Part shown: positions 1 to 64,000 of the stretch, in pieces
Position numbering within the stretch: position 1 is the first letter of the stretch
How the letters are laid out: every line of letters begins with the position of its first letter
Origin: a virus
Direction: 5' to 3' (one strand)
Length of the DNA: 64,000 bases
IMG/VR virus record: IMGVR_UViG_3300030380_005342
Location: 1-64,000 of that record
Translations under genes and position numbers: made by a program
Notes under the pieces: generated by a model
Databases searched by the model: none
The model's input: only the letters and a program-made list of their open reading frames with translations
What the model was told of the DNA's origin: nothing

Positions 1-209
1 CGACAAACTACAAATCCTATGATGAGTTGAAGACTCGTCTGGAAACCGTCCTCGGCGGTTCGCAACCTACCAATACGGCAGAGAACACTTCTGTCGATGA
101 TGTGGTGACATCTGACACCACCAGTGAAGCGGCTCCGCAGAAGAGCGTCGAGCCTGATTCGGAAGAGGATGCTCTTTCCTACTTCCAAAGGTTGTCCGAA
201 GAGGACTAA
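1..209 (+). CDS. gp32: gp32-like single-stranded DNA-binding protein, C-terminal end only
   Basis: The gene is cut by the window start. The open frame runs in from base 3 with no start needed, and 68 residues remain. A short basic/amphipathic stretch (KSYDELKTRLETVLGG) leads into a Ser/Thr/Asp-rich linker and a very acidic end with the DALSYFQRL motif. That layout fits T4-type gp32, whose disordered acidic tail recruits replication and recombination partners while the missing core binds ssDNA cooperatively. The ORF ends just before a strong terminator and faces the minus-strand tail genes. The TTG at base 27 is inside the protein, not a start. The identification rests on the tail alone because the OB-fold and zinc site lie outside the window. 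Confidence 0.75.
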   Translation, partial: TNYKSYDELKTRLETVLGGSQPTNTAENTSVDDVVTSDTTSEAAPQKSVEPDSEEDALSYFQRLSEED

Positions 210-237
210 ACATCACGGGTGTGTGATGTGTGCAAAG

Positions 238-265
238 ACCCCCGGCTTCGGCTGGGGGTTTTTTG
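238..265 (+). terminator. Rho-independent terminator after gp32
   Basis: A 9-bp stem (ACCCCCGGC paired with GCTGGGGGT, one G-U pair) is closed by a TTCG tetraloop in the stable C(UUCG)G context. The end of the stem runs into a T-tract (bases 259-264). It lies 28 bases after the gp32 stop. A second small perfect hairpin (CATCAC/GTGATG, 211-228) precedes it. The minus-strand side has no T-tract, so it should mainly stop plus-strand transcription before the convergent tape-measure gene. Confidence 0.92.
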
Positions 266-266
266 T

Positions 267-1730
267 TTAGTTTCTTGGTCCACCCGGAGTGTCGCGTCCG
301 CCTGCCCTATTGTAAGGGTCAACTGTCGGAGCGGGAGTTGGGACATCTCTACCACCGCCTCTACTACCGCTCACTACTCCCTGAGTGGCAAGAGCCTGAG
401 CATTTGCCGCAACTGAATTTGCGATCAAACCATTTGTTTGCGCACTATTCTCAAGCATCGTATCTCTTAGCCCGGTGTTTGAATTTGAAATCAAACTCAA
501 AACTTCATCAAGTTCTTTACTCAAGGTTGCAAAAATATCAGTTGACTCAAGTTCTTGCTCGGATGCCTCTTTGATTGTTTCTCTAGTCGCCTTGCCCTCT
601 CTCAAGGCAAGTCGATCTGCTCTTTTTCTCTCTCGTTCCTCTTTCCTGATTTGGAACTCTCTTTCAAGTTCTGTTGCCCGCGTAAAATCAAAAAGTAAAT
701 AATTTACTGCCTTCCGCACGCTTGTCGCAATCAAATCAAAGAAACCAAAAATTCTTTCAATGTCTAAAAGACCAAAAGTAAAAGATTCTAAAAGACCTCC
801 AACAACCGATGTGAGAAGTCCTCCGATTCCTGCCTGTCCACCAGCCCTAAAGTAGTCAGACAATCCTTGGATGATGCCAAGCACTACTGTGATAGGTATG
901 AAAATTTTTCCCAAGATTCCTGACACTACTTTAAAGAAGGGCATGATTGTTTTAAAGATACCGCCCGCAAAACCAAGAAACTTGAGAACTGGTGTGACAA
1001 TTTTTTGAAGTAAAGACCCCGTGCTGATAGCAAAATTTTTCACGGCAATAAACGAATTAACGAGTATTTCGACACCACGAAGAATTCTTGGAGATTCTGC
1101 AAAAAATAATGTTGCTGCTTGAACTGCTTTAACAATACTCGGTCCTATCGAGGCAAGTTTTGTCCCGGTAAAGAAGGCTTGGGTGCTTCGAGCCAAACCA
1201 GTCAAAATTTTTGGAATCGTAAAAACACTTTGAAACAAACCTCTATTAATAGCAAATAATGTTGTTCCGATGGCTGCAATCTCTTTATCAATTTTGAATC
1301 CTCTTATTAATATGGCAGGAATAGCAGCCAAGCCAAGCACAGATAACACATCAGCCATTCTGTTTGCAAAGGCAATACTAAGAGGGCTGGGAATGGTGTT
1401 TCTTACGAGGTCAATCGCACCCGTAATCCTATCACCAAGTTTATCAAACAAAGTTTTTTCAACGTCTTTTACCTCTTCGGCACGCTCCTCTTCTGCTTCC
1501 AGCAAGTCGCGTGATGAAGTTTTATTTAAAGATACAAGTTCATTTAAATCTGGAACAATGTCAGTAGTAACATTATCTCTAATCTGTAGGATGTTTTCTT
1601 CTTGTGACTGTTCAGCCTGCAAAGCCTCAACAATCTCACGGAATGGGACATCAGCACCACCAGTCGGAACTGGTGATGGACCTGCTATTGGTCTTGGTCC
1701 GATGAAACTGTTATCACTAGGATCTGCCAC
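267..1730 (-). CDS. Probable tail tape-measure / baseplate-hub structural protein (gp29 position)
   Basis: This 487-residue protein has a Pro-rich N-terminus, an acidic helical region (about 35-95) and several long hydrophobic helices (about 115-145, 160-185, 245-295, 305-325). A charged coiled region follows, and then a Gly/Pro-rich disordered tail. Hydrophobic blocks within a helical protein are typical of tape-measure proteins, which set tail length and cross the host membrane. The strongest argument is position: it directly follows a gp26 plus frameshift-ORF pair, which is where tape-measure genes sit after lambda G/GT-type chaperones. It starts at GTG 1730 with AGGAAGG upstream and overlaps the small ORF by 14 bases. 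It is shorter than T4 gp29 (590 aa). Direct sequence similarity to gp29 was not recognised. Confidence 0.55.
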   Translation of the reverse strand: MADPSDNSFIGPRPIAGPSPVPTGGADVPFREIVEALQAEQSQEENILQIRDNVTTDIVPDLNELVSLNKTSSRDLLEAEEERAEEVKDVEKTLFDKLGDRITGAIDLVRNTIPSPLSIAFANRMADVLSVLGLAAIPAILIRGFKIDKEIAAIGTTLFAINRGLFQSVFTIPKILTGLARSTQAFFTGTKLASIGPSIVKAVQAATLFFAESPRILRGVEILVNSFIAVKNFAISTGSLLQKIVTPVLKFLGFAGGIFKTIMPFFKVVSGILGKIFIPITVVLGIIQGLSDYFRAGGQAGIGGLLTSVVGGLLESFTFGLLDIERIFGFFDLIATSVRKAVNYLLFDFTRATELEREFQIRKEERERKRADRLALREGKATRETIKEASEQELESTDIFATLSKELDEVLSLISNSNTGLRDTMLENSAQTNGLIANSVAANAQALATQGVVSGSRGGGRDVPTPAPTVDPYNRAGGRDTPGGPRN

Positions 1731-1896
1731 TTCGCTTAAAACCTTCCTGTTCTTGTTTTAGTTGCTCCATAATCATGTAGAAGTAAGTTGTTTTCTCCCA
1801 AGGGAGTAAATCTTCAATATCACCCAAACTCATATTCATTCTTGTGCAAAGTATGTAGTTTGAACGCATGTGTCCCTCAAGGTTATCATGACACAT
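1717..1896 (-). CDS. Small tail-assembly chaperone ORF (gp51 position), probably made as a -1 frameshift extension of gp26
   Basis: The frame encodes 59 residues from ATG 1896, with a conserved-looking amphipathic core (DIEDLLPWEKTTYFYMIMEQ) and a charged end. It lies between gp26 and the tape-measure gene, the position of T4 gene 51. No Shine-Dalgarno sequence stands at a proper distance before the ATG. Instead, this frame is exactly the -1 frame relative to gp26 and is entered from the TTTTTTT run at the gp26 end. Translation would then give gp26 residues 1-233, three junction residues (YVS) and these 59 residues, about 295 in total. By analogy with lambda gpGT, this product would help the tape measure fold and recruit tube subunits. 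Independent initiation at this ATG or at internal ATGs cannot be excluded. Confidence 0.7.
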   Translation of the reverse strand: MCHDNLEGHMRSNYILCTRMNMSLGDIEDLLPWEKTTYFYMIMEQLKQEQEGFKRSGRS

Positions 1897-1911
1897 GCTT
1901 ACATAAAAAAA
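1866..1911 (-). promoter_or_regulatory. Programmed -1 ribosomal frameshift cassette (slippery heptamer plus stem-loop)
   Basis: On the minus strand the gp26 frame reads GAG AAT TTT TTT ATG TAA. The heptamer T TTT TTT (plus coordinates 1905-1911) fits X XXY YYZ exactly in frame. Six bases later, the usual spacing, comes a perfect 9-bp stem: GCATGTGTC (1898-1890) pairs with GACACATGC (1874-1866) around a 15-base loop. The gp26 stop lies in the spacer. GGAG two bases before the heptamer could act as an SD-like stimulator. Slippage enters the ORF at 1717-1896. Confidence 0.8.
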
Positions 1912-2603
1912 TTCTCCAGTCCTTTGACAAGTTGATTATTCTTCGCACCACAACTTGCACAGGTATAGTTTACCTCACAAGAGGCAGTTGGTAATTTTTC
2001 AGCATACTGTGTGATTTCAGTGATGTGCTTCATACTCAAAGAATCAACAAAAGCCTTTTGCTCGGAGAATGGCATCTCAGAAAAAGTATAAATTTGATCT
2101 TTCGTAAAAACTTTATCAATAAAAAATGCCACTGAGTTTACATTGTCTTTCTCTGTGAGCGAGGCAGCCTGTCCCATTCTTGACATCTTGATCGGTGTGC
2201 AAGTAACACCAACCTCTTCGTTCAGCATAATCCTTGCCTCACCGATATCTGACTTTTTAGTGGTTTCGCAAACATCATCAAGATTAATTGACACGGGCGA
2301 TTGCTTTCCACAAGATTTACATTTAAGCGAAAGATCAACAGACTCACCCATCGATCTAACTCTCATGCTCAAAAATAGAATTTCAAAATCGTTGTAACTA
2401 ATATCATCAATCTTAGGACCATCAATAATACATTGCTCAACAATCTTTTTTAAGTTATTTACGAGAAGGTTCTGATCCTTTGCCTCTTTGAGCATCATGA
2501 ACATTTTTTCTTCTTTGACTAAGAAGGGTCTATAAGTTACTTTTTGTTTTGAGATTGGTAATTCAATCACATATTCAGGAGTCTTAATTTTTGGTAATTG
2601 CAT
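1899..2603 (-). CDS. gp26: gp26-like baseplate hub / tail assembly protein (T4 baseplate family PF12322)
   Basis: The 234 residues match the T4 gp26 family pattern: a TPEYVIELPISKQKVTYRPFLVKEE-type N-terminus (residues 8-32), then IDDISYNDFEILFLSMRVRS-type helices and a GESVDL strand. It carries two CxxC pairs (C95/C98 and C215/C218) that look like a zinc-ribbon pair; I do not recall these from T4 gp26. The gene lies 14 bases after the tube-fold gene in the same minus-strand operon, with GAAAGG before its ATG. Its last codons form a -1 frameshift site into the next small ORF, so two products are expected: the 234-residue protein and a longer fusion. Its role is likely as a hub or tape-measure chaperone in tail assembly. 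Confidence 0.8.
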   Translation of the reverse strand: MQLPKIKTPEYVIELPISKQKVTYRPFLVKEEKMFMMLKEAKDQNLLVNNLKKIVEQCIIDGPKIDDISYNDFEILFLSMRVRSMGESVDLSLKCKSCGKQSPVSINLDDVCETTKKSDIGEARIMLNEEVGVTCTPIKMSRMGQAASLTEKDNVNSVAFFIDKVFTKDQIYTFSEMPFSEQKAFVDSLSMKHITEITQYAEKLPTASCEVNYTCASCGAKNNQLVKGLENFFM

Positions 2604-2617
2604 GATAACCTTTCATA

Positions 2618-3226
2618 TTAAATGTTTGATCTAAAAATAGTCGCTGCTTCCACTGAGTTTAATCTATCCATGCTTCTTGGATTCAAAACAACATCGAACG
2701 ACATAAGCCCTGCACCCTCATCTGAGTCAGCGAAACTTCCATTTGACACCGAACTTAGGATAGCGTTTCTTACCAAGAATCCGTGTCTCGCCCTTTCTTG
2801 ATCATCTAAGCCAATAATCGCCAAGTCACATTCAAGGGTATCACGATATGGAATCTGTCCTGCACTCACCGTACCTGTGGTAAGTTCAAGCCAATCTTGG
2901 AACACTGAATAGAAACGATTGGATGCATCTGAGAGAAGCCTGAGACTCAAAGAGTCACTGATATTAAAACCATAGACATGTTTATACGCATGCGCACTTT
3001 GATCTGAGATATCGGAGGTTAGAGTTGCTAAGGACGGTACTTCAACTGACTGCACCCGAGAGTTGAATTCCCTGTTAAAGTCTCTTCGCAAAAATCCATT
3101 GTTTCTAATCGCAGAGGAAAATGTCATAGGGATAGATTGAAAGGTAACAAAATACTTGTTGCCTCGTTGGTATCCTCGCTTGCTCAACGAAGAGAGAAAA
3201 TTAGTGATTGATAATCCTTCTGCCAT
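2618..3226 (-). CDS. Tail-tube-fold baseplate protein, gp54-like tube initiator
   Basis: The protein has 202 residues. The pattern is that of the gp19/gp54 tube fold: an early strand (KYFVTFQSIP), a segment ending in SVEVPSLA where tube proteins have 'C.a..lP', a central VYGFNISDSLSLRLL strand, a helix rich in aromatic residues (FYSVFQDWLELTT), and a final MSFDVVLNPRS strand. In T4, gp54 and gp48 form the platform on which gp19 polymerises. Here gp48 is recognised separately at 4280, so gp54 is the natural candidate. It is much shorter than T4 gp54 (320 aa), so the match is by fold pattern and context. The minus-strand motif CTAAATA stands just before its start. Confidence 0.5.
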   Translation of the reverse strand: MAEGLSITNFLSSLSKRGYQRGNKYFVTFQSIPMTFSSAIRNNGFLRRDFNREFNSRVQSVEVPSLATLTSDISDQSAHAYKHVYGFNISDSLSLRLLSDASNRFYSVFQDWLELTTGTVSAGQIPYRDTLECDLAIIGLDDQERARHGFLVRNAILSSVSNGSFADSDEGAGLMSFDVVLNPRSMDRLNSVEAATIFRSNI

Positions 3227-3231
3227 ATCTT

Positions 3232-3238
3232 TATTTAG
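3232..3238 (-). promoter_or_regulatory. Candidate late promoter motif CTAAATA
   Basis: CTAAATA on the minus strand overlaps the stop codon of the upstream gene and lies 6 bases before the start of the gp54-like gene. It matches the T4-like late element (TATAAATA / CTAAATA) that recurs before other genes here. Its closeness to the start would leave almost no leader, so it could be chance. Confidence 0.25.
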
Positions 3239-3831
3239 TAGTTTCTAAGAAACTTTACTCGGTAATCTTTGTAAACTTCTGAAACACTTGCCCCTCTAAA
3301 CAATTTGTTCATCTTTGCTGATGTCTGACCAAGATACATGTCTATCCAAAGACGGGGAGAAAGTCTTACAACCCGTGAACTAATCCTCGATTTGATATAC
3401 CTTTTAATCGCAGGCTTCATTGCCTCTCCAAGAGCGGTATCTTTTATTTTTTGATAAATTACAACAGTTCTGTCATTAGCATCAATATTTTTATTTGTTG
3501 TCAAATTATTCAAGAAAAAGTCTATAACTTTGACTCTGACTCTGGGTGGTATGTAATACGGATTGATACCGATCATGTCTCCACCCTCCTCTCCAATCAT
3601 GATTGATGCAGGAAAAATATGATGATACTTTAGTCTGCCACCTTTTTCATAACCTTTTGGATTGCTATATCCAAAAACATAACACCTACCAAGTTGTGAA
3701 GGCATCTGTGCTGTTGTTTCAAGAATCAATTGATTTTTGAGATCTTTAATTGATGGAATTTGATTTGAAAACATTGGAACCAAATCTTTGAAAAAATCAA
3801 CGGTGAGCGATAGTTCTGGATTACTTGCCAT
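3235..3831 (-). CDS. Conserved T4-like morphogenesis protein of unknown role
   Basis: The protein has 198 residues with an N-terminal helical part, a centre reading LGRCYVFGYSNPKGYEKGG, YHHIFPASIMIG and GINPYYIPPRVRVKVIDFF, and a basic C-terminus (RVVRLSPRLW...YKDYRVKFLRNY). The central pattern (small-domain phrase, then a 'D/HxFPxxI' strand, then 'GxNxxYxPPxxRxxxxD') recalls a family of unassigned virion or neck-associated proteins in cyanophage-type T4 relatives. I recognise the pattern but no function. It overlaps the gp4 stop by 11 bases, so it is translated with the head-completion gene. It occupies roughly the T4 gene 2 neighbourhood, but no DNA-end-protector signature was seen. Confidence 0.6.
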   Translation of the reverse strand: MASNPELSLTVDFFKDLVPMFSNQIPSIKDLKNQLILETTAQMPSQLGRCYVFGYSNPKGYEKGGRLKYHHIFPASIMIGEEGGDMIGINPYYIPPRVRVKVIDFFLNNLTTNKNIDANDRTVVIYQKIKDTALGEAMKPAIKRYIKSRISSRVVRLSPRLWIDMYLGQTSAKMNKLFRGASVSEVYKDYRVKFLRNY

Positions 3832-4258
3832 AGATTTCTTTCTCCGTCATGATTCTGAATGTCCAGCCTTTACGATCACATAGGGCTTGAGCAGCAGCCC
3901 ACTTTGCCTGATTGATGGCGTATGTTTTTGCCTCGTTGAGATAAGTCACTGATTTTCTTTTTCTAGGCTTTGGTGGCTCCGTTTGTTTTTTTGGTTTTAC
4001 TTCAATCATGATTGTTTCAACTTTGCCTTCTTTGTTCTTAAGTTCAACCATAAAGTCTGGATAATATCTGTGACGCTTTCTATCAACAGGTGATAAATAC
4101 GGTATGGCGATCTCTTCTGATGCCCATTTGATTATGTTTGGATTATCATCAAACGTGAGCATACACTTTCTTTCCCATAAGGATCGGTAATTTATTTTTG
4201 TTGGATCACCAACATATTTGTTTGGATTCTTGGGTTTGTATTTACCACGGTAAGCCAT
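3821..4258 (-). CDS. gp4: gp4 head completion protein (TnsA-like nuclease fold)
   Basis: The 145 residues align by eye with T4 gp4 (150 aa): GKYKPKNPNKYVGDPTKI near the start, YRSLWERK, IIKWASEEIAIPY, and KPKKQTEPP late. It shows a PD-(D/E)xK-type core with P67-D68 in RYYPDFMVEL and E86-V87-K88 in IMIEVKPKK, plus E48/E49 before them, the layout of TnsA-like nucleases. In T4, gp4 acts on filled heads before tails attach. It is the first gene of the minus-strand unit and lies only 21 bases from the divergent gp48 gene. It overlaps the next gene by 11 bases. Confidence 0.88.
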   Translation of the reverse strand: MAYRGKYKPKNPNKYVGDPTKINYRSLWERKCMLTFDDNPNIIKWASEEIAIPYLSPVDRKRHRYYPDFMVELKNKEGKVETIMIEVKPKKQTEPPKPRKRKSVTYLNEAKTYAINQAKWAAAQALCDRKGWTFRIMTEKEIYGK

Positions 4259-4263
4259 ACATA

Positions 4264-4270
4264 TATTTAG
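4264..4270 (-). promoter_or_regulatory. Candidate late promoter motif CTAAATA in the gp4/gp48 divergent gap
   Basis: The minus strand reads CCTAAATATATGT in the 21-base gap between two divergent genes, just before gp4. The gap also carries the plus-strand RBS of gp48 (TAGGAGAAAA). The motif fits the late element but lies only 5 bases before the gp4 start. Confidence 0.3.
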
Positions 4271-4279
4271 GAGAAAAAA

Positions 4280-6187
4280 ATGGCATTTTTGAATGAGGAA
4301 ACACGCACACTCACTATCGATGGCACAGTCTATGACATTTCAGCCTTTTCGCAAGCGCAGATTCAGCAAGCGATTAATAGTGGGAACATACAGGGTTTCA
4401 TAGCAGAGACAGGATTATCTCCAATCAATCCTCCAGCGGCAAATATATCTCTTGCGGGACCGGCATCAAACGCATTCTTGCAAGAGTATTTCCAAAGATT
4501 TAATAATCCAAATCAGAGTGCAGAATTGCCAGTTCCTAATATTGGCACACCGCTACAACAAGGTGATGTTCCAGATTCAACTTCGGCTAGTAGTAATCGC
4601 TTTGCCGGTCAAGATACCATGGCACAGGCAGAGGCAAAAGCAGATGCCGAGGGTAAAGCACGCGCACGCGCACTCGCTAGAGAGGGTTCTGGAGTCCAGA
4701 CGGAGGTTGGAGAAAAATTAGGCAGTTTCTTAAATGAGGCTGGGAGGCTTGCACTTGAGGCTTCAACTGAGATGGGGTCTGCCAAGTTTAGTGATCGTGG
4801 TGAAATTTTAGGAGAGGAGAATATTGAGAGAGATATGAGATATCCTCTTGATGCTCTTGAAGGTGATTTGTCAAAGATTCCCTCTGTTGTTTCTTTTGAA
4901 TTTTTTAAGAAAGATTTCGAAAACTTACTTGAAAACAACATTATTAATAAAGATAACTTTTTACCTCTTGCCGTTTCAGGAGTTGCTGGTATTGCTAACG
5001 CTTTCTCAGTTGATGCAAGTGAGATGTCGCAAGTTAAATTTAGAAATCAAAGCCTTGTTGAAAATAATTATGCGTATGGTCCCTTGTCTGAAACAGAAAA
5101 AGTTTACACTGTCACACCGGGAGTGGCGGGAGTTGATCCGTATGAAGTCACACCAGATGTGTTTGAAAAATACAAAAGTAATTTTTATTCAACAGAGGGC
5201 TTGCCCGGTGGTAATGCTAATTTATTCGTTGATCCAGTCACGGGTGATGAAGTTGTTGTAAGTCAAAGACAAGTGGACTTAGACACACTTTCAAGATACA
5301 AAGACGTTAGAATTAGTAGAGCCTCTGAGTCAACAAAAGACAGAGTTTTCATGTACGTTCCAACGCAGTTGTCTTTCTCCGACAACATCTCATACGAGGA
5401 TGAAAGTCAAAACTTTTTAAGAAACGCATATGAGGCAGCCGCAGGAAATGTGACAGCAGTGGCACAGGGAATCAAGCAAGGATTTCTTAGTGTGGCATCT
5501 GACAAAATTGGCAGGGCAGTAGAAGACAGAACTGGTATCAACCTAGATTTGTATAATGGTTTGCGAGGACAGTTTGGTGTAGTTTCCAATCCAAAAAATG
5601 AATCAATGTTCTCAGGTATGAATCGTAAAACTTTCACTATGAACTTTACTTTTGCTCCGACCAGCAAGAGAGAGGCTGTGATGATGCAAAATATTATTCA
5701 ATCATTTAGATTTCACTCTGTTCCACAACTTGCACCTAGCACACTAAACTATCTTGCACCCCATGAAGTTGAAATCAAATTTTATCGAACGACTTTACTT
5801 GGTGATGTCACGGCTAAAGATACCTTTGGTAGAGATGGATCAAGTGAGTTCAAAGATGTGACAACTCTCGATAACAGGGATGAGGTTTTAGATAACTTTA
5901 ATCTTGGTCAGTTCAAAGGATTCGCTAAAGATATTCCCGATGAACTACTTGATCTGATCCCTGATGTTGCAAAAGACTTGGTTGGTTTAAAAGATGAGGT
6001 AACCTTAGTAGAGAACACAGAGTTGCCAAAACTCGGTAGGTGTTTCGTCACAGCGATTGACACAAACTACTCACCAAACCCCAAGTCTGCATTCTTTGTC
6101 GATGGCACTCCTGTTCAAGTTAATATGAATGTTTCATTCACACAAGCAATCATGATCAACAAGCAATTCGTCATGCAAGGATTCTAA
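4280..6187 (+). CDS. gp48: gp48 baseplate tail-tube cap protein, enlarged
   Basis: The protein has 635 residues against about 364 in T4. The C-terminal half matches T4 gp48 clearly: NPKNESMFSGMNRKTFTMNF (T4 has a closely similar NPRSRTMFDGM stretch), then IIQSFRFHSVPQL, a YLAPHEVEIKFY strand, and the end LPKLGRCFVTAIDTNY...VQVNMNVSFTQAI...VMQGF. The first 170 residues are Ala/Gln/Asn-rich with a charged Ala/Lys/Arg segment (AQAEAKADAEGKARARALAR, about 114-133) and have no T4 counterpart that I know. gp48 sits on the hub and with gp54 starts the tail tube. TAGGAGAAAA precedes the start. It is the first gene of the long plus-strand block and stops one base before gp53. Confidence 0.85.
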   Translation: MAFLNEETRTLTIDGTVYDISAFSQAQIQQAINSGNIQGFIAETGLSPINPPAANISLAGPASNAFLQEYFQRFNNPNQSAELPVPNIGTPLQQGDVPDSTSASSNRFAGQDTMAQAEAKADAEGKARARALAREGSGVQTEVGEKLGSFLNEAGRLALEASTEMGSAKFSDRGEILGEENIERDMRYPLDALEGDLSKIPSVVSFEFFKKDFENLLENNIINKDNFLPLAVSGVAGIANAFSVDASEMSQVKFRNQSLVENNYAYGPLSETEKVYTVTPGVAGVDPYEVTPDVFEKYKSNFYSTEGLPGGNANLFVDPVTGDEVVVSQRQVDLDTLSRYKDVRISRASESTKDRVFMYVPTQLSFSDNISYEDESQNFLRNAYEAAAGNVTAVAQGIKQGFLSVASDKIGRAVEDRTGINLDLYNGLRGQFGVVSNPKNESMFSGMNRKTFTMNFTFAPTSKREAVMMQNIIQSFRFHSVPQLAPSTLNYLAPHEVEIKFYRTTLLGDVTAKDTFGRDGSSEFKDVTTLDNRDEVLDNFNLGQFKGFAKDIPDELLDLIPDVAKDLVGLKDEVTLVENTELPKLGRCFVTAIDTNYSPNPKSAFFVDGTPVQVNMNVSFTQAIMINKQFVMQGF

Positions 6188-6188
6188 A

Positions 6189-7994
6189 ATGTATTTTAAA
6201 AATTTTCCTAATACTGAAACTTTAGTTAAAGATAATATTGTCAACGTAAAAAACATTTTGCGTCAAGCAGTCTTCACAAATGAGTCTATTGAACAAGATC
6301 GTGCGTACACGACATATAAAATGAAAGACTCAGATACCCTTGAGTCAATCGCTCTAGATTTGTATGGACGAGAAGATTTAAGTTGGTTGCTCATGATGTT
6401 TAATGAAATGATTGACCCGATGTATGATTCATCACTCAATACAATTTCAATGGACAACTTCATCAATAAAAAATATGATGGACAATCAATTTTTATTACG
6501 GAGAGAGGTTTTTCTTTTCCATTTAGTGTGACTAATGATGAAATCAAGTCCGGTGATCTTGTGATGCGTAGAGAGGGAGACACAGGCAATGTTTCATATG
6601 ATGAAAACAACTATGCTTTTGTCAAGCATTATGATAAAAATCTTTCAAAAATACAACTCTATGAACAAGTCGGAACTTTTAAGAAGAGTGATGACATTGC
6701 AATAATTCGAACCGACACCGAAATCTTAAATGCTAACATCGCTAGGGTTGATGAAAATGGTCGATCATCATTGCACCACTTTGGATTGGGAGTGACTACA
6801 CCTCACTTAGACCCTCTTGGTACAATTCCTGATACGAATGGCACTCAACTATCTCTTGGTGTTACCAGTTCGACAACTGATGGACTTAAAAATACAACTT
6901 TGTTCAGCGACACGCTTCTTCACAAATATCTCTATGAATCAACAGAGAAAGTGCTTGGTGCAAATGCTTTGTCTGCGTCAACAGGCGATAACAATTCTTG
7001 CTCTTTTGATTTCACAGACTTCTTTGGCGGTGTCTCATCACTAAAGGTCGGAAACACATCAGCGAGTTACACCTTCACTGGTTTAGGGGCAACACAAGGC
7101 AGCATAATTTTTAAATTTAAGCCACTAGAAAATTTTGAGGTTGGTGGGTCAGTCACATATGATGGTTTTCCAAGTGATGGAGTGATTACTAGAAGAGATG
7201 AGTACCACACATCAAACATGAGAAGAGTGCTTTCAACTAAAGATTGGGGGATGTATTCAAATGGCACAAAACTTATGATTGCATCAACTCCTGATAAAGA
7301 TACATTCCCCTCAATCGGTAATACGAAGATTCAAGGAAATGGTTATCTTTTTGGTCCCACCAGCACAACAGGATCACAAGGCACAGTGACGGATGACACA
7401 TACGTTTATGATTTGCAAGATGGAATTTTTTCGACAATCGTGATATCATATGATCAAAATAGTAACATATTGTTTTCTGTTGATGCTAGAAGTCCGGTAG
7501 GAGTGACCGCACTTTATCATGCATCTATTTCAGGAGAATTTATTCGTGATGGAGAAATGGTTTTTGGCAAAAATGCAAACGGAAAAAGTTTAATTGTTTC
7601 CGGTACAATGGAAAATGGTGCTGGCGAGACAATGAATGTTCCTCAATATTCAAGTGGTGTTACTGATGAAAGTTTGCTCTTTTTGGTTGACTCTTTGGGA
7701 TTCTCAAGTGGCACGCTAGATTTGTCTAGTTATGACGCAAGATCAAAACTTTTTGAAAAGTATAGAACAATTGAAATTGGAGACACCGAAGCAGAAGCAT
7801 CAAACACTCAATTGTTCGAATACGCTGAACCAACGTCTTTGATTACGGCTAATACCTCAGTTAATCAATATCGTGTTCTAAATTCTGATTATGAAATTAC
7901 TAAAAACATGACCAGTGGCACACTGAAACTGCCCAACCCTTCAATCGTTTCGCAGGTCGAACTTGAAATGAGGAAACTGTTGAGCGATGTCTGA
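6189..7994 (+). CDS. gp53: gp53 baseplate wedge protein with a large internal insertion
   Basis: The protein has 601 residues against 196 in T4. The N-terminus has the gp53/LysM-like pattern: YTTYKMKDSDTLESIALDLYGREDLSWLLMMFN (residues 40-72), then DPMYD. The last 60 residues (YAEPTSLITAN...SDYEITKNM...VELEMRKLL) look like the normal wedge C-terminus. Between them lie about 350 Gly/Ser/Thr-rich residues (roughly 170-520) with beta-strand phrases such as WGMYSNGTKLMIAS and TIVISYDQNSNILFSVD that look like a LamG/ConA-type sandwich. gp53 links the six wedges to the hub. The end overlaps the next start by 8 bases. Confidence 0.8.
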   Translation: MYFKNFPNTETLVKDNIVNVKNILRQAVFTNESIEQDRAYTTYKMKDSDTLESIALDLYGREDLSWLLMMFNEMIDPMYDSSLNTISMDNFINKKYDGQSIFITERGFSFPFSVTNDEIKSGDLVMRREGDTGNVSYDENNYAFVKHYDKNLSKIQLYEQVGTFKKSDDIAIIRTDTEILNANIARVDENGRSSLHHFGLGVTTPHLDPLGTIPDTNGTQLSLGVTSSTTDGLKNTTLFSDTLLHKYLYESTEKVLGANALSASTGDNNSCSFDFTDFFGGVSSLKVGNTSASYTFTGLGATQGSIIFKFKPLENFEVGGSVTYDGFPSDGVITRRDEYHTSNMRRVLSTKDWGMYSNGTKLMIASTPDKDTFPSIGNTKIQGNGYLFGPTSTTGSQGTVTDDTYVYDLQDGIFSTIVISYDQNSNILFSVDARSPVGVTALYHASISGEFIRDGEMVFGKNANGKSLIVSGTMENGAGETMNVPQYSSGVTDESLLFLVDSLGFSSGTLDLSSYDARSKLFEKYRTIEIGDTEAEASNTQLFEYAEPTSLITANTSVNQYRVLNSDYEITKNMTSGTLKLPNPSIVSQVELEMRKLLSDV

Positions 7995-9504
7995 TACTTC
8001 AAACTTGAATCGTAAATCTTATGAGAAGAAAGATGATGTTGTAATCAACTCAATTTATCTTTACACACCAGACACTCTTATTGAACTGGATAGTGGCGAC
8101 TTCGTAAAAGAATTAATCATTTATGAAAATATGATTGACTGTTTTCAAACTGGTCTTTTAGTTTTGACAGACAATAATAGACTCTCTGAGATAATTGATT
8201 TTACGGAAGCCTGCTATGTGGTTGTAAGTTATAGAACACCCTTGCCAAGACGAATGCAAAATGGTATGGGCGGCTTTGTTGATGAAAAACTTATCGAGAC
8301 ACCAGCCACCGTAGTGTTCAAGGTATACGAAACTGTATCAAAAACAAGAGGAACAAAACAAACGGCACAGTTTGAGGCATTACACCTTGTAAGTCCATCT
8401 TTATTTTTAAATGACATCAGTGTAAAGAGTCAGTCGGTTCGTGGAAATGCAATTGATATTATTAAAAATCTTGCGAGCAATTATTTTTATGACAGGAGTG
8501 GAGGAGACTCAACATCTGGAAAGGCTATGGTCACGACAAGTCTGCCAAACTTTAAGGAAATTTCTCTAGAGAGACTGCCCGCAGACAAAGCGTTGACAAT
8601 GATTGATGATAATTATGACTTCCTAAAGGTCACGGGCAAAACAACTGAAGAGTTAAAAATTGCATTTCCGTTTTCTAGGGCTTTGTATAAAATTAAAGAG
8701 ATCGCACATGATCTTGAAACAAGCAATGGAAAACAAGGCTATGTGTTTTGGGAAACACACACAGGTTTCAAATTAGCCCCCAGACAATATTTGTATGAGC
8801 AAAAACCATTGATGCTTTTAACAAAAAGTCAAGTCGATGCACAATACAATTCGCAATACAACCCCGGACCAATTATGAACATTTACGACATGGATGATTT
8901 CGAAATTGGTGGCTCACATAAAAGATCGATGCAAATCCGAGATGGTGCTTTTCAGTCAACAATGTACGTTTATGATATTACAAATAAGACTTACTATAAA
9001 AGTAACTTTTCATACAATAGGGGATATGTGGGAAATATCAGCGGTAGATACCCTGTCATCAATCCTAACAAAATTTCTCCAAGATTCACTGAGGTGAGTG
9101 ATGGGGTGCATAAAGTTTTTACAAAAGACATAGCCTCGGGTAGATTTAATAAGTCAAGGTTTAGTGGAGAAATTGATGAACGGAACTTCGGACACGCGGA
9201 TGTTCAACAACTGGTTCATAGTGAGAAGGCATTATCCATGGATACTTACATGGAAGTAAACACTTCTGGTATGCATTTTATTGAAGCCGGTAATACTGTG
9301 CAAATTCTTATACCACCTGCGACTGCCTCTCAAGATAATTCTTCCGACAAGCAGTTATCAACCACATACTTGGTTGACTCGGTTACACATGTCATTGACT
9401 TTATTACAAAAAGTCATAGAATGAAACTTGGTTTAAGTAAAAATTTCAAAACAACTGAATCTTCAACAGTTCAGTTACAACCAAGTGAGGGAGTGGGTGC
9501 TTAA
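7987..9504 (+). CDS. gp27: gp27-like baseplate hub protein
   Basis: The protein has 505 residues. The start has a strand-rich pattern (VVINSIYLYTPDTLIELDSGDFVKELIIYENM, residues 18-49, then CFQTGLLVLTDNNRL) typical of hub proteins with tube-like beta domains. Later segments (GYVFWETHTGFKLAPR; FIEAGNTVQILIPPA; LSTTYLVDSVTHVIDF...HRMKLGLSKNF) fit the gp27/gpD-type hub, in which a final barrel contacts the spike. It lies between gp53 and gp5, where the spike's trimeric partner is expected, and its TAA ends at the A of the gp5 start (9504). T4 gp27 has 391 residues. The assignment is by pattern and position. Confidence 0.68.
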   Translation: MSDTSNLNRKSYEKKDDVVINSIYLYTPDTLIELDSGDFVKELIIYENMIDCFQTGLLVLTDNNRLSEIIDFTEACYVVVSYRTPLPRRMQNGMGGFVDEKLIETPATVVFKVYETVSKTRGTKQTAQFEALHLVSPSLFLNDISVKSQSVRGNAIDIIKNLASNYFYDRSGGDSTSGKAMVTTSLPNFKEISLERLPADKALTMIDDNYDFLKVTGKTTEELKIAFPFSRALYKIKEIAHDLETSNGKQGYVFWETHTGFKLAPRQYLYEQKPLMLLTKSQVDAQYNSQYNPGPIMNIYDMDDFEIGGSHKRSMQIRDGAFQSTMYVYDITNKTYYKSNFSYNRGYVGNISGRYPVINPNKISPRFTEVSDGVHKVFTKDIASGRFNKSRFSGEIDERNFGHADVQQLVHSEKALSMDTYMEVNTSGMHFIEAGNTVQILIPPATASQDNSSDKQLSTTYLVDSVTHVIDFITKSHRMKLGLSKNFKTTESSTVQLQPSEGVGA

Positions 9505-10400
9505 TGTTAAATGAATTTCATTGGTGGCAAGGTGTGGTAGAAGATAGGAACGACCCTAAACAATTGGGTAGAGTACGAGTTCGTTGTCTTGGATATCATA
9601 CAGAAAATAAAGTTGATCTTCCAACACAAGACTTACCTTGGGCGCATCCAGTTCAGCCAATTACATCGGCAGCGATGAATGGTATCGGCACGACACCTCT
9701 TGGGCTTGTTGAAGGCACATGGGTTTTTGGATTTTTCAGAGATGGTGAGAACGCACAACTGCCAGTAATTTTAGGATCAATTGGTGGTGAGAGTGTTCCT
9801 CTGAATGATGATGATAGTGGTTTTAGAGATCCAACCGGAAAGTATCCTTTGAAAGAGGGTCCAAACGTTTTCTCTGATACAAACACTTTAGCGTCAGGTG
9901 ATAGTGGTTTGCCAATTATCAACAGACAACAAAATCTTGATGAGATGGCTCAACATCTTGGGTCGATGTTTACATTTGCATCAATCTCTGAGCCTGCACC
10001 AAGATATGACGCTGAGTATCCATTCAATCATGTAAGGTTCACGGAAAGTGGTCACGTTCAAGAGTTTGATGACACTCCCGGTGCGGAAAGAATACACACT
10101 CAACACAGAAGCGGAACTTTTGAGGAGTTTGGACCTGATGGCGAAAGAGTATTAAAAGTTGTAAATAGAAACTATACAGCGATTCTAGGTGATGACGATG
10201 TTCACATCAAGGGTAATGCAAACGTACAAGTTGATGGTGACACAAGTTTAATTTTAAACGGTAACGTTCGACTAACTGCATCAGATGATTTGTCCATTTC
10301 TGTGCTGGGTGATTTTGATTTGAATGCTTTGGGTAAAATAAATATTACTGGACTAAGCACTTCGATTCGTGGTTTTCCGATCAAGTTGAATAGTGATTAA
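9504..10400 (+). CDS. gp5: gp5-like baseplate central spike, without lysozyme domain
   Basis: The 298 residues begin with the gp5 OB-fold signature: WWQGVVEDRNDPKQLGRVRVRC, LPWAHPV, GTWVFGFFRDGENAQLPVILGSIGG. The C-terminal part (about 180-298) is made of short repeats, such as DDVHIKGNANVQVDGDTSLI and NGNVRLTASDDLSISV, that read as a triple-stranded beta-helix needle. T4 gp5 (575 aa) has a lysozyme domain between these two parts. Here the linker (about 100-175) has no lysozyme motif, so cell-wall digestion must be done elsewhere. The ATG overlaps the stop of the hub gene by one base. Confidence 0.85.
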   Translation: MLNEFHWWQGVVEDRNDPKQLGRVRVRCLGYHTENKVDLPTQDLPWAHPVQPITSAAMNGIGTTPLGLVEGTWVFGFFRDGENAQLPVILGSIGGESVPLNDDDSGFRDPTGKYPLKEGPNVFSDTNTLASGDSGLPIINRQQNLDEMAQHLGSMFTFASISEPAPRYDAEYPFNHVRFTESGHVQEFDDTPGAERIHTQHRSGTFEEFGPDGERVLKVVNRNYTAILGDDDVHIKGNANVQVDGDTSLILNGNVRLTASDDLSISVLGDFDLNALGKINITGLSTSIRGFPIKLNSD

Positions 10401-10411
10401 GGAGTTTTTGT

Positions 10412-11059
10412 ATGCCTACTTTTCAAAATGTGGTTGATCTTACAGCGAACGGTGAACGCTCCATCAAAATAATTTTAGCGAAAGGCTTTGATTTTTTTGA
10501 ATTCAAAGATGAGCCTGAATATTCTGTTTACACATCCTTTCCAAATAAAACCGCAAGATATCACTTTATCGAAATGATCACACAAGGTGGTCATGGTATC
10601 AATAGACCGATGACAAACGCAGAAATCAACAAAGTTCATCCTGACTTAACAAATGATGAAATAGAAAATCTTCGCTCCTTTTATGAAAGTAACAAAGAAA
10701 GAAGACCCTTCAAATTTAATCTTGAGTCCACCAGACCACTAACAGATCAAAGTGTTTTGGACGAAGCAAATAATATCGAAAATGATTTTGTAAAGTATTT
10801 CAAAACAACTCGACCAATCATCGAGCCAAGCGGCATTACTTTTGAAAACTCAATCAATTCAGGAACAGCGATAACCACTGATAATATTTTAAGTGGTATC
10901 CGTGGGTCAAATCAAACAGACGCAAAATTTGTTGGCAACTTCGTGCCTCCGGTTGCAAACATCGGACAATATTGGTTGAACACTGGCTCGGGAAGATTGT
11001 TTGTTTATCTTTCTGACGGAAGCACAAGCGGAGTGACATCCGCATGGGTGGAAATCTGA
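10412..11059 (+). CDS. Baseplate-module structural protein, unknown role
   Basis: The 215 residues are not assigned to a T4 gene. An N-terminal domain (about 1-110: FQNVVDLTANGERSIKIIL, FIEMITQGGHGINRPMTNAEI) is followed by a linker. A small C-terminal domain then reads VPPVANIGQYWLNTGSGRLFVYL and ends in WVEI. That end resembles the 'PG-D-W.dt.tGrlYvy' module common at the ends of fibre and baseplate proteins in marine phages. It lies between spike gp5 and the PAAR-type tip and overlaps the tip gene start by one base, so it is probably a spike or hub accessory. Confidence 0.6.
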   Translation: MPTFQNVVDLTANGERSIKIILAKGFDFFEFKDEPEYSVYTSFPNKTARYHFIEMITQGGHGINRPMTNAEINKVHPDLTNDEIENLRSFYESNKERRPFKFNLESTRPLTDQSVLDEANNIENDFVKYFKTTRPIIEPSGITFENSINSGTAITTDNILSGIRGSNQTDAKFVGNFVPPVANIGQYWLNTGSGRLFVYLSDGSTSGVTSAWVEI

Positions 11060-11343
11060 TGGCTTTATTTGCTGCTACGGTTGATACTAATGTAATCGGC
11101 AAGGAGGGCATTGGTAAAATATTTACTGGTGAACTCTCAGTTTTGATTGAGGGCAAGCCAGCCTCAAGACTTAGTTCAATGGTTTCACCATATCCACCCG
11201 AAAAAGTTATTAGTGAAATAATCACGGGATCACAATCAGTCTTAGTTGGAGGATTAAATATGACAAGAGGTACAGATATTAATAATTTACTCGATAAGGT
11301 GGATAACACCACATGTGCTACTTCGGTTGTGGTGGGACCATGA
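11059..11343 (+). CDS. PAAR-type spike tip protein (gp5.4-like)
   Basis: The 94 residues contain two copies of the PAAR phrase: IFTGELSVLIEGKPASRLSS and IITGSQSVLVGGLNMTRGTD, matching the family pattern 'tGspsVliNGkPAaRvgD'. PAAR proteins cap the beta-helical spike with a sharp metal-binding cone. T4 gp5.4 (97 aa) does this on gp5. The chosen start is the ATG at 11059, which overlaps the TGA of the preceding gene; an earlier in-frame ATG at 11044 is within that gene. A Cys close to the end (TTCATS) may be a metal ligand. The stop overlaps the next start (ATGA). Confidence 0.75.
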   Translation: MALFAATVDTNVIGKEGIGKIFTGELSVLIEGKPASRLSSMVSPYPPEKVISEIITGSQSVLVGGLNMTRGTDINNLLDKVDNTTCATSVVVGP

Positions 11344-12224
11344 GTGCTTTTCCAGAGGGTATCAATATTGCTCCACTCATCAATCAGGATTTTATAGATC
11401 TTTCAGGTTGTGATATTCCGGCACTTCCTATTTCAGACGAGGCTCTTGATATTATCAATAAAGCAATCTCTGGAGAACTTTTTATTAATCCAGTGCAAAA
11501 TGCTTTAAATGCTGTTGGTGCTGAGGTTGGAAAAATCATCACAGAAGTTGATAATGCAGTTGGATCAGTTTTTATGACACTGGATGGAACTCAACTCGGA
11601 ACTCCGATCCCCGGTGTGGATTTATCTTTATTTGGTGGTGAGAATCCAACAGCAGCACAATTTATCACAAGTCTATCAGATCGTGTGACTAATACGGCAA
11701 ACTTCATGCAAGAGCAGAGTGACATTCTTAGTGGTGTTTCTTTAACAAAAGATGGGTTTGACCAAAACGGTGGTGTCTCTGATATGCCCGGCATCTCTGC
11801 CATCCAATCTTTGGCTGCTGGTTTCAATAATACTGTAAATTCATTGTCAAACACTGATGAATTGCTTGACAATTATAGTCAATTTTTTGGTAGTGTCTTG
11901 GGTCCGGGTACAGATCTTACAAATGGTATCAACGCTGCACTTGAGGGTGATTTTAGAACCGCACTTAATCTTCTACCCAGAGACTCTAATGGAAATATTA
12001 ATTTTCTAAACGCCTCGACCCAAAATTTGCAAGATCTGGTTGATGCATATGATAATGTCATGGTGGCAAAAACCGCAGTGGAAGAACTGATCAATAATGA
12101 AAGAGCATTGGTATTGGCTGCGACAGAATATCTTGTCAAAGCAACTTTTGGGTTTTCAATTTTAGCGATGCTTGCCGATCCTTGTTTTGGAAAAATAGTC
12201 GCTGACAAGGTGTTCAATATCTGA
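11340..12224 (+). CDS. Virion structural protein, unknown role
   Basis: The 294 residues run from the ATG at 11340 that overlaps the stop of the PAAR gene; an earlier in-frame start would add ten residues from within that gene. The composition is Ala/Asn/Leu-rich and mostly helical, with Gly/Asp loops (FGGENPTAAQF; GVSDMPGISAIQSLAAGFNN). The C-terminus is hydrophobic (LVLAATEYLVKATFGFSILAMLADPCF), which could be one membrane-active helix. No T4 gene is recognised. Position between the spike tip and gp25 suggests a baseplate or hub component, possibly held in or released from the tail. Confidence 0.6.
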   Translation: MSAFPEGINIAPLINQDFIDLSGCDIPALPISDEALDIINKAISGELFINPVQNALNAVGAEVGKIITEVDNAVGSVFMTLDGTQLGTPIPGVDLSLFGGENPTAAQFITSLSDRVTNTANFMQEQSDILSGVSLTKDGFDQNGGVSDMPGISAIQSLAAGFNNTVNSLSNTDELLDNYSQFFGSVLGPGTDLTNGINAALEGDFRTALNLLPRDSNGNINFLNASTQNLQDLVDAYDNVMVAKTAVEELINNERALVLAATEYLVKATFGFSILAMLADPCFGKIVADKVFNI

Positions 12225-12235
12225 TACATACAAAT

Positions 12236-12616
12236 ATGAGTAGGTTTACAGATTTAGACATGGAGTTTGTTCGCAATCCCATAACGGGGGATGTGTCGGT
12301 AAAAACTGACGCACAGGCTGTGATTAGATCCATCAAAAATATTCTTCTTACCTCATCAGGTGAGAAAAAATTCAATCCAGACTTTGGCGGATCAATTCGT
12401 TCTTTACTATTTGACCAAGTTGATCCGATCACAACTGTAAAAATTACCGACTCGATTCGCAGGTCAATCAATTTGTATGAAAATAGAGCAGTTATTCTTG
12501 ATCTACTGGTCTATCCTGATGAAGCAAACAGTCGCTATGGAGTTAAGTTGACATTTAGATTAAAAAATGATCCACGACCAATTACCACCAGTTTCAAATT
12601 AGAGAGGCTTAGATAA
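12236..12616 (+). CDS. gp25: gp25 baseplate wedge subunit
   Basis: The 126 residues (T4: 132) show the gp25 family pattern throughout: F.DLDMEF..NP.TGDV near the start, AVIRSIKNILLTSSGEKKFNP, FGGSIRSLLFDQVDP, a helix with IRRSINLYENRAVI, and a final strand YGVKLTFRLKNDPRPI. gp25 starts sheath assembly with a handshake-type strand that pairs with the sheath. The gene ends on the first base of the gp6 ATG, so the two wedge proteins are translationally coupled, as they must be made together. Confidence 0.92.
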   Translation: MSRFTDLDMEFVRNPITGDVSVKTDAQAVIRSIKNILLTSSGEKKFNPDFGGSIRSLLFDQVDPITTVKITDSIRRSINLYENRAVILDLLVYPDEANSRYGVKLTFRLKNDPRPITTSFKLERLR

Positions 12617-14574
12617 TGCCAGCAAAAAACCTTAGCGTCAACTCAGTAGATTTTGATGTTGTCAGACAAAACATCAAAACATATCTTTCAAATTCAGATA
12701 CGTTCACAGACTACGATTTTGAAGGATCAGCGATGTCAACTCTGATTGACACTTTGGCATACATCACATATTATCAAGGCATCTACAATAACTTTGCAGC
12801 AAACGAAATGTTTCTTGACACTGCGAAAAAAAGAGCGTCCGTGGTTTCTCATGCAAAGGCACTTGGTTACACTCCTAGATCCTACTCAGCACCTACAGCG
12901 TCCGTAAATGTGATTCTTGGATCGACTGCTGGTTACTCAAGCGTTCTTCCTGTTGGTAATATTTTTTCAACAACTGTAAATGGTAGAAATTACAATTTTG
13001 TAAACTTAGAAAGTGCAACTATTTCTCTCACTGCTGATAGTGGAGGAACCACACCTCACATTTCGAATCTCTCCGTCAAAGAGGGTGCTTTAAAAAGTAA
13101 AACTATTGTTGTGCCAAACAATGAAAATTATCAAAAAGTTGAGATTGATGATAAGTTTGTTGACACCACCACCATCAAAGTGACCGTTCAGGAGTCTGCA
13201 ACAGATACAAGTGGTATCACAAATTCTTGGGTGAAGGGTAATGATGCTATCTCTCTGACTGCCGGGAGTCGAGCATATTTTGTCGAGGAGGACTACAACG
13301 GAAACTACTCTGTAAACTTTGGTGACGGAGTTGTTGGTGTTACTCTTGCAGCAGGGAATGTTGTCACAGTTAGTTATCTTAGCACCAGCGGTCCTCTTGC
13401 AAATAACGTTGGCATTTTTGATTCTGATCTTGGAGTCAACTCTTTCAGATTTGCCAGCGGTAATACGGTGGATGTCGTAAGTCATGCATCAGGTGGTGCT
13501 TTACCACAAGGAATTGATAGCATTAGAAGATTAGCACCAAGGTCTTACTCCATGCAAAATAGGGCTGTGACAAGAGAAGATTTTAAAACTTTGATTGAGT
13601 CAAACTTTTCTGGGTTCTCTTCTGTTTTTGTCTACGGTGGTGAAGATGCCTCTCCCCCTCAGTATGGAAGTGTCATCATCTCTTTCAAGCCAGTGGCAAA
13701 CACGATTACAACAACTGATTTCAAAAATAATGTTGTGTCATTCCTCAAAGATAGATGTCCTGTGACGATCAATCCAGTTGTGATTGATCCTGAAATTACA
13801 TACGCTAGATTTAACACTCGCGTGGTTTACGATGTAAACAAAACTACACTTACCTCAAATTCTTTGTCTACTTTAGTGCGAAACACTTTATCTGTTTATG
13901 TTTTAGATAACACAGATGACTATGATACTTTCCTTGCGTCATCTGCAATAGAAAAAGATTTATCAGATAACATTGAATCAATAATCTCAGTAAATACCAA
14001 CATTGAAATGGAGCGAAGAATAACTCCTGTTTCTGATGTAGCACTAGACTACTCAATTGATTTTGCAAATCCAATCTTCCATCCCCATGATGGTCATGAA
14101 ATTGTAGTTAGTAGTGAAGATTTTTTATATCTTGATGGAAGTGAATTCAAAACTGTTAGAATCAGAGATGATGGTTTTGGTAATATTAATCTTTTTGAAA
14201 CTTCAGATTCATCTGATAATTTGGTAACTAATTTTGGAACAGTTGACTACTCAACTGGGGTAATTAGTCTTAACGTTGCACGACTCAACACAGTTGGTGC
14301 TTTAGGCACTATCAAAATTAGGGCTAAGTTTGGCGGAGATGTTTTGACCTCTGTTAGAGATAAAGTTATTGTTTATGATAATACGGATGCATTGGCAAAC
14401 GCTGTTAGCGTTCAGACACTTTCACAGGCTACATCTTACACACCAAGTCAAGTAAGTTCCTCATCGGGAACCAGCACAAGCACATCTTCAACGTCAACCT
14501 CATCAGCAAGCACATCATCATCCACAACTTCTAGTGGTGGTGGCGGAGGCGGTGGCGGTTATGGAGGTTATTGA
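12616..14574 (+). CDS. gp6: gp6 baseplate wedge protein with Ser/Thr-Gly tail
   Basis: The 652 residues (T4: 660) contain the gp6/J-like pattern: DFEGSAMSTLIDTLAYITYYQGIYNNFAANEMFLDTA near 35-70, AKALGYTPRSY, INPVVIDPEI, and the wedge core NRAVTREDFKTLIESNF. gp6 dimers form the inner iris that controls sheath contraction. The last 39 residues (614-652) are unusual: 27 residues of almost pure Ser/Thr followed by eight Gly and YGGY. This low-complexity end has no T4 counterpart known to me and could be a flexible or modified tether. The TGA overlaps the next ATG. Confidence 0.88.
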   Translation: MPAKNLSVNSVDFDVVRQNIKTYLSNSDTFTDYDFEGSAMSTLIDTLAYITYYQGIYNNFAANEMFLDTAKKRASVVSHAKALGYTPRSYSAPTASVNVILGSTAGYSSVLPVGNIFSTTVNGRNYNFVNLESATISLTADSGGTTPHISNLSVKEGALKSKTIVVPNNENYQKVEIDDKFVDTTTIKVTVQESATDTSGITNSWVKGNDAISLTAGSRAYFVEEDYNGNYSVNFGDGVVGVTLAAGNVVTVSYLSTSGPLANNVGIFDSDLGVNSFRFASGNTVDVVSHASGGALPQGIDSIRRLAPRSYSMQNRAVTREDFKTLIESNFSGFSSVFVYGGEDASPPQYGSVIISFKPVANTITTTDFKNNVVSFLKDRCPVTINPVVIDPEITYARFNTRVVYDVNKTTLTSNSLSTLVRNTLSVYVLDNTDDYDTFLASSAIEKDLSDNIESIISVNTNIEMERRITPVSDVALDYSIDFANPIFHPHDGHEIVVSSEDFLYLDGSEFKTVRIRDDGFGNINLFETSDSSDNLVTNFGTVDYSTGVISLNVARLNTVGALGTIKIRAKFGGDVLTSVRDKVIVYDNTDALANAVSVQTLSQATSYTPSQVSSSSGTSTSTSSTSTSSASTSSSTTSSGGGGGGGGYGGY

Positions 14575-17018
14575 TGTCTAGTGGATTGAGTCTTGAAAAT
14601 GCAGGCATTCTTTTAGGTCTTGTTCAACCACCACCACTACAAGGTGTGGTTGAGGGTGACGGCATCACTCTCTCAGTGGACGAGAGAGTTTCGGTGTTGA
14701 TGAATGATGTGTTGCCAAGTTACATTAGTGAAGAATATCCGCTTTTTATTGAATTTTTAAAGACTTATTTTGAATGGGCTGAGGAGTTTGGAAATCCAAG
14801 AGCCGAGGCTGTTCGGATGGCGACATACATCGACATCGATCAAACTCTTTCAAACTTTCTAGACTTTTTCAAAAGCGAGTATCTTTACGGTTTCAATGAA
14901 GTAACATCTGGGATGTCCACTGAGAAGTTGGTGAAAATTGCAAAGGATTTGTATGGAAGAAAAGGTGACAGTGAGTCGATCAACTTTCTTTTCAAACTTG
15001 TCTTTGGTGTTGAGGCATCGGTATCGTATCCAAAAGATTTACTGTTAACACTCTCAGACTCCAATATTGATATTGAGAGAATACTGAAAACAACCAGAGT
15101 GAGTTTACCCGCAGACTTTGAAGGAGTTATTGGTGGTCGAGTAAGTCAAAAAATTACATCAAGATTTTCTGGAGAGATTTGCTCTGCCTTTATTGATGAT
15201 TTTGATTTAAGTCAAAATAATGGTTTGAAAACTTGCACTATTAAACTTAAAGATATTAGCGGAACGTTCATTCCTAATAAAGAAATAGAATTCTCAAAAG
15301 GCTCCACCACATTTTATGAAACTTGTTTACCATTAATTTCATCTGTGGATGTTGGACTGTCTGGATCTGGACACGCGATCAATGATACCATCTCGATCAC
15401 AGATTCATCAGGCAATTTAGTCGCAACTACTTTTGTCTCCGCAGTCGGACGAAGCGGTGATATTGAAAGCGTTGCTCCGATTGACTCAAGATCTATTTTT
15501 CTGGAAAGAGAAACTTACACTGCGACTATTAATACAAATGGCACTGGCTCCTCACTCGATGTGATTGGTAATAAAGCAGTCTCGCAAGATCGAAAGAAAT
15601 TTTTAAGTGATAAGTCTTTGCTGTCTTCTGAGTCTAGACTGCCCGACAACAACAAATACCAAACCCACTCTTACATTGTTCGGGCAGAAAAACAGTTGTC
15701 TGACTATGCAGATATTCTTAGAAAAGTTTGTCACCCCGCTGGCACTAAATTTTTCTCAGAGCATCTTATCAAGAGAACCTTCAACGCAACAACCTTTGAC
15801 TTTAGACCACCAGAAAGTGACGCTGATTACGAAATTATTGAAACTCTTGAAGGCACAGGTAATTTTCAACGTGGTGACACCATCAACCTGTTGCTGGCAA
15901 ATGGTAATGCGTCTGCCACAGCGGAGGTCGTTCGGTTTACGCCCAGTGGCATCTCTCTTCCAGATCCTTTCACTTTTGGCACAGTTTCTTTGCTTTTTTC
16001 GAGTGGTGTCAGTGCAGCAGCAACAAAGATTAAATCCACAAGAGGATTATTCAACATTAGTGCCACGGCTGGTGCAAAATATAGTTCAATCACAAATGAT
16101 AATCTTGTAGTAAATGCAAAGATTGGTAACTACACTCCAGCCACATTTAACATGACCGCTGACTTTCGTGGTGAAACTTATGGTACAACCTTTGCGGACT
16201 ACTATCCAACCGGATATAACGGACTTACACTTGCATCTCTTGGAACATTTTCATCAGGTTCCGCTGTAACCCATGATCCAAAAACTGCTGGCTTCACACC
16301 CGGAGCGATGGGTAGCATATCCGCTGGCACTTTGAACCCAGAGGCATATGGTTTCACCTTTGATGGTGTGACAGCAGGCACTACCCTTGTAGGTTACACG
16401 GTAGAAAACATTGACCAATTAGTAATGATTGGTGGCACTGACTCTACCACGGCAGATCATTGGAATATTTACAGACATCCAAAAAATCTTGTTAACGGTA
16501 TTACAAGTAGCATTCAAACGCTAAGAAGAATTAGATTCTTTACAGAAACAACGGTGGGTGTGAGCGGATCTCTTACCGCAGGATTCACAATTGGTAATAC
16601 TGTCGTTCAACGCGACACAAACATGACAACTGCAATCGGAACAATCGTTGGTTCAACAATCGCTCAACTTTCCACAATCTCTAGTTCTAATTTATCCAGC
16701 GTTGCGAGTATTGAATCATCTGCAACTGGTGGATTTGGACTTGAACTTAGTTCACCATCAGTAAGTGTCTCTGCACAAGACACCAGTGGTGTCACGTTTA
16801 GTGAGACAATAGCAATTGACGTTATCAGTGGCGAATTTACAAATGAATATAATCAAACTGGTGCAAAAATTAAAATGATTGCACTTGAAAGTGGGGCTGA
16901 GAGATTTATCGCGGGGACTGGCGGCATTAACTTTATTAGTGATACATCGGTGACCACAGACATTGCTATGCAACACATAAATATTCAAGACTTCACAGAT
17001 AACATGAGAACCAAATAA
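14574..17018 (+). CDS. gp7: Baseplate wedge protein in gp7 position
   Basis: The 814 residues run from the ATG at 14574 (TGATG overlap with gp6); the TTG just upstream is not needed. After a leader it has the pattern VLPSYISEEYPLFIEFLKTYFEWAEE (about 50-75) and then LVKIAKDLYGRKGDSESINFLFKLVFG (about 122-148), a helical module that occurs in many T4-like wedge proteins. The rest is strand-rich with Gly/Thr/Ser repeats. Its place between gp6 and gp8 fits gp7, the backbone of the wedge arm (1032 aa in T4), but direct similarity was not recognised beyond position and composition. Confidence 0.65.
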   Translation: MSSGLSLENAGILLGLVQPPPLQGVVEGDGITLSVDERVSVLMNDVLPSYISEEYPLFIEFLKTYFEWAEEFGNPRAEAVRMATYIDIDQTLSNFLDFFKSEYLYGFNEVTSGMSTEKLVKIAKDLYGRKGDSESINFLFKLVFGVEASVSYPKDLLLTLSDSNIDIERILKTTRVSLPADFEGVIGGRVSQKITSRFSGEICSAFIDDFDLSQNNGLKTCTIKLKDISGTFIPNKEIEFSKGSTTFYETCLPLISSVDVGLSGSGHAINDTISITDSSGNLVATTFVSAVGRSGDIESVAPIDSRSIFLERETYTATINTNGTGSSLDVIGNKAVSQDRKKFLSDKSLLSSESRLPDNNKYQTHSYIVRAEKQLSDYADILRKVCHPAGTKFFSEHLIKRTFNATTFDFRPPESDADYEIIETLEGTGNFQRGDTINLLLANGNASATAEVVRFTPSGISLPDPFTFGTVSLLFSSGVSAAATKIKSTRGLFNISATAGAKYSSITNDNLVVNAKIGNYTPATFNMTADFRGETYGTTFADYYPTGYNGLTLASLGTFSSGSAVTHDPKTAGFTPGAMGSISAGTLNPEAYGFTFDGVTAGTTLVGYTVENIDQLVMIGGTDSTTADHWNIYRHPKNLVNGITSSIQTLRRIRFFTETTVGVSGSLTAGFTIGNTVVQRDTNMTTAIGTIVGSTIAQLSTISSSNLSSVASIESSATGGFGLELSSPSVSVSAQDTSGVTFSETIAIDVISGEFTNEYNQTGAKIKMIALESGAERFIAGTGGINFISDTSVTTDIAMQHINIQDFTDNMRTK

Positions 17019-17027
17019 GGAGAGCAA

Positions 17028-18956
17028 ATGGCTACCGTTACAATTGACCAACAATTCAAAACTGATCTGGCAAAAAGATATGTAAAATCTTTTGATGCTT
17101 TCAGAGATGAAAACTCCTTTATTTTTATTGGTAGAGTTCTCGGTGATGCTCAGTCTACAAGAACAGAGCAGAATGATGATGCAACAAGAAAGAATATTTT
17201 GTTTGCAAAATTGATCACCCCCGATGACGTTTCTCTTTTAATTCCTAGAGTCAACTGGACGAGCGGAACTTCATATGATGAATACGACCCGTCCTTAGAT
17301 ATGACTACAAAAAACTATTATGTTTACAATGAGGCAAACTCTAGTGTGTACGTTTGTTTCAAGAAGGGAGAGGGATCTTCCGTAAATATTCCTAATACAA
17401 CTGCACCCGATCCAGAAGTTTTTTCTGATGGATATGAGTGGAGATATATTTTTACGGTCAGTAGTGCAAATCAAAAATTTATTGACGATGATTACATTCC
17501 GATTGAAACATTACCATACTATTCTGGACTTGTCACAGCGTACGGGGAGTCGGCTAAACAAAGTCAATACTTTTCACAATATGCGGCAATCACTGATGCT
17601 TTGAATGGGACGATTAGATCCGTAGGTATCACTGGAACAAACACTGCTGTTTATGGTAAATCAATTCTTTCAAATCCAGATAGAACTTTACTTTCTGCTG
17701 GTAAAACGAGTGCTGTTCTTGGTGGCGGTATTGCAAATGCGTCTGATGATTATTATAACGGCTACGCTGTGCGATTTGTTGACGGAAACGCTATTGGAAT
17801 TGTCGCAGAAATCACAGATTACGTTGGTGCTGATAACCAAATCATTTATGGTTCTATCACAGGTGCTACACCTGATGTTGGTGACAAATATGAAATTTTA
17901 CCTTTAGTAGATTTTACTGGTGATGGTAGTGGTGCGACAGCATATGTTGAAGTGAATACAGATTTTACAGCAAGAGAGGTTGTCGTAACAGATGTTGGTT
18001 CTAACTACTCCAACGTCACAGCAGTAATTGGGACGGCAAAAGATTCTGGAACCGCTCCAACACTCGCACCAAGAATTTTCGATGCTTTAGGAAAAGATCC
18101 CGTAAGTGAGTTGCTCCCTGTTAATGTTAAACTTCGCGTGAAAATTGAGGGTGATGAAAACGCAAATGCAATGATTGGAAATGATTATAATGAAGTTGGT
18201 ATTTGGGGATCACCCTCGGTTGGTATTAGTTACTCAAATACTGGACTGAGTGCAGGTTTTGATAATTTTACTAGCACAGTGGTTGACGTTAAACCTGCAT
18301 CCGGGCAATTGTCAAAAACTTTTGTATCCGATTTTAGTAATGACTTTATTTTCGGTAACACTAACAACTCGTTTGGTCGAGTCATAAGTGTGCGAAGAGA
18401 TGGCGAGTCATCGGGTACGTTAACAATCAAAAATATCAAAGGATGTTCTGGTGGATTTACCACTGACGAAGTAATTCAAAATCTTCAAACAGTTGGATCA
18501 ACTTTAGCATCGCAGGGTGGTAACTTGAAACATGTTCGAACAAGAACTTTAGATAGTTCTTTGACAGTGATCAAGTCTGATTGGAGATGCACACACGAAA
18601 TTGGAATTTCATATAACAATTCCACAGGAAATTCACTTCCTCTTATCGATACTTCTATCACTGGTGCTAGTTTATCCACGGGAACAATTTCGGAAGTTCG
18701 ACTTCACCCATCAGCAGCAAACGGGGCAACAATGTATGTCACTAATGTTCAAAAAGGATTCGGTTCTGGAACCTTATCTTTCACTCCCTCAGAAATTGTG
18801 ACTTGTGGGGGCAATGTTGGTGGAGTCACTGTTCAGAATATTTCTGGACCGGAATTAGATTTAAATTCAGGTAATTTGTTATACATAGATGGTATAACCG
18901 CTGTGTCTCGCAACCAAAGTTCAGACGATGTTGTTGAGTTAGTAATTGAGTTCTAA
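17028..18956 (+). CDS. gp8: gp8 baseplate wedge protein, enlarged
   Basis: The 642 residues are almost twice T4 gp8 (334). The N-terminal third matches gp8: FKTDLAKRYVKSFDAF, FIFIGRVL, then W..GTSYDEYDPSLDM, NYYVYNEANSSVYVCF, and DGYEWRYIFTVSSANQKF...YIPIETLPYY. The rest has repeating beta modules (GDGSGATAYVEVN; VTDVGSNYSNVTAVIG) typical of domains added in marine relatives. gp8 dimerises in the wedge and binds gp10. RBS AAGGAG stands six bases before the start. No overlap with the flanking genes. Confidence 0.85.
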   Translation: MATVTIDQQFKTDLAKRYVKSFDAFRDENSFIFIGRVLGDAQSTRTEQNDDATRKNILFAKLITPDDVSLLIPRVNWTSGTSYDEYDPSLDMTTKNYYVYNEANSSVYVCFKKGEGSSVNIPNTTAPDPEVFSDGYEWRYIFTVSSANQKFIDDDYIPIETLPYYSGLVTAYGESAKQSQYFSQYAAITDALNGTIRSVGITGTNTAVYGKSILSNPDRTLLSAGKTSAVLGGGIANASDDYYNGYAVRFVDGNAIGIVAEITDYVGADNQIIYGSITGATPDVGDKYEILPLVDFTGDGSGATAYVEVNTDFTAREVVVTDVGSNYSNVTAVIGTAKDSGTAPTLAPRIFDALGKDPVSELLPVNVKLRVKIEGDENANAMIGNDYNEVGIWGSPSVGISYSNTGLSAGFDNFTSTVVDVKPASGQLSKTFVSDFSNDFIFGNTNNSFGRVISVRRDGESSGTLTIKNIKGCSGGFTTDEVIQNLQTVGSTLASQGGNLKHVRTRTLDSSLTVIKSDWRCTHEIGISYNNSTGNSLPLIDTSITGASLSTGTISEVRLHPSAANGATMYVTNVQKGFGSGTLSFTPSEIVTCGGNVGGVTVQNISGPELDLNSGNLLYIDGITAVSRNQSSDDVVELVIEF

Positions 18957-18965
18957 GGAGTAAAC

Positions 18966-21900
18966 ATGAGTATTGGCAAAAATTCAGAAACAAGTGCATT
19001 TGATCCAGAGATCATGGGAAGATCTCCCTATTACGATGACTTTGAACCCCAAAAGAAGTTTGCCAAAATTCTTTTCAAGCCCGGACTGCCAGTTCAGTCG
19101 CGGGAACTCTCACAAGTTCAATCAATTTTACAAAATCAAATTGAAAGATTCGGTAAGCATATTTTTGAAAATGGCTCAGTCATTCTTGGCGGAGAAGTTT
19201 CTGTTTCTTCTACCTCGTTCATTAGACTTGATAATACTAATCTAATTTCTGCTGAAAACTTATCCTCAATCATTGGTCAAAGAATCACAGACGATACTGA
19301 AAGAGATGGTTCAACTACCCTTGCCACAATCATTGGTGCTTTTGACCAACCACTAGCAGCCGATGGATTCACGAACGATCCACACCAAGTTTTGTTTATT
19401 GAATATAATACAAGTGGTGGATTCACCACCTCCCAGCCAGTCTTGTCAACCACCGGAGACAACAATCTTGGCTTGACTTTTGGTATTGCAACTACCACAA
19501 CCACTGATGCCTCAATCGGAACCGCGACAAACTTCGTGACGGTCAATGAGGGTTATTACTTCCTTGACGGTCATTTTGTTTTAAATGATGCTCAACAGTT
19601 TGCAGCATACTCCTCGACTGGTGGTTATAGAAACTTTGTTGAGCCAGATGCATCAATTGGATTTGATATTGTAAAGACAACAGTAAACGCTAACCAAGAT
19701 GCAAGTTTGAATGATCCTGCTTTTGGTTTTAACAATTACAACGCTCCCGGTGCTGATAGATTTGTAATTACTCCCACTCTTGTTCAGAGGGGTTTGACCG
19801 GATCTAATGCTGACGCAGGTGGACTTGTGATTGATGGCACAACATCAGATTATGTTGAACTCGTCAGAGTCAACGGTGGCACGACAGTCAAAAGAGTCAA
19901 GACTGCTGACTATGCTGAGTTGGAAAAAACTCTTGCTCGAAGAACATTTGATGAGTCTGGTAACTACACAGTTAACCCATTTACTTTCGTTTCTAAAGAT
20001 TACTCTGATGTTTTCTCCCCGGATGACGAAACAAAGTTTGTCGGTGTTTTGTCTCCCGGCAAAGCATATGTCAATGGTTATGAGTTTGAGACAATCGCAA
20101 ATAGTAATTTAATTTTTGACAAAGCGAGAGAAACTACAAACATTGACAGACTTGGCATTGACACTCCAGAGGGTTCGTTCTTCGAAATTTTTGATGCCAC
20201 TAATACTAGATTCCACAAATTTGACTCAAACACTGAAACGGTCGCAGATGGTAAACCCTTATCAATTTTCAATTCAGATAATGAATTCATTGGAACATTA
20301 AATGTTCGTATGGTTCGTCCCGGCACGACCTCTACATCAGTCCGTATTTACTTCTTCAACGTTAGAATGCAGACTAACACTAGCACTGGAGAACTTTTCA
20401 AACTTTCTGATGCTAGGTTTATCCAAGATACATCAATTGATAACTTAGAAAATCCATCGTCTACTCCAGTGGTTGATCACACCGTGTTTGGATTTACAGC
20501 GGCAGGTGATGTGTCGATCAAACGGCTTACGAATAATAGACAAATTTTCTCTTTACCAAAGGGTGGACCGATTGAATCAATCGCTGGTGAAGATCATGAT
20601 TCTCTTTTCACAGTGGTGAAAACTTTTGCTGGCACTGCTGATGCGAGTGGAAACTTTGTTGTCACTGGTGGCGGTGATAATGACTTCTTCGAAAGTAACA
20701 TTCTCGCATTTGCCGCAACTGGTAGTGATGCAGCAACCAGAGTGTCAATTGATCTCTCATCCCCAACCAATCCAGATAATGATGCAGGTACGCTTACGCT
20801 TGCAAACTGTGGTAGTGGTGCGAGAGTTGTTGCAACTGTGCCTATGAAATATAAAAGCACAGTGACCGATCAAAATATTCGAAAGAAAACTTTAGTTAGA
20901 GATTCGGAAATCACAGGTGTCACTCTTGCAAACGGTGTTGGGGATTTGGGAGTAGTTGATATTTACGAAATCCTTTCCATCACTCAGGGTGGTGTTGATG
21001 TCACATCTAAATTTGATTTTGATAATGGACAAAAAATTGATCGATATGATTTTGGTAGAGTTATTCTTAAACAAGGTGAGGATGTTGATACGACTGCAAA
21101 CTCCTTAGTTGTCACCTGCAATAAATTTACACATGCATATGGAAGCGGTGGACCGTTTACGAAACAAAGTTATGTTGACTCTGGACTCACAGCAGGACTA
21201 GAGTTCTCACCAGATTTCTTAGATCCTGAGAGCGGTGAAAAAATTAGATTGTTTGATGCTCTCGACTACAGACCTCAAAGATTGAATCGAGCCGGACATT
21301 TTTCATATGGTGATTCAACCGTGTCTGGAACACCAGATATCAAAACATCCACAGTCCCCATGGTGGACGCTGTTGAAAGTCCCTTTGTCTCTTATGAAAC
21401 ATATCTATCCAGAGTTGACAGTGTTATCTTAGGGTCGGATAGAAGTCTTCGTGTGGTGAGTGGAGAAAGTTCTTTTGAACCAGCAGCACCGACTGTCGCA
21501 GAAGATGATCTTGAACTTTATCGTGTTGGCATTCCTGCCTTCACTTTGTCTACTGATGATGTAAATGCATCGTATATCAATAATCAAAGATATACGATGT
21601 CAGATATTGGTAATATTGAGCAGGCTACATTTAGTGATAACGAATTCAATTACAGAACAGCACTACAAAATAGAGCGATTGCATCGGCTGTCGGATTGTT
21701 CCCCGGATCAGAGGCGTTTGACGATGGAGTTTTTGCTGATGATTTGATTGGACACGGCAATAGTGATGTCACTAAGATTCAACATAACGTTTCAATTGAT
21801 CCGATCACAAATACCATCAGACCAGCGTTCACCACTAAGCCAATGGGCGTTTCGTATGACGCGACTCAAAGTGCAAACCTTAGTAGATTTGTTAGTCCTT

Positions 21901-24701
21901 ATGGTGAAATCATAACATCCAGACACACCACTGGTAATATTACATTTGTCTCAAACACTGATATTGATCCCATCACACAAGGAATCACAGTTGATGTGAA
22001 TAGATTCGGGGTCACCGACTACCTCGGTTCTGTAAAACTTGATCCATTCTGTGATCGCTATTGGAGTGACACGCAAAAGGCAAAGGTTATCGTTAATACA
22101 AGTGGCGAAAATAATGCTTGGAAAAAAGGCATCTCCGCCCCCAGTGGTGTTGAGGGTAAAAAGTTTGGCTTTGGCACTCAGTGGAAAGATTGGGAGAGCA
22201 TCTGGTTTGGACGAGAGATTGAAGAAGAAAACATCACTCAACAAAGCGATCCAGACTTTAGAAGTTATGTCGTTGCTCCAAGATCAACATATGTGAGAAG
22301 AAACCTTTCACAAAAAATTACTAGACAACTCGCAAATAAAATTATTGATCTTTCGATTGTACCTTACATGCGTGCGGTAACTATTGACGGAACTGTTGAG
22401 GGCATGCGTCCCAATTCAACAGCGTATCTTTACTTTGACGATGAGTTGACCGGGACAACCACGGGATACAGTGTTGGCACGACTGGTGCATTCACATTTA
22501 GTTTATCAATTCCAACTGACACTTATCTTACAGGTGAAAAAGTTGTTAGAGTGATGGACAACGCTGATAATAACTTAAATCTTGCAACCACCTCTGCTGA
22601 TGCTATCTTCTATGCCACTGGTGCATTGGACACAAATGAGGCTGGAGTCAACACATTCCGTCCTCTGATTAGAAGAAGAGACTCCTCCTCTAGCAACTCA
22701 ACACTCAACGCAGAGTATACTGATCTTGTCGGTAGCGAGTCTGCTCCTGTGTTGAATGCACTCACTCCTGTTTCACAAACTTTTACTGTTGATCAAAGCA
22801 CTTTCCCCGATGGCATGGTTCTGAAAAACATCAAAGTTTTGTTTTCAGAAAAACCAGATGACAGTGGTGGTGTGATTAAATGTGAGATTAGACCTGTTGA
22901 TACATTTGGGTATCCAAGGAGAAATTACTTGATGCCTTGCTCTGAGGTTTACCTTAGACCAGAGGATGTAAATACCTACAATCCCGGTGATACCTTAAAT
23001 GATAAACTGACAACTTTCAATTTCTGTGAAACGGGGACACCCGGAACAGGTTCGCCAATTTATCTTTCGCCCGGAACCTATTCCGTTAGTTTCTCTTCGA
23101 ATGATATTAATTACAAACTTTGGACAGTGAATAAAGTTTTCACTCAAGGAAATGGCGGTGCATTGCAAAGATTGTTCCAACCATCCAACACTGGTCAGGT
23201 CACTGAACTGTTTGATTATAGTTTGAGTCTTGTGATGGAGAGAGCAGCGTTTGAGGAATCAAACTCATTGCTTGACTACAACTTCACTAGCGTCACGGCA
23301 GATCTAGTCTTCAATACGAGTTATGTTGCATCGTCAAAACAATTGATTTCTTCCAATAAACTTGAAGCATCACTTCCCCCCATCGGTGGAGTTGGGTTTG
23401 GTCCGGTCAATGCCACAAGACGTTTTGAAAATCAGTTTGGCACTTCACCAACTAGCGTTCGATTCCGCTGGACTCCAACTGATCGTTCGTCAAATATTAT
23501 CGACACGGCTCAAGTTATGCCGTTGTTGATTTCAAATAAAGTTTCTTTTGTAGATGCAAATGAAGTTACATTAAATACTCTTTCAAATGATAACTTGTCA
23601 TCTTCTATCTCCAGATACTATTCGAAAATTGTCACTCTGCCAGCCCCCGCTGCCAACTTAAATGTTCGAATCAAGGGTAAGTTCCCATCTGGTGTGGTCA
23701 CTAAAGTGTTTGGTAAATTTAAAGGGACTGATTCATCAGGATCTCTTGATCAGCAACCTTACGTTGAACTTGTTAGTCCATCAACTGTGATTTCAACTGT
23801 AAACACGAACGGTGATGTTGAAACTGTTATTAACAACTTTGCTGCACCTATCGCTGATGGTAGTGCCGTTTCGGACACTGGATTGTTTACAGAGTATCAA
23901 CTCAAACTTGTTTTATCAAATAACACAAATAGAAAAGATCTTCCTGAAATTGCTTCCATTGACGCAGTTCCTTTGGGACGTAAATCAGAGGCACAGTTCT
24001 TCCAAACAATTGTGCCTAGTGGTTCTATTTTCCCGTACGCTGGCACTTTCACAGCACCAGAGGGTTTCTTGTTATGTGATGGCACAATTTATAATAAAGA
24101 TGAATTCTTGAATCTTTACAATGCACTTGGTGGAGAAAATAACCCTTACAATACTGACAGCGGTATTGATAGTGCCACACAATTCCAAGTTCCAAACTTA
24201 CAAGGAAGAATGCCGGTTGGTGAAGATAGATCCGTGACACCGAGTGGTGATGCTGGATTTGGTGGTGCTAATAAAGTCTTGGGTAACACTGGTGGTATCA
24301 CTGGGGTTGCAATGCACCAACACACAGGTCTTATCTCTCCAAGGGCTGGTAGGGGAGCGGGTAATGACCCACCCAACCCTGACGGAAGAAGACTTCCCTT
24401 CATAGTTACTTGTGACACGCAAAATTGTATTCAAGATGAAATTCAAGGACTTGAGGGTAGTGACGCAAGATTTAGACCGGACTCTCTTGAACAAACCATC
24501 GATGCATTTGATATTACAGTGCTTCCAACATCTGCTACTGGTGGCAGGGCAACAACAAACTTCCCCGGTACAAATTCCTTCTTGGAACAAGGTGACTTGG
24601 TTACCGGAGCAAAAGGAAACATTGTAGATAATCAACCCACTGCAATCACTCTCGAACAAATGCCTCCGTATGTGGTAACTCGATACATAATTAAGATCTA
24701 A
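18966..24701 (+). CDS. Giant baseplate/fibre protein: DUF4815-type N-terminus with C-terminal tail collar domain
   Basis: The 1911 residues make this the largest protein in the window. The N-terminus (SPYYDDFEPQKKFAKILFKPGLPVQSREL, about 20-50, and GKAYVNGYEFETIANSNLIFDKARET, about 365-390) is the DUF4815 pattern of marine T4-like wedge/fibre proteins. A middle region has an Ig-like stretch (MRAVTIDGTVEGMRPNSTAYLYF). The C-terminus is a phage tail collar domain (PF07484 type): PSGSIFPYAGTFTAPEGFLLCDGTIYNKDEF...VPNLQGRMPVGE, ending with a His-rich HQHTGLI. In T4, such functions are split among gp9/gp10/gp12, so this may unite the wedge attachment and short-fibre receptor roles. AAGGAG precedes the start. 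Confidence 0.8.
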   Translation: MSIGKNSETSAFDPEIMGRSPYYDDFEPQKKFAKILFKPGLPVQSRELSQVQSILQNQIERFGKHIFENGSVILGGEVSVSSTSFIRLDNTNLISAENLSSIIGQRITDDTERDGSTTLATIIGAFDQPLAADGFTNDPHQVLFIEYNTSGGFTTSQPVLSTTGDNNLGLTFGIATTTTTDASIGTATNFVTVNEGYYFLDGHFVLNDAQQFAAYSSTGGYRNFVEPDASIGFDIVKTTVNANQDASLNDPAFGFNNYNAPGADRFVITPTLVQRGLTGSNADAGGLVIDGTTSDYVELVRVNGGTTVKRVKTADYAELEKTLARRTFDESGNYTVNPFTFVSKDYSDVFSPDDETKFVGVLSPGKAYVNGYEFETIANSNLIFDKARETTNIDRLGIDTPEGSFFEIFDATNTRFHKFDSNTETVADGKPLSIFNSDNEFIGTLNVRMVRPGTTSTSVRIYFFNVRMQTNTSTGELFKLSDARFIQDTSIDNLENPSSTPVVDHTVFGFTAAGDVSIKRLTNNRQIFSLPKGGPIESIAGEDHDSLFTVVKTFAGTADASGNFVVTGGGDNDFFESNILAFAATGSDAATRVSIDLSSPTNPDNDAGTLTLANCGSGARVVATVPMKYKSTVTDQNIRKKTLVRDSEITGVTLANGVGDLGVVDIYEILSITQGGVDVTSKFDFDNGQKIDRYDFGRVILKQGEDVDTTANSLVVTCNKFTHAYGSGGPFTKQSYVDSGLTAGLEFSPDFLDPESGEKIRLFDALDYRPQRLNRAGHFSYGDSTVSGTPDIKTSTVPMVDAVESPFVSYETYLSRVDSVILGSDRSLRVVSGESSFEPAAPTVAEDDLELYRVGIPAFTLSTDDVNASYINNQRYTMSDIGNIEQATFSDNEFNYRTALQNRAIASAVGLFPGSEAFDDGVFADDLIGHGNSDVTKIQHNVSIDPITNTIRPAFTTKPMGVSYDATQSANLSRFVSPYGEIITSRHTTGNITFVSNTDIDPITQGITVDVNRFGVTDYLGSVKLDPFCDRYWSDTQKAKVIVNTSGENNAWKKGISAPSGVEGKKFGFGTQWKDWESIWFGREIEEENITQQSDPDFRSYVVAPRSTYVRRNLSQKITRQLANKIIDLSIVPYMRAVTIDGTVEGMRPNSTAYLYFDDELTGTTTGYSVGTTGAFTFSLSIPTDTYLTGEKVVRVMDNADNNLNLATTSADAIFYATGALDTNEAGVNTFRPLIRRRDSSSSNSTLNAEYTDLVGSESAPVLNALTPVSQTFTVDQSTFPDGMVLKNIKVLFSEKPDDSGGVIKCEIRPVDTFGYPRRNYLMPCSEVYLRPEDVNTYNPGDTLNDKLTTFNFCETGTPGTGSPIYLSPGTYSVSFSSNDINYKLWTVNKVFTQGNGGALQRLFQPSNTGQVTELFDYSLSLVMERAAFEESNSLLDYNFTSVTADLVFNTSYVASSKQLISSNKLEASLPPIGGVGFGPVNATRRFENQFGTSPTSVRFRWTPTDRSSNIIDTAQVMPLLISNKVSFVDANEVTLNTLSNDNLSSSISRYYSKIVTLPAPAANLNVRIKGKFPSGVVTKVFGKFKGTDSSGSLDQQPYVELVSPSTVISTVNTNGDVETVINNFAAPIADGSAVSDTGLFTEYQLKLVLSNNTNRKDLPEIASIDAVPLGRKSEAQFFQTIVPSGSIFPYAGTFTAPEGFLLCDGTIYNKDEFLNLYNALGGENNPYNTDSGIDSATQFQVPNLQGRMPVGEDRSVTPSGDAGFGGANKVLGNTGGITGVAMHQHTGLISPRAGRGAGNDPPNPDGRRLPFIVTCDTQNCIQDEIQGLEGSDARFRPDSLEQTIDAFDITVLPTSATGGRATTNFPGTNSFLEQGDLVTGAKGNIVDNQPTAITLEQMPPYVVTRYIIKI

Positions 24702-24713
24702 CAGGAAACTTAA

Positions 24714-26669
24714 ATGGCTGGAAACGCATTTACAAACCTAAGCACACTTTCACTATCTGACAACTTTAGAAGTTGGTTTGATAAAACTAATGAAATTGTT
24801 GAAACTTTAAACCCTGTTGAAGTTTACGGAGTTACACCCGGAAGTGGTATTACCGTTGCGATTGATGCCTCTGGCATTGCGACAGTGGGTCTATCTTTAC
24901 CCGCATCGGTTCCCGGTAACGCTGGATTTACTGGTAGCATTACATTTAGCAATGAGGTTCGGTTTACAGGAAAAACTGTGGATGTTTCAGGATCTACGGT
25001 TTATGGAAATGTTGTTCGAACTGTCAATGGATCAACCGGAGATGTAACCATTGCTCTTACCGGAGCCAATGATTCAACAAGCACCACTGGTGATATTTTA
25101 ATCAAAACTGGTGGAACGCTTGCAGCGTATACCATGTTCCAAGGTTTCACACTTGACGGAAATAGATCTTTCAGATTCTCTGGATCTGGTGGCATGTTAA
25201 TCGGTGGTTCAGGTGGTATCACCGGAATGAATCACATCGGAACCAAGTTTAGACTTGGTAGCCTTGCTATCGCAGGTGGACTTTCTGGTGCTGGTGATGC
25301 AGGTGTCACCGCTGCCTTCCTTCAATTCTTAAACTTAGGATACACTGGATCGGACAATGCAGAGCGTGGTATGCAAGTTTACTACGGAAGAATCAATAAC
25401 GGCAACACAGATGCTTTAGGGTTAGTGGTCAAGGGTGGTGGCACAAATGGCGACTTTGATTCTGACGGACCAATGCTTGTTGTTGATTCAACAAATAGAA
25501 GATTTGGATTAAATGGAGTCACCTCTGCACAAGGCGGTCTTCATATTAAAACTATCTCTACAAGCACCACAGCAGGAAATGACATCCTGTTAGAAGATAG
25601 TGCAGGAAAAACAATCCCGATCAGAACTGTCATCAATGGTTCAACTACAGAGTATAACGGTAAAGAAGGTATTGTCACATCAACTGGTGCTAGATTCCGT
25701 GGGTTTGCAAATCAAAGCAGACTGCGAACAATCACAAACGCAGTCTATACAAATGTTGGTGTTGAACTTAGACACTCAAGCACTCCCTCTAGTTTCAGTG
25801 TTCTCGGTCAAGAGTCATCTGGTGCTTCTTTATCTCCTGCTCTTGTAGTCAAGGGAGATGGCTCAGTCATCATTGGTGGTGTTAGCGGTGGCGAGTCTGG
25901 CAGCACATTCGGTGCTTTGAATATTGTCAGTGGCGAAATCTTACTGGGTGGAACTCATGGTGTTACGCTTACTGAGAATGGTGGTGTTCAAACAATCTTG
26001 AGTGGTATGTCCGGTGGTGGTATTTCAAACGAATATAAAGTTATTCTTGCACCTACACCAGATGGTGGAACATCGACATCTTTAGTCACGAACATTGAGT
26101 TTGCTGGTAATATTACAGATGACATTGTTTCAGATATTCGAAGAACATCTGCAACAGGGGTAGGTGCAGAGGATGAGTTTGGAGCAAGCATTCCGTTCGT
26201 TGAGCAAACCTTCCTTGAATTCTTTGATTACTCTGGATCTAGCAAACGTCACGCAGTTGGCAACTTTGAAATTGAAGTTACCATGCCTGTTTATGAGTTT
26301 GTTTACGAAAAGGGTAACTTTGCTCTCTCCAGAGATTTCGATGAGCCAGAGCCGATCATCGGGGTCGTTGCTTTTACAGATGATAATAAAACAAATAATA
26401 TTAGTGGAAACATTTCTAGCGGTGCATTCCTAGCAAATCCAAGCAAAGGTGTTGACTATATTATGTTAAAAGATATTCTATCTACAGATCTGCACGGTAA
26501 TGTTTTGCCAAAAACAGATCAAATCAAATTTACTGTGTCTGGAAACTGTGCAGAGCGAGTGAAGTTAGGTATTTTTGCTTCAAGCGTTCATGCTCATCGA
26601 GGACAAAGATGTGGGGCTATCTACAAGAGTCCCGGTTCGTATAAAGCAAGATTCTTTAACGTGGAGTAA
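24714..26669 (+). CDS. Tail fibre-like structural protein
   Basis: The protein has 651 residues. The N-terminus (LSLSDNFRSWFDKTNEIVETLNPVEVY, 12-38) is an attachment module seen at the start of cyanophage-type fibres. It is followed by the common phrase VVRTVNGSTGDVTIAL, Gly-rich beta repeats, and HIGTKFRLGSLAIAGGL/LVVKGGGTNGDFDSDGPMLVV repeats. The C-terminus is distinct (VHAHRGQRCGAIYKSPGSYKARFFNVE). It probably forms a trimeric beta-structured fibre or its baseplate socket, downstream of the collar protein with a 12-base gap. No receptor-binding domain can be named. Confidence 0.7.
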   Translation: MAGNAFTNLSTLSLSDNFRSWFDKTNEIVETLNPVEVYGVTPGSGITVAIDASGIATVGLSLPASVPGNAGFTGSITFSNEVRFTGKTVDVSGSTVYGNVVRTVNGSTGDVTIALTGANDSTSTTGDILIKTGGTLAAYTMFQGFTLDGNRSFRFSGSGGMLIGGSGGITGMNHIGTKFRLGSLAIAGGLSGAGDAGVTAAFLQFLNLGYTGSDNAERGMQVYYGRINNGNTDALGLVVKGGGTNGDFDSDGPMLVVDSTNRRFGLNGVTSAQGGLHIKTISTSTTAGNDILLEDSAGKTIPIRTVINGSTTEYNGKEGIVTSTGARFRGFANQSRLRTITNAVYTNVGVELRHSSTPSSFSVLGQESSGASLSPALVVKGDGSVIIGGVSGGESGSTFGALNIVSGEILLGGTHGVTLTENGGVQTILSGMSGGGISNEYKVILAPTPDGGTSTSLVTNIEFAGNITDDIVSDIRRTSATGVGAEDEFGASIPFVEQTFLEFFDYSGSSKRHAVGNFEIEVTMPVYEFVYEKGNFALSRDFDEPEPIIGVVAFTDDNKTNNISGNISSGAFLANPSKGVDYIMLKDILSTDLHGNVLPKTDQIKFTVSGNCAERVKLGIFASSVHAHRGQRCGAIYKSPGSYKARFFNVE

Positions 26670-26671
26670 AT

Positions 26672-27724
26672 ATGGCAACTTTTGATTCAATCACATATTC
26701 AGGTGACCTTTCGGGTGAATTAGTTCAACTTGTTTTCAACAAGGGAAATTTGATTACAGTGAGAAACACAGGAACTTCCACTGGAGATTATGTCAGTGCT
26801 GGTGGTGAAACTTTTGCATCAACTGATGGCGTATCACAGTTTATCACTAATGCTGGATTCTTAAATTATGTTAATGATGGCAAAAGAGTCTCAACAATCA
26901 AAACAACAGGATCGGGGCTATTCACCCAGATGGGTAGTGGCAATTCAGGAAACGGCTCTGGAGATTTCTTGAACATTCCCGATCCAAGAATCACACATAG
27001 AATTACTTTTGGAAGCACAAACGGTATCGGTGCTTCGGGTTCATCTGGTATCAGTCATGCAGATCAACTTTTGATTACTGACGCTTCTGGCACAACTCTT
27101 CATGCGTACTTTGGCAGATTCTTTGATGGATTCACCACAGGGACTACGGCAGCCATTGAGATTTACGCAGTTGGCTCCACAGGAAACGCATCTGGTAAAA
27201 CTGGATTTGTGGGTCTTACTGCGCCATTCATTTTCAACTCTGCTCAGGGTTCTACCTCTCAGGTGGCTGCGGACGGCATTTCTACACTTAAAAATGTAGG
27301 ATCATTTAGAAACTTTATGTTTGATCAGATCGGAACATCCTTAGATGGTGCGACTCACACAGCAGTCACTTATGGTATCGCAGACAACAAAAGTATAATT
27401 TTTTACAAGGGTGCATACAGCCTTCAAGAACTCGGAACGATTAGTACAATGCTCAGGGCAAATACTCTAGGATCTGCAACAGAGTTGATTCAGAATTATC
27501 ACCTGCCGCTAGTTGGGCAAACAAGTGCCACCAGTGGTTTCATTGGGGTCACCTTTAACGCTGTCACAGGCGGCACAGGAACCACCAATGACTGCTCAGA
27601 GTTTGACAATGCAATAGGAAACTATTTTAAGAAGAGAAATGACATTAAATTGACTGTTGATACAAAATTTAAGGTTTTTGAGGGCTTAGGCTCGATCAAA
27701 GAGATGGTTACAACAACATTCTGA
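26672..27724 (+). CDS. Probable fibre or baseplate accessory protein
   Basis: The 350 residues are Gly/Thr/Ser-rich and strand-rich (FDSITYSGDLSGELVQLVF; GSGNSGNGSGDFLNIPDPRI; FKVFEGLGSIKEMVTTTF at the end). No family recognised. It starts two bases after the fibre gene and ends the baseplate/fibre block, followed by the largest non-overlapped gap of this region. The small N-terminal region resembles the start of other virion beta proteins here, which suggests a structural role only. Confidence 0.55.
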   Translation: MATFDSITYSGDLSGELVQLVFNKGNLITVRNTGTSTGDYVSAGGETFASTDGVSQFITNAGFLNYVNDGKRVSTIKTTGSGLFTQMGSGNSGNGSGDFLNIPDPRITHRITFGSTNGIGASGSSGISHADQLLITDASGTTLHAYFGRFFDGFTTGTTAAIEIYAVGSTGNASGKTGFVGLTAPFIFNSAQGSTSQVAADGISTLKNVGSFRNFMFDQIGTSLDGATHTAVTYGIADNKSIIFYKGAYSLQELGTISTMLRANTLGSATELIQNYHLPLVGQTSATSGFIGVTFNAVTGGTGTTNDCSEFDNAIGNYFKKRNDIKLTVDTKFKVFEGLGSIKEMVTTTF

Positions 27725-27772
27725 TGTGTCTTAAATATCAAACAATGTGTCATTTTACGCATAGGTCAAATT

Positions 27773-27943
27773 GTGGCATCTGATTCTGACAAAAAACCCA
27801 AAGGTGACCAGTTGAAGCGTAGGAAGCCTCGCTCTAATACATATAAAAGGCAAAGGAGCGAAATAGATGGCAACACCAACATCACGGGAAGAACTAAAAC
27901 AGTATGCTCTAAGAAAACTGGGCGCACCCGTAATCGAGATTAA
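27773..27943 (+). CDS. Doubtful small basic ORF in the 142-base gap before gp13
   Basis: The 56-codon frame starts at GTG 27773 and overlaps the first 77 bases of gp13. The part lying in the gap is very basic (KKPKGDQLKRRKPRSNTYKR). No Shine-Dalgarno sequence is evident, and the overlapping end is probably chance. It is reported because the gap at 27725-27866 otherwise holds only possible promoter sequence. I would not rely on it without comparative support. Confidence 0.15.
   Translation: MASDSDKKPKGDQLKRRKPRSNTYKRQRSEIDGNTNITGRTKTVCSKKTGRTRNRD
27842..27849 (+). promoter_or_regulatory. Candidate late promoter TATAAAAG before gp13
   Basis: TATAAAAG lies 18 bases before the gp13 start, near the T4 late element TATAAATA, in the one sizeable gap between the baseplate block and the neck block. 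The gp13 RBS AAAGGAG follows at 27853-27859. The closeness of motif and RBS leaves a short leader. Confidence 0.3.
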
Positions 27944-28664
27944 TGTCGATGACGCACAATTAGAAGATGCTCTTGATGATTCGTTGCAAATTTTTAACGA
28001 ATATCACTTTGATGGTGTGCAAAAAGCACTTTTCAAAGTAGAAGTGACCGCTGACGATATCACAAACGGTTATTTAAATACAAATAGTATTGGAAGCACG
28101 CAAGGTCCGGGTGACTCTCCTCAAGTCGAGGGTGGTGATCGGATTGTTTCTGTAAATAAAGTTTTTCAGTTTGCAGAAGGTGGTGCAAGCACGAACATGT
28201 TTAGTGTGAATTATCAGTTAGCCCTAAATGACATTTATGGTATTCGCACTCCCGGCTCCCTGAGTCAATATGCAAATACACAAAGTTACATTCAGATGGT
28301 AAGCGACATGCTTGACCCCGAAAAACAAATTGAATTTAGTAGAGTCACAAATAGGCTTTACTTAAAAATGGATTGGAGCGAAGTTGTAAGTGCTGGCGAC
28401 TTCTTAATGATCGAAGCGTATGTTTCACTCAATCCAGACACATATACAGAAATCTATAATGATATTTTGCTAAAACAATATGTGACTGCCTCCTTCAAGA
28501 AGCAGTGGGCTATGAACTTACTAAAGTATCAAAACATTCGTCTTCCGGGTGGTGTTGAATTCAACGCAGATTCACTTTTGTCCGAGGCAAATTCTGAGAT
28601 GGATAAAATTGAAGAAACTCTTTATGATAAGTACGAACTTCCGCCTGATATTATGATCGGATAA
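27867..28664 (+). CDS. gp13: gp13 neck protein
   Basis: The 265 residues (T4: 309) match the gp13 family: a start REELKQYALRKLGAPVIEINVDDAQLEDALDDSLQIFNEYHFDGV (7-51), IVSVNKVFQF, MFSVNYQLALNDIYG, LYLKMDWSEV, EAYVSLNPDTYTEIYNDILLKQYVTASFKKQW, and a C-terminus rich in acid residues. gp13 and gp14 form the neck ring that closes the filled head and joins the tail. A strong RBS (AAAGGAG) is eight bases before the ATG. The gene runs two bases short of gp14. Confidence 0.92.
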   Translation: MATPTSREELKQYALRKLGAPVIEINVDDAQLEDALDDSLQIFNEYHFDGVQKALFKVEVTADDITNGYLNTNSIGSTQGPGDSPQVEGGDRIVSVNKVFQFAEGGASTNMFSVNYQLALNDIYGIRTPGSLSQYANTQSYIQMVSDMLDPEKQIEFSRVTNRLYLKMDWSEVVSAGDFLMIEAYVSLNPDTYTEIYNDILLKQYVTASFKKQWAMNLLKYQNIRLPGGVEFNADSLLSEANSEMDKIEETLYDKYELPPDIMIG

Positions 28665-28666
28665 TT

Positions 28667-29557
28667 ATGCCAACTAATCCATACTTCAACAAAACAACAG
28701 TGAAGTCTGAGCAAACGCTTGTTCAAGATCTTGTTGATGAGTCTATTAAGATTCATGGCATCGATATGGTGTACCTGCCCAGAACCCTTGTAAATGTTGA
28801 TGAGATCTTTGGTGAAGACAAATTGCCAAAGTTTGAAAAGGGTAAGTTTCTTGAGATGTATGTTGAAGACTTTGAAGGCTTCGAGGGCGAAGGCGAAACC
28901 ATGACTCAGTTTGGTTTAGAGATCAAAGATAATTTGACGCTCACCGTGTCTAGACGAAGATTCCTAGAGACATTTGCTGCTGAGGACTATCCATATCCGA
29001 GAGAGGGTGACCTTGTTTTCTTTCCATTAAATAATTCACTTTTTGAGATTGATTTTGTTGAGAGAGAATACAATTTCTTTAGTTTTGGAAAAACATTTGC
29101 TTACCAAATCAAGTGTAGTTTGTTCAAGTATTCTGGTGGAGATTTCGAGTCTGGATTTGATCAGATTGACGGGGTTACATCAGCGGCAGTTGACAAGTTA
29201 TTTACAGTTAGTCTTACCGGAGGCAATGCTGGTGCAGGCACAGGAGAATTCACTGACGGTGAGCGTGCGCACTTGTATACGAACCGAGCAGGCAGCGTGA
29301 CGAGTGCTACAGTGGACATCATCGAGTGGGATACCTCAGTGGACATCGCAACCGTGAGGCTCGTAGACGGGACTACAGTGGGTGCTACGGCAATGGTCGG
29401 TGCATCGTCTGGTGCGTCCTACGGAATCAACACCATTGGATTGACGGCAGAATATTTTGTTAAAGATGCCTTTGAAGACAATACAGAACTTGACAGGGAA
29501 GCCAAAGGGTTTCTTGACTTTACAAATACCGACCCATTCTCCGAGGGAGATTTCTAA
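28667..29557 (+). CDS. gp14: gp14 neck protein with a GC-rich inserted segment
   Basis: The 296 residues (T4: 256) have the gp14 pattern: NPYFNKTTVKSEQTLVQDLVDE, IHGIDMVYLPRTLVNVDEIFGED, ISLTVSRRRF-like strand (LTLTVSRRRFLETF), YPREGDLVFFPLNNSLFEI, FVEREYNFFSFGK, YQIKCSLFKYS, and a C-terminus FLDFTNTDPFSEGDF. Residues about 185-260 (bases 29220-29445) look added: they are Gly/Thr/Ala-rich and much richer in GC than the flanks (37 of 60 bases at 29341-29400 against 16 of 60 at 29041-29100). gp14 works with gp13 in the neck. The stop overlaps the gp15 start. Confidence 0.9.
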   Translation: MPTNPYFNKTTVKSEQTLVQDLVDESIKIHGIDMVYLPRTLVNVDEIFGEDKLPKFEKGKFLEMYVEDFEGFEGEGETMTQFGLEIKDNLTLTVSRRRFLETFAAEDYPYPREGDLVFFPLNNSLFEIDFVEREYNFFSFGKTFAYQIKCSLFKYSGGDFESGFDQIDGVTSAAVDKLFTVSLTGGNAGAGTGEFTDGERAHLYTNRAGSVTSATVDIIEWDTSVDIATVRLVDGTTVGATAMVGASSGASYGINTIGLTAEYFVKDAFEDNTELDREAKGFLDFTNTDPFSEGDF

Positions 29558-30404
29558 TGTTTACTACATTTTACAATGAAACAATTCGTAGAACAGTCGT
29601 AGGCTTTGGTAGTCTTTTTGATGATATTTTTGTTCAAAGAAAAAACTCCGCTGGAACTTTACAGAAAAAAATACTCGTTCCAATTACTTACTCTGCGAAA
29701 GAAAAATTCTTTAGAATGCTCAGAGAGTATCCGATCCTTAAGGGTGAGGATAGTGATATTCACATTGGTCAGGTCTTGCCTCGCATGGGATTTTCTGTCA
29801 CGACAATCGACTACGATGGGTCTAGAAAAAGAAATACATTATCTCAAAGATTTTTAGATGGCGATGTCGATTCTGCGTCAGGTAAATTACTCACAAACAA
29901 AACACAGTTTGCTGAGGTTCCGTACAATATTGGATTCAATCTAGCGATTGCTACGCGAACAAATGACGATGCTCTTCAAATCATTGAGCAAATTTTGCCA
30001 TTCTTCACACCAGAGTTTACGATTACAATTAACTACACATCTGAAATGAATACAAAAATTGATGTGCCTATTATTTTAACTGGCGTGACTCCAGAGGTAG
30101 AGTTTGAGGGTGATACGTCAGAGCAGAGATCAGTAATTTATAATTTATCATTCACCGCACAAACTTATCTTTTCTCGCCCATCAAAACAAACAAGATCAT
30201 TCGGGAAACTCAAGTCACCGGATTCTTCTCAAACTTCGATTCCTCTGGTGGCATCAGTGGACCTACAGGTGCAGCCTTCAAGGCTGTGTCGAGTATCACC
30301 GGACCATCTGGTGCAAGCACCAACCCACCTGATGCGACAGTGACAACTGATGTATTTGAATTTGGTGGTAGTGGTGGTTTAAGTATCACTGGAGGTACAT
30401 TAGC

Positions 30405-30408
<4 letters not shown>
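29557..30408 (+). CDS. gp15: gp15 tail terminator / sheath stabiliser
   Basis: The 283 residues (T4: 272) match gp15: a start TFYNETIRRTVVGFGSLFDDIFVQR, IVPITYSAKEKFFRML-like segment (LVPITYSAKEKFFRMLREYP), LPRMGFSVTTIDYDGSRKRNT, VPYNIGFNLAIATRTNDDALQIIEQILPFFTPEF, and QRSVIYNLSFTAQTYLFSPI. The hexamer caps the finished tail and binds the neck. After about residue 215 comes a Gly/Ser/Pro-rich tail extension (SGPTGAAFKAVSSITGPSGA). The ATGA overlap at its end couples it to the small terminase gene. Confidence 0.92.
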
Positions 30409-32484
<2,076 letters not shown>

Positions 32485-32495
32485 TCTAAGAAAGA

Positions 32496-32502
32496 ATAAA
32501 TA
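32496..32502 (+). promoter_or_regulatory. Candidate late promoter ATAAATA before gp18
   Basis: The sequence GAATAAATAATAGG in the 43-base gap after gp17 contains ATAAATA, seven of the eight bases of the T4 late consensus, 26 bases before the gp18 ATG. The RBS AAGGAG (32514-32519) follows at a workable distance. The sheath is needed in large amounts, which fits a separate late promoter. Confidence 0.5.
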
Positions 32503-32527
32503 ATAGGCATACTAAGGAGAATCGTCT

Positions 32528-34960
32528 ATGGCATTTCAAGTCAGCCCCGGTGTTCAAGTTAAAGAAATCGATCTTACCTCCATTATCCCTGCTGTTGCCA
32601 CAACGCGGGCTGGTTTTGCTGGAGAATTTGATTGGGGTCCAGCGGAAGTTATTACCACTGTTACTGGTGTCAACTCCCTGAGAGAGAACTTCTCTGACCC
32701 ATCCGATACAAACTACGTCAGTTGGTTCACAGCAGCCAACTTCCTTGCTTATACAAACAACCTTCAAGTTGTTCGTGTTCTTGGATCTGGTGCTAAAAAC
32801 GCTGCTTCAATCGGCACAGGTGTTTTGATTAAGAATAGAGATGACTATGATAGCAAAAGTGCCTCTGATTTAGGTGATAACGTCTGGATCGCAAAATTTG
32901 CTGGTGGTGCTTCTGGTGCAAATGATGGTACTCTTGGTAACTCGATTCAAGTTTCTGCATTCAACAGAACCACAACAAACATTGAGTTGTTTGACTTTAA
33001 CACCTTTGGTGCTATCACTGGTATTGCAACTGCTGGTAGTTCAACTGAATCGGGTAACTACTCCCCACCTGCCGCTGACAAAACATTCTACTTTGCTTCG
33101 AATACTTTAGTTGCTGATGGCTTTACCAAAGGCACAGTTATTGATGTTGCAAATGCTGGAACCACTGGAACAAATGCTGCTGATAATTTATTGATTGAAG
33201 GATTGAACAGCAGACTCGTCACGGGAACCACCGCAGCAGTCGCATTTAGCATGACCGCTGGTCATACGGGAACAGGCTTTACAATCGGTGGAGCATCAAC
33301 CGGAATCACAGGTCTTCGTGTTGTTGGAACCACGACACCGAGTTCAAATATCGCTGGTGGTGCGACTGGTACTCAAGTCAGAATTCATACCGCAGGACAT
33401 AACGGTGCAGCAGTTGAAATTCTTGGCATGATTCGAGGCATCACGGCTGAAGCATCAGCCATGACTTTAGATATTGCGTTTGGTGCAGCGATTGGTGCAA
33501 CATTCTTTGCCGCTGCCGGAGCGACCATTGACATCTTAGGTACGATTGAAGTTGGGTCAACCGCTGCGAATCAAGCAGGCAAAACTGCTGCACAAATCAC
33601 ACCAAGATTTGCAAGTAACTTTACCACCAATCTTCCTGCAACGAGTCAATTTACTTTGCAAAAAGGTGCAACAAACGACTTGCTCAATGTGGCAGTCATT
33701 GACCACGCTGGTGACTGGACAGGTAACACTGGTGAAGTTCTTGAGGTCTTCGATGGTGTCTCGGTGAACCCGAACGCTAAAGATTTTGCTGGAAACTCAA
33801 TCTTCTACAAAAATGTTATTAATGATCAATCCGAATACATCTACTTTGGTGCGAAGCATGTTGATGCAGGATCTACTGCCGGTATGCAACCCGGAGGCAC
33901 AGATAACCTTGGCAACGCAGGTGCATCTTTCGGTGTAGCCGCTGGTAGTGGAACAAACTATCATCTTCTGCCCAAAGCAGCAACCGTACAACTTGGTGGT
34001 GGCACTTCTGGTGCAGCCGTCACGGACTTCATCACCAACGGATTCGATAAGTTCTCAGATACAGAAACAGTTGATGTCAACATTCTCGTTGGCGGTGGTG
34101 TGACAGGTAACAATGCGAAGAGCGTTGCAGAAATCGCACTGAATAGAAAAGATGCGATTGCATTCTTCTCACCACCTCAAGATGCTGTTCTTGACTCCAC
34201 CGGATCTTCACCCCTTTCACAGATTCAAGCAACTGCAAACGCTGTTGCATATCGTAAGGGTCTGAATGGCAATGTCAGTGGTGGTAGCAAAGATTACACT
34301 TCTGGTAACCTTAATATTAATAACTCTTACGCTGTTCTTGATAGTGGTTGGAAATACTGCTTTGACAGATTCAACGATGTTTTCAGATATATTCCACTCA
34401 ATGCTGATACCGCTGGTGTGACCGTTCGAACCGATATTCTCGGTGAGCCTTGGTTCTCTCCTGCTGGATTCAACAGAGGACAGTTGAACGGAGTTGTCAA
34501 ACTCGCTTACAGCCCTGTGAAGAGCCAACGGGATGATCTCTACTCAAGTCAGGTCAACCCTGTTGTATCCTTCCCCGGTCAAGGCACTGTGTTGTTTGGT
34601 GATAAAACAATGCAATCTTCACCGTCTGCTTTTGATAGAATCAATGTTCGAAGATTGTTCATCATTCTTGAGAAAGCAATTTCAACAGCAGCCAAGTTCC
34701 AACTCTTTGAAATCAACGATGCATTCACACGATCACAATTTAGAGGTTTGGTTGAGCCATTCTTGCGAGATGTTCAAGCAAGAAGAGGTATCACGGACTT
34801 CAAGGTTGTGTGTGACGAAAGTAACAACACTTCAAGTGTCATCGATAGAAACGAATTTGTTGCAAGTATTTTTGTCAAGCCAACACGCTCGATCAACTTC
34901 ATCACCCTTAACTTTATTGCCTCTGCGACTGGTGTAAACTTTGACGAGATCGGTGGATAA
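32528..34960 (+). CDS. gp18: gp18 tail sheath protein with extra domain
   Basis: The 810 residues exceed T4 gp18 (659). The start VSPGVQVKEIDLTSIIPAVATTRAGFAGEFDWGP (4-37) and the C-terminal domain (INVRRLFIILEKAISTAAKFQLFEINDAFTRSQF, RSINFITLNFIAS...VNFDEI) are the conserved sheath ends. The middle (about 190-400) holds long Gly/Ala/Thr-rich repeats (AGHTGTGFTIGGASTGITGL; GAAIGATFFAAAGATIDILG) that probably form a surface-exposed inserted domain. Sheath subunits stack around the tube and contract. RBS AAGGAG stands eight bases before the ATG. Confidence 0.94.
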   Translation: MAFQVSPGVQVKEIDLTSIIPAVATTRAGFAGEFDWGPAEVITTVTGVNSLRENFSDPSDTNYVSWFTAANFLAYTNNLQVVRVLGSGAKNAASIGTGVLIKNRDDYDSKSASDLGDNVWIAKFAGGASGANDGTLGNSIQVSAFNRTTTNIELFDFNTFGAITGIATAGSSTESGNYSPPAADKTFYFASNTLVADGFTKGTVIDVANAGTTGTNAADNLLIEGLNSRLVTGTTAAVAFSMTAGHTGTGFTIGGASTGITGLRVVGTTTPSSNIAGGATGTQVRIHTAGHNGAAVEILGMIRGITAEASAMTLDIAFGAAIGATFFAAAGATIDILGTIEVGSTAANQAGKTAAQITPRFASNFTTNLPATSQFTLQKGATNDLLNVAVIDHAGDWTGNTGEVLEVFDGVSVNPNAKDFAGNSIFYKNVINDQSEYIYFGAKHVDAGSTAGMQPGGTDNLGNAGASFGVAAGSGTNYHLLPKAATVQLGGGTSGAAVTDFITNGFDKFSDTETVDVNILVGGGVTGNNAKSVAEIALNRKDAIAFFSPPQDAVLDSTGSSPLSQIQATANAVAYRKGLNGNVSGGSKDYTSGNLNINNSYAVLDSGWKYCFDRFNDVFRYIPLNADTAGVTVRTDILGEPWFSPAGFNRGQLNGVVKLAYSPVKSQRDDLYSSQVNPVVSFPGQGTVLFGDKTMQSSPSAFDRINVRRLFIILEKAISTAAKFQLFEINDAFTRSQFRGLVEPFLRDVQARRGITDFKVVCDESNNTSSVIDRNEFVASIFVKPTRSINFITLNFIASATGVNFDEIGG

Positions 34961-34987
34961 CGTATACATAACTCAGAGGAGAAATAA

Positions 34988-35548
34988 ATGAACATTGATA
35001 AGTTCAAAAACGCAATCGGTGGTGGAGTTAGACCTTCGCTTTTTAGAGTAAGAGGTAATATCGGCTCGTCCACCAGCCCTGATTCTCTTAGTTTTTTATG
35101 CACAGCATCTTCGCTTCCCGCTTCAAGTCTTGGAACAATCGAAGCACCCTACAGAGGAAGAACTCTTAAACTTCCCGGTTCACGAACCTTTGAAGATTGG
35201 TCAATTACAATCTTAAATGATGAGGGAATGAACCTTAGAACTTTGTTTGAGAAGTGGCTTGATGATTTGAATGGAGCAGTATCAAACGTTGCTGCAAGAG
35301 ATATTAATCTTAGCAATAACATCGACTTCCCAACGTGGGCGGTTGATCAACTTGATAGAAATGGCAGTCCCATTAAATCTTATGAATTACATTATTGTTT
35401 CCCAACCTCAGTCTCCGCAGTTGAACTGTCGGCTGAAGGCGAAGGACTTTCTGACTTTGAAGTGTCCCTTGCATACACCTATCACCTCACTAGCGGTGTG
35501 AATGGTATTCAAGTCGGCACTGCGCCCGCAAGAGGCGACAACTCGTAA
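34988..35548 (+). CDS. gp19: gp19 tail tube protein
   Basis: The 186 residues (T4: 163) match gp19: a strand ending LSFLCTASSLPASSLGTIEAPYRGRTLKLPGSRTFEDWSITILNDEG (35-81), a helix LRTLFEKWLDDLN, ELHYCFPTSVSAVELS and the final strand LSDFEVSLAYTYH. gp19 stacks as hexamers in the tail tube. The RBS AGAGGAGA stands six bases before the ATG. The C-terminal 20 residues are extra and Gly/Ala-rich. Confidence 0.95.
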   Translation: MNIDKFKNAIGGGVRPSLFRVRGNIGSSTSPDSLSFLCTASSLPASSLGTIEAPYRGRTLKLPGSRTFEDWSITILNDEGMNLRTLFEKWLDDLNGAVSNVAARDINLSNNIDFPTWAVDQLDRNGSPIKSYELHYCFPTSVSAVELSAEGEGLSDFEVSLAYTYHLTSGVNGIQVGTAPARGDNS

Positions 35549-35557
35549 GGATAGATT

Positions 35558-37084
35558 ATGCCTATTGAACTTTTTGGATTTTCTCTTGGACGTAGCGACA
35601 GGAGAAAAAATGTATCTACACCTGCCACTACCTTTCAGAGTGAAGTAAAAAATTCTAAGTCTTTCGTACCACCCGAAATTGATGATGCATACACCGTTGA
35701 TGCCGGTGGTGTTTTCGGAACTTATGTTGATCTTGATGGTCAACTTCGTAACGAAAATGAATACATTAAAAAATACAGAGAGATGGCTTCCCAACCAGAA
35801 CTTGAGCAGGCGATTGAGGACATTTGCAATGAGGCGATTGTTTACGATGAACAAAGATATCCAATTAATTTGAAACTTGATTTTATCGATCAACCGGAAA
35901 GTGTAAAAAACTCAATCCGAAAAGAGTTTCAAAAAATCTTAAGACTTCTTGACTTCCAAAACAGAGGCTATGAAATCTTTAGACGTTGGTACATTGATGG
36001 CAAGGGCTACTATCACATGGTTGTAGATCCTAAAAATACCAAAAAGGGTATCATAGAAATGCGTCCAATTGACGCTTCCAAAATTAAAAAGATTGCTAAG
36101 GTAGATAAAAAAACTGATCCTAAGACGGGGGCTAAAACAGTTGAATCTATCAAAGAAGTTTATGTCTTTAGAGAAAAACCTGATGATGCAAATGGTTTAG
36201 AGATTGCTCCCGAAGCAGTTGATTACTTTCCTTCAGGACTTTTTGACGCATCAAGAACGAGAGCGATCTCATATATTCACAAAGCAATCAAGCCGTTAAA
36301 TCAACTTCGAATGGTTGAGGATGCGACTGTGATTTACAGACTTGCCCGCGCACCTGAACGAAGAATCTTTTATGTTGATGTTGGTTCTTTGCCTAAAACA
36401 AAAGCGGAGCAATACGTCCGTGAACTCATGAATCGTTATCGCAACAAGTTAGTTTATGATTCGTCAACAGGCGATATCAGAGATGACAAAAAATACATGT
36501 CAATGATGGAGGACTTCTGGTTCCCCCGAAGAGAGGGTGGAAAAGGTACGCAGGTTGACACACTTCAAGGTGGTCAAAACTTGGGCGAGATGGATGATGT
36601 TTTGTATTTTGAAAAGAAACTTTATAGAGCCTTGAATGTGCCTTTGTCTAGAATTGAAACCGATACCGGGTTCAATATGGGTAGGGCATCTGAAATCAGT
36701 AGAGATGAACTTAATTTTCAAAAATTTATTGATCGTCTTCGAAACAAATTCAATGTGATGTTCTTGAATGCTCTTCGTGTTCAACTTGTTCTTACGGGTG
36801 TTATCACCGAGAAGGAGTGGTACTCGATGGTACAGGACATTCGTTTTGAGTATGTTTCCGATTCATACTTCACTGAAAGTAAAGATTACGAGATACTTCA
36901 AGAAAGACTAAATATTCTTAGTTCTATCAATGATTCTATTGGTGAGTATTACTCACGCGAGTGGGTGAGAAAAAATATTCTTCGGCAGAATGAAAAAGAG
37001 ATTAAAGAAGAAGATAGAAAAATTGCTAAAGAACGAGAAGATGGAGTTCTGCCTCCGAAGTCAGCAGAAGGAATGGGGTTCTAA
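35558..37084 (+). CDS. gp20: gp20 portal protein
   Basis: The 508 residues (T4: 524) match the gp20 portal: YIKKYREMASQPELEQAIEDICNEAI (about 68-93), RRWYIDGKGYYHM, EMRPIDASKIKKI, SYIHKAIKPLNQLRMVEDATVIYRLARAPERRIFYVDVG, and NMGRASEISRDELNFQKFI. The dodecamer forms the entry channel for DNA and starts prohead assembly. It overlaps the following gene by one base (TAATG). Confidence 0.95.
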   Translation: MPIELFGFSLGRSDRRKNVSTPATTFQSEVKNSKSFVPPEIDDAYTVDAGGVFGTYVDLDGQLRNENEYIKKYREMASQPELEQAIEDICNEAIVYDEQRYPINLKLDFIDQPESVKNSIRKEFQKILRLLDFQNRGYEIFRRWYIDGKGYYHMVVDPKNTKKGIIEMRPIDASKIKKIAKVDKKTDPKTGAKTVESIKEVYVFREKPDDANGLEIAPEAVDYFPSGLFDASRTRAISYIHKAIKPLNQLRMVEDATVIYRLARAPERRIFYVDVGSLPKTKAEQYVRELMNRYRNKLVYDSSTGDIRDDKKYMSMMEDFWFPRREGGKGTQVDTLQGGQNLGEMDDVLYFEKKLYRALNVPLSRIETDTGFNMGRASEISRDELNFQKFIDRLRNKFNVMFLNALRVQLVLTGVITEKEWYSMVQDIRFEYVSDSYFTESKDYEILQERLNILSSINDSIGEYYSREWVRKNILRQNEKEIKEEDRKIAKEREDGVLPPKSAEGMGF

Positions 37085-37782
37085 TGTCAGAGTATTCTAC
37101 TGATTCTGAGTTCAAAAAACTTTTAAATAAAAAGTTAAGCGAGCGTGCCTTGCAACTGCTGTCTGTGTATGAAGAGGCTGTTGCAAAGGGTGAAACAGAA
37201 GAAAAAGAGACTGAAGAAAAAGAAGCCGCTGAAACTGAAAAGATTAAGAGTGAGAAAGAAGAGAACAAGGCTGATATCAAAAAGAAAGAAGCAGAGATCA
37301 AGAAGGATGCAGACGATGTTGCACTTGATCCAGAGTTTCAGAAAGAATTCTTTCTTGATACCTTTAACTACAAGGGCAAAGTGATCACACTCAAAAAGGT
37401 TGGCATGGGAGCATCTGCCCCTGTTTCTGCGTATGTGGATGGTAAACGAGCCGATATTTTCCTGACACAAAAACAAGCCCTCGCAGGCATCAAAAAGATT
37501 ATTGATTTAAAGGCAGTCAAAGAACAAACAAATTTAGATTCAATTCATCCAGTCAGTATCAAAAATATTCAAGAGATCGGAACCAAAGGATCTAATCTCA
37601 AACACAGTGATGGAAATATTACATTTTTTAGTTTTGATGATGCATCTAATATTTTGGAAATGTATGAGAATCTAAATAATAGGAACAAAAAACTTTTCCA
37701 AAAAGAACTTGGTGGATCACAAAAGGCAGCCGTTGGCATGATTCACCACTTTCAAGAAATGCTTAAAAGGGATCTAGTATGA
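37084..37782 (+). CDS. Prohead-core-position protein with charged coiled coil
   Basis: The 232 residues lie where T4 has the small core proteins gp67/gp68, between portal and protease. Residues 25-80 are almost only Glu, Lys, Asp and Ala (EEKETEEKEAAETEKIKSEK and on), an extended coiled coil. The C-terminal 150 residues form a mixed domain (FNYKGKVITLKKVGMGASAPVSAYVDGKRADIFLTQKQAL; SDGNITFFSFDDASNILEMYENL). No T4 homologue is recognised by sequence. By position it is a likely scaffold/core component. It overlaps the flanking genes by 1 and 4 bases. Confidence 0.6.
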   Translation: MSEYSTDSEFKKLLNKKLSERALQLLSVYEEAVAKGETEEKETEEKEAAETEKIKSEKEENKADIKKKEAEIKKDADDVALDPEFQKEFFLDTFNYKGKVITLKKVGMGASAPVSAYVDGKRADIFLTQKQALAGIKKIIDLKAVKEQTNLDSIHPVSIKNIQEIGTKGSNLKHSDGNITFFSFDDASNILEMYENLNNRNKKLFQKELGGSQKAAVGMIHHFQEMLKRDLV

Positions 37783-39293
37783 GTAACATGAAAGAAATCA
37801 TCCAAGCCGTAGCAAAACAGCAGTTCAACGCTGCAAATGAAATGATTACACAAAAACTTTCAGAAAAAATTTCTGATGCTCTGATTACTAGAAAAGAGAC
37901 TGTTGGTCGTGAGTTTGCTGCTAGTGTTAATGAAGAAAAACGAGACTATAAAACATTCTTCAATGCTGCCATGAAGAAGTTTAATATCTCTTCCCCCGCT
38001 GATCTTAAATCAGATCAAGAAAAGAAAGAGTTTTTTGAATACATTGATAAAAACTTTAAAGGTGTTGAAGAGGAAGAGCCTGAACCCGGAGATCCCGGTT
38101 ATGTTCCCCCATATGTTCCTCAGTTGATTAGAGATCCTAGAAGACCAATCGCACCATATGAACCAACAAATCCTGTGAGTCCGAAACCCTTACCCATCGA
38201 CCCAGATAATCCTGATGTAATTCCTTACATGCCTATCCCCGGTTTCATCGAAGATCCTTTCACTGATCCAAACAATCCTGATCGAGATCCAACTAGACCT
38301 CTAAGCACTCCTCCAGTTGAAGGTGAGGCATACGGTTCGGAAGAAGAATTGATGGGAGCCTTACAAAAGTTGATGGGCGGTTCAAAAAAAAAAGAGGAAC
38401 TAAGAAAGTTCCAAACCCCCGGACAACAGGATATTGAACAAGGTAAGATGTCCTCTCCTTTTCAATTGAAAGGTTTTAAAGGAAAAGGTCAAGCAATTTT
38501 CACTGACCCCGCTGGTCCCGTAGCCCAAAATCCTGTCGAGCAACCGGGAGATGCTAATCCCTATAAGAGTGGGTCTGCTGAAGTCAGAGATCCCGCACCT
38601 AAAGGTAATCCCCAGACAGTAGGTGATATTGATGTTGAGTCAGATCGCAAGCGAGGTGAATTTGGTTTAGGCACAGGAGCGATTCCAGCACAAAGAAAGA
38701 TCGCAGGAAGCATGACCACCACTGATCTTGATCGCTCTAAGAAAGATTATGATTTAGAGGATGAAGAAGAAATGTTTGGAAGAAGACCTGTGACACCACC
38801 TGAAACACCACGCCCTATGAACCCCGGAGATATTCCTAACAGACCCATCCTCCCCGGACCCGGAAGACCTGATCTAGATCCCCCCCGTAAACCACAACCA
38901 AATCCCGGTGGTCCCAATCGACCCTTCCTTCCCGGTCCCGGTAGACCGGATATTCTTCCAGCACCAGATGATGTAAATCCTTTGCCTTCGCCAGATTTCT
39001 TTGATCCGATGGGTGATCATGATGGCGATGGAAGACCTAACTATATGGACCCGGATCACCCTTACTACAATCCGGGTGCGCCTCAAGTTTATGGTACTGA
39101 AGGGGAGGCGTATGATGATGAGGAGGAAGAGTTGGGTGCAGACGCTATCGGCTCACCAGAAGCAAGGGCAAAAAGACCAGTCGAAGATGATCCAGTATTT
39201 AAAGTTGCAAAAACTTTAGACGCGGATGATGGTCTTGAAACAGATGATCCATTTAGAACCACCATGAAACTTAAGAAAAGAAGGAGAGCGTAA
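37779..39293 (+). CDS. Proline-rich disordered protein between portal and protease genes, with EF-hand-like loop
   Basis: The 504 residues begin with a helical domain (1-95, AVAKQQFNAANEMITQKLSE), after which the protein is largely Pro/Asp/Gly-rich and should be disordered. The phrase LPGPGRPD occurs twice, each in an 'RP.LPGPGRPD' context. Near the end, D413-H-D415-G-D417-G leads to D424, the spacing of an EF-hand or thrombospondin-3 calcium loop. The last residues are basic (KLKKRRRA). Two short acidic patches read EAYGSEEELMG and EAYDDEEEELG. Position suggests a prohead core or internal protein in the gp68 slot. No homologue recognised. It ends on the first base of the gp21 ATG. Confidence 0.6.
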   Translation: MSNMKEIIQAVAKQQFNAANEMITQKLSEKISDALITRKETVGREFAASVNEEKRDYKTFFNAAMKKFNISSPADLKSDQEKKEFFEYIDKNFKGVEEEEPEPGDPGYVPPYVPQLIRDPRRPIAPYEPTNPVSPKPLPIDPDNPDVIPYMPIPGFIEDPFTDPNNPDRDPTRPLSTPPVEGEAYGSEEELMGALQKLMGGSKKKEELRKFQTPGQQDIEQGKMSSPFQLKGFKGKGQAIFTDPAGPVAQNPVEQPGDANPYKSGSAEVRDPAPKGNPQTVGDIDVESDRKRGEFGLGTGAIPAQRKIAGSMTTTDLDRSKKDYDLEDEEEMFGRRPVTPPETPRPMNPGDIPNRPILPGPGRPDLDPPRKPQPNPGGPNRPFLPGPGRPDILPAPDDVNPLPSPDFFDPMGDHDGDGRPNYMDPDHPYYNPGAPQVYGTEGEAYDDEEEELGADAIGSPEARAKRPVEDDPVFKVAKTLDADDGLETDDPFRTTMKLKKRRRA

Positions 39294-39949
39294 TGTTACT
39301 CATCACTGAACACACCGAAGATGTTAATCTAATCACCGAAGAGGTTGATGGCGAAAAACAATATCATATTGATGGTGTTTTTATGCAAGCCGAACAAAAG
39401 AATCGTAATGGTCGTGTGTATCCAAACAAGACATTGATGAATGAAGTGGCTCGATACAATAGGGAATATGTAACACCAAGTCGTGCGATGGGTGAACTCG
39501 GACACCCCGATGGTCCCCAACTTAATCTTGAAAGAGTGTCTCACTTAATTAAAGAACTTCGTATCGATGGAAATGATGTCTATGGAAAGGCAAAAATTCT
39601 TGATACTCCATATGGTAAAATTGTAAAAGATCTTATCAAAGAAGGAGTTAAGATCGGTGTCTCATCTAGAGGTATGGGTTCACTTAAACAAAACAAAAAA
39701 GGTATCAATGAAGTACAAGATGATTTTAGTCTTGCCGCTGTTGATATTGTTGCAGATCCATCTGCTCCTGATGCCTATGTTCAGGGCATCATGGAAGGCA
39801 AAGAATGGGTGTGGGAAAACGGTATTCTCACATCCCGTGAAATTGAATCTCACAAAGAAGTGATTTCCAAAACTCCAAAAAGGAACTTAGACGAGGCTAA
39901 ATTGTATTGTTTCGCTGATTTCCTCTCAAAATTACGCAAACATAAATAA
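39293..39949 (+). CDS. gp21: gp21 prohead maturation protease
   Basis: The 218 residues (T4: 212) fit the S78-type prohead protease: RNGRVYPNKTLMNEVARY (39-56), AMGELGHPDGPQLNLERVSHLI (65-86) with the catalytic His71, KIGVSSRGMGSL (120-131) with the Ser124/Ser125 nucleophile position, and DIVADPSAPDAYV (151-163). It digests scaffold and trims capsid proteins at (L/I)-x-E sites during maturation. The end carries an ATAAATA motif overlapping its stop, which may drive gp22. Confidence 0.93.
   Translation: MLLITEHTEDVNLITEEVDGEKQYHIDGVFMQAEQKNRNGRVYPNKTLMNEVARYNREYVTPSRAMGELGHPDGPQLNLERVSHLIKELRIDGNDVYGKAKILDTPYGKIVKDLIKEGVKIGVSSRGMGSLKQNKKGINEVQDDFSLAAVDIVADPSAPDAYVQGIMEGKEWVWENGILTSREIESHKEVISKTPKRNLDEAKLYCFADFLSKLRKHK
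39942..39948 (+). promoter_or_regulatory. Candidate late promoter ATAAATA before gp22
   Basis: CATAAATAAAG spans the last codons and stop of gp21, with ATAAATA 25 bases before the gp22 ATG. The RBS AAGGAGAG (39962-39969) lies between. Scaffold and capsid genes follow, which in T4 have their own late promoters. Confidence 0.45.
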
Positions 39950-39973
39950 AGAGGAACACTTAAGGAGAGTCCA

Positions 39974-41245
39974 ATGAGTCTTGATAACGCCCTTGAAACC
40001 GCAAGAAAAATTCTTGAAGAAGAAAGTTTTACCGATCCAACTAAACTCACTGCAATGCGGGCTGCCCGAAAAGCAACCGAAAAGTCTGAAAAGATGAAAA
40101 AGCATTCCAGTGGTGGGGAAGGTGAAGAAGTATCTGACGTTCCCGGCATGAAGGGATCTGAGATTAGTGCTGATGGCACAACTCCTAAAGTACCAGAACC
40201 AGTCACAGGTGGCACAGAGCCAGTTGATGATCTTTCCGACATGGAGCCAGAAGAAGAAATGTACGGCTCAGAGGAGGACATGGGAATGGGCATGATGAAA
40301 GCCATGATGAAAAAGAAAATGATGGGTGATGAAGAGGAAATGATGGATGATGATGAAGAAGAAATGATGGATGATGATGAAGAAGAAATGATGAACATGG
40401 ATGACGATAAGAAAAAGAAAATGATGATGATGCTCAAGAAAATGATGAGCGGTGGAGGAATGGGTGCAGGAATGAAAGGTATGTCCGAGGGATCTGATTA
40501 TCTTGGCAAACTTTTCTCTGGCGAAGAACTCTCAGAAGAATTCAAAGATAAAGCATCTACCATTTTCGAGGCTGCCGTTGAAATGAGAGTTGACGATATT
40601 CGTGCTGAACTTCACGAAGAGTTTGCACAAAAAGTTGAACTTCAAGTCGAGTCGATGGCAGAAAAAATGGACGATTATTTGTCTTATGTCGTTGAGAACT
40701 GGATGAAAGAAAATCAAGTTGCCATCGATACAGGTGTTCGTTCTGATGTCACTGAGTCCTTCATGATTGGATTGAAGAAACTCTTTGAAACTCACTACGT
40801 CACAATGCCAGAAGAGTCTTATGATTTGGTCGAGGGTTTAAATAATAAAGTCTTTGACCTAAACTCTCAACTGGACGAACAAATTAAGAAAAATATTTCA
40901 GTTATGAAGCAAATGACACAGGCACAAGCCGAGGCTGTGTATGAATCTCACACCAAGGGCATGACCGAAACTCAAGAGGCTCGAATGCGACAACTCGCAG
41001 AGAAGATTGATTTCGATGATGCTCAAGAATTTGCTGAAAAACTTGATATGTTAAAAGAAAACTTCTTCGGTGTTCATGAAGAAGAAGAAGTTTCAAACAG
41101 AACCCCTCTCGTTGAGGAATTTGCCATCACTGAAGAAGAGGCAGTCGAAGAAGAAAGACCAACTCTCGCTCCAACGATGGAAGCGTATACCAACGCACTC
41201 TCTCGCTCTGCGAAGATCGAAAGAAATAATACCTACTCTAAGTAA
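39974..41245 (+). CDS. gp22: gp22 prohead scaffold (core) protein
   Basis: The 423 residues (T4: 269) lie between the protease and major capsid genes. The second half is a long charged helical region (ELSEEFKDKASTIFEAAVEMRVDDIRAELHEEFAQKVELQVESMAEKMDDYLSYVVENWMKENQ and on), the gp22 pattern, with many L-x-E sites for gp21. The first half is unusual: residues 96-160 are strings of Met, Asp, Glu and Lys, encoded in part by a 24-base tandem repeat. The scaffold shapes the prohead and is degraded to small peptides. RBS AAGGAGAG is well placed. Confidence 0.9.
   Translation: MSLDNALETARKILEEESFTDPTKLTAMRAARKATEKSEKMKKHSSGGEGEEVSDVPGMKGSEISADGTTPKVPEPVTGGTEPVDDLSDMEPEEEMYGSEEDMGMGMMKAMMKKKMMGDEEEMMDDDEEEMMDDDEEEMMNMDDDKKKKMMMMLKKMMSGGGMGAGMKGMSEGSDYLGKLFSGEELSEEFKDKASTIFEAAVEMRVDDIRAELHEEFAQKVELQVESMAEKMDDYLSYVVENWMKENQVAIDTGVRSDVTESFMIGLKKLFETHYVTMPEESYDLVEGLNNKVFDLNSQLDEQIKKNISVMKQMTQAQAEAVYESHTKGMTETQEARMRQLAEKIDFDDAQEFAEKLDMLKENFFGVHEEEEVSNRTPLVEEFAITEEEAVEEERPTLAPTMEAYTNALSRSAKIERNNTYSK
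40328..40393 (+). repeat. 24-base tandem repeat inside gp22, almost three copies
   Basis: Units at 40328-40351, 40352-40375 and 40376-40393 (partial) follow GATGAAGARGAAATGATGGATGAT-type order with one base difference between the first two. Each encodes DEEEMMDD. Being a multiple of three, copy changes keep the frame, so the Met/Asp/Glu segment can grow or shrink by replication slippage. Confidence 0.85.
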
Positions 41246-41268
41246 GACTACCGAAAGGAAATTCAATA

Positions 41269-42711
41269 ATGTCTACTGAAACTCCATTAGTCGAAGGTCT
41301 GCGTCAGAAGTGGCAACCCGTCATCGAACATGCTGATCTTCCAGATATCCAAGACAGTTATCGCAAGAATGTTACTGCGATTCTGCTTGAAAACCAAGAA
41401 AAGGCTCTCCGCGAAGAAGCAAACGTTTCTGGCGTTGATGCCGTTTTCTCCGATACATCCGGTAACTTTAATAGTGTTTCCGGCTTCAACCCTGTTCTGA
41501 TCTCACTCGTTCGTAGATCTATGCCTAACTTGATCGCCTATGATGTCTGTGGTGTCCAGCCTATGTCTGGTCCTACAGGTCTGATCTTTGCGATGAAGGC
41601 TAAGTTCACCGCCCAAGGCTCTGCTGAAGCACTCTTCAATGAAGCCCCAACTGGATTCGGTGCTACCGTTGGTGGAGCCGCTGGTGCTACACAATCTGGT
41701 GCTGGATTCCCATCTTTCGGTGGAACTGGTGACCCTCTCGGTAACGTGTCTAGATCTGGTTCTACCACAGGTTACTCTGCTGGTCTTGGTTCTACGTCAG
41801 CCACCATTGACGTTGATCCCGGTGCGCCCACTTCATTCTTTGAAGGTAGCAATACCTTCGGTGAAATGGCTTTCTCAATCGACCGTCAATCGGTTGTTGC
41901 GAAAACTCGTGCATTGAAAGCAGAATACACCTCTGAGTTGGCTCAGGATCTTAAGGCTGTTCATGGTCTGGATGCTGAAACAGAATTGGCTAACATTCTC
42001 TCGGCTGAAATCCTTGCTGAAATCAACCGTGAAGTTATCCGCTCCATCTATCGTGGTGCAAAACTCGGCTGTCAGCAACGCGACCTTACTTTCAAGAGTA
42101 GTGGTGCAACAGTTCCTATCGCTGGCGATGCTGTCAATGGCGGTGGTGTCTATGATGTCCAACTCGACTCCGATGGTCGTTGGAGTGCTGAGAAGTTCCG
42201 TGGTCTGATGTTCCAAATCGACCGCGAAGCCAACGTGATTGCTAAAGAAACTCGTAGAGGAAAAGGTAACTTTATTATCTGCACCTCTGACGTTGCTTCG
42301 GCTCTCGCCATGTCTGGTTTCTTGAACTTGACCCCAACACCTAATGTCGATCTTGAAGTCGATGATACTGGCAACACCTTCGCAGGTACGTTGAACGGTA
42401 AGATTAAGGTCTACATTGACCCATACTCCGTGTCTGGTGCTGATTACATCACCGTTGGATATAGAGGCACAAGCCCCTATGACGCTGGTATGTTCTACTG
42501 CCCATACGTTCCTCTGCAAATGGTCAGAGCAGTCAACGAAACCAACTTCCAACCGAAGATTGGCTTCAAGACCCGTTACGGTATGGTAAACAACCCATAC
42601 GTTTCGGATGGCTCTAACTTGTCAGATCCGTTGGCTGCTGCTGCGGCTCGACAGAACCAATACTACCGTATCTTCCGTGTTCTTAACCTTCACGGTAATG
42701 GTACTCCCTAA
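41269..42711 (+). CDS. gp23: gp23 major capsid protein
   Basis: The 480 residues (T4: 521) are recognisable as gp23: LVEGLRQKWQPVIEHADLPDI, VSGFNPVLISLVRRSMPNLIAYDVCGVQPMSGPTGLIFAMKA (69-110), EMAFSIDRQSVVAKTRALKAEYTSELAQDLKAVHGLDAE, and IGFKTRYGMVNNPYV. A gp21 cleavage site of the (L/I)-x-E type is present at L47-R-E followed by E-A, where mature gp23 would begin. It is the most abundant virion protein, and its codon choice is notably uniform and GC-richer than neighbours. The gene is followed by a strong hairpin that ends the head operon. Confidence 0.97.
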   Translation: MSTETPLVEGLRQKWQPVIEHADLPDIQDSYRKNVTAILLENQEKALREEANVSGVDAVFSDTSGNFNSVSGFNPVLISLVRRSMPNLIAYDVCGVQPMSGPTGLIFAMKAKFTAQGSAEALFNEAPTGFGATVGGAAGATQSGAGFPSFGGTGDPLGNVSRSGSTTGYSAGLGSTSATIDVDPGAPTSFFEGSNTFGEMAFSIDRQSVVAKTRALKAEYTSELAQDLKAVHGLDAETELANILSAEILAEINREVIRSIYRGAKLGCQQRDLTFKSSGATVPIAGDAVNGGGVYDVQLDSDGRWSAEKFRGLMFQIDREANVIAKETRRGKGNFIICTSDVASALAMSGFLNLTPTPNVDLEVDDTGNTFAGTLNGKIKVYIDPYSVSGADYITVGYRGTSPYDAGMFYCPYVPLQMVRAVNETNFQPKIGFKTRYGMVNNPYVSDGSNLSDPLAAAAARQNQYYRIFRVLNLHGNGTP

Positions 42712-42734
42712 GACTTAGAGTAGTTTATGACGGG

Positions 42735-42760
42735 ACAAGGGGGGCGAAAGCCCCCCTTGT
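42735..42760 (+). terminator. Strong hairpin after gp23
   Basis: A perfect 11-bp stem (ACAAGGGGGGC pairs with GCCCCCCTTGT) is closed by a GAAA tetraloop. It starts 24 bases after the gp23 stop. The tract after it (TCATTACC) is poor in T, so it may work as a weak terminator, as a 3' stabiliser of the capsid mRNA, or both. The stem is nearly palindromic and could act on either strand, but no minus-strand gene ends here. Confidence 0.85.
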
Positions 42761-42779
42761 TCATTACCTACATAATTGT

Positions 42780-43436
42780 ATGAGCGAATTTGATCAAAAT
42801 CCTTTTTTAGATTTTAAGCAACAGTTTGATTTTTCTGGGGTTACATCAGAGTCCATCTTCACGAAAGGCTTTAACCTTCCGGGTGTGACCTTTGGTGCAG
42901 AGACATCAAATCCAAACAGCAATCCTAGAAAACAACCAACAAATGTAAACTATCTTTATCAAACTTTTTTCAGATTTAGCATTCAAGGTTTTGATAAATT
43001 TAATTACTTTTGTCAGGCGGTGACACTTCCCGGCTTTGGTCCCGGTGATGCAGTAACACAAGCCACACGATTCTCAAATTTAAAAATACCTACCACAAAA
43101 GTAACCTTTGATAATCTCGATGTTACCTTTTTGGTTGATGAAGATATGGCGAATTGGAGAGAGATACAAAACTGGATGAAAACAATTTACTTGATTGAAG
43201 ACCACAAAGGTCTTGAAAAGGAGTTTTCAAATCAGATTCGTGATGGTGAGTTGATTATTTTAAATAGTGCAATGAAAGCAAACCTTCATATTAAATTTAA
43301 AAATATCTTTCCTGTTTCTTTGTCTGGTCTTGAGTTTGATTCGAGTGTGAGTGATCTGACACCATTTACCGCCACTGCTTCCTTCGCGTTTGACACCTAT
43401 GACTTCGTAGATCCTGAATCTGGATTTTCTCTGTGA
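42780..43436 (+). CDS. Tail-tube-fold protein downstream of gp23 (tail completion/gp3 slot)
   Basis: The 218 residues carry the tube fold pattern: FFRFSIQGFDKFNYFCQAVTLPGF (63-86) corresponds to the gp19 'F.C.a..lP' strand, KVTFDNLDVTFLVDEDMANWREIQNWMKTI to the 'W.i.v..D......f..W' stretch, and FPVSLSGLEFDSS...FTATASFAFDTYDFV to the end of gp19. In T4-like marine phages, the gene after gp23 is usually annotated as gp3, a tail-completion protein. The sequence itself shows only a gp19/gp54-type relative. It could be a second tube, an initiator or a terminator. It follows the gp23 hairpin and precedes a sigma70-like promoter. Confidence 0.6.
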   Translation: MSEFDQNPFLDFKQQFDFSGVTSESIFTKGFNLPGVTFGAETSNPNSNPRKQPTNVNYLYQTFFRFSIQGFDKFNYFCQAVTLPGFGPGDAVTQATRFSNLKIPTTKVTFDNLDVTFLVDEDMANWREIQNWMKTIYLIEDHKGLEKEFSNQIRDGELIILNSAMKANLHIKFKNIFPVSLSGLEFDSSVSDLTPFTATASFAFDTYDFVDPESGFSL

Positions 43437-43443
43437 TTCCCTA

Positions 43444-43482
43444 TTGACACGACCTCTTTGCCCATTATAATCCGAGTGTCAA
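43444..43482 (+). promoter_or_regulatory. Consensus sigma70-type promoter within an inverted repeat, before uvsY
   Basis: TTGACA (43444-43449) and TATAAT (43466-43471) both match the bacterial consensus fully, with a 16-base spacer. It lies 7 bases after the end of the tube-fold gene and 36 bases before the uvsY start. The first box belongs to an inverted repeat: TTGACAC at 43444-43450 and GTGTCAA at 43476-43482, the second arm covering the expected transcription start. It should drive the recombination and late-sigma genes early with unmodified host polymerase. The repeat could be an operator or form a hairpin in the leader. Confidence 0.88.
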
Positions 43483-43506
43483 CGAGAAAAAGGGTAATAA
43501 GATTAC

Positions 43507-43944
43507 ATGATGGATCTAAAAGAACTTAGAGAACAGGTAGAGCGGGATGCTCGTATTAATGACACAGAACTCGATACCGAGAGCCTGCGACTACCTCAAC
43601 TTCACAACAAATATCTCAATTTATATCACGATGCAAAGTTGTGGTATGAGAAAGCCGCAAATGAATACAATCGACTCTACAAGTTGAAGTGGGAATACTA
43701 CACTGGAAAGATCGATGCGGAAACCTTAAAACAAAAAGGATGGGAACCTTTTGACCACAAAATTCTACGCAACGATGTGAGTGTCTACATGAATGGGGAT
43801 GATGATCTCTGCAATCGAAAAGAAAGAATGGCATACATCCAGTCTATTGTAAACTATCTTGATGAGGTCGTGAAAGAGATCACCTTCCGACATACCAAGA
43901 TCAAGAATGCAATCGAGTGGCGTAGATTCTTATCTGGAGGATAA
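43507..43944 (+). CDS. uvsY: UvsY recombination mediator
   Basis: The 145 residues (T4: 137) match UvsY in order: LKELREQVERDARINDTELDTESLRLPQLHNKYLNLY, a Lys/Arg-rich helix (NRLYKLKWEYYTGKIDAETLK), and a C-terminal helix IQSIVNYLDEVVKEITFRHTKIKNAIEWRRF. UvsY loads UvsX on gp32-covered ssDNA. It is the first gene after the sigma70-type promoter. Two ATG codons stand in tandem at the start (43507 and 43510). AGGGTAATAAG before them is a weak RBS. UvsX itself is not in this window. Confidence 0.9.
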   Translation: MMDLKELREQVERDARINDTELDTESLRLPQLHNKYLNLYHDAKLWYEKAANEYNRLYKLKWEYYTGKIDAETLKQKGWEPFDHKILRNDVSVYMNGDDDLCNRKERMAYIQSIVNYLDEVVKEITFRHTKIKNAIEWRRFLSGG

Positions 43945-43947
43945 ATA
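43941..43947 (+). promoter_or_regulatory. Candidate late-type motif ATAAATA before uvsW
   Basis: GGAGGATAAATACTAATG: ATAAATA overlaps the uvsY stop, 7 bases before the uvsW ATG. In T4 uvsW is transcribed late, so a late element here would be meaningful. The GGAGG just upstream is the likely uvsW RBS, though, and the motif may be incidental to it. Confidence 0.3.
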
Positions 43948-43954
43948 CTAATGT

Positions 43955-45469
43955 ATGCCAGATTATGTGATCGAGGAGTTAGACTCCTGTAATATCAAAG
44001 TGAAGTGTGAGAGACATCATGCAAAAGAGTTGTCTGATTTCTTCACGTTCAAGGTTCCCGGTCACAAGTTTATGCCCTCCTATCGTGCGAAGAAGTGGGA
44101 CGGGCAAATCAAACTATACAACATGTATTCACAAAAAATCTATGCAGGGCTTGAATCCTATATCATCAAGTTCTGCAAAGATCGTGGCTACACGATTGAG
44201 ACACCAAATCGCACAAAAAAGAAATGGTCAGCAGACCACCTAGAATCGCTTCTGAGCGGTTTGGACATTCAGTTGGGTGGGAAGCCTGTAAAACCACACG
44301 ATCACCAGAAAGAAGCCATCCTACATGGCATGAACACAGAGCGTTGTCTGCTGCTGTCACCCACAGGATCGGGTAAATCTTTGATCATTTATACACTTAT
44401 GAGACATTTCATGAACCTTACTCCCGAGGACAAAAAGGTTCTGGTCATCGTACCCACCGTGGGTCTGGTTTCACAAATGTTTCACGACTTTATCGAGTAT
44501 GGCGGGGAAGGCTGGAACGCCCGAACGCATTGTCACATGCTCTACTCAGGAAAGGAGAAAGCAACTCGCAGTCGAGTTGTGATATCAACATGGCAATCAT
44601 TAGTAAACATGCCCGAAGAATTCTTTCAACAATTTGGGACTGTCTTTGGAGACGAAGCACACCTGTTCAAATCGAAATCATTGAAACAAATCCTCTCCCG
44701 CTTGACCATGTGTCCATATCGTATTGCAACGACCGGGACACTTGACGGACTACTAACACACAAGTTAGTCATCGAAGGTTTGTTTGGTCCGACCAAGAAA
44801 GTCGTGACCACCAAGAAGTTGATGGAACGCAAACTTCTTTCTGACTTGACTATCGATTGTCTGTTGCTATCATATGGAGGAACTGATCGACAGTTCATGC
44901 GTAGAACACAGTATGCAGATGAGATGGAATGGATTGTAACAGACAATCGCAGAAACAAATTTATTTGTGATCTAGCGAAAAATACAAAAGGCAACACTCT
45001 CATACTGTTTCAATTTGTCGAAAAGCACGGAAAGGTTTTGCACGAAATGCTCAAGGATTGTGATCGACCAGTTCATTTTATCTACGGTGGAACAGACGTA
45101 GAACAGCGAGAACAGGCTCGTAAACTGGTCGAACAGACAGATGATTCAATTATCATTGCATCCTACGGAACTTTTTCAACTGGTGTGAACATCAAACGCC
45201 TAAATAATATTGTGTTCGCGTCACCTTCGAAGAGCCGTGTACGGGTGCTACAGAGTATTGGAAGACAACTTAGAAAGTCTGTTCACAAAAGCACCGCACG
45301 CCTCTACGACATAGTTGATGATTTGTCATGGAAAAAATATGACAATCATACACTTCGCCATTTCCATGAGCGAAAGAAAATATATGATACAGAAGGTTTC
45401 GATTATAAGGTCGTAAAGATCCCACTAACAGGAGAGCGAAATGAGCAAAATCCCTTTCAAGGTTCTTAA
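43955..45469 (+). CDS. uvsW: UvsW RNA/DNA helicase
   Basis: The 504 residues match T4 UvsW (503) in length and layout. The N-terminal dsRBD-like domain contains FKVPGHKFMPSYRAKKWDGQIKLYN (32-56). The helicase core has HDHQKEAI (115-122), Walker A LSPTGSGKS (134-142), the DEAH box (233-236), TTGTLDG, and motif VI SIGRQLRKS. UvsW unwinds R-loops and branched DNA, turning off origin replication and driving recombination-dependent replication. It overlaps the following gene by 29 bases. The base composition is a little GC-richer than the structural genes. Confidence 0.95.
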   Translation: MPDYVIEELDSCNIKVKCERHHAKELSDFFTFKVPGHKFMPSYRAKKWDGQIKLYNMYSQKIYAGLESYIIKFCKDRGYTIETPNRTKKKWSADHLESLLSGLDIQLGGKPVKPHDHQKEAILHGMNTERCLLLSPTGSGKSLIIYTLMRHFMNLTPEDKKVLVIVPTVGLVSQMFHDFIEYGGEGWNARTHCHMLYSGKEKATRSRVVISTWQSLVNMPEEFFQQFGTVFGDEAHLFKSKSLKQILSRLTMCPYRIATTGTLDGLLTHKLVIEGLFGPTKKVVTTKKLMERKLLSDLTIDCLLLSYGGTDRQFMRRTQYADEMEWIVTDNRRNKFICDLAKNTKGNTLILFQFVEKHGKVLHEMLKDCDRPVHFIYGGTDVEQREQARKLVEQTDDSIIIASYGTFSTGVNIKRLNNIVFASPSKSRVRVLQSIGRQLRKSVHKSTARLYDIVDDLSWKKYDNHTLRHFHERKKIYDTEGFDYKVVKIPLTGERNEQNPFQGS

Positions 45470-46013
45470 ACTAAAAAGCGGTGATGATGTTATTGCAAAA
45501 TTAGTCAAAAATACGAAAGACAAGATTCAACTAGAACGTCCGATGGTTATGAAAATCATGCACTATGTTGAGCCGATGAGCGGGGCAAAAAAAGAAACAG
45601 TAATCCTGTACGACTGGTTGAAAACAACCATTGAAAATAAAATCATGATTGAAAAGGATTTTGTGGTTGGAATTTTCCATCCAGATCCAGATATTCTCAA
45701 AGCATATGAGATTCAAAAAAATATGGATGATCAAGCACAAAAAGGTTTCATTGTTGATAAACTTCCTAAAACAAAAACCAACCCATCACCCGAGAGCGGC
45801 ATGGAAAATATTCTTAGGATGGTAAAGGATAAAATTGATCAGGAGAGAAAAAATATCGAGGAATATTTTGAGGATGGTAACTCCTTTCTTGAAGATATTG
45901 TTGATGATTCGGATGAGGAAGTCACTCTCGTAAATGATGATATTGAAAGAAGAGAAGATTATGGTAACTCATATACAGACTGGTCACCAAATCCAGAAGA
46001 CTACTTGACATAA
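45441..46013 (+). CDS. LSm/Sm-like domain protein between uvsW and gp55
   Basis: The 190 residues begin with an Sm-like fold: FKVLKLKSGDDVIAKLVKNTKDKIQLERPMVMKIM (5-39) and a second strand set ending KDFVVGIFHP (about 72-81), the pattern of Sm1 followed by Sm2. The rest is helical and acidic (EYFEDGNSFLEDIVDDSDEEV). Proteins of this kind occupy the same slot between uvsW and gp55 in marine T4-like genomes, without known role. An RNA-binding or ring-forming function is inferred from the fold alone. It begins within the uvsW end with RBS GGAGAG. Confidence 0.6.
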   Translation: MSKIPFKVLKLKSGDDVIAKLVKNTKDKIQLERPMVMKIMHYVEPMSGAKKETVILYDWLKTTIENKIMIEKDFVVGIFHPDPDILKAYEIQKNMDDQAQKGFIVDKLPKTKTNPSPESGMENILRMVKDKIDQERKNIEEYFEDGNSFLEDIVDDSDEEVTLVNDDIERREDYGNSYTDWSPNPEDYLT

Positions 46014-46038
46014 TCATAAAATGCAGTAAGGTGTGTGA

Positions 46039-46563
46039 ATGACTAATCACTATGTGGACAACAAAAAGTTTTTTCAGGAAATGACTGACTGGAAAAAAAG
46101 AGTGCGAGATGCAGAGGAGTCTGATGATCCCATTCCACAAGTGACCGAGTATATCGGTGAATGCTTTTTATTAATCGCAGAGAGATTAGCAACACGACCA
46201 AATTTTGTAAATTACCCGTACAAAGAAGAGATGATTGGTGACGCAATCGAAAACTGTTTGGTTGCAGCAAACAACTTTGATCCTGATAAGTCAAGCAATC
46301 CATTCGCATATTTTACGCAGATCACATACTTTGCTTTTTTGCGTAGAATTCAAAGAGAAAAAAAGCAAGACACAATCAAATACAAAATGATGGAGGCTGC
46401 TGATGCGAAAGGTGAACTTGCTTCGATCTTAGATCCAGATGGGAACTCTACAGATCCTTATGCAGACTATCTGAAATTGAATCCTAGTGATGTCGTAAAA
46501 ACAGAAACTACAAAGAAGAAAAAAACAAGAAAGAAAAAAAATAATACTGAGGAATTGTTTTGA
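46039..46563 (+). CDS. gp55: gp55 late-transcription sigma factor
   Basis: The 174 residues (T4: 185) fit gp55: MTDWKKRV, IPQVTEYIGECFLLIAERLATRPNFVNYPYKEEMIGDAIENCL (32-74), and a region-2-like NPFAYFTQITYFAFLRRIQREKKQ (87-110). gp55 directs host RNA polymerase to late promoters and is activated by the sliding clamp gp45 through a short hydrophobic/acidic C-terminus. Here a Lys-rich linker leads to EELF as the last residues, a plausible clamp-binding end. Its stop overlaps the TTG start of gp47 by two bases (TTGA). Confidence 0.93.
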   Translation: MTNHYVDNKKFFQEMTDWKKRVRDAEESDDPIPQVTEYIGECFLLIAERLATRPNFVNYPYKEEMIGDAIENCLVAANNFDPDKSSNPFAYFTQITYFAFLRRIQREKKQDTIKYKMMEAADAKGELASILDPDGNSTDPYADYLKLNPSDVVKTETTKKKKTRKKKNNTEELF

Positions 46564-47609
46564 AAATTGCAATCATCTGTGATACACATTTTGGTGCAAG
46601 AAATGACGGACAAATTTTCCTAGATTACTACTTCAAGTTTTTTGATGACGTATTTTTTCCTGCCTGCAAAGAACGTGGTGTAAAACATATTTTGCACTTA
46701 GGCGATCTCATGGATCGCAGAAAGTTCGTCAACTTCAATACGCTTGCACAGGTTCGTGAGCGTTTCATGGATCGACTTCAAGGTATGGAAGTCCACTGTA
46801 TTGTTGGCAACCACGACACCTACTTTAAAAACACCAACGAAGTCAACTCACCAAAAGAGTTGTTTGGTTCTCGGTATCCAGACTTTCATATCTATGACAC
46901 CCCAGTGGAACTGACCTTCGACAATACAAAGATTGCGATGATTCCGTGGATCAACAAAGGCAACGAACAAAAGTCGATTGACTTTATCAATCAAACAGAC
47001 GCAACCATTCTTGCAGGACATTTTGAACTTGAGGGTTATCAAGTCATGCGTGGAGTGAAGTATACGGATGGTATGAAGTCTGATATGCTACAACGGTTTG
47101 ATAGAGTTTGGTCGGGTCACTTTCACCAAAAGCACGAAGAGAACAATGTGTGTTACTTTGGCACTGCGTATCAAATGACATTTGCAGACCTTTTTGAAAA
47201 GAAAGGTTTTCACATTTACGATACGGAGACAGATGAAATTGAGTTTGTGCCAAATCCCGACAAACTTTTTCATGCTATCCCATACAACGATGATATTGAT
47301 ATTGCATTGATTGATTTCCGACAGTATCAAAAGCGATACGTCAAAGTCTTCGTACACGATAAGAAAGATGCAAAGAAGTTTGATCGACTTATTGAAAAAC
47401 TATATGAAAATCATGCCGAGAGTGTGACCATTCTTGAAAATGAAACACCGACCAGCGAAAAGGTAGAGGTTGACAAAGACGCACTTTCAACCGATACTAT
47501 GACATTGATTAGTTCATATGTTGATGATGTATTCTCTGATGATCCAGAGGAATGTAAAAGACTAAAAGATGTGTTCAAGGAGTTGTTCCTTGAGTCATTT
47601 GATGTGTAG
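46560..47609 (+). CDS. gp47: gp47 recombination nuclease subunit (Mre11/SbcD type)
   Basis: The 349 residues (T4: 339) show the five metallophosphoesterase motifs: CDTHFGARND (D8, H10), HLGDLMDRR (about 46-54), IVGNHDTYF (81-89), AGHFELEGY, and SGHFHQKHEENN. With gp46 it resects DNA ends for recombination-dependent replication. The start is TTG at 46560, overlapping the gp55 stop; it puts the first motif immediately at the N-terminus as in the family, and no in-frame ATG upstream is possible. In T4, genes 47 and 46 are separated only by small ORFs, while here a carbamoyltransferase gene stands between them. Confidence 0.94.
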   Translation: MKIAIICDTHFGARNDGQIFLDYYFKFFDDVFFPACKERGVKHILHLGDLMDRRKFVNFNTLAQVRERFMDRLQGMEVHCIVGNHDTYFKNTNEVNSPKELFGSRYPDFHIYDTPVELTFDNTKIAMIPWINKGNEQKSIDFINQTDATILAGHFELEGYQVMRGVKYTDGMKSDMLQRFDRVWSGHFHQKHEENNVCYFGTAYQMTFADLFEKKGFHIYDTETDEIEFVPNPDKLFHAIPYNDDIDIALIDFRQYQKRYVKVFVHDKKDAKKFDRLIEKLYENHAESVTILENETPTSEKVEVDKDALSTDTMTLISSYVDDVFSDDPEECKRLKDVFKELFLESFDV

Positions 47610-47617
47610 GAGTTATT

Positions 47618-49291
47618 ATGAAAAACGTATTAGGAATTCATGGAAGCCATGACGCTTCCTTTACCTTCATTGACAAGAATGATAAACTTCGTGTCATTGA
47701 AGTGGAGCGGTTGGTCAAAAAAAGATACGCTGCATTTTCAGTTGAACACGATATTACAAAACGAAGTTTTTCTATTGATGATGATGAAAGAGGTTATGTT
47801 TTAGAATACGTTTCCTCACTTATGAGTGACCCAAATGAAATTGACACAATCGTATATGGTGATCTAAATGCATTAGATCAAGAACGCATCAGTGAGTTTT
47901 TTCCGAATGCGAAGTTTGAGCATTTTCCACACCACGAAGCACATGCGTATTGCGCACACTACCAATCTGGTTTCGATAAATCTATTATCCTTTCTGTTGA
48001 TGGTGGCGGAACAAGACAATGGCTGAAACCAGAATTGCAATCAGAAAATTGTATGAGACAGGTTACATTCACACAAAAATTTCTTGGTGATGAAAAACAC
48101 ATTACAGAATTAGGAAATTACAACATTGATTTTGGAACCATTTACAGTAAGATTGGATGGGTTTGCTCTGATCTCAAAAAAAGAGAAGATGATGATCTCA
48201 CATGGGCAGGAAAAATCATGGGTCTATGTGGGTATGGTAATGTAAGAGAAGAGTGGATTTCTGCCATGAACGATACTTACCTGAATTCATCAAAGATAAC
48301 ACTTGACCCAAAAAATCCTGAGACTATTCGCTTACACCATCTATCGGCACTAAATGAGGTCGTTAGACCAGATGAAAAGTTTAATCTAGACTGTTTATCA
48401 GGACAAGACGCATGGGATTTGGCAGCGACCAGTCAGTTTGTTTTTTCTAGCATGTTGTTCAGTTGGATATATTCAGAAGTAAAAAGATATCCAGATAGAG
48501 ATGTAGTGATGACAGGTGGCTGTGCATTGAATGTTCTTTTCAACCAAGCCCTTTCAGAGTTTTTACATGCTCGTGGCAAAAAACTGTATGTGCCACCCAA
48601 TCCAAATGATTGTGGTTTGTCTTTAGGATATTTCTTATCAAAAACAGATGGGAAGTATCGAGGTGATGATTTTGTGTACGATGGCGTTGAACTCTTAGAC
48701 AAAGATAAACTTGATGAGTATGTAAAAGAAAGAAACGCAAAGAAGGTTGAGATTTCAGAGGTTGTTGATCTTTTAAAAGAGGGCATGATCATCGGTGTCA
48801 TAAACGGTGACTCAGAAATCGGTCCTAGAGCGTTGGGCAATCGTAGTATCATTTGCGATCCATCTTATAAAAACATGAAAGATACACTAAACGCGAAAGT
48901 TAAATTTAGAGAGTGGTATCGACCATTTGCTCCAGTTTGTTTGTTGGAAGATTCATTTAAGTTTTTTCATGATGTATATGAATCAAAGTACATGAGTCTT
49001 GCACCAATGGTCAGAGAGGAATTTAGGGATTCTTTGAGTGCCATCACTCATGTTGATGGAACTTCTAGATTACAAACTGTTTGCGAGGAAACAGGTCATG
49101 AATTTTTCAGAGAGGTTCTTCTTGAGTTGAGACAGAGAGGGGAGATTCCTGTAATCTTAAATACGTCCTTTAACATTAGGGGCAAGCCAATTCTCACGAC
49201 AATTGAGGACGCTCTTTATGTTTTAGACAATACCGAACTTGATTATGTTTTAGTCGAAGGATATCTTTTTAAGAATGATAAAATTTCATAA
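47618..49291 (+). CDS. Carbamoyltransferase (NodU/CmcH/TobZ family)
   Basis: The 557 residues have the family layout. The N-terminal Kae1-like domain carries LGIHGSHDAS (5-14), HHEAHAYCAHYQSGF (105-119) with the metal-binding His residues, and LSVDGGG (125-131). The YrdC-like C-terminal domain contains GDSEIGPRALGNRSI and NTSFNIRGKPIL. These enzymes make carbamoyl-AMP from carbamoyl phosphate and ATP and transfer the carbamoyl group to a hydroxyl of a sugar or small molecule. The gene is inserted between gp47 and gp46, 8 bases after one and overlapping the other by 17. Known relatives occur in marine T4-like phages; the acceptor is unknown. The sugar genes downstream make a glycan acceptor plausible. 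Confidence 0.9.
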   Translation: MKNVLGIHGSHDASFTFIDKNDKLRVIEVERLVKKRYAAFSVEHDITKRSFSIDDDERGYVLEYVSSLMSDPNEIDTIVYGDLNALDQERISEFFPNAKFEHFPHHEAHAYCAHYQSGFDKSIILSVDGGGTRQWLKPELQSENCMRQVTFTQKFLGDEKHITELGNYNIDFGTIYSKIGWVCSDLKKREDDDLTWAGKIMGLCGYGNVREEWISAMNDTYLNSSKITLDPKNPETIRLHHLSALNEVVRPDEKFNLDCLSGQDAWDLAATSQFVFSSMLFSWIYSEVKRYPDRDVVMTGGCALNVLFNQALSEFLHARGKKLYVPPNPNDCGLSLGYFLSKTDGKYRGDDFVYDGVELLDKDKLDEYVKERNAKKVEISEVVDLLKEGMIIGVINGDSEIGPRALGNRSIICDPSYKNMKDTLNAKVKFREWYRPFAPVCLLEDSFKFFHDVYESKYMSLAPMVREEFRDSLSAITHVDGTSRLQTVCEETGHEFFREVLLELRQRGEIPVILNTSFNIRGKPILTTIEDALYVLDNTELDYVLVEGYLFKNDKIS

Positions 49292-50993
49292 AGTACGTTT
49301 CAAAAACTTTGGGTCTTTCGGCAACAACTTCACCGAGGTTGAACTTGATCGTCACCAAACAAGTCTGATCACTGGTCTGAATGGACACGGCAAGTCTTTT
49401 GCCTTGCTTGATTCAATCACCTTCGCACTGTTCGGTAAACCGTTTCGTAAGATTAACATTCCACAGTTGGTAAACTCACTCAACGAAAAAGAGTGTCTTG
49501 TTGAGGTTGAGTTTTCAGCAGGAGAAGATTCTTATCTGATTCGAAGAGGACTCAAGCCAAAGGTGTTTGAGGTTTTCAAGAACAATGACTTGGTTGACAT
49601 CGCGGCAAAGTCAAAAGACTACCAACGTATGTTGGAGGAGCAAGTCCTTCGCATGAACTACAAGTCTTTCACACAGGTTGTGATTCTCGGCTCGTCTTCG
49701 TTCGTGCCTTTCATGCAGTTGTCGGCAGCGGATCGAAGAACAGTTATTGAAGATATTCTTGACATTCAAGTATTCTCAAACATGAACAGTGTTCTTCGTG
49801 ATAAAACTGCAATGGTAAAAAATGAAATCACCGATATCAACAAAGCACTTCAAATTAACAAAGAACGTGCGACTGGCGTGGTTACGTTGATTGAGTCCTT
49901 GAAGAAAAAAAATAATCAACAAATAGAAACACTTGAAGACGAGATCAACATCAACAAAGCCGAGCAACAGCAGCATGATGATGAACTTGATGTGCTGGAC
50001 AAACAGATTCAAACCCATCTGGAAAGTATCACGGATGAAAGAGATGTGGAATCAAGGATCAAAAAGTATGACAAGGCAAGGGGAAAGATGGAAAGAGAGA
50101 TGAACAATCTCAAAAAGAATCTTTCTTTTTACACTGACAATGAAACCTGTCCAGTGTGTCACTCTGAAATATCAAAAGACAAAAAAGAAAAAGAAATACA
50201 GAAAACATCTAATACGTTAGATGAGTTACAAAAGGCTACGAAAGAACTTGAGAGATATGAACAAAAACAGATTGATCGATCAAATGAAATCGCAGCGACA
50301 CAAGATAATATTCGTCAACTCTCTGATGACAGGATTCGTGTTAACACCTCTAGAAAAAATACCATAAAGTCTGGTCAAAAACTTGAGGCTAAACTTGAAG
50401 AGGCAAAGAAAGCAGACACCACAGATCTCGATGATGCAAAACAAAAACTAGAAATCGCAAAGGCGGATCGTGAGAAAAGCATGGATCGCAAAGACGATCT
50501 GCTCGTCAAGAAAAACACTTACGGCAATGCTGCCGACATGCTCAAGGATACTGGTATCAAGGCAAAGGTAATTAAGTATTATCTTCCTGTGATCAACAGC
50601 CTCATCAACAAGTATCTCAAAGACATGGAGTTTTTTGTTTCGTTCGAACTTGATGAAAACTTCAATGAAACAATCAAAAGTCGGCATCGTGATACCTTCT
50701 CATATATGTCCTTTTCTGAGGGCGAGAAGATGCGTATAGACCTTGCGATTCTTTTGGCATGGAGAGAGGTTTCCAGACTCAAGAACTCGGCAAACACCAA
50801 TCTACTCATTCTAGATGAGGTATTCGATGCGTCCTTAGATGCCATGGGATCAGATGATTTCTTGAAACTTTTGAACAAATTGTCTGAAAAAAATCATATC
50901 TTCGTGATTTCACACAAATCAGACCAACTGGTTGATAAATTTCAGAACCAAATCACCTTCCAGAAGGCAGGCAACTTCTCTAGACTAATCTAA
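49275..50993 (+). CDS. gp46: gp46 recombination ATPase subunit (Rad50/SbcC type)
   Basis: The 572 residues (T4: 560) show a Walker A GLNGHGKS (34-41), a Q-loop region, two coiled-coil arms (about 180-285 and 300-410), a zinc hook C292-P-V-C295, the ABC signature FSEGEKMR (480-487), Walker B LLILDEVFD (510-518) and an H-loop His547. It powers end resection with gp47. Its ATG lies inside the end of the carbamoyltransferase gene, so insertion of that gene created a new overlap while keeping gp46 intact. A CTAAATA motif follows its stop. Confidence 0.96.
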   Translation: MIKFHKVRFKNFGSFGNNFTEVELDRHQTSLITGLNGHGKSFALLDSITFALFGKPFRKINIPQLVNSLNEKECLVEVEFSAGEDSYLIRRGLKPKVFEVFKNNDLVDIAAKSKDYQRMLEEQVLRMNYKSFTQVVILGSSSFVPFMQLSAADRRTVIEDILDIQVFSNMNSVLRDKTAMVKNEITDINKALQINKERATGVVTLIESLKKKNNQQIETLEDEININKAEQQQHDDELDVLDKQIQTHLESITDERDVESRIKKYDKARGKMEREMNNLKKNLSFYTDNETCPVCHSEISKDKKEKEIQKTSNTLDELQKATKELERYEQKQIDRSNEIAATQDNIRQLSDDRIRVNTSRKNTIKSGQKLEAKLEEAKKADTTDLDDAKQKLEIAKADREKSMDRKDDLLVKKNTYGNAADMLKDTGIKAKVIKYYLPVINSLINKYLKDMEFFVSFELDENFNETIKSRHRDTFSYMSFSEGEKMRIDLAILLAWREVSRLKNSANTNLLILDEVFDASLDAMGSDDFLKLLNKLSEKNHIFVISHKSDQLVDKFQNQITFQKAGNFSRLI

Positions 50994-50997
50994 AACC

Positions 50998-51004
50998 CTA
51001 AATA
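50998..51004 (+). promoter_or_regulatory. Candidate late promoter CTAAATA after gp46
   Basis: AACCCTAAATATCG lies 6 bases after the gp46 stop and 19 bases before the start of the modular protein at 51023. The RBS AGGAG (51011-51015) stands between. Late expression would fit a virion-associated protein and separate it from the early recombination genes upstream. Confidence 0.5.
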
Positions 51005-51022
51005 TCGTAGCAGGAGATTGCT

Positions 51023-52252
51023 ATGGCAGAATATCAGGGTAAACAAGTCAAACTGGATGATCCTTTTCGTCTTCCAAAAGGATCTAAAAAGAAGTTTGGC
51101 GTATATGTAAAAAATGACAAGGGCAATGTGATCATGGTCAAGTACGGTGATCCTAATTTGTCCATTAAAAGGGATGACCCTGAACGCCTGAAAAACTTTC
51201 GTGCAAGACACAACTGTGACCAAAAGAAGGATAAAACCACTCCGGGTTACTGGTCTTGCAAATTCTGGGAAAAGGGAAAGCCAGTGTCGAAACTATTGAA
51301 GCAAGGTAAAGTCTCTGAAACGTACATCGAATCAGAAGCGATGTATATGAACTTGACTTCACAACAAAAAGGAAGAAAACAAGCCAAAGTTTCTAGCGAG
51401 GGTGTTTTTGGTTACAAGACTGCCGTAGAAGAGGCTAAAAGAATCAAGAAACTATATCCAAAATCTAATGTCTCAATTATGCAGCACGCCAGAAAAGGTA
51501 ATTTTAAGTTTGCTACAGACAGTATCGGTATCCGCAGACTTGAAAAACAAGGATACGAAGTTGTTGAGGTTATTCGTGAGGGGATTGTTTCAGAGGCGGA
51601 ATGGTCACAAAAGTATAAAGATTCTATTGACTGTGACAACCCAAAGGGATTTTCACAAAAGGCTCACTGCGAAGGCAAGAAAAAGAAAGCCGAAGAAGAG
51701 CAAGAGTGCAACTGTGGGTGTGATGATTGCATGAACGAAGATGTGAACGAAGTATACAAAGACTCTGGGCTTGGCGACTGGTTCGGCAAAGGCGGAGGCG
51801 GAGGAAAAGAAAGTGGTGGATGGGATAGGTTCAACTCAGCCGGTGAGCGTATCGGTAAGTGTGGTGACGCAAAAAAAGGTGCAGCCTATTCAGCCTGTCT
51901 CTCAGCAGAGAAAGCCAAACAACTTGGCAAGAAAGGCATCGCAGACTTCGTTCAGAGAAAGCGTGCCGCACAAAAGAAAGCCGGAGACAAAGCCAAAGGT
52001 GGCGAATCTAAAAAAGGACAAAAACCAGTAATGGTAAAAACAGGAGCAAAAGGTTTGGACAAGAAAAACGAATCGTTAATGTCATTTGGAAAGTTTTTAC
52101 GAGAGGGCGAAAATAAACCAAACAATCCTGCTCTCTGGAAGAAAGCCATCGCAAAAGCAAAAGCAAAGTTTGATGTTTATCCATCAGCCTATGCCAACGC
52201 TTGGGCATCAAAGTGGTACAAGGGTAAAGGCGGAACTTGGAGTAAGAAGTAA
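51023..52252 (+). CDS. Modular Cys- and Lys-rich protein with several small phage domains
   Basis: The 409 residues are several small modules in a row. Residues 22-85 (KKFGVYVKNDKGNVIMVKYGD, FRARHNCD, GYWSCKFW) form a module I have seen in many T4-like phage proteins. Residues 125-190 form an ACT-like alpha/beta stretch. Then come CDNPKGFSQKAHCEGKKK (204-221), a Cys cluster C229-x-C-x-C-x-x-C236, and a DUF5872-like GWDRFNSAGERIGKCGDAK...YSACLS (266-293). The end reads YPSAYANAWASKWYKGKGG (386-404). It is strongly basic. The string MSFGKFLRE (353-361) resembles a capsid-targeting peptide. Function unknown; a packaged DNA-binding protein is one possibility. Confidence 0.6.
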   Translation: MAEYQGKQVKLDDPFRLPKGSKKKFGVYVKNDKGNVIMVKYGDPNLSIKRDDPERLKNFRARHNCDQKKDKTTPGYWSCKFWEKGKPVSKLLKQGKVSETYIESEAMYMNLTSQQKGRKQAKVSSEGVFGYKTAVEEAKRIKKLYPKSNVSIMQHARKGNFKFATDSIGIRRLEKQGYEVVEVIREGIVSEAEWSQKYKDSIDCDNPKGFSQKAHCEGKKKKAEEEQECNCGCDDCMNEDVNEVYKDSGLGDWFGKGGGGGKESGGWDRFNSAGERIGKCGDAKKGAAYSACLSAEKAKQLGKKGIADFVQRKRAAQKKAGDKAKGGESKKGQKPVMVKTGAKGLDKKNESLMSFGKFLREGENKPNNPALWKKAIAKAKAKFDVYPSAYANAWASKWYKGKGGTWSKK

Positions 52253-52260
52253 GGTTACCC

Positions 52261-53580
52261 ATGTTAAAGTTTAGAAAGTTTTACCTATCTGAAATGGCGA
52301 CAAGGGAAATCAGTGTCTCTGAGTTTCCTAATCCCCTTCGTGGAAGAATCAAAAATATCTTTCAAAAGAAAGGTGAAATGGATGGGGCGGACGCTGACGA
52401 TAAAGTAAAAACAAAGTTTAGAGGGTGGGGTGCAAACCAACTGAAACCCTCACAATCTGCAATCTATCTCGGCAAATCACTCGGCATGGCTGTGGGTGGT
52501 GTCAAGGGTGGCAACTTAGGATCTATGGTTTCTGGTGACAATCATATTCTTGACGGACACCATCGTTGGGCTGCTACTCTGCTGGCTGAACCAAAGGCAA
52601 AGATTTTTGGAACCGAGGTTCAACTCGGTATTGGTGATCTAGTCCCTGTGCTTCGCTCCTTGGGTGATGCCTTTGGAAACAAACGTAGAGGTGAACCGGC
52701 TGGCGGTGATGTCAACATTTACAAGGCAACAATCAAAGATGCTTTGGATGCCATCTATCAAGGCAAAAATATGAATCCAAAGTTTTATGATAAAAACAAA
52801 GCAGTGGCTTGGTTAGAAAGTATTGGCGGGGAGCCAGAACTTGAGCGAAGACTGAAATTCATTCAATCTAAAAAACCACCAAGTGGCGCACCTCCTCGTA
52901 ATCAAATGCCTGTCATTGATGCAGACTCAGGAGAGGATAAATTAGCGGCAACTTTATTGCAACGTGGTAGCCTTGATGTTCGTCCCCCATACGCAAAAGT
53001 TGAAGAAGAAATTCAACTGGCAAAAAGAAAATTTATTAAAGTTCCTACAAACCTGCTTGGACGAAATAACGATATTACAAAAGAAATTTTTGGAATCATT
53101 GATAAAACATATAAAAATATTGGCGGATACCCAGACTTTAAAAAACCGACCGACCTTCCAGATAATCACACAGACTGGTATGCAGCAGACATGGACAAAG
53201 ACCCGGACGCTGACATCACTACCTTTGGAAAGTTTAAGGCAGGTAATTTTAAGTTAACTGGTGCTGCGTCTGATGGTTCAGAACCATCCAAAGTGTTTCT
53301 TGTGAATAAACTTGGTAAGTTGATGAACACATCTGGCAACTATGCAGAAGCCAGTGACGCTCTCGCCCATGTTTTAATCACAAGAAAAAAAGTCCCTTTC
53401 GTTGGTGATGAAGAAAGTATTCAAAAACTTCTTCCGGGCAAATCATTTAGATTTGTTGGAGAACACCCAAACGGAAAATACCCCGGCTACAACGGTTGGT
53501 ATGAACGTGATATTGCAGGGAAAAAACACCTTAAGATTATTTTAGGTAATCCTAAAGGAGTTAAGGTACAAAGGGCTTGA
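52261..53580 (+). CDS. ParB-like (DGHHR) domain protein with possible capsid-targeting N-terminus
   Basis: The 439 residues begin LKFRKFYLSEM, which resembles the T4 internal-protein capsid-targeting sequence followed by a gp21-type L-x-E site. Residues 60-110 contain a ParB/Srx-type core (LKPSQSAIYLGKSLG; DNHILDGHHRWAATLL), seen in nucleases and ATP-using enzymes. A Pro-rich linker carries NQMPVIDADSGEDKLAA, and a C-terminal domain (about 290-435) reads DNHTDWYAADMDKDPDAD, ALAHVLITRKKVPFVGDE and HPNGKYPGYNGWYERD; no family recognised for it. It lies 8 bases after the modular basic protein and probably shares its promoter. Function unknown. Confidence 0.6.
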   Translation: MLKFRKFYLSEMATREISVSEFPNPLRGRIKNIFQKKGEMDGADADDKVKTKFRGWGANQLKPSQSAIYLGKSLGMAVGGVKGGNLGSMVSGDNHILDGHHRWAATLLAEPKAKIFGTEVQLGIGDLVPVLRSLGDAFGNKRRGEPAGGDVNIYKATIKDALDAIYQGKNMNPKFYDKNKAVAWLESIGGEPELERRLKFIQSKKPPSGAPPRNQMPVIDADSGEDKLAATLLQRGSLDVRPPYAKVEEEIQLAKRKFIKVPTNLLGRNNDITKEIFGIIDKTYKNIGGYPDFKKPTDLPDNHTDWYAADMDKDPDADITTFGKFKAGNFKLTGAASDGSEPSKVFLVNKLGKLMNTSGNYAEASDALAHVLITRKKVPFVGDEESIQKLLPGKSFRFVGEHPNGKYPGYNGWYERDIAGKKHLKIILGNPKGVKVQRA

Positions 53581-53610
53581 CAAGAGGAAATCGAATGGTA
53601 GAGTGTTCCT

Positions 53611-54144
53611 ATGAACATCTTTGCAGTAGACGAACATCCCATTCGTGCCGCTCATCAAATGGTGGACAAGCACGTTGTCAAAATGATTCTAGAAGCAGGT
53701 CAAATGCTGTCCACCTCTCATCGTGTTCTTGACGGTGATGAGTATTACGACCGAACAAAAAACAATAGACGTATCAAGCGTTGGCGACTGAGCGATGAGC
53801 GTGAAGATAAACTTTGGAAAGCATCCTTTGTCGGTCATCCCTGCACGCAGTGGACGATGGAAAGTCGTATGAACTATCGGTGGCACGCGACTCACGCTCT
53901 GGCTCTCTGCCGTGAGTATACACACCGATACGAAAAGGTTCACAACTCACAAGGTTTGATTGAATATCTTTTTAATCGTGAACCTCAAAATATCAAAGAG
54001 GGTAAACTTACAAAGTTTGCCGTTGCAATGCCTGATCAGTATAAGGTAGAATGCTCTGTAGAATCTTACAGAAACTATTACAGAGGAGAAAAGGCTTACT
54101 TTGCAAAATGGAAAAAACGTGAAGTACCCGAATGGTGGCAATGA
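53611..54144 (+). CDS. Conserved phage protein of unknown function, DenV-like in part
   Basis: The 177 residues contain a widely conserved phage pattern: HPIRAAHQMVDKHVVKMILE (7-26), MLSTSHRVLDG, WKASFVGHPCTQWTMESRMNYRWH (69-92), LTKFAVAMPDQYK (134-146), and the end YRNYYRGEKAYFAKWKKREVPEWW. Some relatives are labelled pyrimidine-dimer glycosylase. The final Tyr/Trp/Lys pattern recalls the DenV C-terminus, but the N-terminal catalytic Thr of DenV is not obvious. I treat it as unknown. It overlaps the following GalE-like gene (ATGA). Confidence 0.55.
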   Translation: MNIFAVDEHPIRAAHQMVDKHVVKMILEAGQMLSTSHRVLDGDEYYDRTKNNRRIKRWRLSDEREDKLWKASFVGHPCTQWTMESRMNYRWHATHALALCREYTHRYEKVHNSQGLIEYLFNREPQNIKEGKLTKFAVAMPDQYKVECSVESYRNYYRGEKAYFAKWKKREVPEWWQ

Positions 54145-55115
54145 GTAAAAAATTAAATGTATTGATTACAGGTGGAGCGGGCTACATTGGTAGTCACGTT
54201 TCACTCGCGTTCTTAGATGCCGGTCATAGAGTTACAGTGTTTGATCGAAATGAAAAAAACTGTAAGAGCCTCAAAAAAAGTCTAGGCAGACGAAAGAACA
54301 TCAGAATCTATAACTGTGATTTAGGTGACAGCGTTTACCTTGACGGTGTTCTTTCCGAAGGTATCGACACTGTGATTCATTGTGCTGGTCCCAATCAAGT
54401 AAGAGAATCCATAGACTCACCCCTTTCTGTGTATCACGATGTGGTTGGAAAGACACTGACATTGTTGGATGCGATGAGAAAGCATGGCGTGATGTCATTT
54501 GTTTATACCTCAAGTGCAGCAGTATATGGTCGTGTTAAAAATGGTGCGGCACTTGAAACAGCCCACTGTAAACCAATCACACCATACGGAGAATCAAAGT
54601 TGATGATCGAAACGATCATGAACAAATACAGAAGATCTAATCCTAGTTTTTCTTTTGCATCACTTAGAGTTTTCAATGCCGCAGGGAATAATCTATCTGC
54701 TAAGGTAACTCCAAAACAAAATTCAATCATTAGCAAATTAATTAACTCCGCTATGAGTAAAAAAGTTTGTAACATTTATGGGCATGAGCATCAAACATCA
54801 GACGGTTATGCTTGTAGAGATTTTGTTCACATTGATGATGTTGCAAAAGCACATGTTCTTGCCGCTGAAAAAAATGCCTGTGGTATTTTTAATGTAGGTA
54901 ATGGTGTCGAAACAAGTCTGTGGGATTTGATTGCAGATGTTGTTTCAGTTACACAGAAAGAAATTGACATCTCTAAGAATAAACCACATAATGGTGACGT
55001 TGCCTCAATTGTATCTGATTGTAGTAAAATCAAAGAGATAATGAGTTGGGAACCAACATTTACACTTAGAGAGATGATTGAAACATCTCTCAAATCTTAT
55101 AAAAAAGGAGAATAA
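54141..55115 (+). CDS. UDP-glucose 4-epimerase-like (GalE-type) short-chain dehydrogenase
   Basis: The 324 residues run from the ATG overlapping the upstream stop. They show the NAD-binding GGAGYIGS (11-18), VIHCAGPNQVRES (78-90), S124/S125 in YTSSAAVYG, the catalytic Y149-x-x-x-K153 in TPYGESKLMIE, and the late GalE phrases YACRDFVHIDDVAKAHV and GIFNVGNG. GalE inverts the 4-hydroxyl of UDP-hexoses (Glc/Gal or GlcNAc/GalNAc). A slightly divergent substrate pocket cannot be judged by eye. It is the first sugar gene in the row and stands before the DNA clamp genes. Confidence 0.83.
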   Translation: MSKKLNVLITGGAGYIGSHVSLAFLDAGHRVTVFDRNEKNCKSLKKSLGRRKNIRIYNCDLGDSVYLDGVLSEGIDTVIHCAGPNQVRESIDSPLSVYHDVVGKTLTLLDAMRKHGVMSFVYTSSAAVYGRVKNGAALETAHCKPITPYGESKLMIETIMNKYRRSNPSFSFASLRVFNAAGNNLSAKVTPKQNSIISKLINSAMSKKVCNIYGHEHQTSDGYACRDFVHIDDVAKAHVLAAEKNACGIFNVGNGVETSLWDLIADVVSVTQKEIDISKNKPHNGDVASIVSDCSKIKEIMSWEPTFTLREMIETSLKSYKKGE

Positions 55116-55117
55116 AA

Positions 55118-55738
55118 ATGCCAACAACAACATCCAATCTTTACGGGGATATTCCTGATCCAAATGAAAAACCAAATACCCCCGACAAAATCGAGGACGA
55201 AAAGTTCATTATGAATCCAGAAGACAAAGATCCCACGGCAGCAACGGGTCTTCCAAGCGTAGATGAAGCGTACGAAATGCGAAGACGAATCCTGAACCAA
55301 AGGAATTCACCAACACCTGCCCAAGAAGTTATTGAGGAGAGTGTAAGCAGAGATGAATTGAATAGTCTTGTTAATAATCTTTCCACCGCTGTTCAAAAAC
55401 AATTTCTCAGGGTCATGATGGGACAAAAAATTGAAACAGAATCTATTAGTCAAATTATGAAAGAATCAAATGCTTCGAATGAAGATTTACTAAACTTATT
55501 GGTTGCCTTTGAAAAACCACTTGAACAATTAGTTACGGTTATCAACAACCCCGAGTCAGAGATTGCTAAGAAGTATTCTTTTATGAAAAAAGAGCAGATC
55601 GTTGAGATGGAATCCGTATTGAAATCTCTTGCAAATGATATCAAAGAGAAGTATGATGATGACACGGTGAAAGAAATCGAAGATAAAATTACTGGATGGT
55701 TTACAAAAAGTGATGAAGGAGAAACCACGGAATCTTAA
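55118..55738 (+). CDS. Hypothetical acidic helical protein upstream of gp45
   Basis: The 206 residues are not recognised. The first 75 residues are Pro/Asp/Asn-rich and probably disordered. The rest is a set of acidic helices (RDELNSLVNNLSTAVQKQFLRVMMGQ; MESVLKSLANDIKEKYDDDTVKEIEDKITGWF). It follows the GalE-like gene by two bases with a good RBS (AAAAAAGGAGA) and precedes the small basic gene and clamp. No membrane segment or signal peptide. A role with the replication proteins is only inferred from position. Confidence 0.55.
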   Translation: MPTTTSNLYGDIPDPNEKPNTPDKIEDEKFIMNPEDKDPTAATGLPSVDEAYEMRRRILNQRNSPTPAQEVIEESVSRDELNSLVNNLSTAVQKQFLRVMMGQKIETESISQIMKESNASNEDLLNLLVAFEKPLEQLVTVINNPESEIAKKYSFMKKEQIVEMESVLKSLANDIKEKYDDDTVKEIEDKITGWFTKSDEGETTES

Positions 55739-55739
55739 A

Positions 55740-55922
55740 ATGAAAAAGAAAAAGCACAATAAAAGAAACAATGATCGCAAGAACTTTGGCGGTCGTGATC
55801 GTGGCGAAAAGTTTAGCAATAAACGATCCATGCGAAACAATGATCAACAAATTATTCGAAACATGGAGAGAGGAAAAATTAACGTGGAAGATTTAGAGGA
55901 CTACTACGATGACCACAGTTAA
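55740..55922 (+). CDS. Small bipolar protein before gp45 (basic N-terminus, acidic C-terminus)
   Basis: The 60 residues run from the ATG at 55740 just after the previous stop; a longer in-frame start lies inside that gene. The first 40 residues are full of Lys, Arg and Asn (MKKKKHNKRNNDRKN...NKRSMRNN), and the end is acidic with aromatic residues (VEDLEDYYDDHS). In T4, RpbA precedes gp45, but this is not similar to it. The acidic hydrophobic end could contact the clamp or RNA polymerase. It overlaps the window of the gp45 leader. Confidence 0.5.
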   Translation: MKKKKHNKRNNDRKNFGGRDRGEKFSNKRSMRNNDQQIIRNMERGKINVEDLEDYYDDHS

Positions 55923-55935
55923 AGGAACTAATACA

Positions 55936-56625
55936 ATGAAACTGTCGAAACAAACCTTTGCCATTCTAAAAAGTATGGCAGGCATCAACTCAAATATTCA
56001 TGTGCTTCCGGGCAATGAACTTGTCTGTGTCAACGCAGGCAAGAGCATTATGTTCAATGCAAAAGTTGAAGAAAACTTTGCAACTGAGTTTGCCATCTGG
56101 GATTTGAGTCAGTTTCTCGGAACCTACTCATTGTTCAACGACCCAACGGTGGACTTTGGCAGCACATCACTTCGCATCGAGTCCGGTCGCCAGTCTTGTG
56201 AATACAATTATGCAGACCCACGACTTGTCGAGGGATGCCGACCACCGAGCAAGTTAAATCTTCCAGAGATTAAAGTGACCTTTGACTTGTCGCAGCAAGA
56301 GATCAACGACATTTTGCGTGCGTCTGCCGTGATGCAACTTGCCGATATCATGTTCACGAACGAAGAGAACAAGGTGAAGGTGGTTGTGTTCGATAAGGAA
56401 AAAGCAAACTCAACCAACAAGTATGAGATTGAAGTCACTCCGACCGATATGGAATCAAGTGCATCTTTCAAGATTTACATGAAGTCAGATTTGTTAAAGG
56501 TGCTTCCGGGTGACTATGAATTCAATCTGTGTGAGAAGTTGGCGATCTTGTTGAAGCACAAGGACATTGATGCTAACTATACTCTTGCTGTGACCAATGA
56601 CTCTGTTTACAATGGGATGTTTTGA
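55936..56625 (+). CDS. gp45: gp45 sliding clamp
   Basis: The 229 residues (T4: 228) begin MKLSKQTFAILKSMAGINSNI, like T4 gp45. The ATG at 55936 is chosen over one in the preceding gene because AAAGGAAC stands 11 bases before it and the protein then starts as in T4. Further family features: FAIWDLSQFLGTYSLFNDPTVDF, SRLVEGCRPPSKLNLPEI-type loop, and a C-terminus KDIDANYTLAVTNDSVYNGMF. The trimer holds the polymerase and activates late transcription by contact with gp55. The stop overlaps the gp44 start (TGATG). Confidence 0.94.
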   Translation: MKLSKQTFAILKSMAGINSNIHVLPGNELVCVNAGKSIMFNAKVEENFATEFAIWDLSQFLGTYSLFNDPTVDFGSTSLRIESGRQSCEYNYADPRLVEGCRPPSKLNLPEIKVTFDLSQQEINDILRASAVMQLADIMFTNEENKVKVVVFDKEKANSTNKYEIEVTPTDMESSASFKIYMKSDLLKVLPGDYEFNLCEKLAILLKHKDIDANYTLAVTNDSVYNGMF

Positions 56626-57569
56626 TGCTAACAACTGAACAACACTTATGGGTCGAGAAGTTTCGACCACAATCAATCAAGGATTGTATCCTCCCCGGTG
56701 GCTTGAAAGAAACACTTCAAGCCATTGTGGATTCTGGTGAGATGCACAATCTTTTGTTTTCTGGTGGACCGGGGTGTGGCAAGACCACGGCTGCGATTGC
56801 CATGTGCAAAGAGATGGGTGCAGAGTATATCAAAATTAACTGCTCCGAAGATGGCAACATTGACACGCTGCGAACACGAATTCGTGACTTTGCTACATCT
56901 CAGTCTTTGACTGGTGATAAGAAAGTCGTGATCCTTGATGAGTTTGACTATGCAAATGCAAATAGTTTTCAACCTGCGTTGCGTGGTTTCATCGAAGAGT
57001 TCTCGATCAACTGTCGCTTCGTCTTGACCTGTAACTTCAAGAATCGAATCATCGAGCCGCTGCATTCCCGATGCACATGTGTTGACTTCCGCTTCACGAA
57101 GGAGGAGCAGATGAAGATGGGGTCGCAGTTCTTGAAGCGACTGGAAGGCATCCTGCAAGGCGAGAGCGTCCACTATGACGGTCGTGTGATCGCCAAGTTG
57201 ATCATGCGTCATGCTCCTGACTGGAGGCGTATCCTGAACGAGTGTCAACGTTACTCTGCCTCCGGTGAGATCGATGTCGGCATCTTGACGGAGATCGGTG
57301 ATGTTGGTATTCACTCGCTCATGGATATCTTGAAGAACAAAGACTTCTCCAAGTTGCGTGGTTGGGTGGTTGACAACGGCAGCAACGAGCAAGCACAAAT
57401 CTATCGCAAGATTTATGATTCGTTGGGTGAGAATCTGAAACCACAATCCGTGCCAGCGGTGATTCTGATTCTGGCAAATTATCAATACAAGGCTGCGTTT
57501 GCCGCTGATTCGGAGATCAACATGATGGCGTGCCTTACTGAAATCATGATGGAGGCAGAGTTCAAGTGA
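56625..57569 (+). CDS. gp44: gp44 clamp loader large subunit
   Basis: The 314 residues (T4: 319) have the AAA+ motifs: VEKFRPQSIKDCILP (10-24), Walker A GGPGCGKT (47-54), Walker B VVILDEFDYA (101-110, D105/E106), sensor 1 FVLTCNFKNRI, and the arginine-finger motif SRC (148-150). Four gp44 and one gp62 load gp45. The ATG at 56625 overlaps the gp45 stop. The 3' half is noticeably GC-rich compared with the sugar genes beside it. The gene is followed directly by a sugar dehydrogenase instead of gp62. Confidence 0.96.
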   Translation: MLTTEQHLWVEKFRPQSIKDCILPGGLKETLQAIVDSGEMHNLLFSGGPGCGKTTAAIAMCKEMGAEYIKINCSEDGNIDTLRTRIRDFATSQSLTGDKKVVILDEFDYANANSFQPALRGFIEEFSINCRFVLTCNFKNRIIEPLHSRCTCVDFRFTKEEQMKMGSQFLKRLEGILQGESVHYDGRVIAKLIMRHAPDWRRILNECQRYSASGEIDVGILTEIGDVGIHSLMDILKNKDFSKLRGWVVDNGSNEQAQIYRKIYDSLGENLKPQSVPAVILILANYQYKAAFAADSEINMMACLTEIMMEAEFK

Positions 57570-58423
57570 GTGACATTGGAATTATTGGAAATGGTTTTGT
57601 TGGTGGAGCAGTGGCATATGGTTTCCGTGATCAAAAACCTCTAGTCTACGATATTAATCCAGACGCATCCACTCACAGTTTTGATGATGTTGCAAACTGC
57701 AAGTACCTTTTCATCTGCTTGCCCACACCGATGGTAAGTGAAACTGGAGGCGAGGCAAACACCAGCATCGTTGAGGAATGCTTGGAGAAACTATATCAAA
57801 ACAGAGAGCAAGTAATCATGCTCAAGTCTACCGTTCCGGTTGGCACGACTAAACTGTTGTCTCAGAAGCATCGCCTAAGAAACTTGGTTCATTGTCCTGA
57901 GTTCTTGACCGCTGCAAACGCAAAGTATGACTTTGTAAATGCTGATAGGACTGTGATCGGATCTCCATATCTCAGAGATGGTATTGAAGAAAAATATTCC
58001 GAAATGGCAAAGGAACTATTCTTAAAAGTTTTTCCCGACATCCCCGTTTACACCATGTCATCATGTGAGTCAGAGATGGTAAAGTATACGGCTAACTGTT
58101 TCCTTGCAACCAAGGTTGGTTTCTTCAATATGATTTTTATGCTTGGCGAAAAGATGGGCTTGGACTACAATCGTGTCCTTGAAGGAGTCTTGGCTGATCC
58201 TAGAATTGGCAGATCACACACGGCAGTACCCGGTCCCGATGGAGACTATGGATTCGGTGGCACATGTTTTCCCAAAGATGTAAATGCGATGATTACAACT
58301 TTGCAAAATAATCACATCTCGTCTTACATTTTAGAGTCTGTTTGGAGAGACAATATGAAATACAGAAAAAACTGGGACTGGGCAAATAACACATCAGCAG
58401 TGAGAGCAAATGAAACTCGGTGA
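57566..58423 (+). CDS. UDP-glucose/GDP-mannose dehydrogenase family protein, short form
   Basis: The 285 residues carry the NAD-binding IGNGFVGGAVA (7-17), the LPTPM loop (52-56), STVPVGTT (88-95), HCPEFL (109-114), the helix EMVKYTANCF (170-179, with K173 and N177), and the catalytic C234 in GFGGTCFPKD. Full family members have 390-450 residues; here the C-terminal nucleotide-sugar-binding domain is absent. It would oxidise C6 of a UDP-sugar to the uronic acid if a dimer or partner supplies the missing surface. It starts at GTG overlapping the gp44 TGA and overlaps gp62 by 14 bases, so it is precisely fitted into the clamp-loader operon. Confidence 0.85.
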   Translation: MSDIGIIGNGFVGGAVAYGFRDQKPLVYDINPDASTHSFDDVANCKYLFICLPTPMVSETGGEANTSIVEECLEKLYQNREQVIMLKSTVPVGTTKLLSQKHRLRNLVHCPEFLTAANAKYDFVNADRTVIGSPYLRDGIEEKYSEMAKELFLKVFPDIPVYTMSSCESEMVKYTANCFLATKVGFFNMIFMLGEKMGLDYNRVLEGVLADPRIGRSHTAVPGPDGDYGFGGTCFPKDVNAMITTLQNNHISSYILESVWRDNMKYRKNWDWANNTSAVRANETR

Positions 58424-58787
58424 TTACCTAAACGCAATCAACTACTCCAAGGATGATCTCTTTGCGGACGAGGAAGCCGCGAAAGGGTATGTTCCATTTA
58501 TTGTGAACCGGAGCCTATCTTACTTTCCTGACACGATCCTACAAGCAAATGACATGAATATTCATGCAGATTTAGGTAAGCAAGAACAGTTTGATTATCT
58601 ACGCCACTCGATCAGAAAGCGTAGACGGTTCAGCAAATGGCTTAAAAAGACAGAGGACAAACGAATCGAGTCCGTAAAAATTTTCTACAATCTGGGTACA
58701 AAAAAAGCCCTTGAGTCCATGAGAGTTTTGTCGGACAGACAGATTGACGAAATCCACGATTATGTTCTAAAAATGCAAGGCTCCTAA
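58410..58787 (+). CDS. gp62: gp62 clamp loader small subunit
   Basis: The 125 residues (T4: 187, shorter in marine relatives) match gp62: LGDYLNAINYSKDDLF (3-18), YVPFIVNRSLSYFPDTILQANDMN (27-50), QFDYLRHSIRKRRRFSKWLKK, and KALESMRVLSDRQI. It joins four gp44 subunits in the loader. The start lies within the end of the dehydrogenase gene. In T4, genes 44 and 62 are adjacent and overlap, so the insertion of a sugar gene between them is notable. Confidence 0.88.
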   Translation: MKLGDYLNAINYSKDDLFADEEAAKGYVPFIVNRSLSYFPDTILQANDMNIHADLGKQEQFDYLRHSIRKRRRFSKWLKKTEDKRIESVKIFYNLGTKKALESMRVLSDRQIDEIHDYVLKMQGS

Positions 58788-58809
58788 ATACAATTGTGGG
58801 TTGACCACA
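58784..58809 (+). promoter_or_regulatory. CTAAATA motif and small hairpin in the regA leader
   Basis: CTAAATA (58784-58790) overlaps the gp62 stop. A 5-bp stem TGTGG/CCACA with a GTTGA loop lies at 58795-58809, five bases before the regA RBS (TATGGAG). In T4, RegA represses translation by binding leaders near the start, including its own, so this hairpin could be a target. The stem is short and may be chance. Confidence 0.3.
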
Positions 58810-58822
58810 TTGTTATGGAGTT

Positions 58823-59248
58823 ATGATGGAAAAATTAGAATCTATTGTAGAGTCTCTGGTAGAAGTCACGCTCAAAGATCCAGAAGACTTTTTGAAAGTA
58901 AGAGAAACGTTGACCCGTATTGGTGTCTCTTCTCGCGTGGGTAACAAGTTATATCAATCTTGTCATATTCTTCACAAGCGTGGAAAGTATTACATTACGC
59001 ACTTCAAAGAACTTTTTGCACTTGATGGGCTTCCATCTAAAATGACAGAGGAAGATTTCGGCAGAAGAAATACCATTGTTGGTCTATTGACTGAATGGGG
59101 ACTCATTGATATTGTGGATGGAAATAAATGCCAAGAACCTTTAACATCCATGAGAAAAATTAAAATTATTTCTCACAAAAACAGACACGAGTGGGAGTTG
59201 ATACCTAAGTATCACATTGGGAAAAAACCATCTAAAGACGAAGAATAA
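58823..59248 (+). CDS. regA: RegA translational repressor
   Basis: The 141 residues (T4: 122) align by eye with RegA: EVTLKDPEDFLKVRETLTRIGVSSR (14-38), LYQSCHILHKRGKYYITHFKELFALDG (43-69), EEDFGRRNTIVGLLTEWGLIDIV (76-98), and ISHKNRHEWELIPKYHIG. RegA binds mRNA start regions of early genes (including gp44/gp45/gp62 in T4) and shuts off their translation. There are twelve extra residues at the start (MMEKLESIVESL). Two tandem ATGs compete as start. It is the end of the 45-44-62-regA order conserved from T4. Confidence 0.95.
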   Translation: MMEKLESIVESLVEVTLKDPEDFLKVRETLTRIGVSSRVGNKLYQSCHILHKRGKYYITHFKELFALDGLPSKMTEEDFGRRNTIVGLLTEWGLIDIVDGNKCQEPLTSMRKIKIISHKNRHEWELIPKYHIGKKPSKDEE

Positions 59249-59265
59249 AATAAAAGGATTATATT

Positions 59266-60171
59266 ATGAAATACCTAGTGACTGGCGGGGCTGGATTTAT
59301 TGGATCTAATATTGTTTCTACTTTGCTTGAGGGTGGACATCAGGTCATAGTGATTGATAACGAATCATCTGATGCACATCACACCTTTTACTGGCAAGAC
59401 CTAGCAGAAAATCATAAGTTAGATATTTGTGATTACGAAAAGATTCTACCTCTTTTTGATGGTGTAGATACAGTGTTTCATTGTGCAGCGGAGGCAAGGA
59501 TTCAACCTGCCATAATTAACCCACTACTCGCAGTCAAAACAAATTCGTATGGCACATGCTCAGTGTTACAAGCAGCCAGAGAAATGGGCGTTCGTAGAGT
59601 TGTTTACTCATCAACCTCTTCGGCTTATGGTTTAGAAAACGTTCCACCAAATGTTGAAACCCAACGAGAGGACTGCCTAAATCCATACTCGGTATCAAAA
59701 GTTTCTGGCGAAAAACTTTGCAAAATGTATTACGATTTGTTTGGTTTAGAAACCATCGTGTTTAGATACTTCAATGTTTATGGTGAGCGTCAGCCTCTCA
59801 AGGGTCAGTATGCTCCTGTCGTTGGATTATTTTTAGAGCAGTGGAAGAAAGGCGAACCCCTTACCATTGTCCCTGACGGAGAACAACGAAGAGACTACAC
59901 TCATGTTTCAGATGTCGTGTTTGCAAACATACTTGCATCAACGGTTCGTAAAAATGCTTGTGGTGAAGTTTACAATGTGGGAACCGGAACAAATTTTTCT
60001 GTAAATGAACTTGCAAAAATGATTTCTGATAATACAATCATGATTGAACCACGACTAGGAGAGGCAAGAGTGACTTTGGCAAACAATAATAAGTTGCGTA
60101 GAGTGATGCGATGGGAGCCAACAGTCAAACTCGAAGAGTGGGTAAAAAATGAAAAGGAGAGAATCAAATGA
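59266..60171 (+). CDS. NAD-dependent nucleotide-sugar epimerase/dehydratase (WbpP/GalE-like)
   Basis: The 301 residues have GGAGFIGS (7-14), VFHCAAEARIQPAI (70-83), the STSSAYG serine region (116-122), catalytic Y141-x-x-x-K145 in NPYSVSKVSGE, RYFNVYGERQ, and GEQRRDYTHVSDVV. The phrases around RYFNVYGERQPLKGQYAPVV resemble UDP-GlcNAc/UDP-GlcA 4-epimerases more than GalE. With the dehydrogenase at 57566 a UDP-glucuronate to UDP-galacturonate step is possible. It starts the uninterrupted sugar cluster, with RBS AAAAGGA before it, and overlaps the next gene (ATGA). Confidence 0.83.
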   Translation: MKYLVTGGAGFIGSNIVSTLLEGGHQVIVIDNESSDAHHTFYWQDLAENHKLDICDYEKILPLFDGVDTVFHCAAEARIQPAIINPLLAVKTNSYGTCSVLQAAREMGVRRVVYSSTSSAYGLENVPPNVETQREDCLNPYSVSKVSGEKLCKMYYDLFGLETIVFRYFNVYGERQPLKGQYAPVVGLFLEQWKKGEPLTIVPDGEQRRDYTHVSDVVFANILASTVRKNACGEVYNVGTGTNFSVNELAKMISDNTIMIEPRLGEARVTLANNNKLRRVMRWEPTVKLEEWVKNEKERIK

Positions 60172-60863
60172 TCGGTGGCGAAAACGTTGATGAAACAAGA
60201 GTGAATCTACTAGAAACCAGAACTCGATGGATAAACGTATCAAAAGATACTGAAAAGGCATCACAAATGGTTGAACTCCTTGGTGATAAAAATTTTACAA
60301 ACCATGAGAGATTTAATGCACTAACAGAAGATGCAGAGTTTGGGTGGACAAAGGAAAAAAGCCCAGAGTGGTTTGTGACTCACATGTGTGGACTTTCACA
60401 TCGTAAACTTTTGATGGAAACCATTATCAAGGATGACAAACCCGTTCTTATTTTAGAGGATGATGTTGAGATTGAACATCCAACATGGATGGATGAAATC
60501 CCAGTTCCCCGAGATGCAGACGCAGTATATCTTGGCACTTCTCACAGCGACATGAGATACAGGGCAGAGGATCACGGCAATGGTTGGAATAAAATTACGG
60601 GAGTGTTTGGAACACACGCCATCTTACACTTGAATAAAAAGTATGCCTCAGAGATGTGTATCATGATTGAAAGATGCGTTAAAAATAATCATCCATTTGA
60701 TGTTTCATTGGCAAAGGATCTACAAGGGAGATTTAATGTATACGCACCATACTCTCCATTCTTTTATCAAGCAGACTCAAAAAATACCACAAATAAGTAT
60801 GAGGCTATTACAAGACCGCCACTTACTCAACAAAAAAAGTTTACGCTTGGAACATTTAAATAA
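60168..60863 (+). CDS. Glycosyltransferase, GT25-like
   Basis: The 231 residues show the GT25 (LPS/collagen-galactosyltransferase) layout: an N-terminal strand RTRWINVSKDTEKASQM (18-34), a WFVTHMCGLSHRKLLM segment (68-83; family pattern 'g...SH...'), and the metal-binding VLILEDDVEIEHP (93-105). Later, FGTHAILHLNKKYA fits the acceptor side. In other organisms, GT25 enzymes add Gal or related sugars to LPS or to collagen hydroxylysine. Its overlap with the epimerase shows coupling, and three more transferases follow. The donor and acceptor are not shown. Confidence 0.72.
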   Translation: MIGGENVDETRVNLLETRTRWINVSKDTEKASQMVELLGDKNFTNHERFNALTEDAEFGWTKEKSPEWFVTHMCGLSHRKLLMETIIKDDKPVLILEDDVEIEHPTWMDEIPVPRDADAVYLGTSHSDMRYRAEDHGNGWNKITGVFGTHAILHLNKKYASEMCIMIERCVKNNHPFDVSLAKDLQGRFNVYAPYSPFFYQADSKNTTNKYEAITRPPLTQQKKFTLGTFK

Positions 60864-60865
60864 TC

Positions 60866-61627
60866 ATGCCAGTATCTTTTAATAATCCAACTTGGAGACT
60901 TGGCAACCAAATGTTCCAGTATGCTGCGACACTTGGTGTTGTTGAAAAAATCAATACACATGGTAATTTTGCGATTGATAACACATATCTCTCCGAGTGT
61001 TTTGAACTAGGCTCCTTGAAAAATGCGAGAGTGTTTGCAAACAATCTTTATCAAGAACCTCGTTTTGATTTCTGTGATGATATTTTTAGAATTGATCCCA
61101 ACTTACATACAGATCTACAAGGTTACTTTCAGACTGAAAAATACTTTGACCACTGTAGCGGAAGAGTAAAGGCTGATTTTACTTTTAAAGAAAATATTAG
61201 ACATAAAGTTTCTGAGGATTTACCAGTCGGTGTTCTTTGTTCTCTCCATGTGAGAAGGACAGACTATCTACAACTCGCACATGTCCACACAAATTTGCAA
61301 GTGGATTGGTATGAGAAAGCCTTCGAAAATCAAAAGGAATACTTTGGTGATGAACTTATCCCCGTGATATTTTCTGATGACATTGAGTGGTGTAAAGAAA
61401 ATTTATCACATCTTTCTGACGATACTTTCTTTTCAAATGGTGACACATACTATGATCTTTGCATGATGTCTTTTTGCAACGCTCACATAATTGCAAATAG
61501 TAGTTTTAGTTGGTGGGGTGCTTACCTTGGTGGGGGCAGAACAGTTGCACCAAAAGAATGGTTTGGAGAAAGTAATCCTCACGGGGATTGGAAAGATATT
61601 TACTGCGATGGATGGGTGATCATTTGA
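60866..61627 (+). CDS. Alpha-1,2-fucosyltransferase-like glycosyltransferase (GT11)
   Basis: The 253 residues have the classic GT11 start RLGNQMFQYAATLG (11-24), a middle LQGYFQTEKYF (84-94), the donor-binding HVRRTDYLQ (128-136), and the late motif ANSSFSWWGAYLGG (210-223). GT11 enzymes transfer fucose from GDP-fucose to the 2-OH of galactose, though phage members may use other donors. No GDP-fucose synthesis gene is seen in this window, so the host would have to supply the donor. It follows the GT25-like gene by two bases. Its stop overlaps the TTG start of the next gene. Confidence 0.87.
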   Translation: MPVSFNNPTWRLGNQMFQYAATLGVVEKINTHGNFAIDNTYLSECFELGSLKNARVFANNLYQEPRFDFCDDIFRIDPNLHTDLQGYFQTEKYFDHCSGRVKADFTFKENIRHKVSEDLPVGVLCSLHVRRTDYLQLAHVHTNLQVDWYEKAFENQKEYFGDELIPVIFSDDIEWCKENLSHLSDDTFFSNGDTYYDLCMMSFCNAHIIANSSFSWWGAYLGGGRTVAPKEWFGESNPHGDWKDIYCDGWVII

Positions 61628-62442
61628 AAATCGTACAAGCATTTGGATCACCATTTACTCACGATAAAAGTTCGTGCATGGGAAGTGTTCCTACTAATCA
61701 CATTTGGCACTACGGAGCATGCGAGGACTCAGACATCGAAGTTTACTTGGATTATGATGTAGTGGGAGGATTTAAATCTCCATGTGAAAATAAGTTTCTT
61801 TGGCTGAGTGAATCTAAATCTATTGTTCCTCATCAATATGCTTTTGTAAGAATGTGGTATGAAAAGTTTTGCGACTGTTATAAAGCAATATTTACGGCAG
61901 ATCGAGAGTTAGTTAATCTTCATGATAAGTTTATAGAAGCACCCGGAGGATCAAACTATACATGGGTGACTCCAGATAAACGGGGTGTTCATAAAAAGTC
62001 CAAACTTGTTTCTATGATTAGTTCTGGAAAAGTTATGTGTGAAGATCATATTAATCGAAATGCAATCGCAGACAAAATGATTGAGCAAGGTGTTGACATG
62101 TTTGGCAGACTATACACACCTGTTGAAACCAAAGATATGGCACTAAATGATTATATGTTTTCTGTGACCATAGAAAATGTAATCTTATCAAATTATCAAA
62201 CAGAAAAAGTCATCGATTGTTTCGCAACGGGAACTGTTCCAATTTACTTGGGGAATCCATCCATCGGTGAAACCTTTAATCCAGATGGAATTATTTTTTA
62301 CGATGACAACTTTGATCTAAATATGTTGTCGGAAGATTTGTATCAAAAAATGCTTCCGGCTGTGAAAGAAAATTATGAGATATTCTGTAACATGAAAATC
62401 TCTGATGATGTGATTTTTGACAAGATCACAAAACTACTCTAA
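61624..62442 (+). CDS. Alpha-1,3-fucosyltransferase-like glycosyltransferase (GT10)
   Basis: The 272 residues begin at TTG 61624 (MKIVQAFGSPF), which overlaps the GT11 stop in the same TTGA way as gp55/gp47; ATG 61612 would add four residues. The C-terminal half carries the GT10 pattern: KKSKLVSMISSGK (124-136), MFSVTIENVILSNYQTEKVIDCF (178-200) and GTVPIYLGNPSI (203-214). GT10 enzymes transfer fucose to GlcNAc or similar. The N-terminal half has a diverged acceptor domain. Together with the GT11 gene it suggests a fucosylated or related branched glycan. Confidence 0.82.
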   Translation: MKIVQAFGSPFTHDKSSCMGSVPTNHIWHYGACEDSDIEVYLDYDVVGGFKSPCENKFLWLSESKSIVPHQYAFVRMWYEKFCDCYKAIFTADRELVNLHDKFIEAPGGSNYTWVTPDKRGVHKKSKLVSMISSGKVMCEDHINRNAIADKMIEQGVDMFGRLYTPVETKDMALNDYMFSVTIENVILSNYQTEKVIDCFATGTVPIYLGNPSIGETFNPDGIIFYDDNFDLNMLSEDLYQKMLPAVKENYEIFCNMKISDDVIFDKITKLL

Positions 62443-62445
62443 ATA
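62439..62445 (+). promoter_or_regulatory. Candidate late promoter CTAAATA before the GT2 gene
   Basis: CTCTAAATAGAAG overlaps the stop of the GT10 gene, 18 bases before the next ATG. AGGAG (62452-62456) follows as RBS. The context is like that at 50998. Confidence 0.45.
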
Positions 62446-62462
62446 GAAGACAGGAGATTATT

Positions 62463-63734
62463 ATGAGCAAAAGACCAAGCGTTACATTATGCATGATCGT
62501 TAAAAATGAAGAACACATCATCCGTGAGTGTCTTGATTCTATGGTGGGAGTTATCGATAGGTACGACATCTCTGATACAGGTTCAACGGATAAAACAAGA
62601 GATGTAATTCGTGAGTGGGGTGAAAAGAATAATATTCCGGGTGAAGTGTACGATATTCCATGGAAAGGATTTGGTAAGTCTAGAACAGATGCGTTTAAAA
62701 ATGCTGAGGGAAAAGCCGATTACGCTTGGGTCATTGACGCAGATGATAAACTTGAAGGTGACTTTAGATATCCCGAAGAATTTGGTGAACACGATAGTTA
62801 TGCTTTAAACATTCATCGTGGTGATTTCAACTGGTGGAGACAACAAATTTTTAAACTCTCAGCAGGTTGGGAGTATGTTGGTGTTCTCCACGAATATGCA
62901 AACGCTAAAGGTCTTCGTGACGCAGGGGGAACACCTACAGCGGGTCGTATTGAACCACATCCGCATTACCATATCGAAGCAAGAACGATGGGCGACAGAA
63001 CCGTTCAGTTCGGTGATGACCAATCTGCAAAATACACCAAGGATGCTGAAACACTTATTGATTGTTTAACGAATCCAGAAAATGAAAACTATGAGCCGGA
63101 TAATCTCAGATATGAGTTTTACGTTGCACAGTCTTACTTTGATGCTCAGAATATTGAAAAGGCATTAGAGTGGTACGAGAAAAGAGCGGTCAAAGGCGGA
63201 TGGGACGAAGAAGTATGGTATTGTGTCTACAGAATTGCAATCTGCAAATGTCTCCTGAAAACAAGTTGGGAAGAGGCACAAGATCATTTCTTACAAGCGT
63301 GGAACATTCGACCTCATCGTGCAGAGCCTTTGTATCAACTTGCAAGAATTCACAGACAAAATGGCAATCCAAGATTAGGTTACTTGTTTGCCAAAACTGC
63401 CATGAATATTCCATTCCCGCAGGGTGATATTTTGTTCTTAGCAAATGACGTTTATGATTGGCAAATTGCTGATGAAGTTGCCTCCTCCGCTTACTATGTT
63501 GGTGACATGGTTGCTGGTCTTGAAGCATCGAATAAACTTTTGGAGGACAAAAAATTTCCAGACAGTGAAAAGGATAGAATTGTAAATAACTTTTCTCAAT
63601 ACGCAAAGTGGCTCGAAGAGCAGAATGCAGCACAACAAAAAATGCAGCAAGAAATTTTAGAAAAACAAGTTGCGGAAAAAATGAAAAGAACAAAAGCACC
63701 AGCACCAAGAAGGAAAAAAAAGGCTAAGAAATAA
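62463..63734 (+). CDS. Family 2 glycosyltransferase with TPR-like C-terminal half
   Basis: The 423 residues start with a GT-A fold: [21 protein letters not shown] (7-27), [15 protein letters not shown] (35-49), and the DxD-type [11 protein letters not shown] (89-99), then [23 protein letters not shown]. Residues about 200-370 are helical repeats ([51 protein letters not shown]) that look like TPR units. The end is a coiled coil and a Lys/Arg/Pro-rich tail ([12 protein letters not shown]). A GT2 plus TPR architecture is found in O-linked glycoprotein transferases. It ends on the first base of the collagen-like gene ATG, so the two are coupled. Confidence 0.85.
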
Positions 63735-64000
63735 TGGCTGAGTTTTCGTTTCCATCTAGTCCAACTTTTGGAACAACGCTTTCAATAGGCTCAAAGGAAT
63801 TCACATGGAATGGATTTGGATTCCAACGAGTTTCGTCTATCGGTCCAACGGGACCAACAGGTGCAACAGGAGCCACTGGTGCAACGGGACCAACGGGTGC
63901 AACAGGGAGTGATGGAGCAACAGGAGCAACAGGAGCCACGGGAACCACTGGGGCTACTGGAACCACCGGAGCCACAGGGACTACAGGAACCACTGGCACT
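63734..64000 (+). CDS. Collagen-like Gly-X-Thr fibre protein, N-terminal part (cut by window end)
   Basis: The first 89 codons are present. A 36-residue N-terminal module ([28 protein letters not shown]) resembles the attachment ends of marine phage fibres. From G37 on, the protein is a run of Gly-X-Y triplets, 17 complete ones in view; Y is Thr in 16 and Asp in one (GSD), and X is Pro, Ala, Thr or Ser. Such triplets form collagen-type trimers, and Thr at Y can carry sugar, as in the Bacillus BclA filaments. The ATG overlaps the stop of the GT2 gene. Total length and the C-terminal end are unknown. Confidence 0.88.
63842..64000 (+). repeat. Nine-base GGN-NCN-ACN repeat coding for Gly-X-Thr
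   Basis: The run consists of 9-base units such as GGTGCAACA and GGAACCACT, with codons varied at third positions, so the DNA copies are not identical though the protein triplets nearly are. Varied codons argue for selection on the protein and against recent slippage. The repeat continues past the window end. Confidence 0.88.

Follow-up and report, generated by a model that had tools for sequence, protein, structure and literature searches.

BclA of Bacillus has a Gly-X-Thr collagen-like stalk, a globular C-terminal domain and O-linked sugar on Thr. In Clostridioides difficile, the enzyme SgtA (358 aa, a GT-A domain and then TPR repeats) adds beta-O-GlcNAc to collagen-repeat Thr in vitro; its gene lies immediately upstream of bclA3, and the first sugar was reported to be capped further (PMC7157674). 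Thr is the commonest Y residue in bacterial collagens and hydration alone can be its role (PMC8968730), so a Gly-X-Thr repeat alone proves nothing. Thr-Y collagen phages are also often found without a nearby enzyme, and we therefore rejected Thr-Y composition as proof of glycosylation. In the window (the whole 64,000-nucleotide stretch of viral DNA analysed here), we found a gene for a GT2-TPR protein that runs onto the start of a collagen-like fibre gene. Based on its SgtA/SunS-like architecture, we propose that this protein is a candidate initiating O-glycosyltransferase of the fibre.

A sugar-gene island and a collagen-like fibre gene

The source virus is T4-like, infects bacteria and is probably marine; its DNA polymerase shares about 51% identity with those of Synechococcus phages. 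The full record has 74025 bp, and the sugar island extends beyond position 64000 (Table 1). In the first-pass annotation, a row of sugar genes ran onto the start of the collagen-like gene. The dehydrogenase, epimerase, GT11, GT10 and GT2-TPR genes of that row were confirmed; however, the GT25 assignment is sub-threshold, and the row is not uninterrupted because gp62 and RegA, which are T4 replication and regulation genes outside the glycan system, lie between the dehydrogenase and the epimerase. At the end of the row, the stop codon of the GT2 gene does overlap the ATG of the fibre gene, in a TAATG at 63734.

Table 1. Features of the locus, with positions past 64000 taken from the full record
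Feature	Coordinates	Strand	Evidence and remarks
GalE-like UDP-glucose 4-epimerase	54132..55115	+	Upstream outlier of the sugar genes; NCBIfam TIGR01179 268 bits vs cut-off 262; PF01370 E 4e-56
UDP-glucose/GDP-mannose dehydrogenase-like	57566..58423	+	Short (285 aa); PF00984 and PF03721
Clamp-loader small subunit gp62	58410..58787	+	T4 core gene; PF16790 E 9e-14
RegA translational regulator	58823..59248	+	T4 core gene; PF01818 E 9e-43
SDR sugar epimerase, UDP-glucose 4-epimerase-like	59266..60171	+	PF01370 E 7e-55; PDB 4zrm (UDP-glucose 4-epimerase) E 4e-50
GT25-like glycosyltransferase	60168..60863	+	Weak assignment; PF01755 21.0 bits vs cut-off 24
GT11 family transferase	60866..61627	+	PF01531 E 5e-24; PHROG 2644 glycosyltransferase E 4e-67
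GT10 family transferase	61588..62442	+	PF00852 E 4e-9
GT2-TPR protein	62463..63734	+	Pfam GT2 E 4e-12; TPR matches
Collagen-like fibre gene, 5' part in window	63734..64000	+	PF01391 E 2.5e-9; ends at 64567 in full record
Gly-X-Thr repeat start	63842..64000	+	40 triplets in total, to 64201 of the record
Fcl-like gene	66850-67821		Past window
ColD-like gene	67818-68996		Past window; followed by gp43 DNA polymerase

The dehydrogenase-like protein has UDP-glucose 6-dehydrogenase as its top PDB matches, and its TIGR03026 match spans positions 67-298 of 413 and falls under the cut-off. When we read past position 64000 for the rest of the fibre, as had been suggested, the fibre gene was completed and the Fcl-like and ColD-like genes were also found. 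On the 3' side of the fibre gene are a gene for a conserved, beta-helix-like protein of 387 aa (no PDB match was found for it), two small genes, a dUTPase gene, the Fcl-like and ColD-like genes and gp43; the GT2-TPR/fibre pair thus sits between RegA and gp43. The promoter motif TATAAATA was absent within the 64-kb window. CTAAATA was dropped as a promoter (9 copies vs 6.7 expected); a single copy precedes the GT2-TPR gene and is not conserved in relatives.

The complete fibre protein has 277 aa and a Pfam collagen match, with 40 uninterrupted Gly-X-Y triplets at residues 37-156. Thr is found at 37 of the 40 Y positions and 18 of the 40 X positions of this repeat, and there are 0 Lys residues. 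The C-terminal tip, which we modelled, is a predicted jelly-roll domain, and the C-terminus has no relative among 50,697 cultured-phage records.

The PF01755 match of the GT25-like protein covers 32 residues. The protein has relatives in several related phages and matches PHROG 24091 (E 2e-19), a PHROG of unknown function; a PDB search returned no match for it and none for the GT11 protein. Because the GT25 match is below the Pfam cut-off and the repeat is without lysine, we rejected the earlier idea that GT25 acts as a collagen enzyme here. The GT11 protein scores 85 bits with PF01531 and the GT10 protein 37 bits with PF00852 (cut-off 23.9 for each), and GT10 aligns with the alpha-1,3-fucosyltransferase 2nzw through a conserved C-terminal motif (TEKVID...GTVPIYLGNPS). 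The true start of GT10 is probably a codon later than the TTG. Both proteins are candidate fucosyl- or colitosyltransferases.

The glycan had been called possibly fucosylated; since a ColD-like gene lies past the window, we now think colitose likelier than fucose. By sequence, the Fcl-like and ColD-like genes suggest a supply of GDP-L-colitose (3,6-dideoxy-L-galactose), not just of fucose. The ColD-like protein matches PDB 2gms (GDP-4-keto-6-deoxymannose 3-dehydratase) over its whole length (E 1e-60), and the catalytic His that replaces the aminotransferase Lys is conserved (GHHMTTIEGG aligned with SHHIATMEGG; the 3b8x chain has SNH there). Unlike ColD of 2gms, this candidate is phage-encoded and its gene overlaps the Fcl-like gene. 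No Gmd was found above the cut-off in the record's 74 kb; a Gmd-like match (408 bits vs cut-off 415) lies beside ColD in the contig of one relative. Among relatives, the swapped sugar genes are for NeuB-type sugars, sulfation, methylation and formylation.

Colitose is typical of O-antigen loci, as are GT10 and GT11 enzymes, and this counts for a reading in which the enzymes alter the host LPS O-chain or capsule during infection and so keep other phages from superinfecting the cell; the fibre would then adjoin the transferases because phages swap recognition and receptor modification as one unit. This is the published view of glycosyltransferases near pelagimyophage fibres (PMC7029224). Lipid-linked units of the host could also be substrates for soluble transferases. 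However, in a hydrophobicity scan 0 of 417 island genes encoded a polytopic membrane protein, and thus none encoded a membrane protein resembling a flippase, a polymerase or a lipid-phosphate transferase; this absence rests on the hydrophobicity scan because the Pfam scan of the other island genes lists 25 of 61 matching families. Host LPS modification also leaves unexplained a SunS-like peptide-transferase fold and the presence of the same enzyme by bacterial collagen genes, and we consider it unlikely.

Fold and conservation of the GT2-TPR protein

The GT2-TPR protein has 423 aa, with an N-terminal GT-A domain (PF00535, residues 9-100) followed by TPR repeats, and its predicted structure is a confident GT-A plus TPR model (pLDDT 91). 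With Foldseek, we found that the top PDB structures for this model are SunS/ThuS, which are dedicated peptide glycosyltransferases (E 2e-14), with TM 0.53-0.56 over about 410 columns and both domains; the inter-domain angle differs (rmsd 13-14 A). The best sequence match is GmaR (E 1e-12), and the protein scores 24.3 bits vs a cut-off of 350 for the SunS family peptide S-glycosyltransferase TIGR04195. D92-A93-D94-D95 is invariant across 29 relatives. Among relatives, no other island gene is as constant as that for GT2-TPR, while the other sugar genes are swapped. Relatives of the GT2-TPR protein occur in only 10 of 50,697 cultured-phage records, all at less than 60% identity.

T4 relatives glycosylate DNA bases, and the position near RegA and the DNA polymerase would suit a replication role, so the transferases might add sugars to the bases of the phage DNA, as happens in T4, to defend it against restriction. 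In contrast, the fold and the bacterial neighbours indicate a protein as target, and a thymidylate-synthase/dCMP-hydroxymethylase family (PF00303) gene was present in 0 of 10 records, several of them fragmentary. We regard DNA modification as very improbable.

Collagen genes beside the enzyme in phages and bacteria

In 20 of 35 surveyed phage loci with the enzyme, a Thr-Y collagen gene is found directly after the GT2-TPR gene or one small gene on; of 10 directly adjoining pairs, 9 have overlapping stop and start codons. In 11 of the 35 there is no adjacent collagen, and 5 of those 11 have one about 9 kb on; in 4 of the 35 the collagen is charged and has no Thr in Y. A Thr-Y collagen is near the enzyme in 20 of 29 cases; in our phage control, which used other GT2 genes, the count is 6 of 57. 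In a core-gene-anchored phage set, 17 have both the enzyme and a Thr-Y collagen, 4 the enzyme alone, 0 the collagen alone and 18 neither, a contrast that follows clades. Among Thr-Y collagen phages at large, there is an enzyme match within 10 kb in 11 of 79, vs 4 of 49 with charged collagen. For the enzyme family, the co-occurrence check proposed in the first-pass annotation thus gave a positive outcome, with exceptions both ways: some loci have the enzyme without Thr-Y collagen and some the collagen without the enzyme, and we dropped strict co-occurrence.

In bacteria, 41 of 80 homologue loci, chosen regardless of collagen, have a Thr-Y collagen within about 6 kb (36 within 2 kb), as compared to 0 of 20 arbitrary control windows in the same genomes, which were placed by hand and are a small, Streptomyces-rich set. 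In one bacterial order, a collagen-family gene is present in 7/7 genomes with the enzyme and in 24/78 without it. The bacterial homologues beside collagen genes span several phyla. The enzymes of phages and bacteria form deeply split groups; the association is therefore not one recent synteny block. If the phage enzyme does glycosylate its fibre, a substrate is predicted for the GT2-TPR family in Streptomyces, Mycolicibacterium, Nevskiales, Burkholderiales, Acidobacteriota and others.

These surveys bear on a further reading, in which GT2-TPR glycosylates another virion protein (the small conserved h65 family protein, the beta-helix-like protein, a capsid protein or the fibre tip), which would make the collagen a bystander. 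In some relatives, the enzyme is kept although no Thr-Y collagen adjoins it, and h65 is often a neighbour of the enzyme, even where collagen is missing. However, the bacterial homologues adjoin collagen genes outside the context of a phage fibre, and SgtA acts on collagen Thr (PMC7157674). We think a bystander collagen quite improbable.

Proposed fibre glycosylation and its known parallels

Taken together, these data suggest that phage-encoded O-glycosylation of the phage's own collagen-like fibre is the best reading, to which we give a probability of roughly three in four. Glycosylation of Thr in the Y position of the fibre had been put forward from the first look at the locus, and it gains support from the SunS/ThuS-like fold, the SgtA/BclA3 parallel and the enzyme-collagen association in both phages and bacteria. 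The fibre would be synthesised with its run of Gly-X-Thr triplets, and GT2-TPR, translated just ahead of it, would grip the chain by its TPR arm and catalyse addition of the first sugar (going by SgtA, probably GlcNAc or a different UDP-sugar) to Y-position Thr hydroxyls. GT25-like, GT11 and GT10 would then extend and cap the glycan in the cytosol. Their donors would be UDP-sugars via the GalE, dehydrogenase and epimerase genes, plus a GDP-deoxyhexose, most likely GDP-L-colitose via Fcl-like and ColD-like, with Gmd from the host or an unsequenced part of the phage. The decorated trimer would be built into the tail and carried by virions. With the initiator constant and the later enzymes swapped, each phage would have a fibre coat of its own.

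If this reading holds, these phages put sugar on their tail fibres by means of a type of enzyme that has been tested on bacterial spore collagen, the many 'LPS-like' transferases near marine T4-like fibre genes could be reread as virion, not host, modification, and there would be a simple two-gene system for making glycosylated bacterial collagen. We are more tentative about a wider proposal, which we hold at a little short of even: that this lineage of T4-like phages has a variable 'glyco-serotype' locus for its own fibre (a constant SgtA-like initiator tied to a Gly-X-Thr collagen stalk, with swapped rare-sugar genes) and that the enzyme-collagen pairing marks a general, largely unrecognised bacterial collagen glycosylation system across phyla. 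The coat of each phage would possibly serve host mimicry or shielding; at first, shielding or a tuning of adsorption had been put forward as its purpose.

By its published domain description (PMC7157674), SgtA shares with GT2-TPR the order of GT-A and TPR and a gene directly upstream of a Thr-Y collagen gene; it differs in serving a bacterial spore coat, whereas here a longer enzyme stands by a phage fibre, with a cassette of nucleotide-sugar and transferase genes. SunS/ThuS (PDB 7msn, 7msp, 7msk) are the best full-length structural matches (TM about 0.55) and also have their peptide substrate encoded nearby, in glycocin clusters (PMC8620827), but they are 14-16% identical and their acceptor is Cys/Ser of a small bacteriocin. 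By description, BclA of Bacillus resembles the phage fibre in its stalk and globular C-terminal domain; it belongs to the exosporium, not to a phage, and its glycan has rhamnose and anthrose. Mimivirus L230, a collagen lysyl hydroxylase/glucosyltransferase, is likewise a virus enzyme that modifies virus collagen, but it targets hydroxylysine (PMC9614988), whereas lysine is absent from the phage repeat and we saw no trace of a hydroxylase. Mycobacteriophages also place phage-encoded sugar on virion proteins (Freeman 2023, cited in PMC12619734); the C-termini of capsid and tail-tube proteins are reported to be glycosylated there, not a collagen-like fibre. The host recognition clusters of pelagimyophages, which are marine T4-like phages, also hold transferases and fibre genes in hypervariable regions, and the transferases there are read as modifiers of the host O-chain (PMC7029224); in contrast, the pair between RegA and gp43 points to a protein acceptor.

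Gene layout and the collagen-like fibre

The whole record is a virus contig of 74,025 bases with a T4-like genome; genes for the clamp loader large subunit (gp44) and the clamp (gp45) lie upstream of the region, gp62 and RegA lie inside it, and the gp43 polymerase (nearest to Synechococcus phages, ~51% identity) and UvsX lie downstream. The sugar genes are present where the first-pass annotation placed them; however, they do not form the unbroken row that it described, as gp62 and RegA split the dehydrogenase from the epimerase. Past the window end, a dUTPase gene is followed by Fcl-like and ColD-like genes. Reading the sequence past position 64000 for the rest of the fibre gave the full collagen-like protein, 277 aa long. 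An N-terminal piece of 36 residues is followed by an unbroken run of 40 Gly-X-Y triplets, which has Thr at 37 of its Y positions and lacks Lys, and then by a C-terminal domain. This domain is predicted to fold into an eight-stranded beta sandwich, with a mean pLDDT of 85; in structure searches it matches jelly-roll proteins of viruses, at weak E-values. PDB and PHROG searches with the beta-helix-looking protein encoded next gave no match. The small conserved protein h65 is likely a fibre partner.

Features around and beyond the window end (L001, the stretch reaching past it)
Feature	Position in L001	Window scale	Length	Remarks
GT2-TPR gene		62463-63734 (+)	423 aa	stop overlaps start of collagen-like gene
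Beta-helix-looking protein			387 aa	start overlaps end of collagen-like gene
h65, small conserved protein	5749-6213	65749-66213		weak match to PHROG 3304, L-shaped tail fibre assembly
Fcl-like and ColD-like genes	6850-8996	66850-68996		overlapping

The GT2-TPR enzyme and the probable cap sugar

The GT2-TPR model is confident (mean pLDDT 91), and D92-A93-D94-D95 is invariant in 29 relatives. Over the whole length of the model, the top Foldseek matches are SunS and ThuS, which are dedicated peptide glycosyltransferases; they superpose with an overall rmsd of 13–14 Å, indicating a different angle between the domains. The enzyme is not a SunS family member, since it scores 24 bits against 350 for the NCBIfam SunS model. 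By sequence, its best PDB match is GmaR, a flagellin O-GlcNAc transferase. Similar pelagimyophage genes have been viewed as modifying the host O-chain (PMC7029224); this explanation is weakened here, as there is no polytopic membrane protein among 417 island genes and the modelled GT2-TPR fold appears to be of the peptide-transferase type. DNA is an unlikely substrate of the transferases, a search of 10 records, several of them fragments, having found no gene of the thymidylate-synthase/dCMP-hydroxymethylase family.

The Fcl-like protein has human GDP-L-fucose synthase as its best match (E 9e-76), the ColD-like protein (E 1e-60) keeps the catalytic His, and the two genes adjoin each other in most relatives having both. 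ColD takes the 3-hydroxyl off GDP-4-keto-6-deoxymannose and, with a ColC/Fcl-type partner, yields GDP-L-colitose. GDP-fucose is the donor for the GT10 and GT11 families, and GDP-colitose for some members. Because both genes are present and the donor range allows it, the cap sugar is more likely to be colitose, judging from sequence, with fucose, as first suggested, the alternative. No match to Gmd, the first pathway step, exceeds the cut-off (415 bits) in the 74 kb of the record; a match of 408 bits adjoins ColD in one relative, and two freshwater phage contigs have matches of 427 and 495 bits. A narrow literature search found no phage-encoded colitose synthesis.

Recurrence of enzyme and collagen in phages and bacteria

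Our phage survey yielded 35 enzyme-carrying loci, of which 34 come from relatives of this phage. A collagen with Thr in Y follows the enzyme in 20, directly in 10 (9 with stop/start codon overlap) and after one small gene, h65, in 10. In 4 loci a charged collagen lacking Thr in Y comes next, then a fibre. In the remaining 11 no collagen adjoins the enzyme, and 5 of these have an h65 and Thr-Y collagen pair ~9 kb on. These five (L119, L127, L128, L132 and L138) carry the pair beyond UvsX with the enzyme still beside dUTPase, so that enzyme and collagen are split in place, yet on the same contig. The four charged-collagen loci (L094, L098, L102 and L121) have Gln, Asp, Lys or Arg in Y and a separate fibre gene next, which shares this phage's fibre tip in three; they are a natural test of the GT2-TPR acceptor, for which another virion protein is possible. 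Other sugar genes are swapped in relatives (GT6, NeuB, cytidylyltransferase, FkbM methyltransferase, sulfotransferase and formyltransferase families). A distant freshwater phage of 168 kb carries the enzyme elsewhere in its genome, flanked by an h65 homologue and a large fibre gene.

Thr-Y collagens are near 20 of 29 enzyme loci, compared to 6 of 57 control viral loci with other GT2 genes. When an unrelated core gene served as the anchor, 17 loci had both, 4 enzyme only, 0 collagen only and 18 neither, a contrast that tracks clades, its events not being independent. The gene arrangement is real and beyond chance. The proposed co-occurrence is supported for the enzyme family but strict in neither direction: the enzyme tends to imply collagen, but collagen does not imply the enzyme, which is matched within 10 kb in 11 of 79 Thr-Y collagen phage cases versus 4 of 49 charged-collagen cases. 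In bacterial collagens, Thr fills the Y position more often than any other residue and has a possible role in hydration (PMC8968730). Upstream h65 genes occur at 30 of 79 unrelated Thr-Y phage loci and 6 of 49 charged-collagen loci.

When bacterial genomes were scanned with the enzyme alignment, blind to collagen, 41 of the 80 best loci had a collagen-like gene whose Y positions are at least 30% Thr (36 within 2 kb), averaging 65% Thr in Y and 4% in X. Twenty control windows of 20 kb in these genomes, placed by hand and blind to content, contained no such collagen. In the Solimonas order, a collagen-family gene exceeds the cut-off in 7/7 genomes with the enzyme versus 24/78 without (Fisher p 0.0005). 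The pairing occurs in at least 4 phyla. GT2-TPR homologues lie by Gly-X-Thr collagens in Streptomyces, Mycolicibacterium, Nevskiales, Burkholderiales, Acidobacteriota and Myxococcota, a candidate general bacterial collagen glycosylation pair. A quick-version tree splits phage from bacterial enzymes by a long, well-supported branch; two long-branched freshwater-phage sequences group with the bacterial ones.

Comparison with known systems

Taken together, our analysis suggests that the phage most likely encodes O-glycosylation of its own collagen-like fibre, SgtA-like in action. FlmG, another TPR glycosyltransferase, binds its substrate protein by the TPR part (PMC7591256). C. difficile SgtA, a GT-A domain protein with C-terminal TPRs whose gene sits just upstream of bclA3, adds beta-O-GlcNAc in vitro onto Thr of the collagen repeats (PMC7157674). 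Likened through its published description rather than by sequence, SgtA/bclA3 is the closest tested system to the GT2-TPR and fibre pair.
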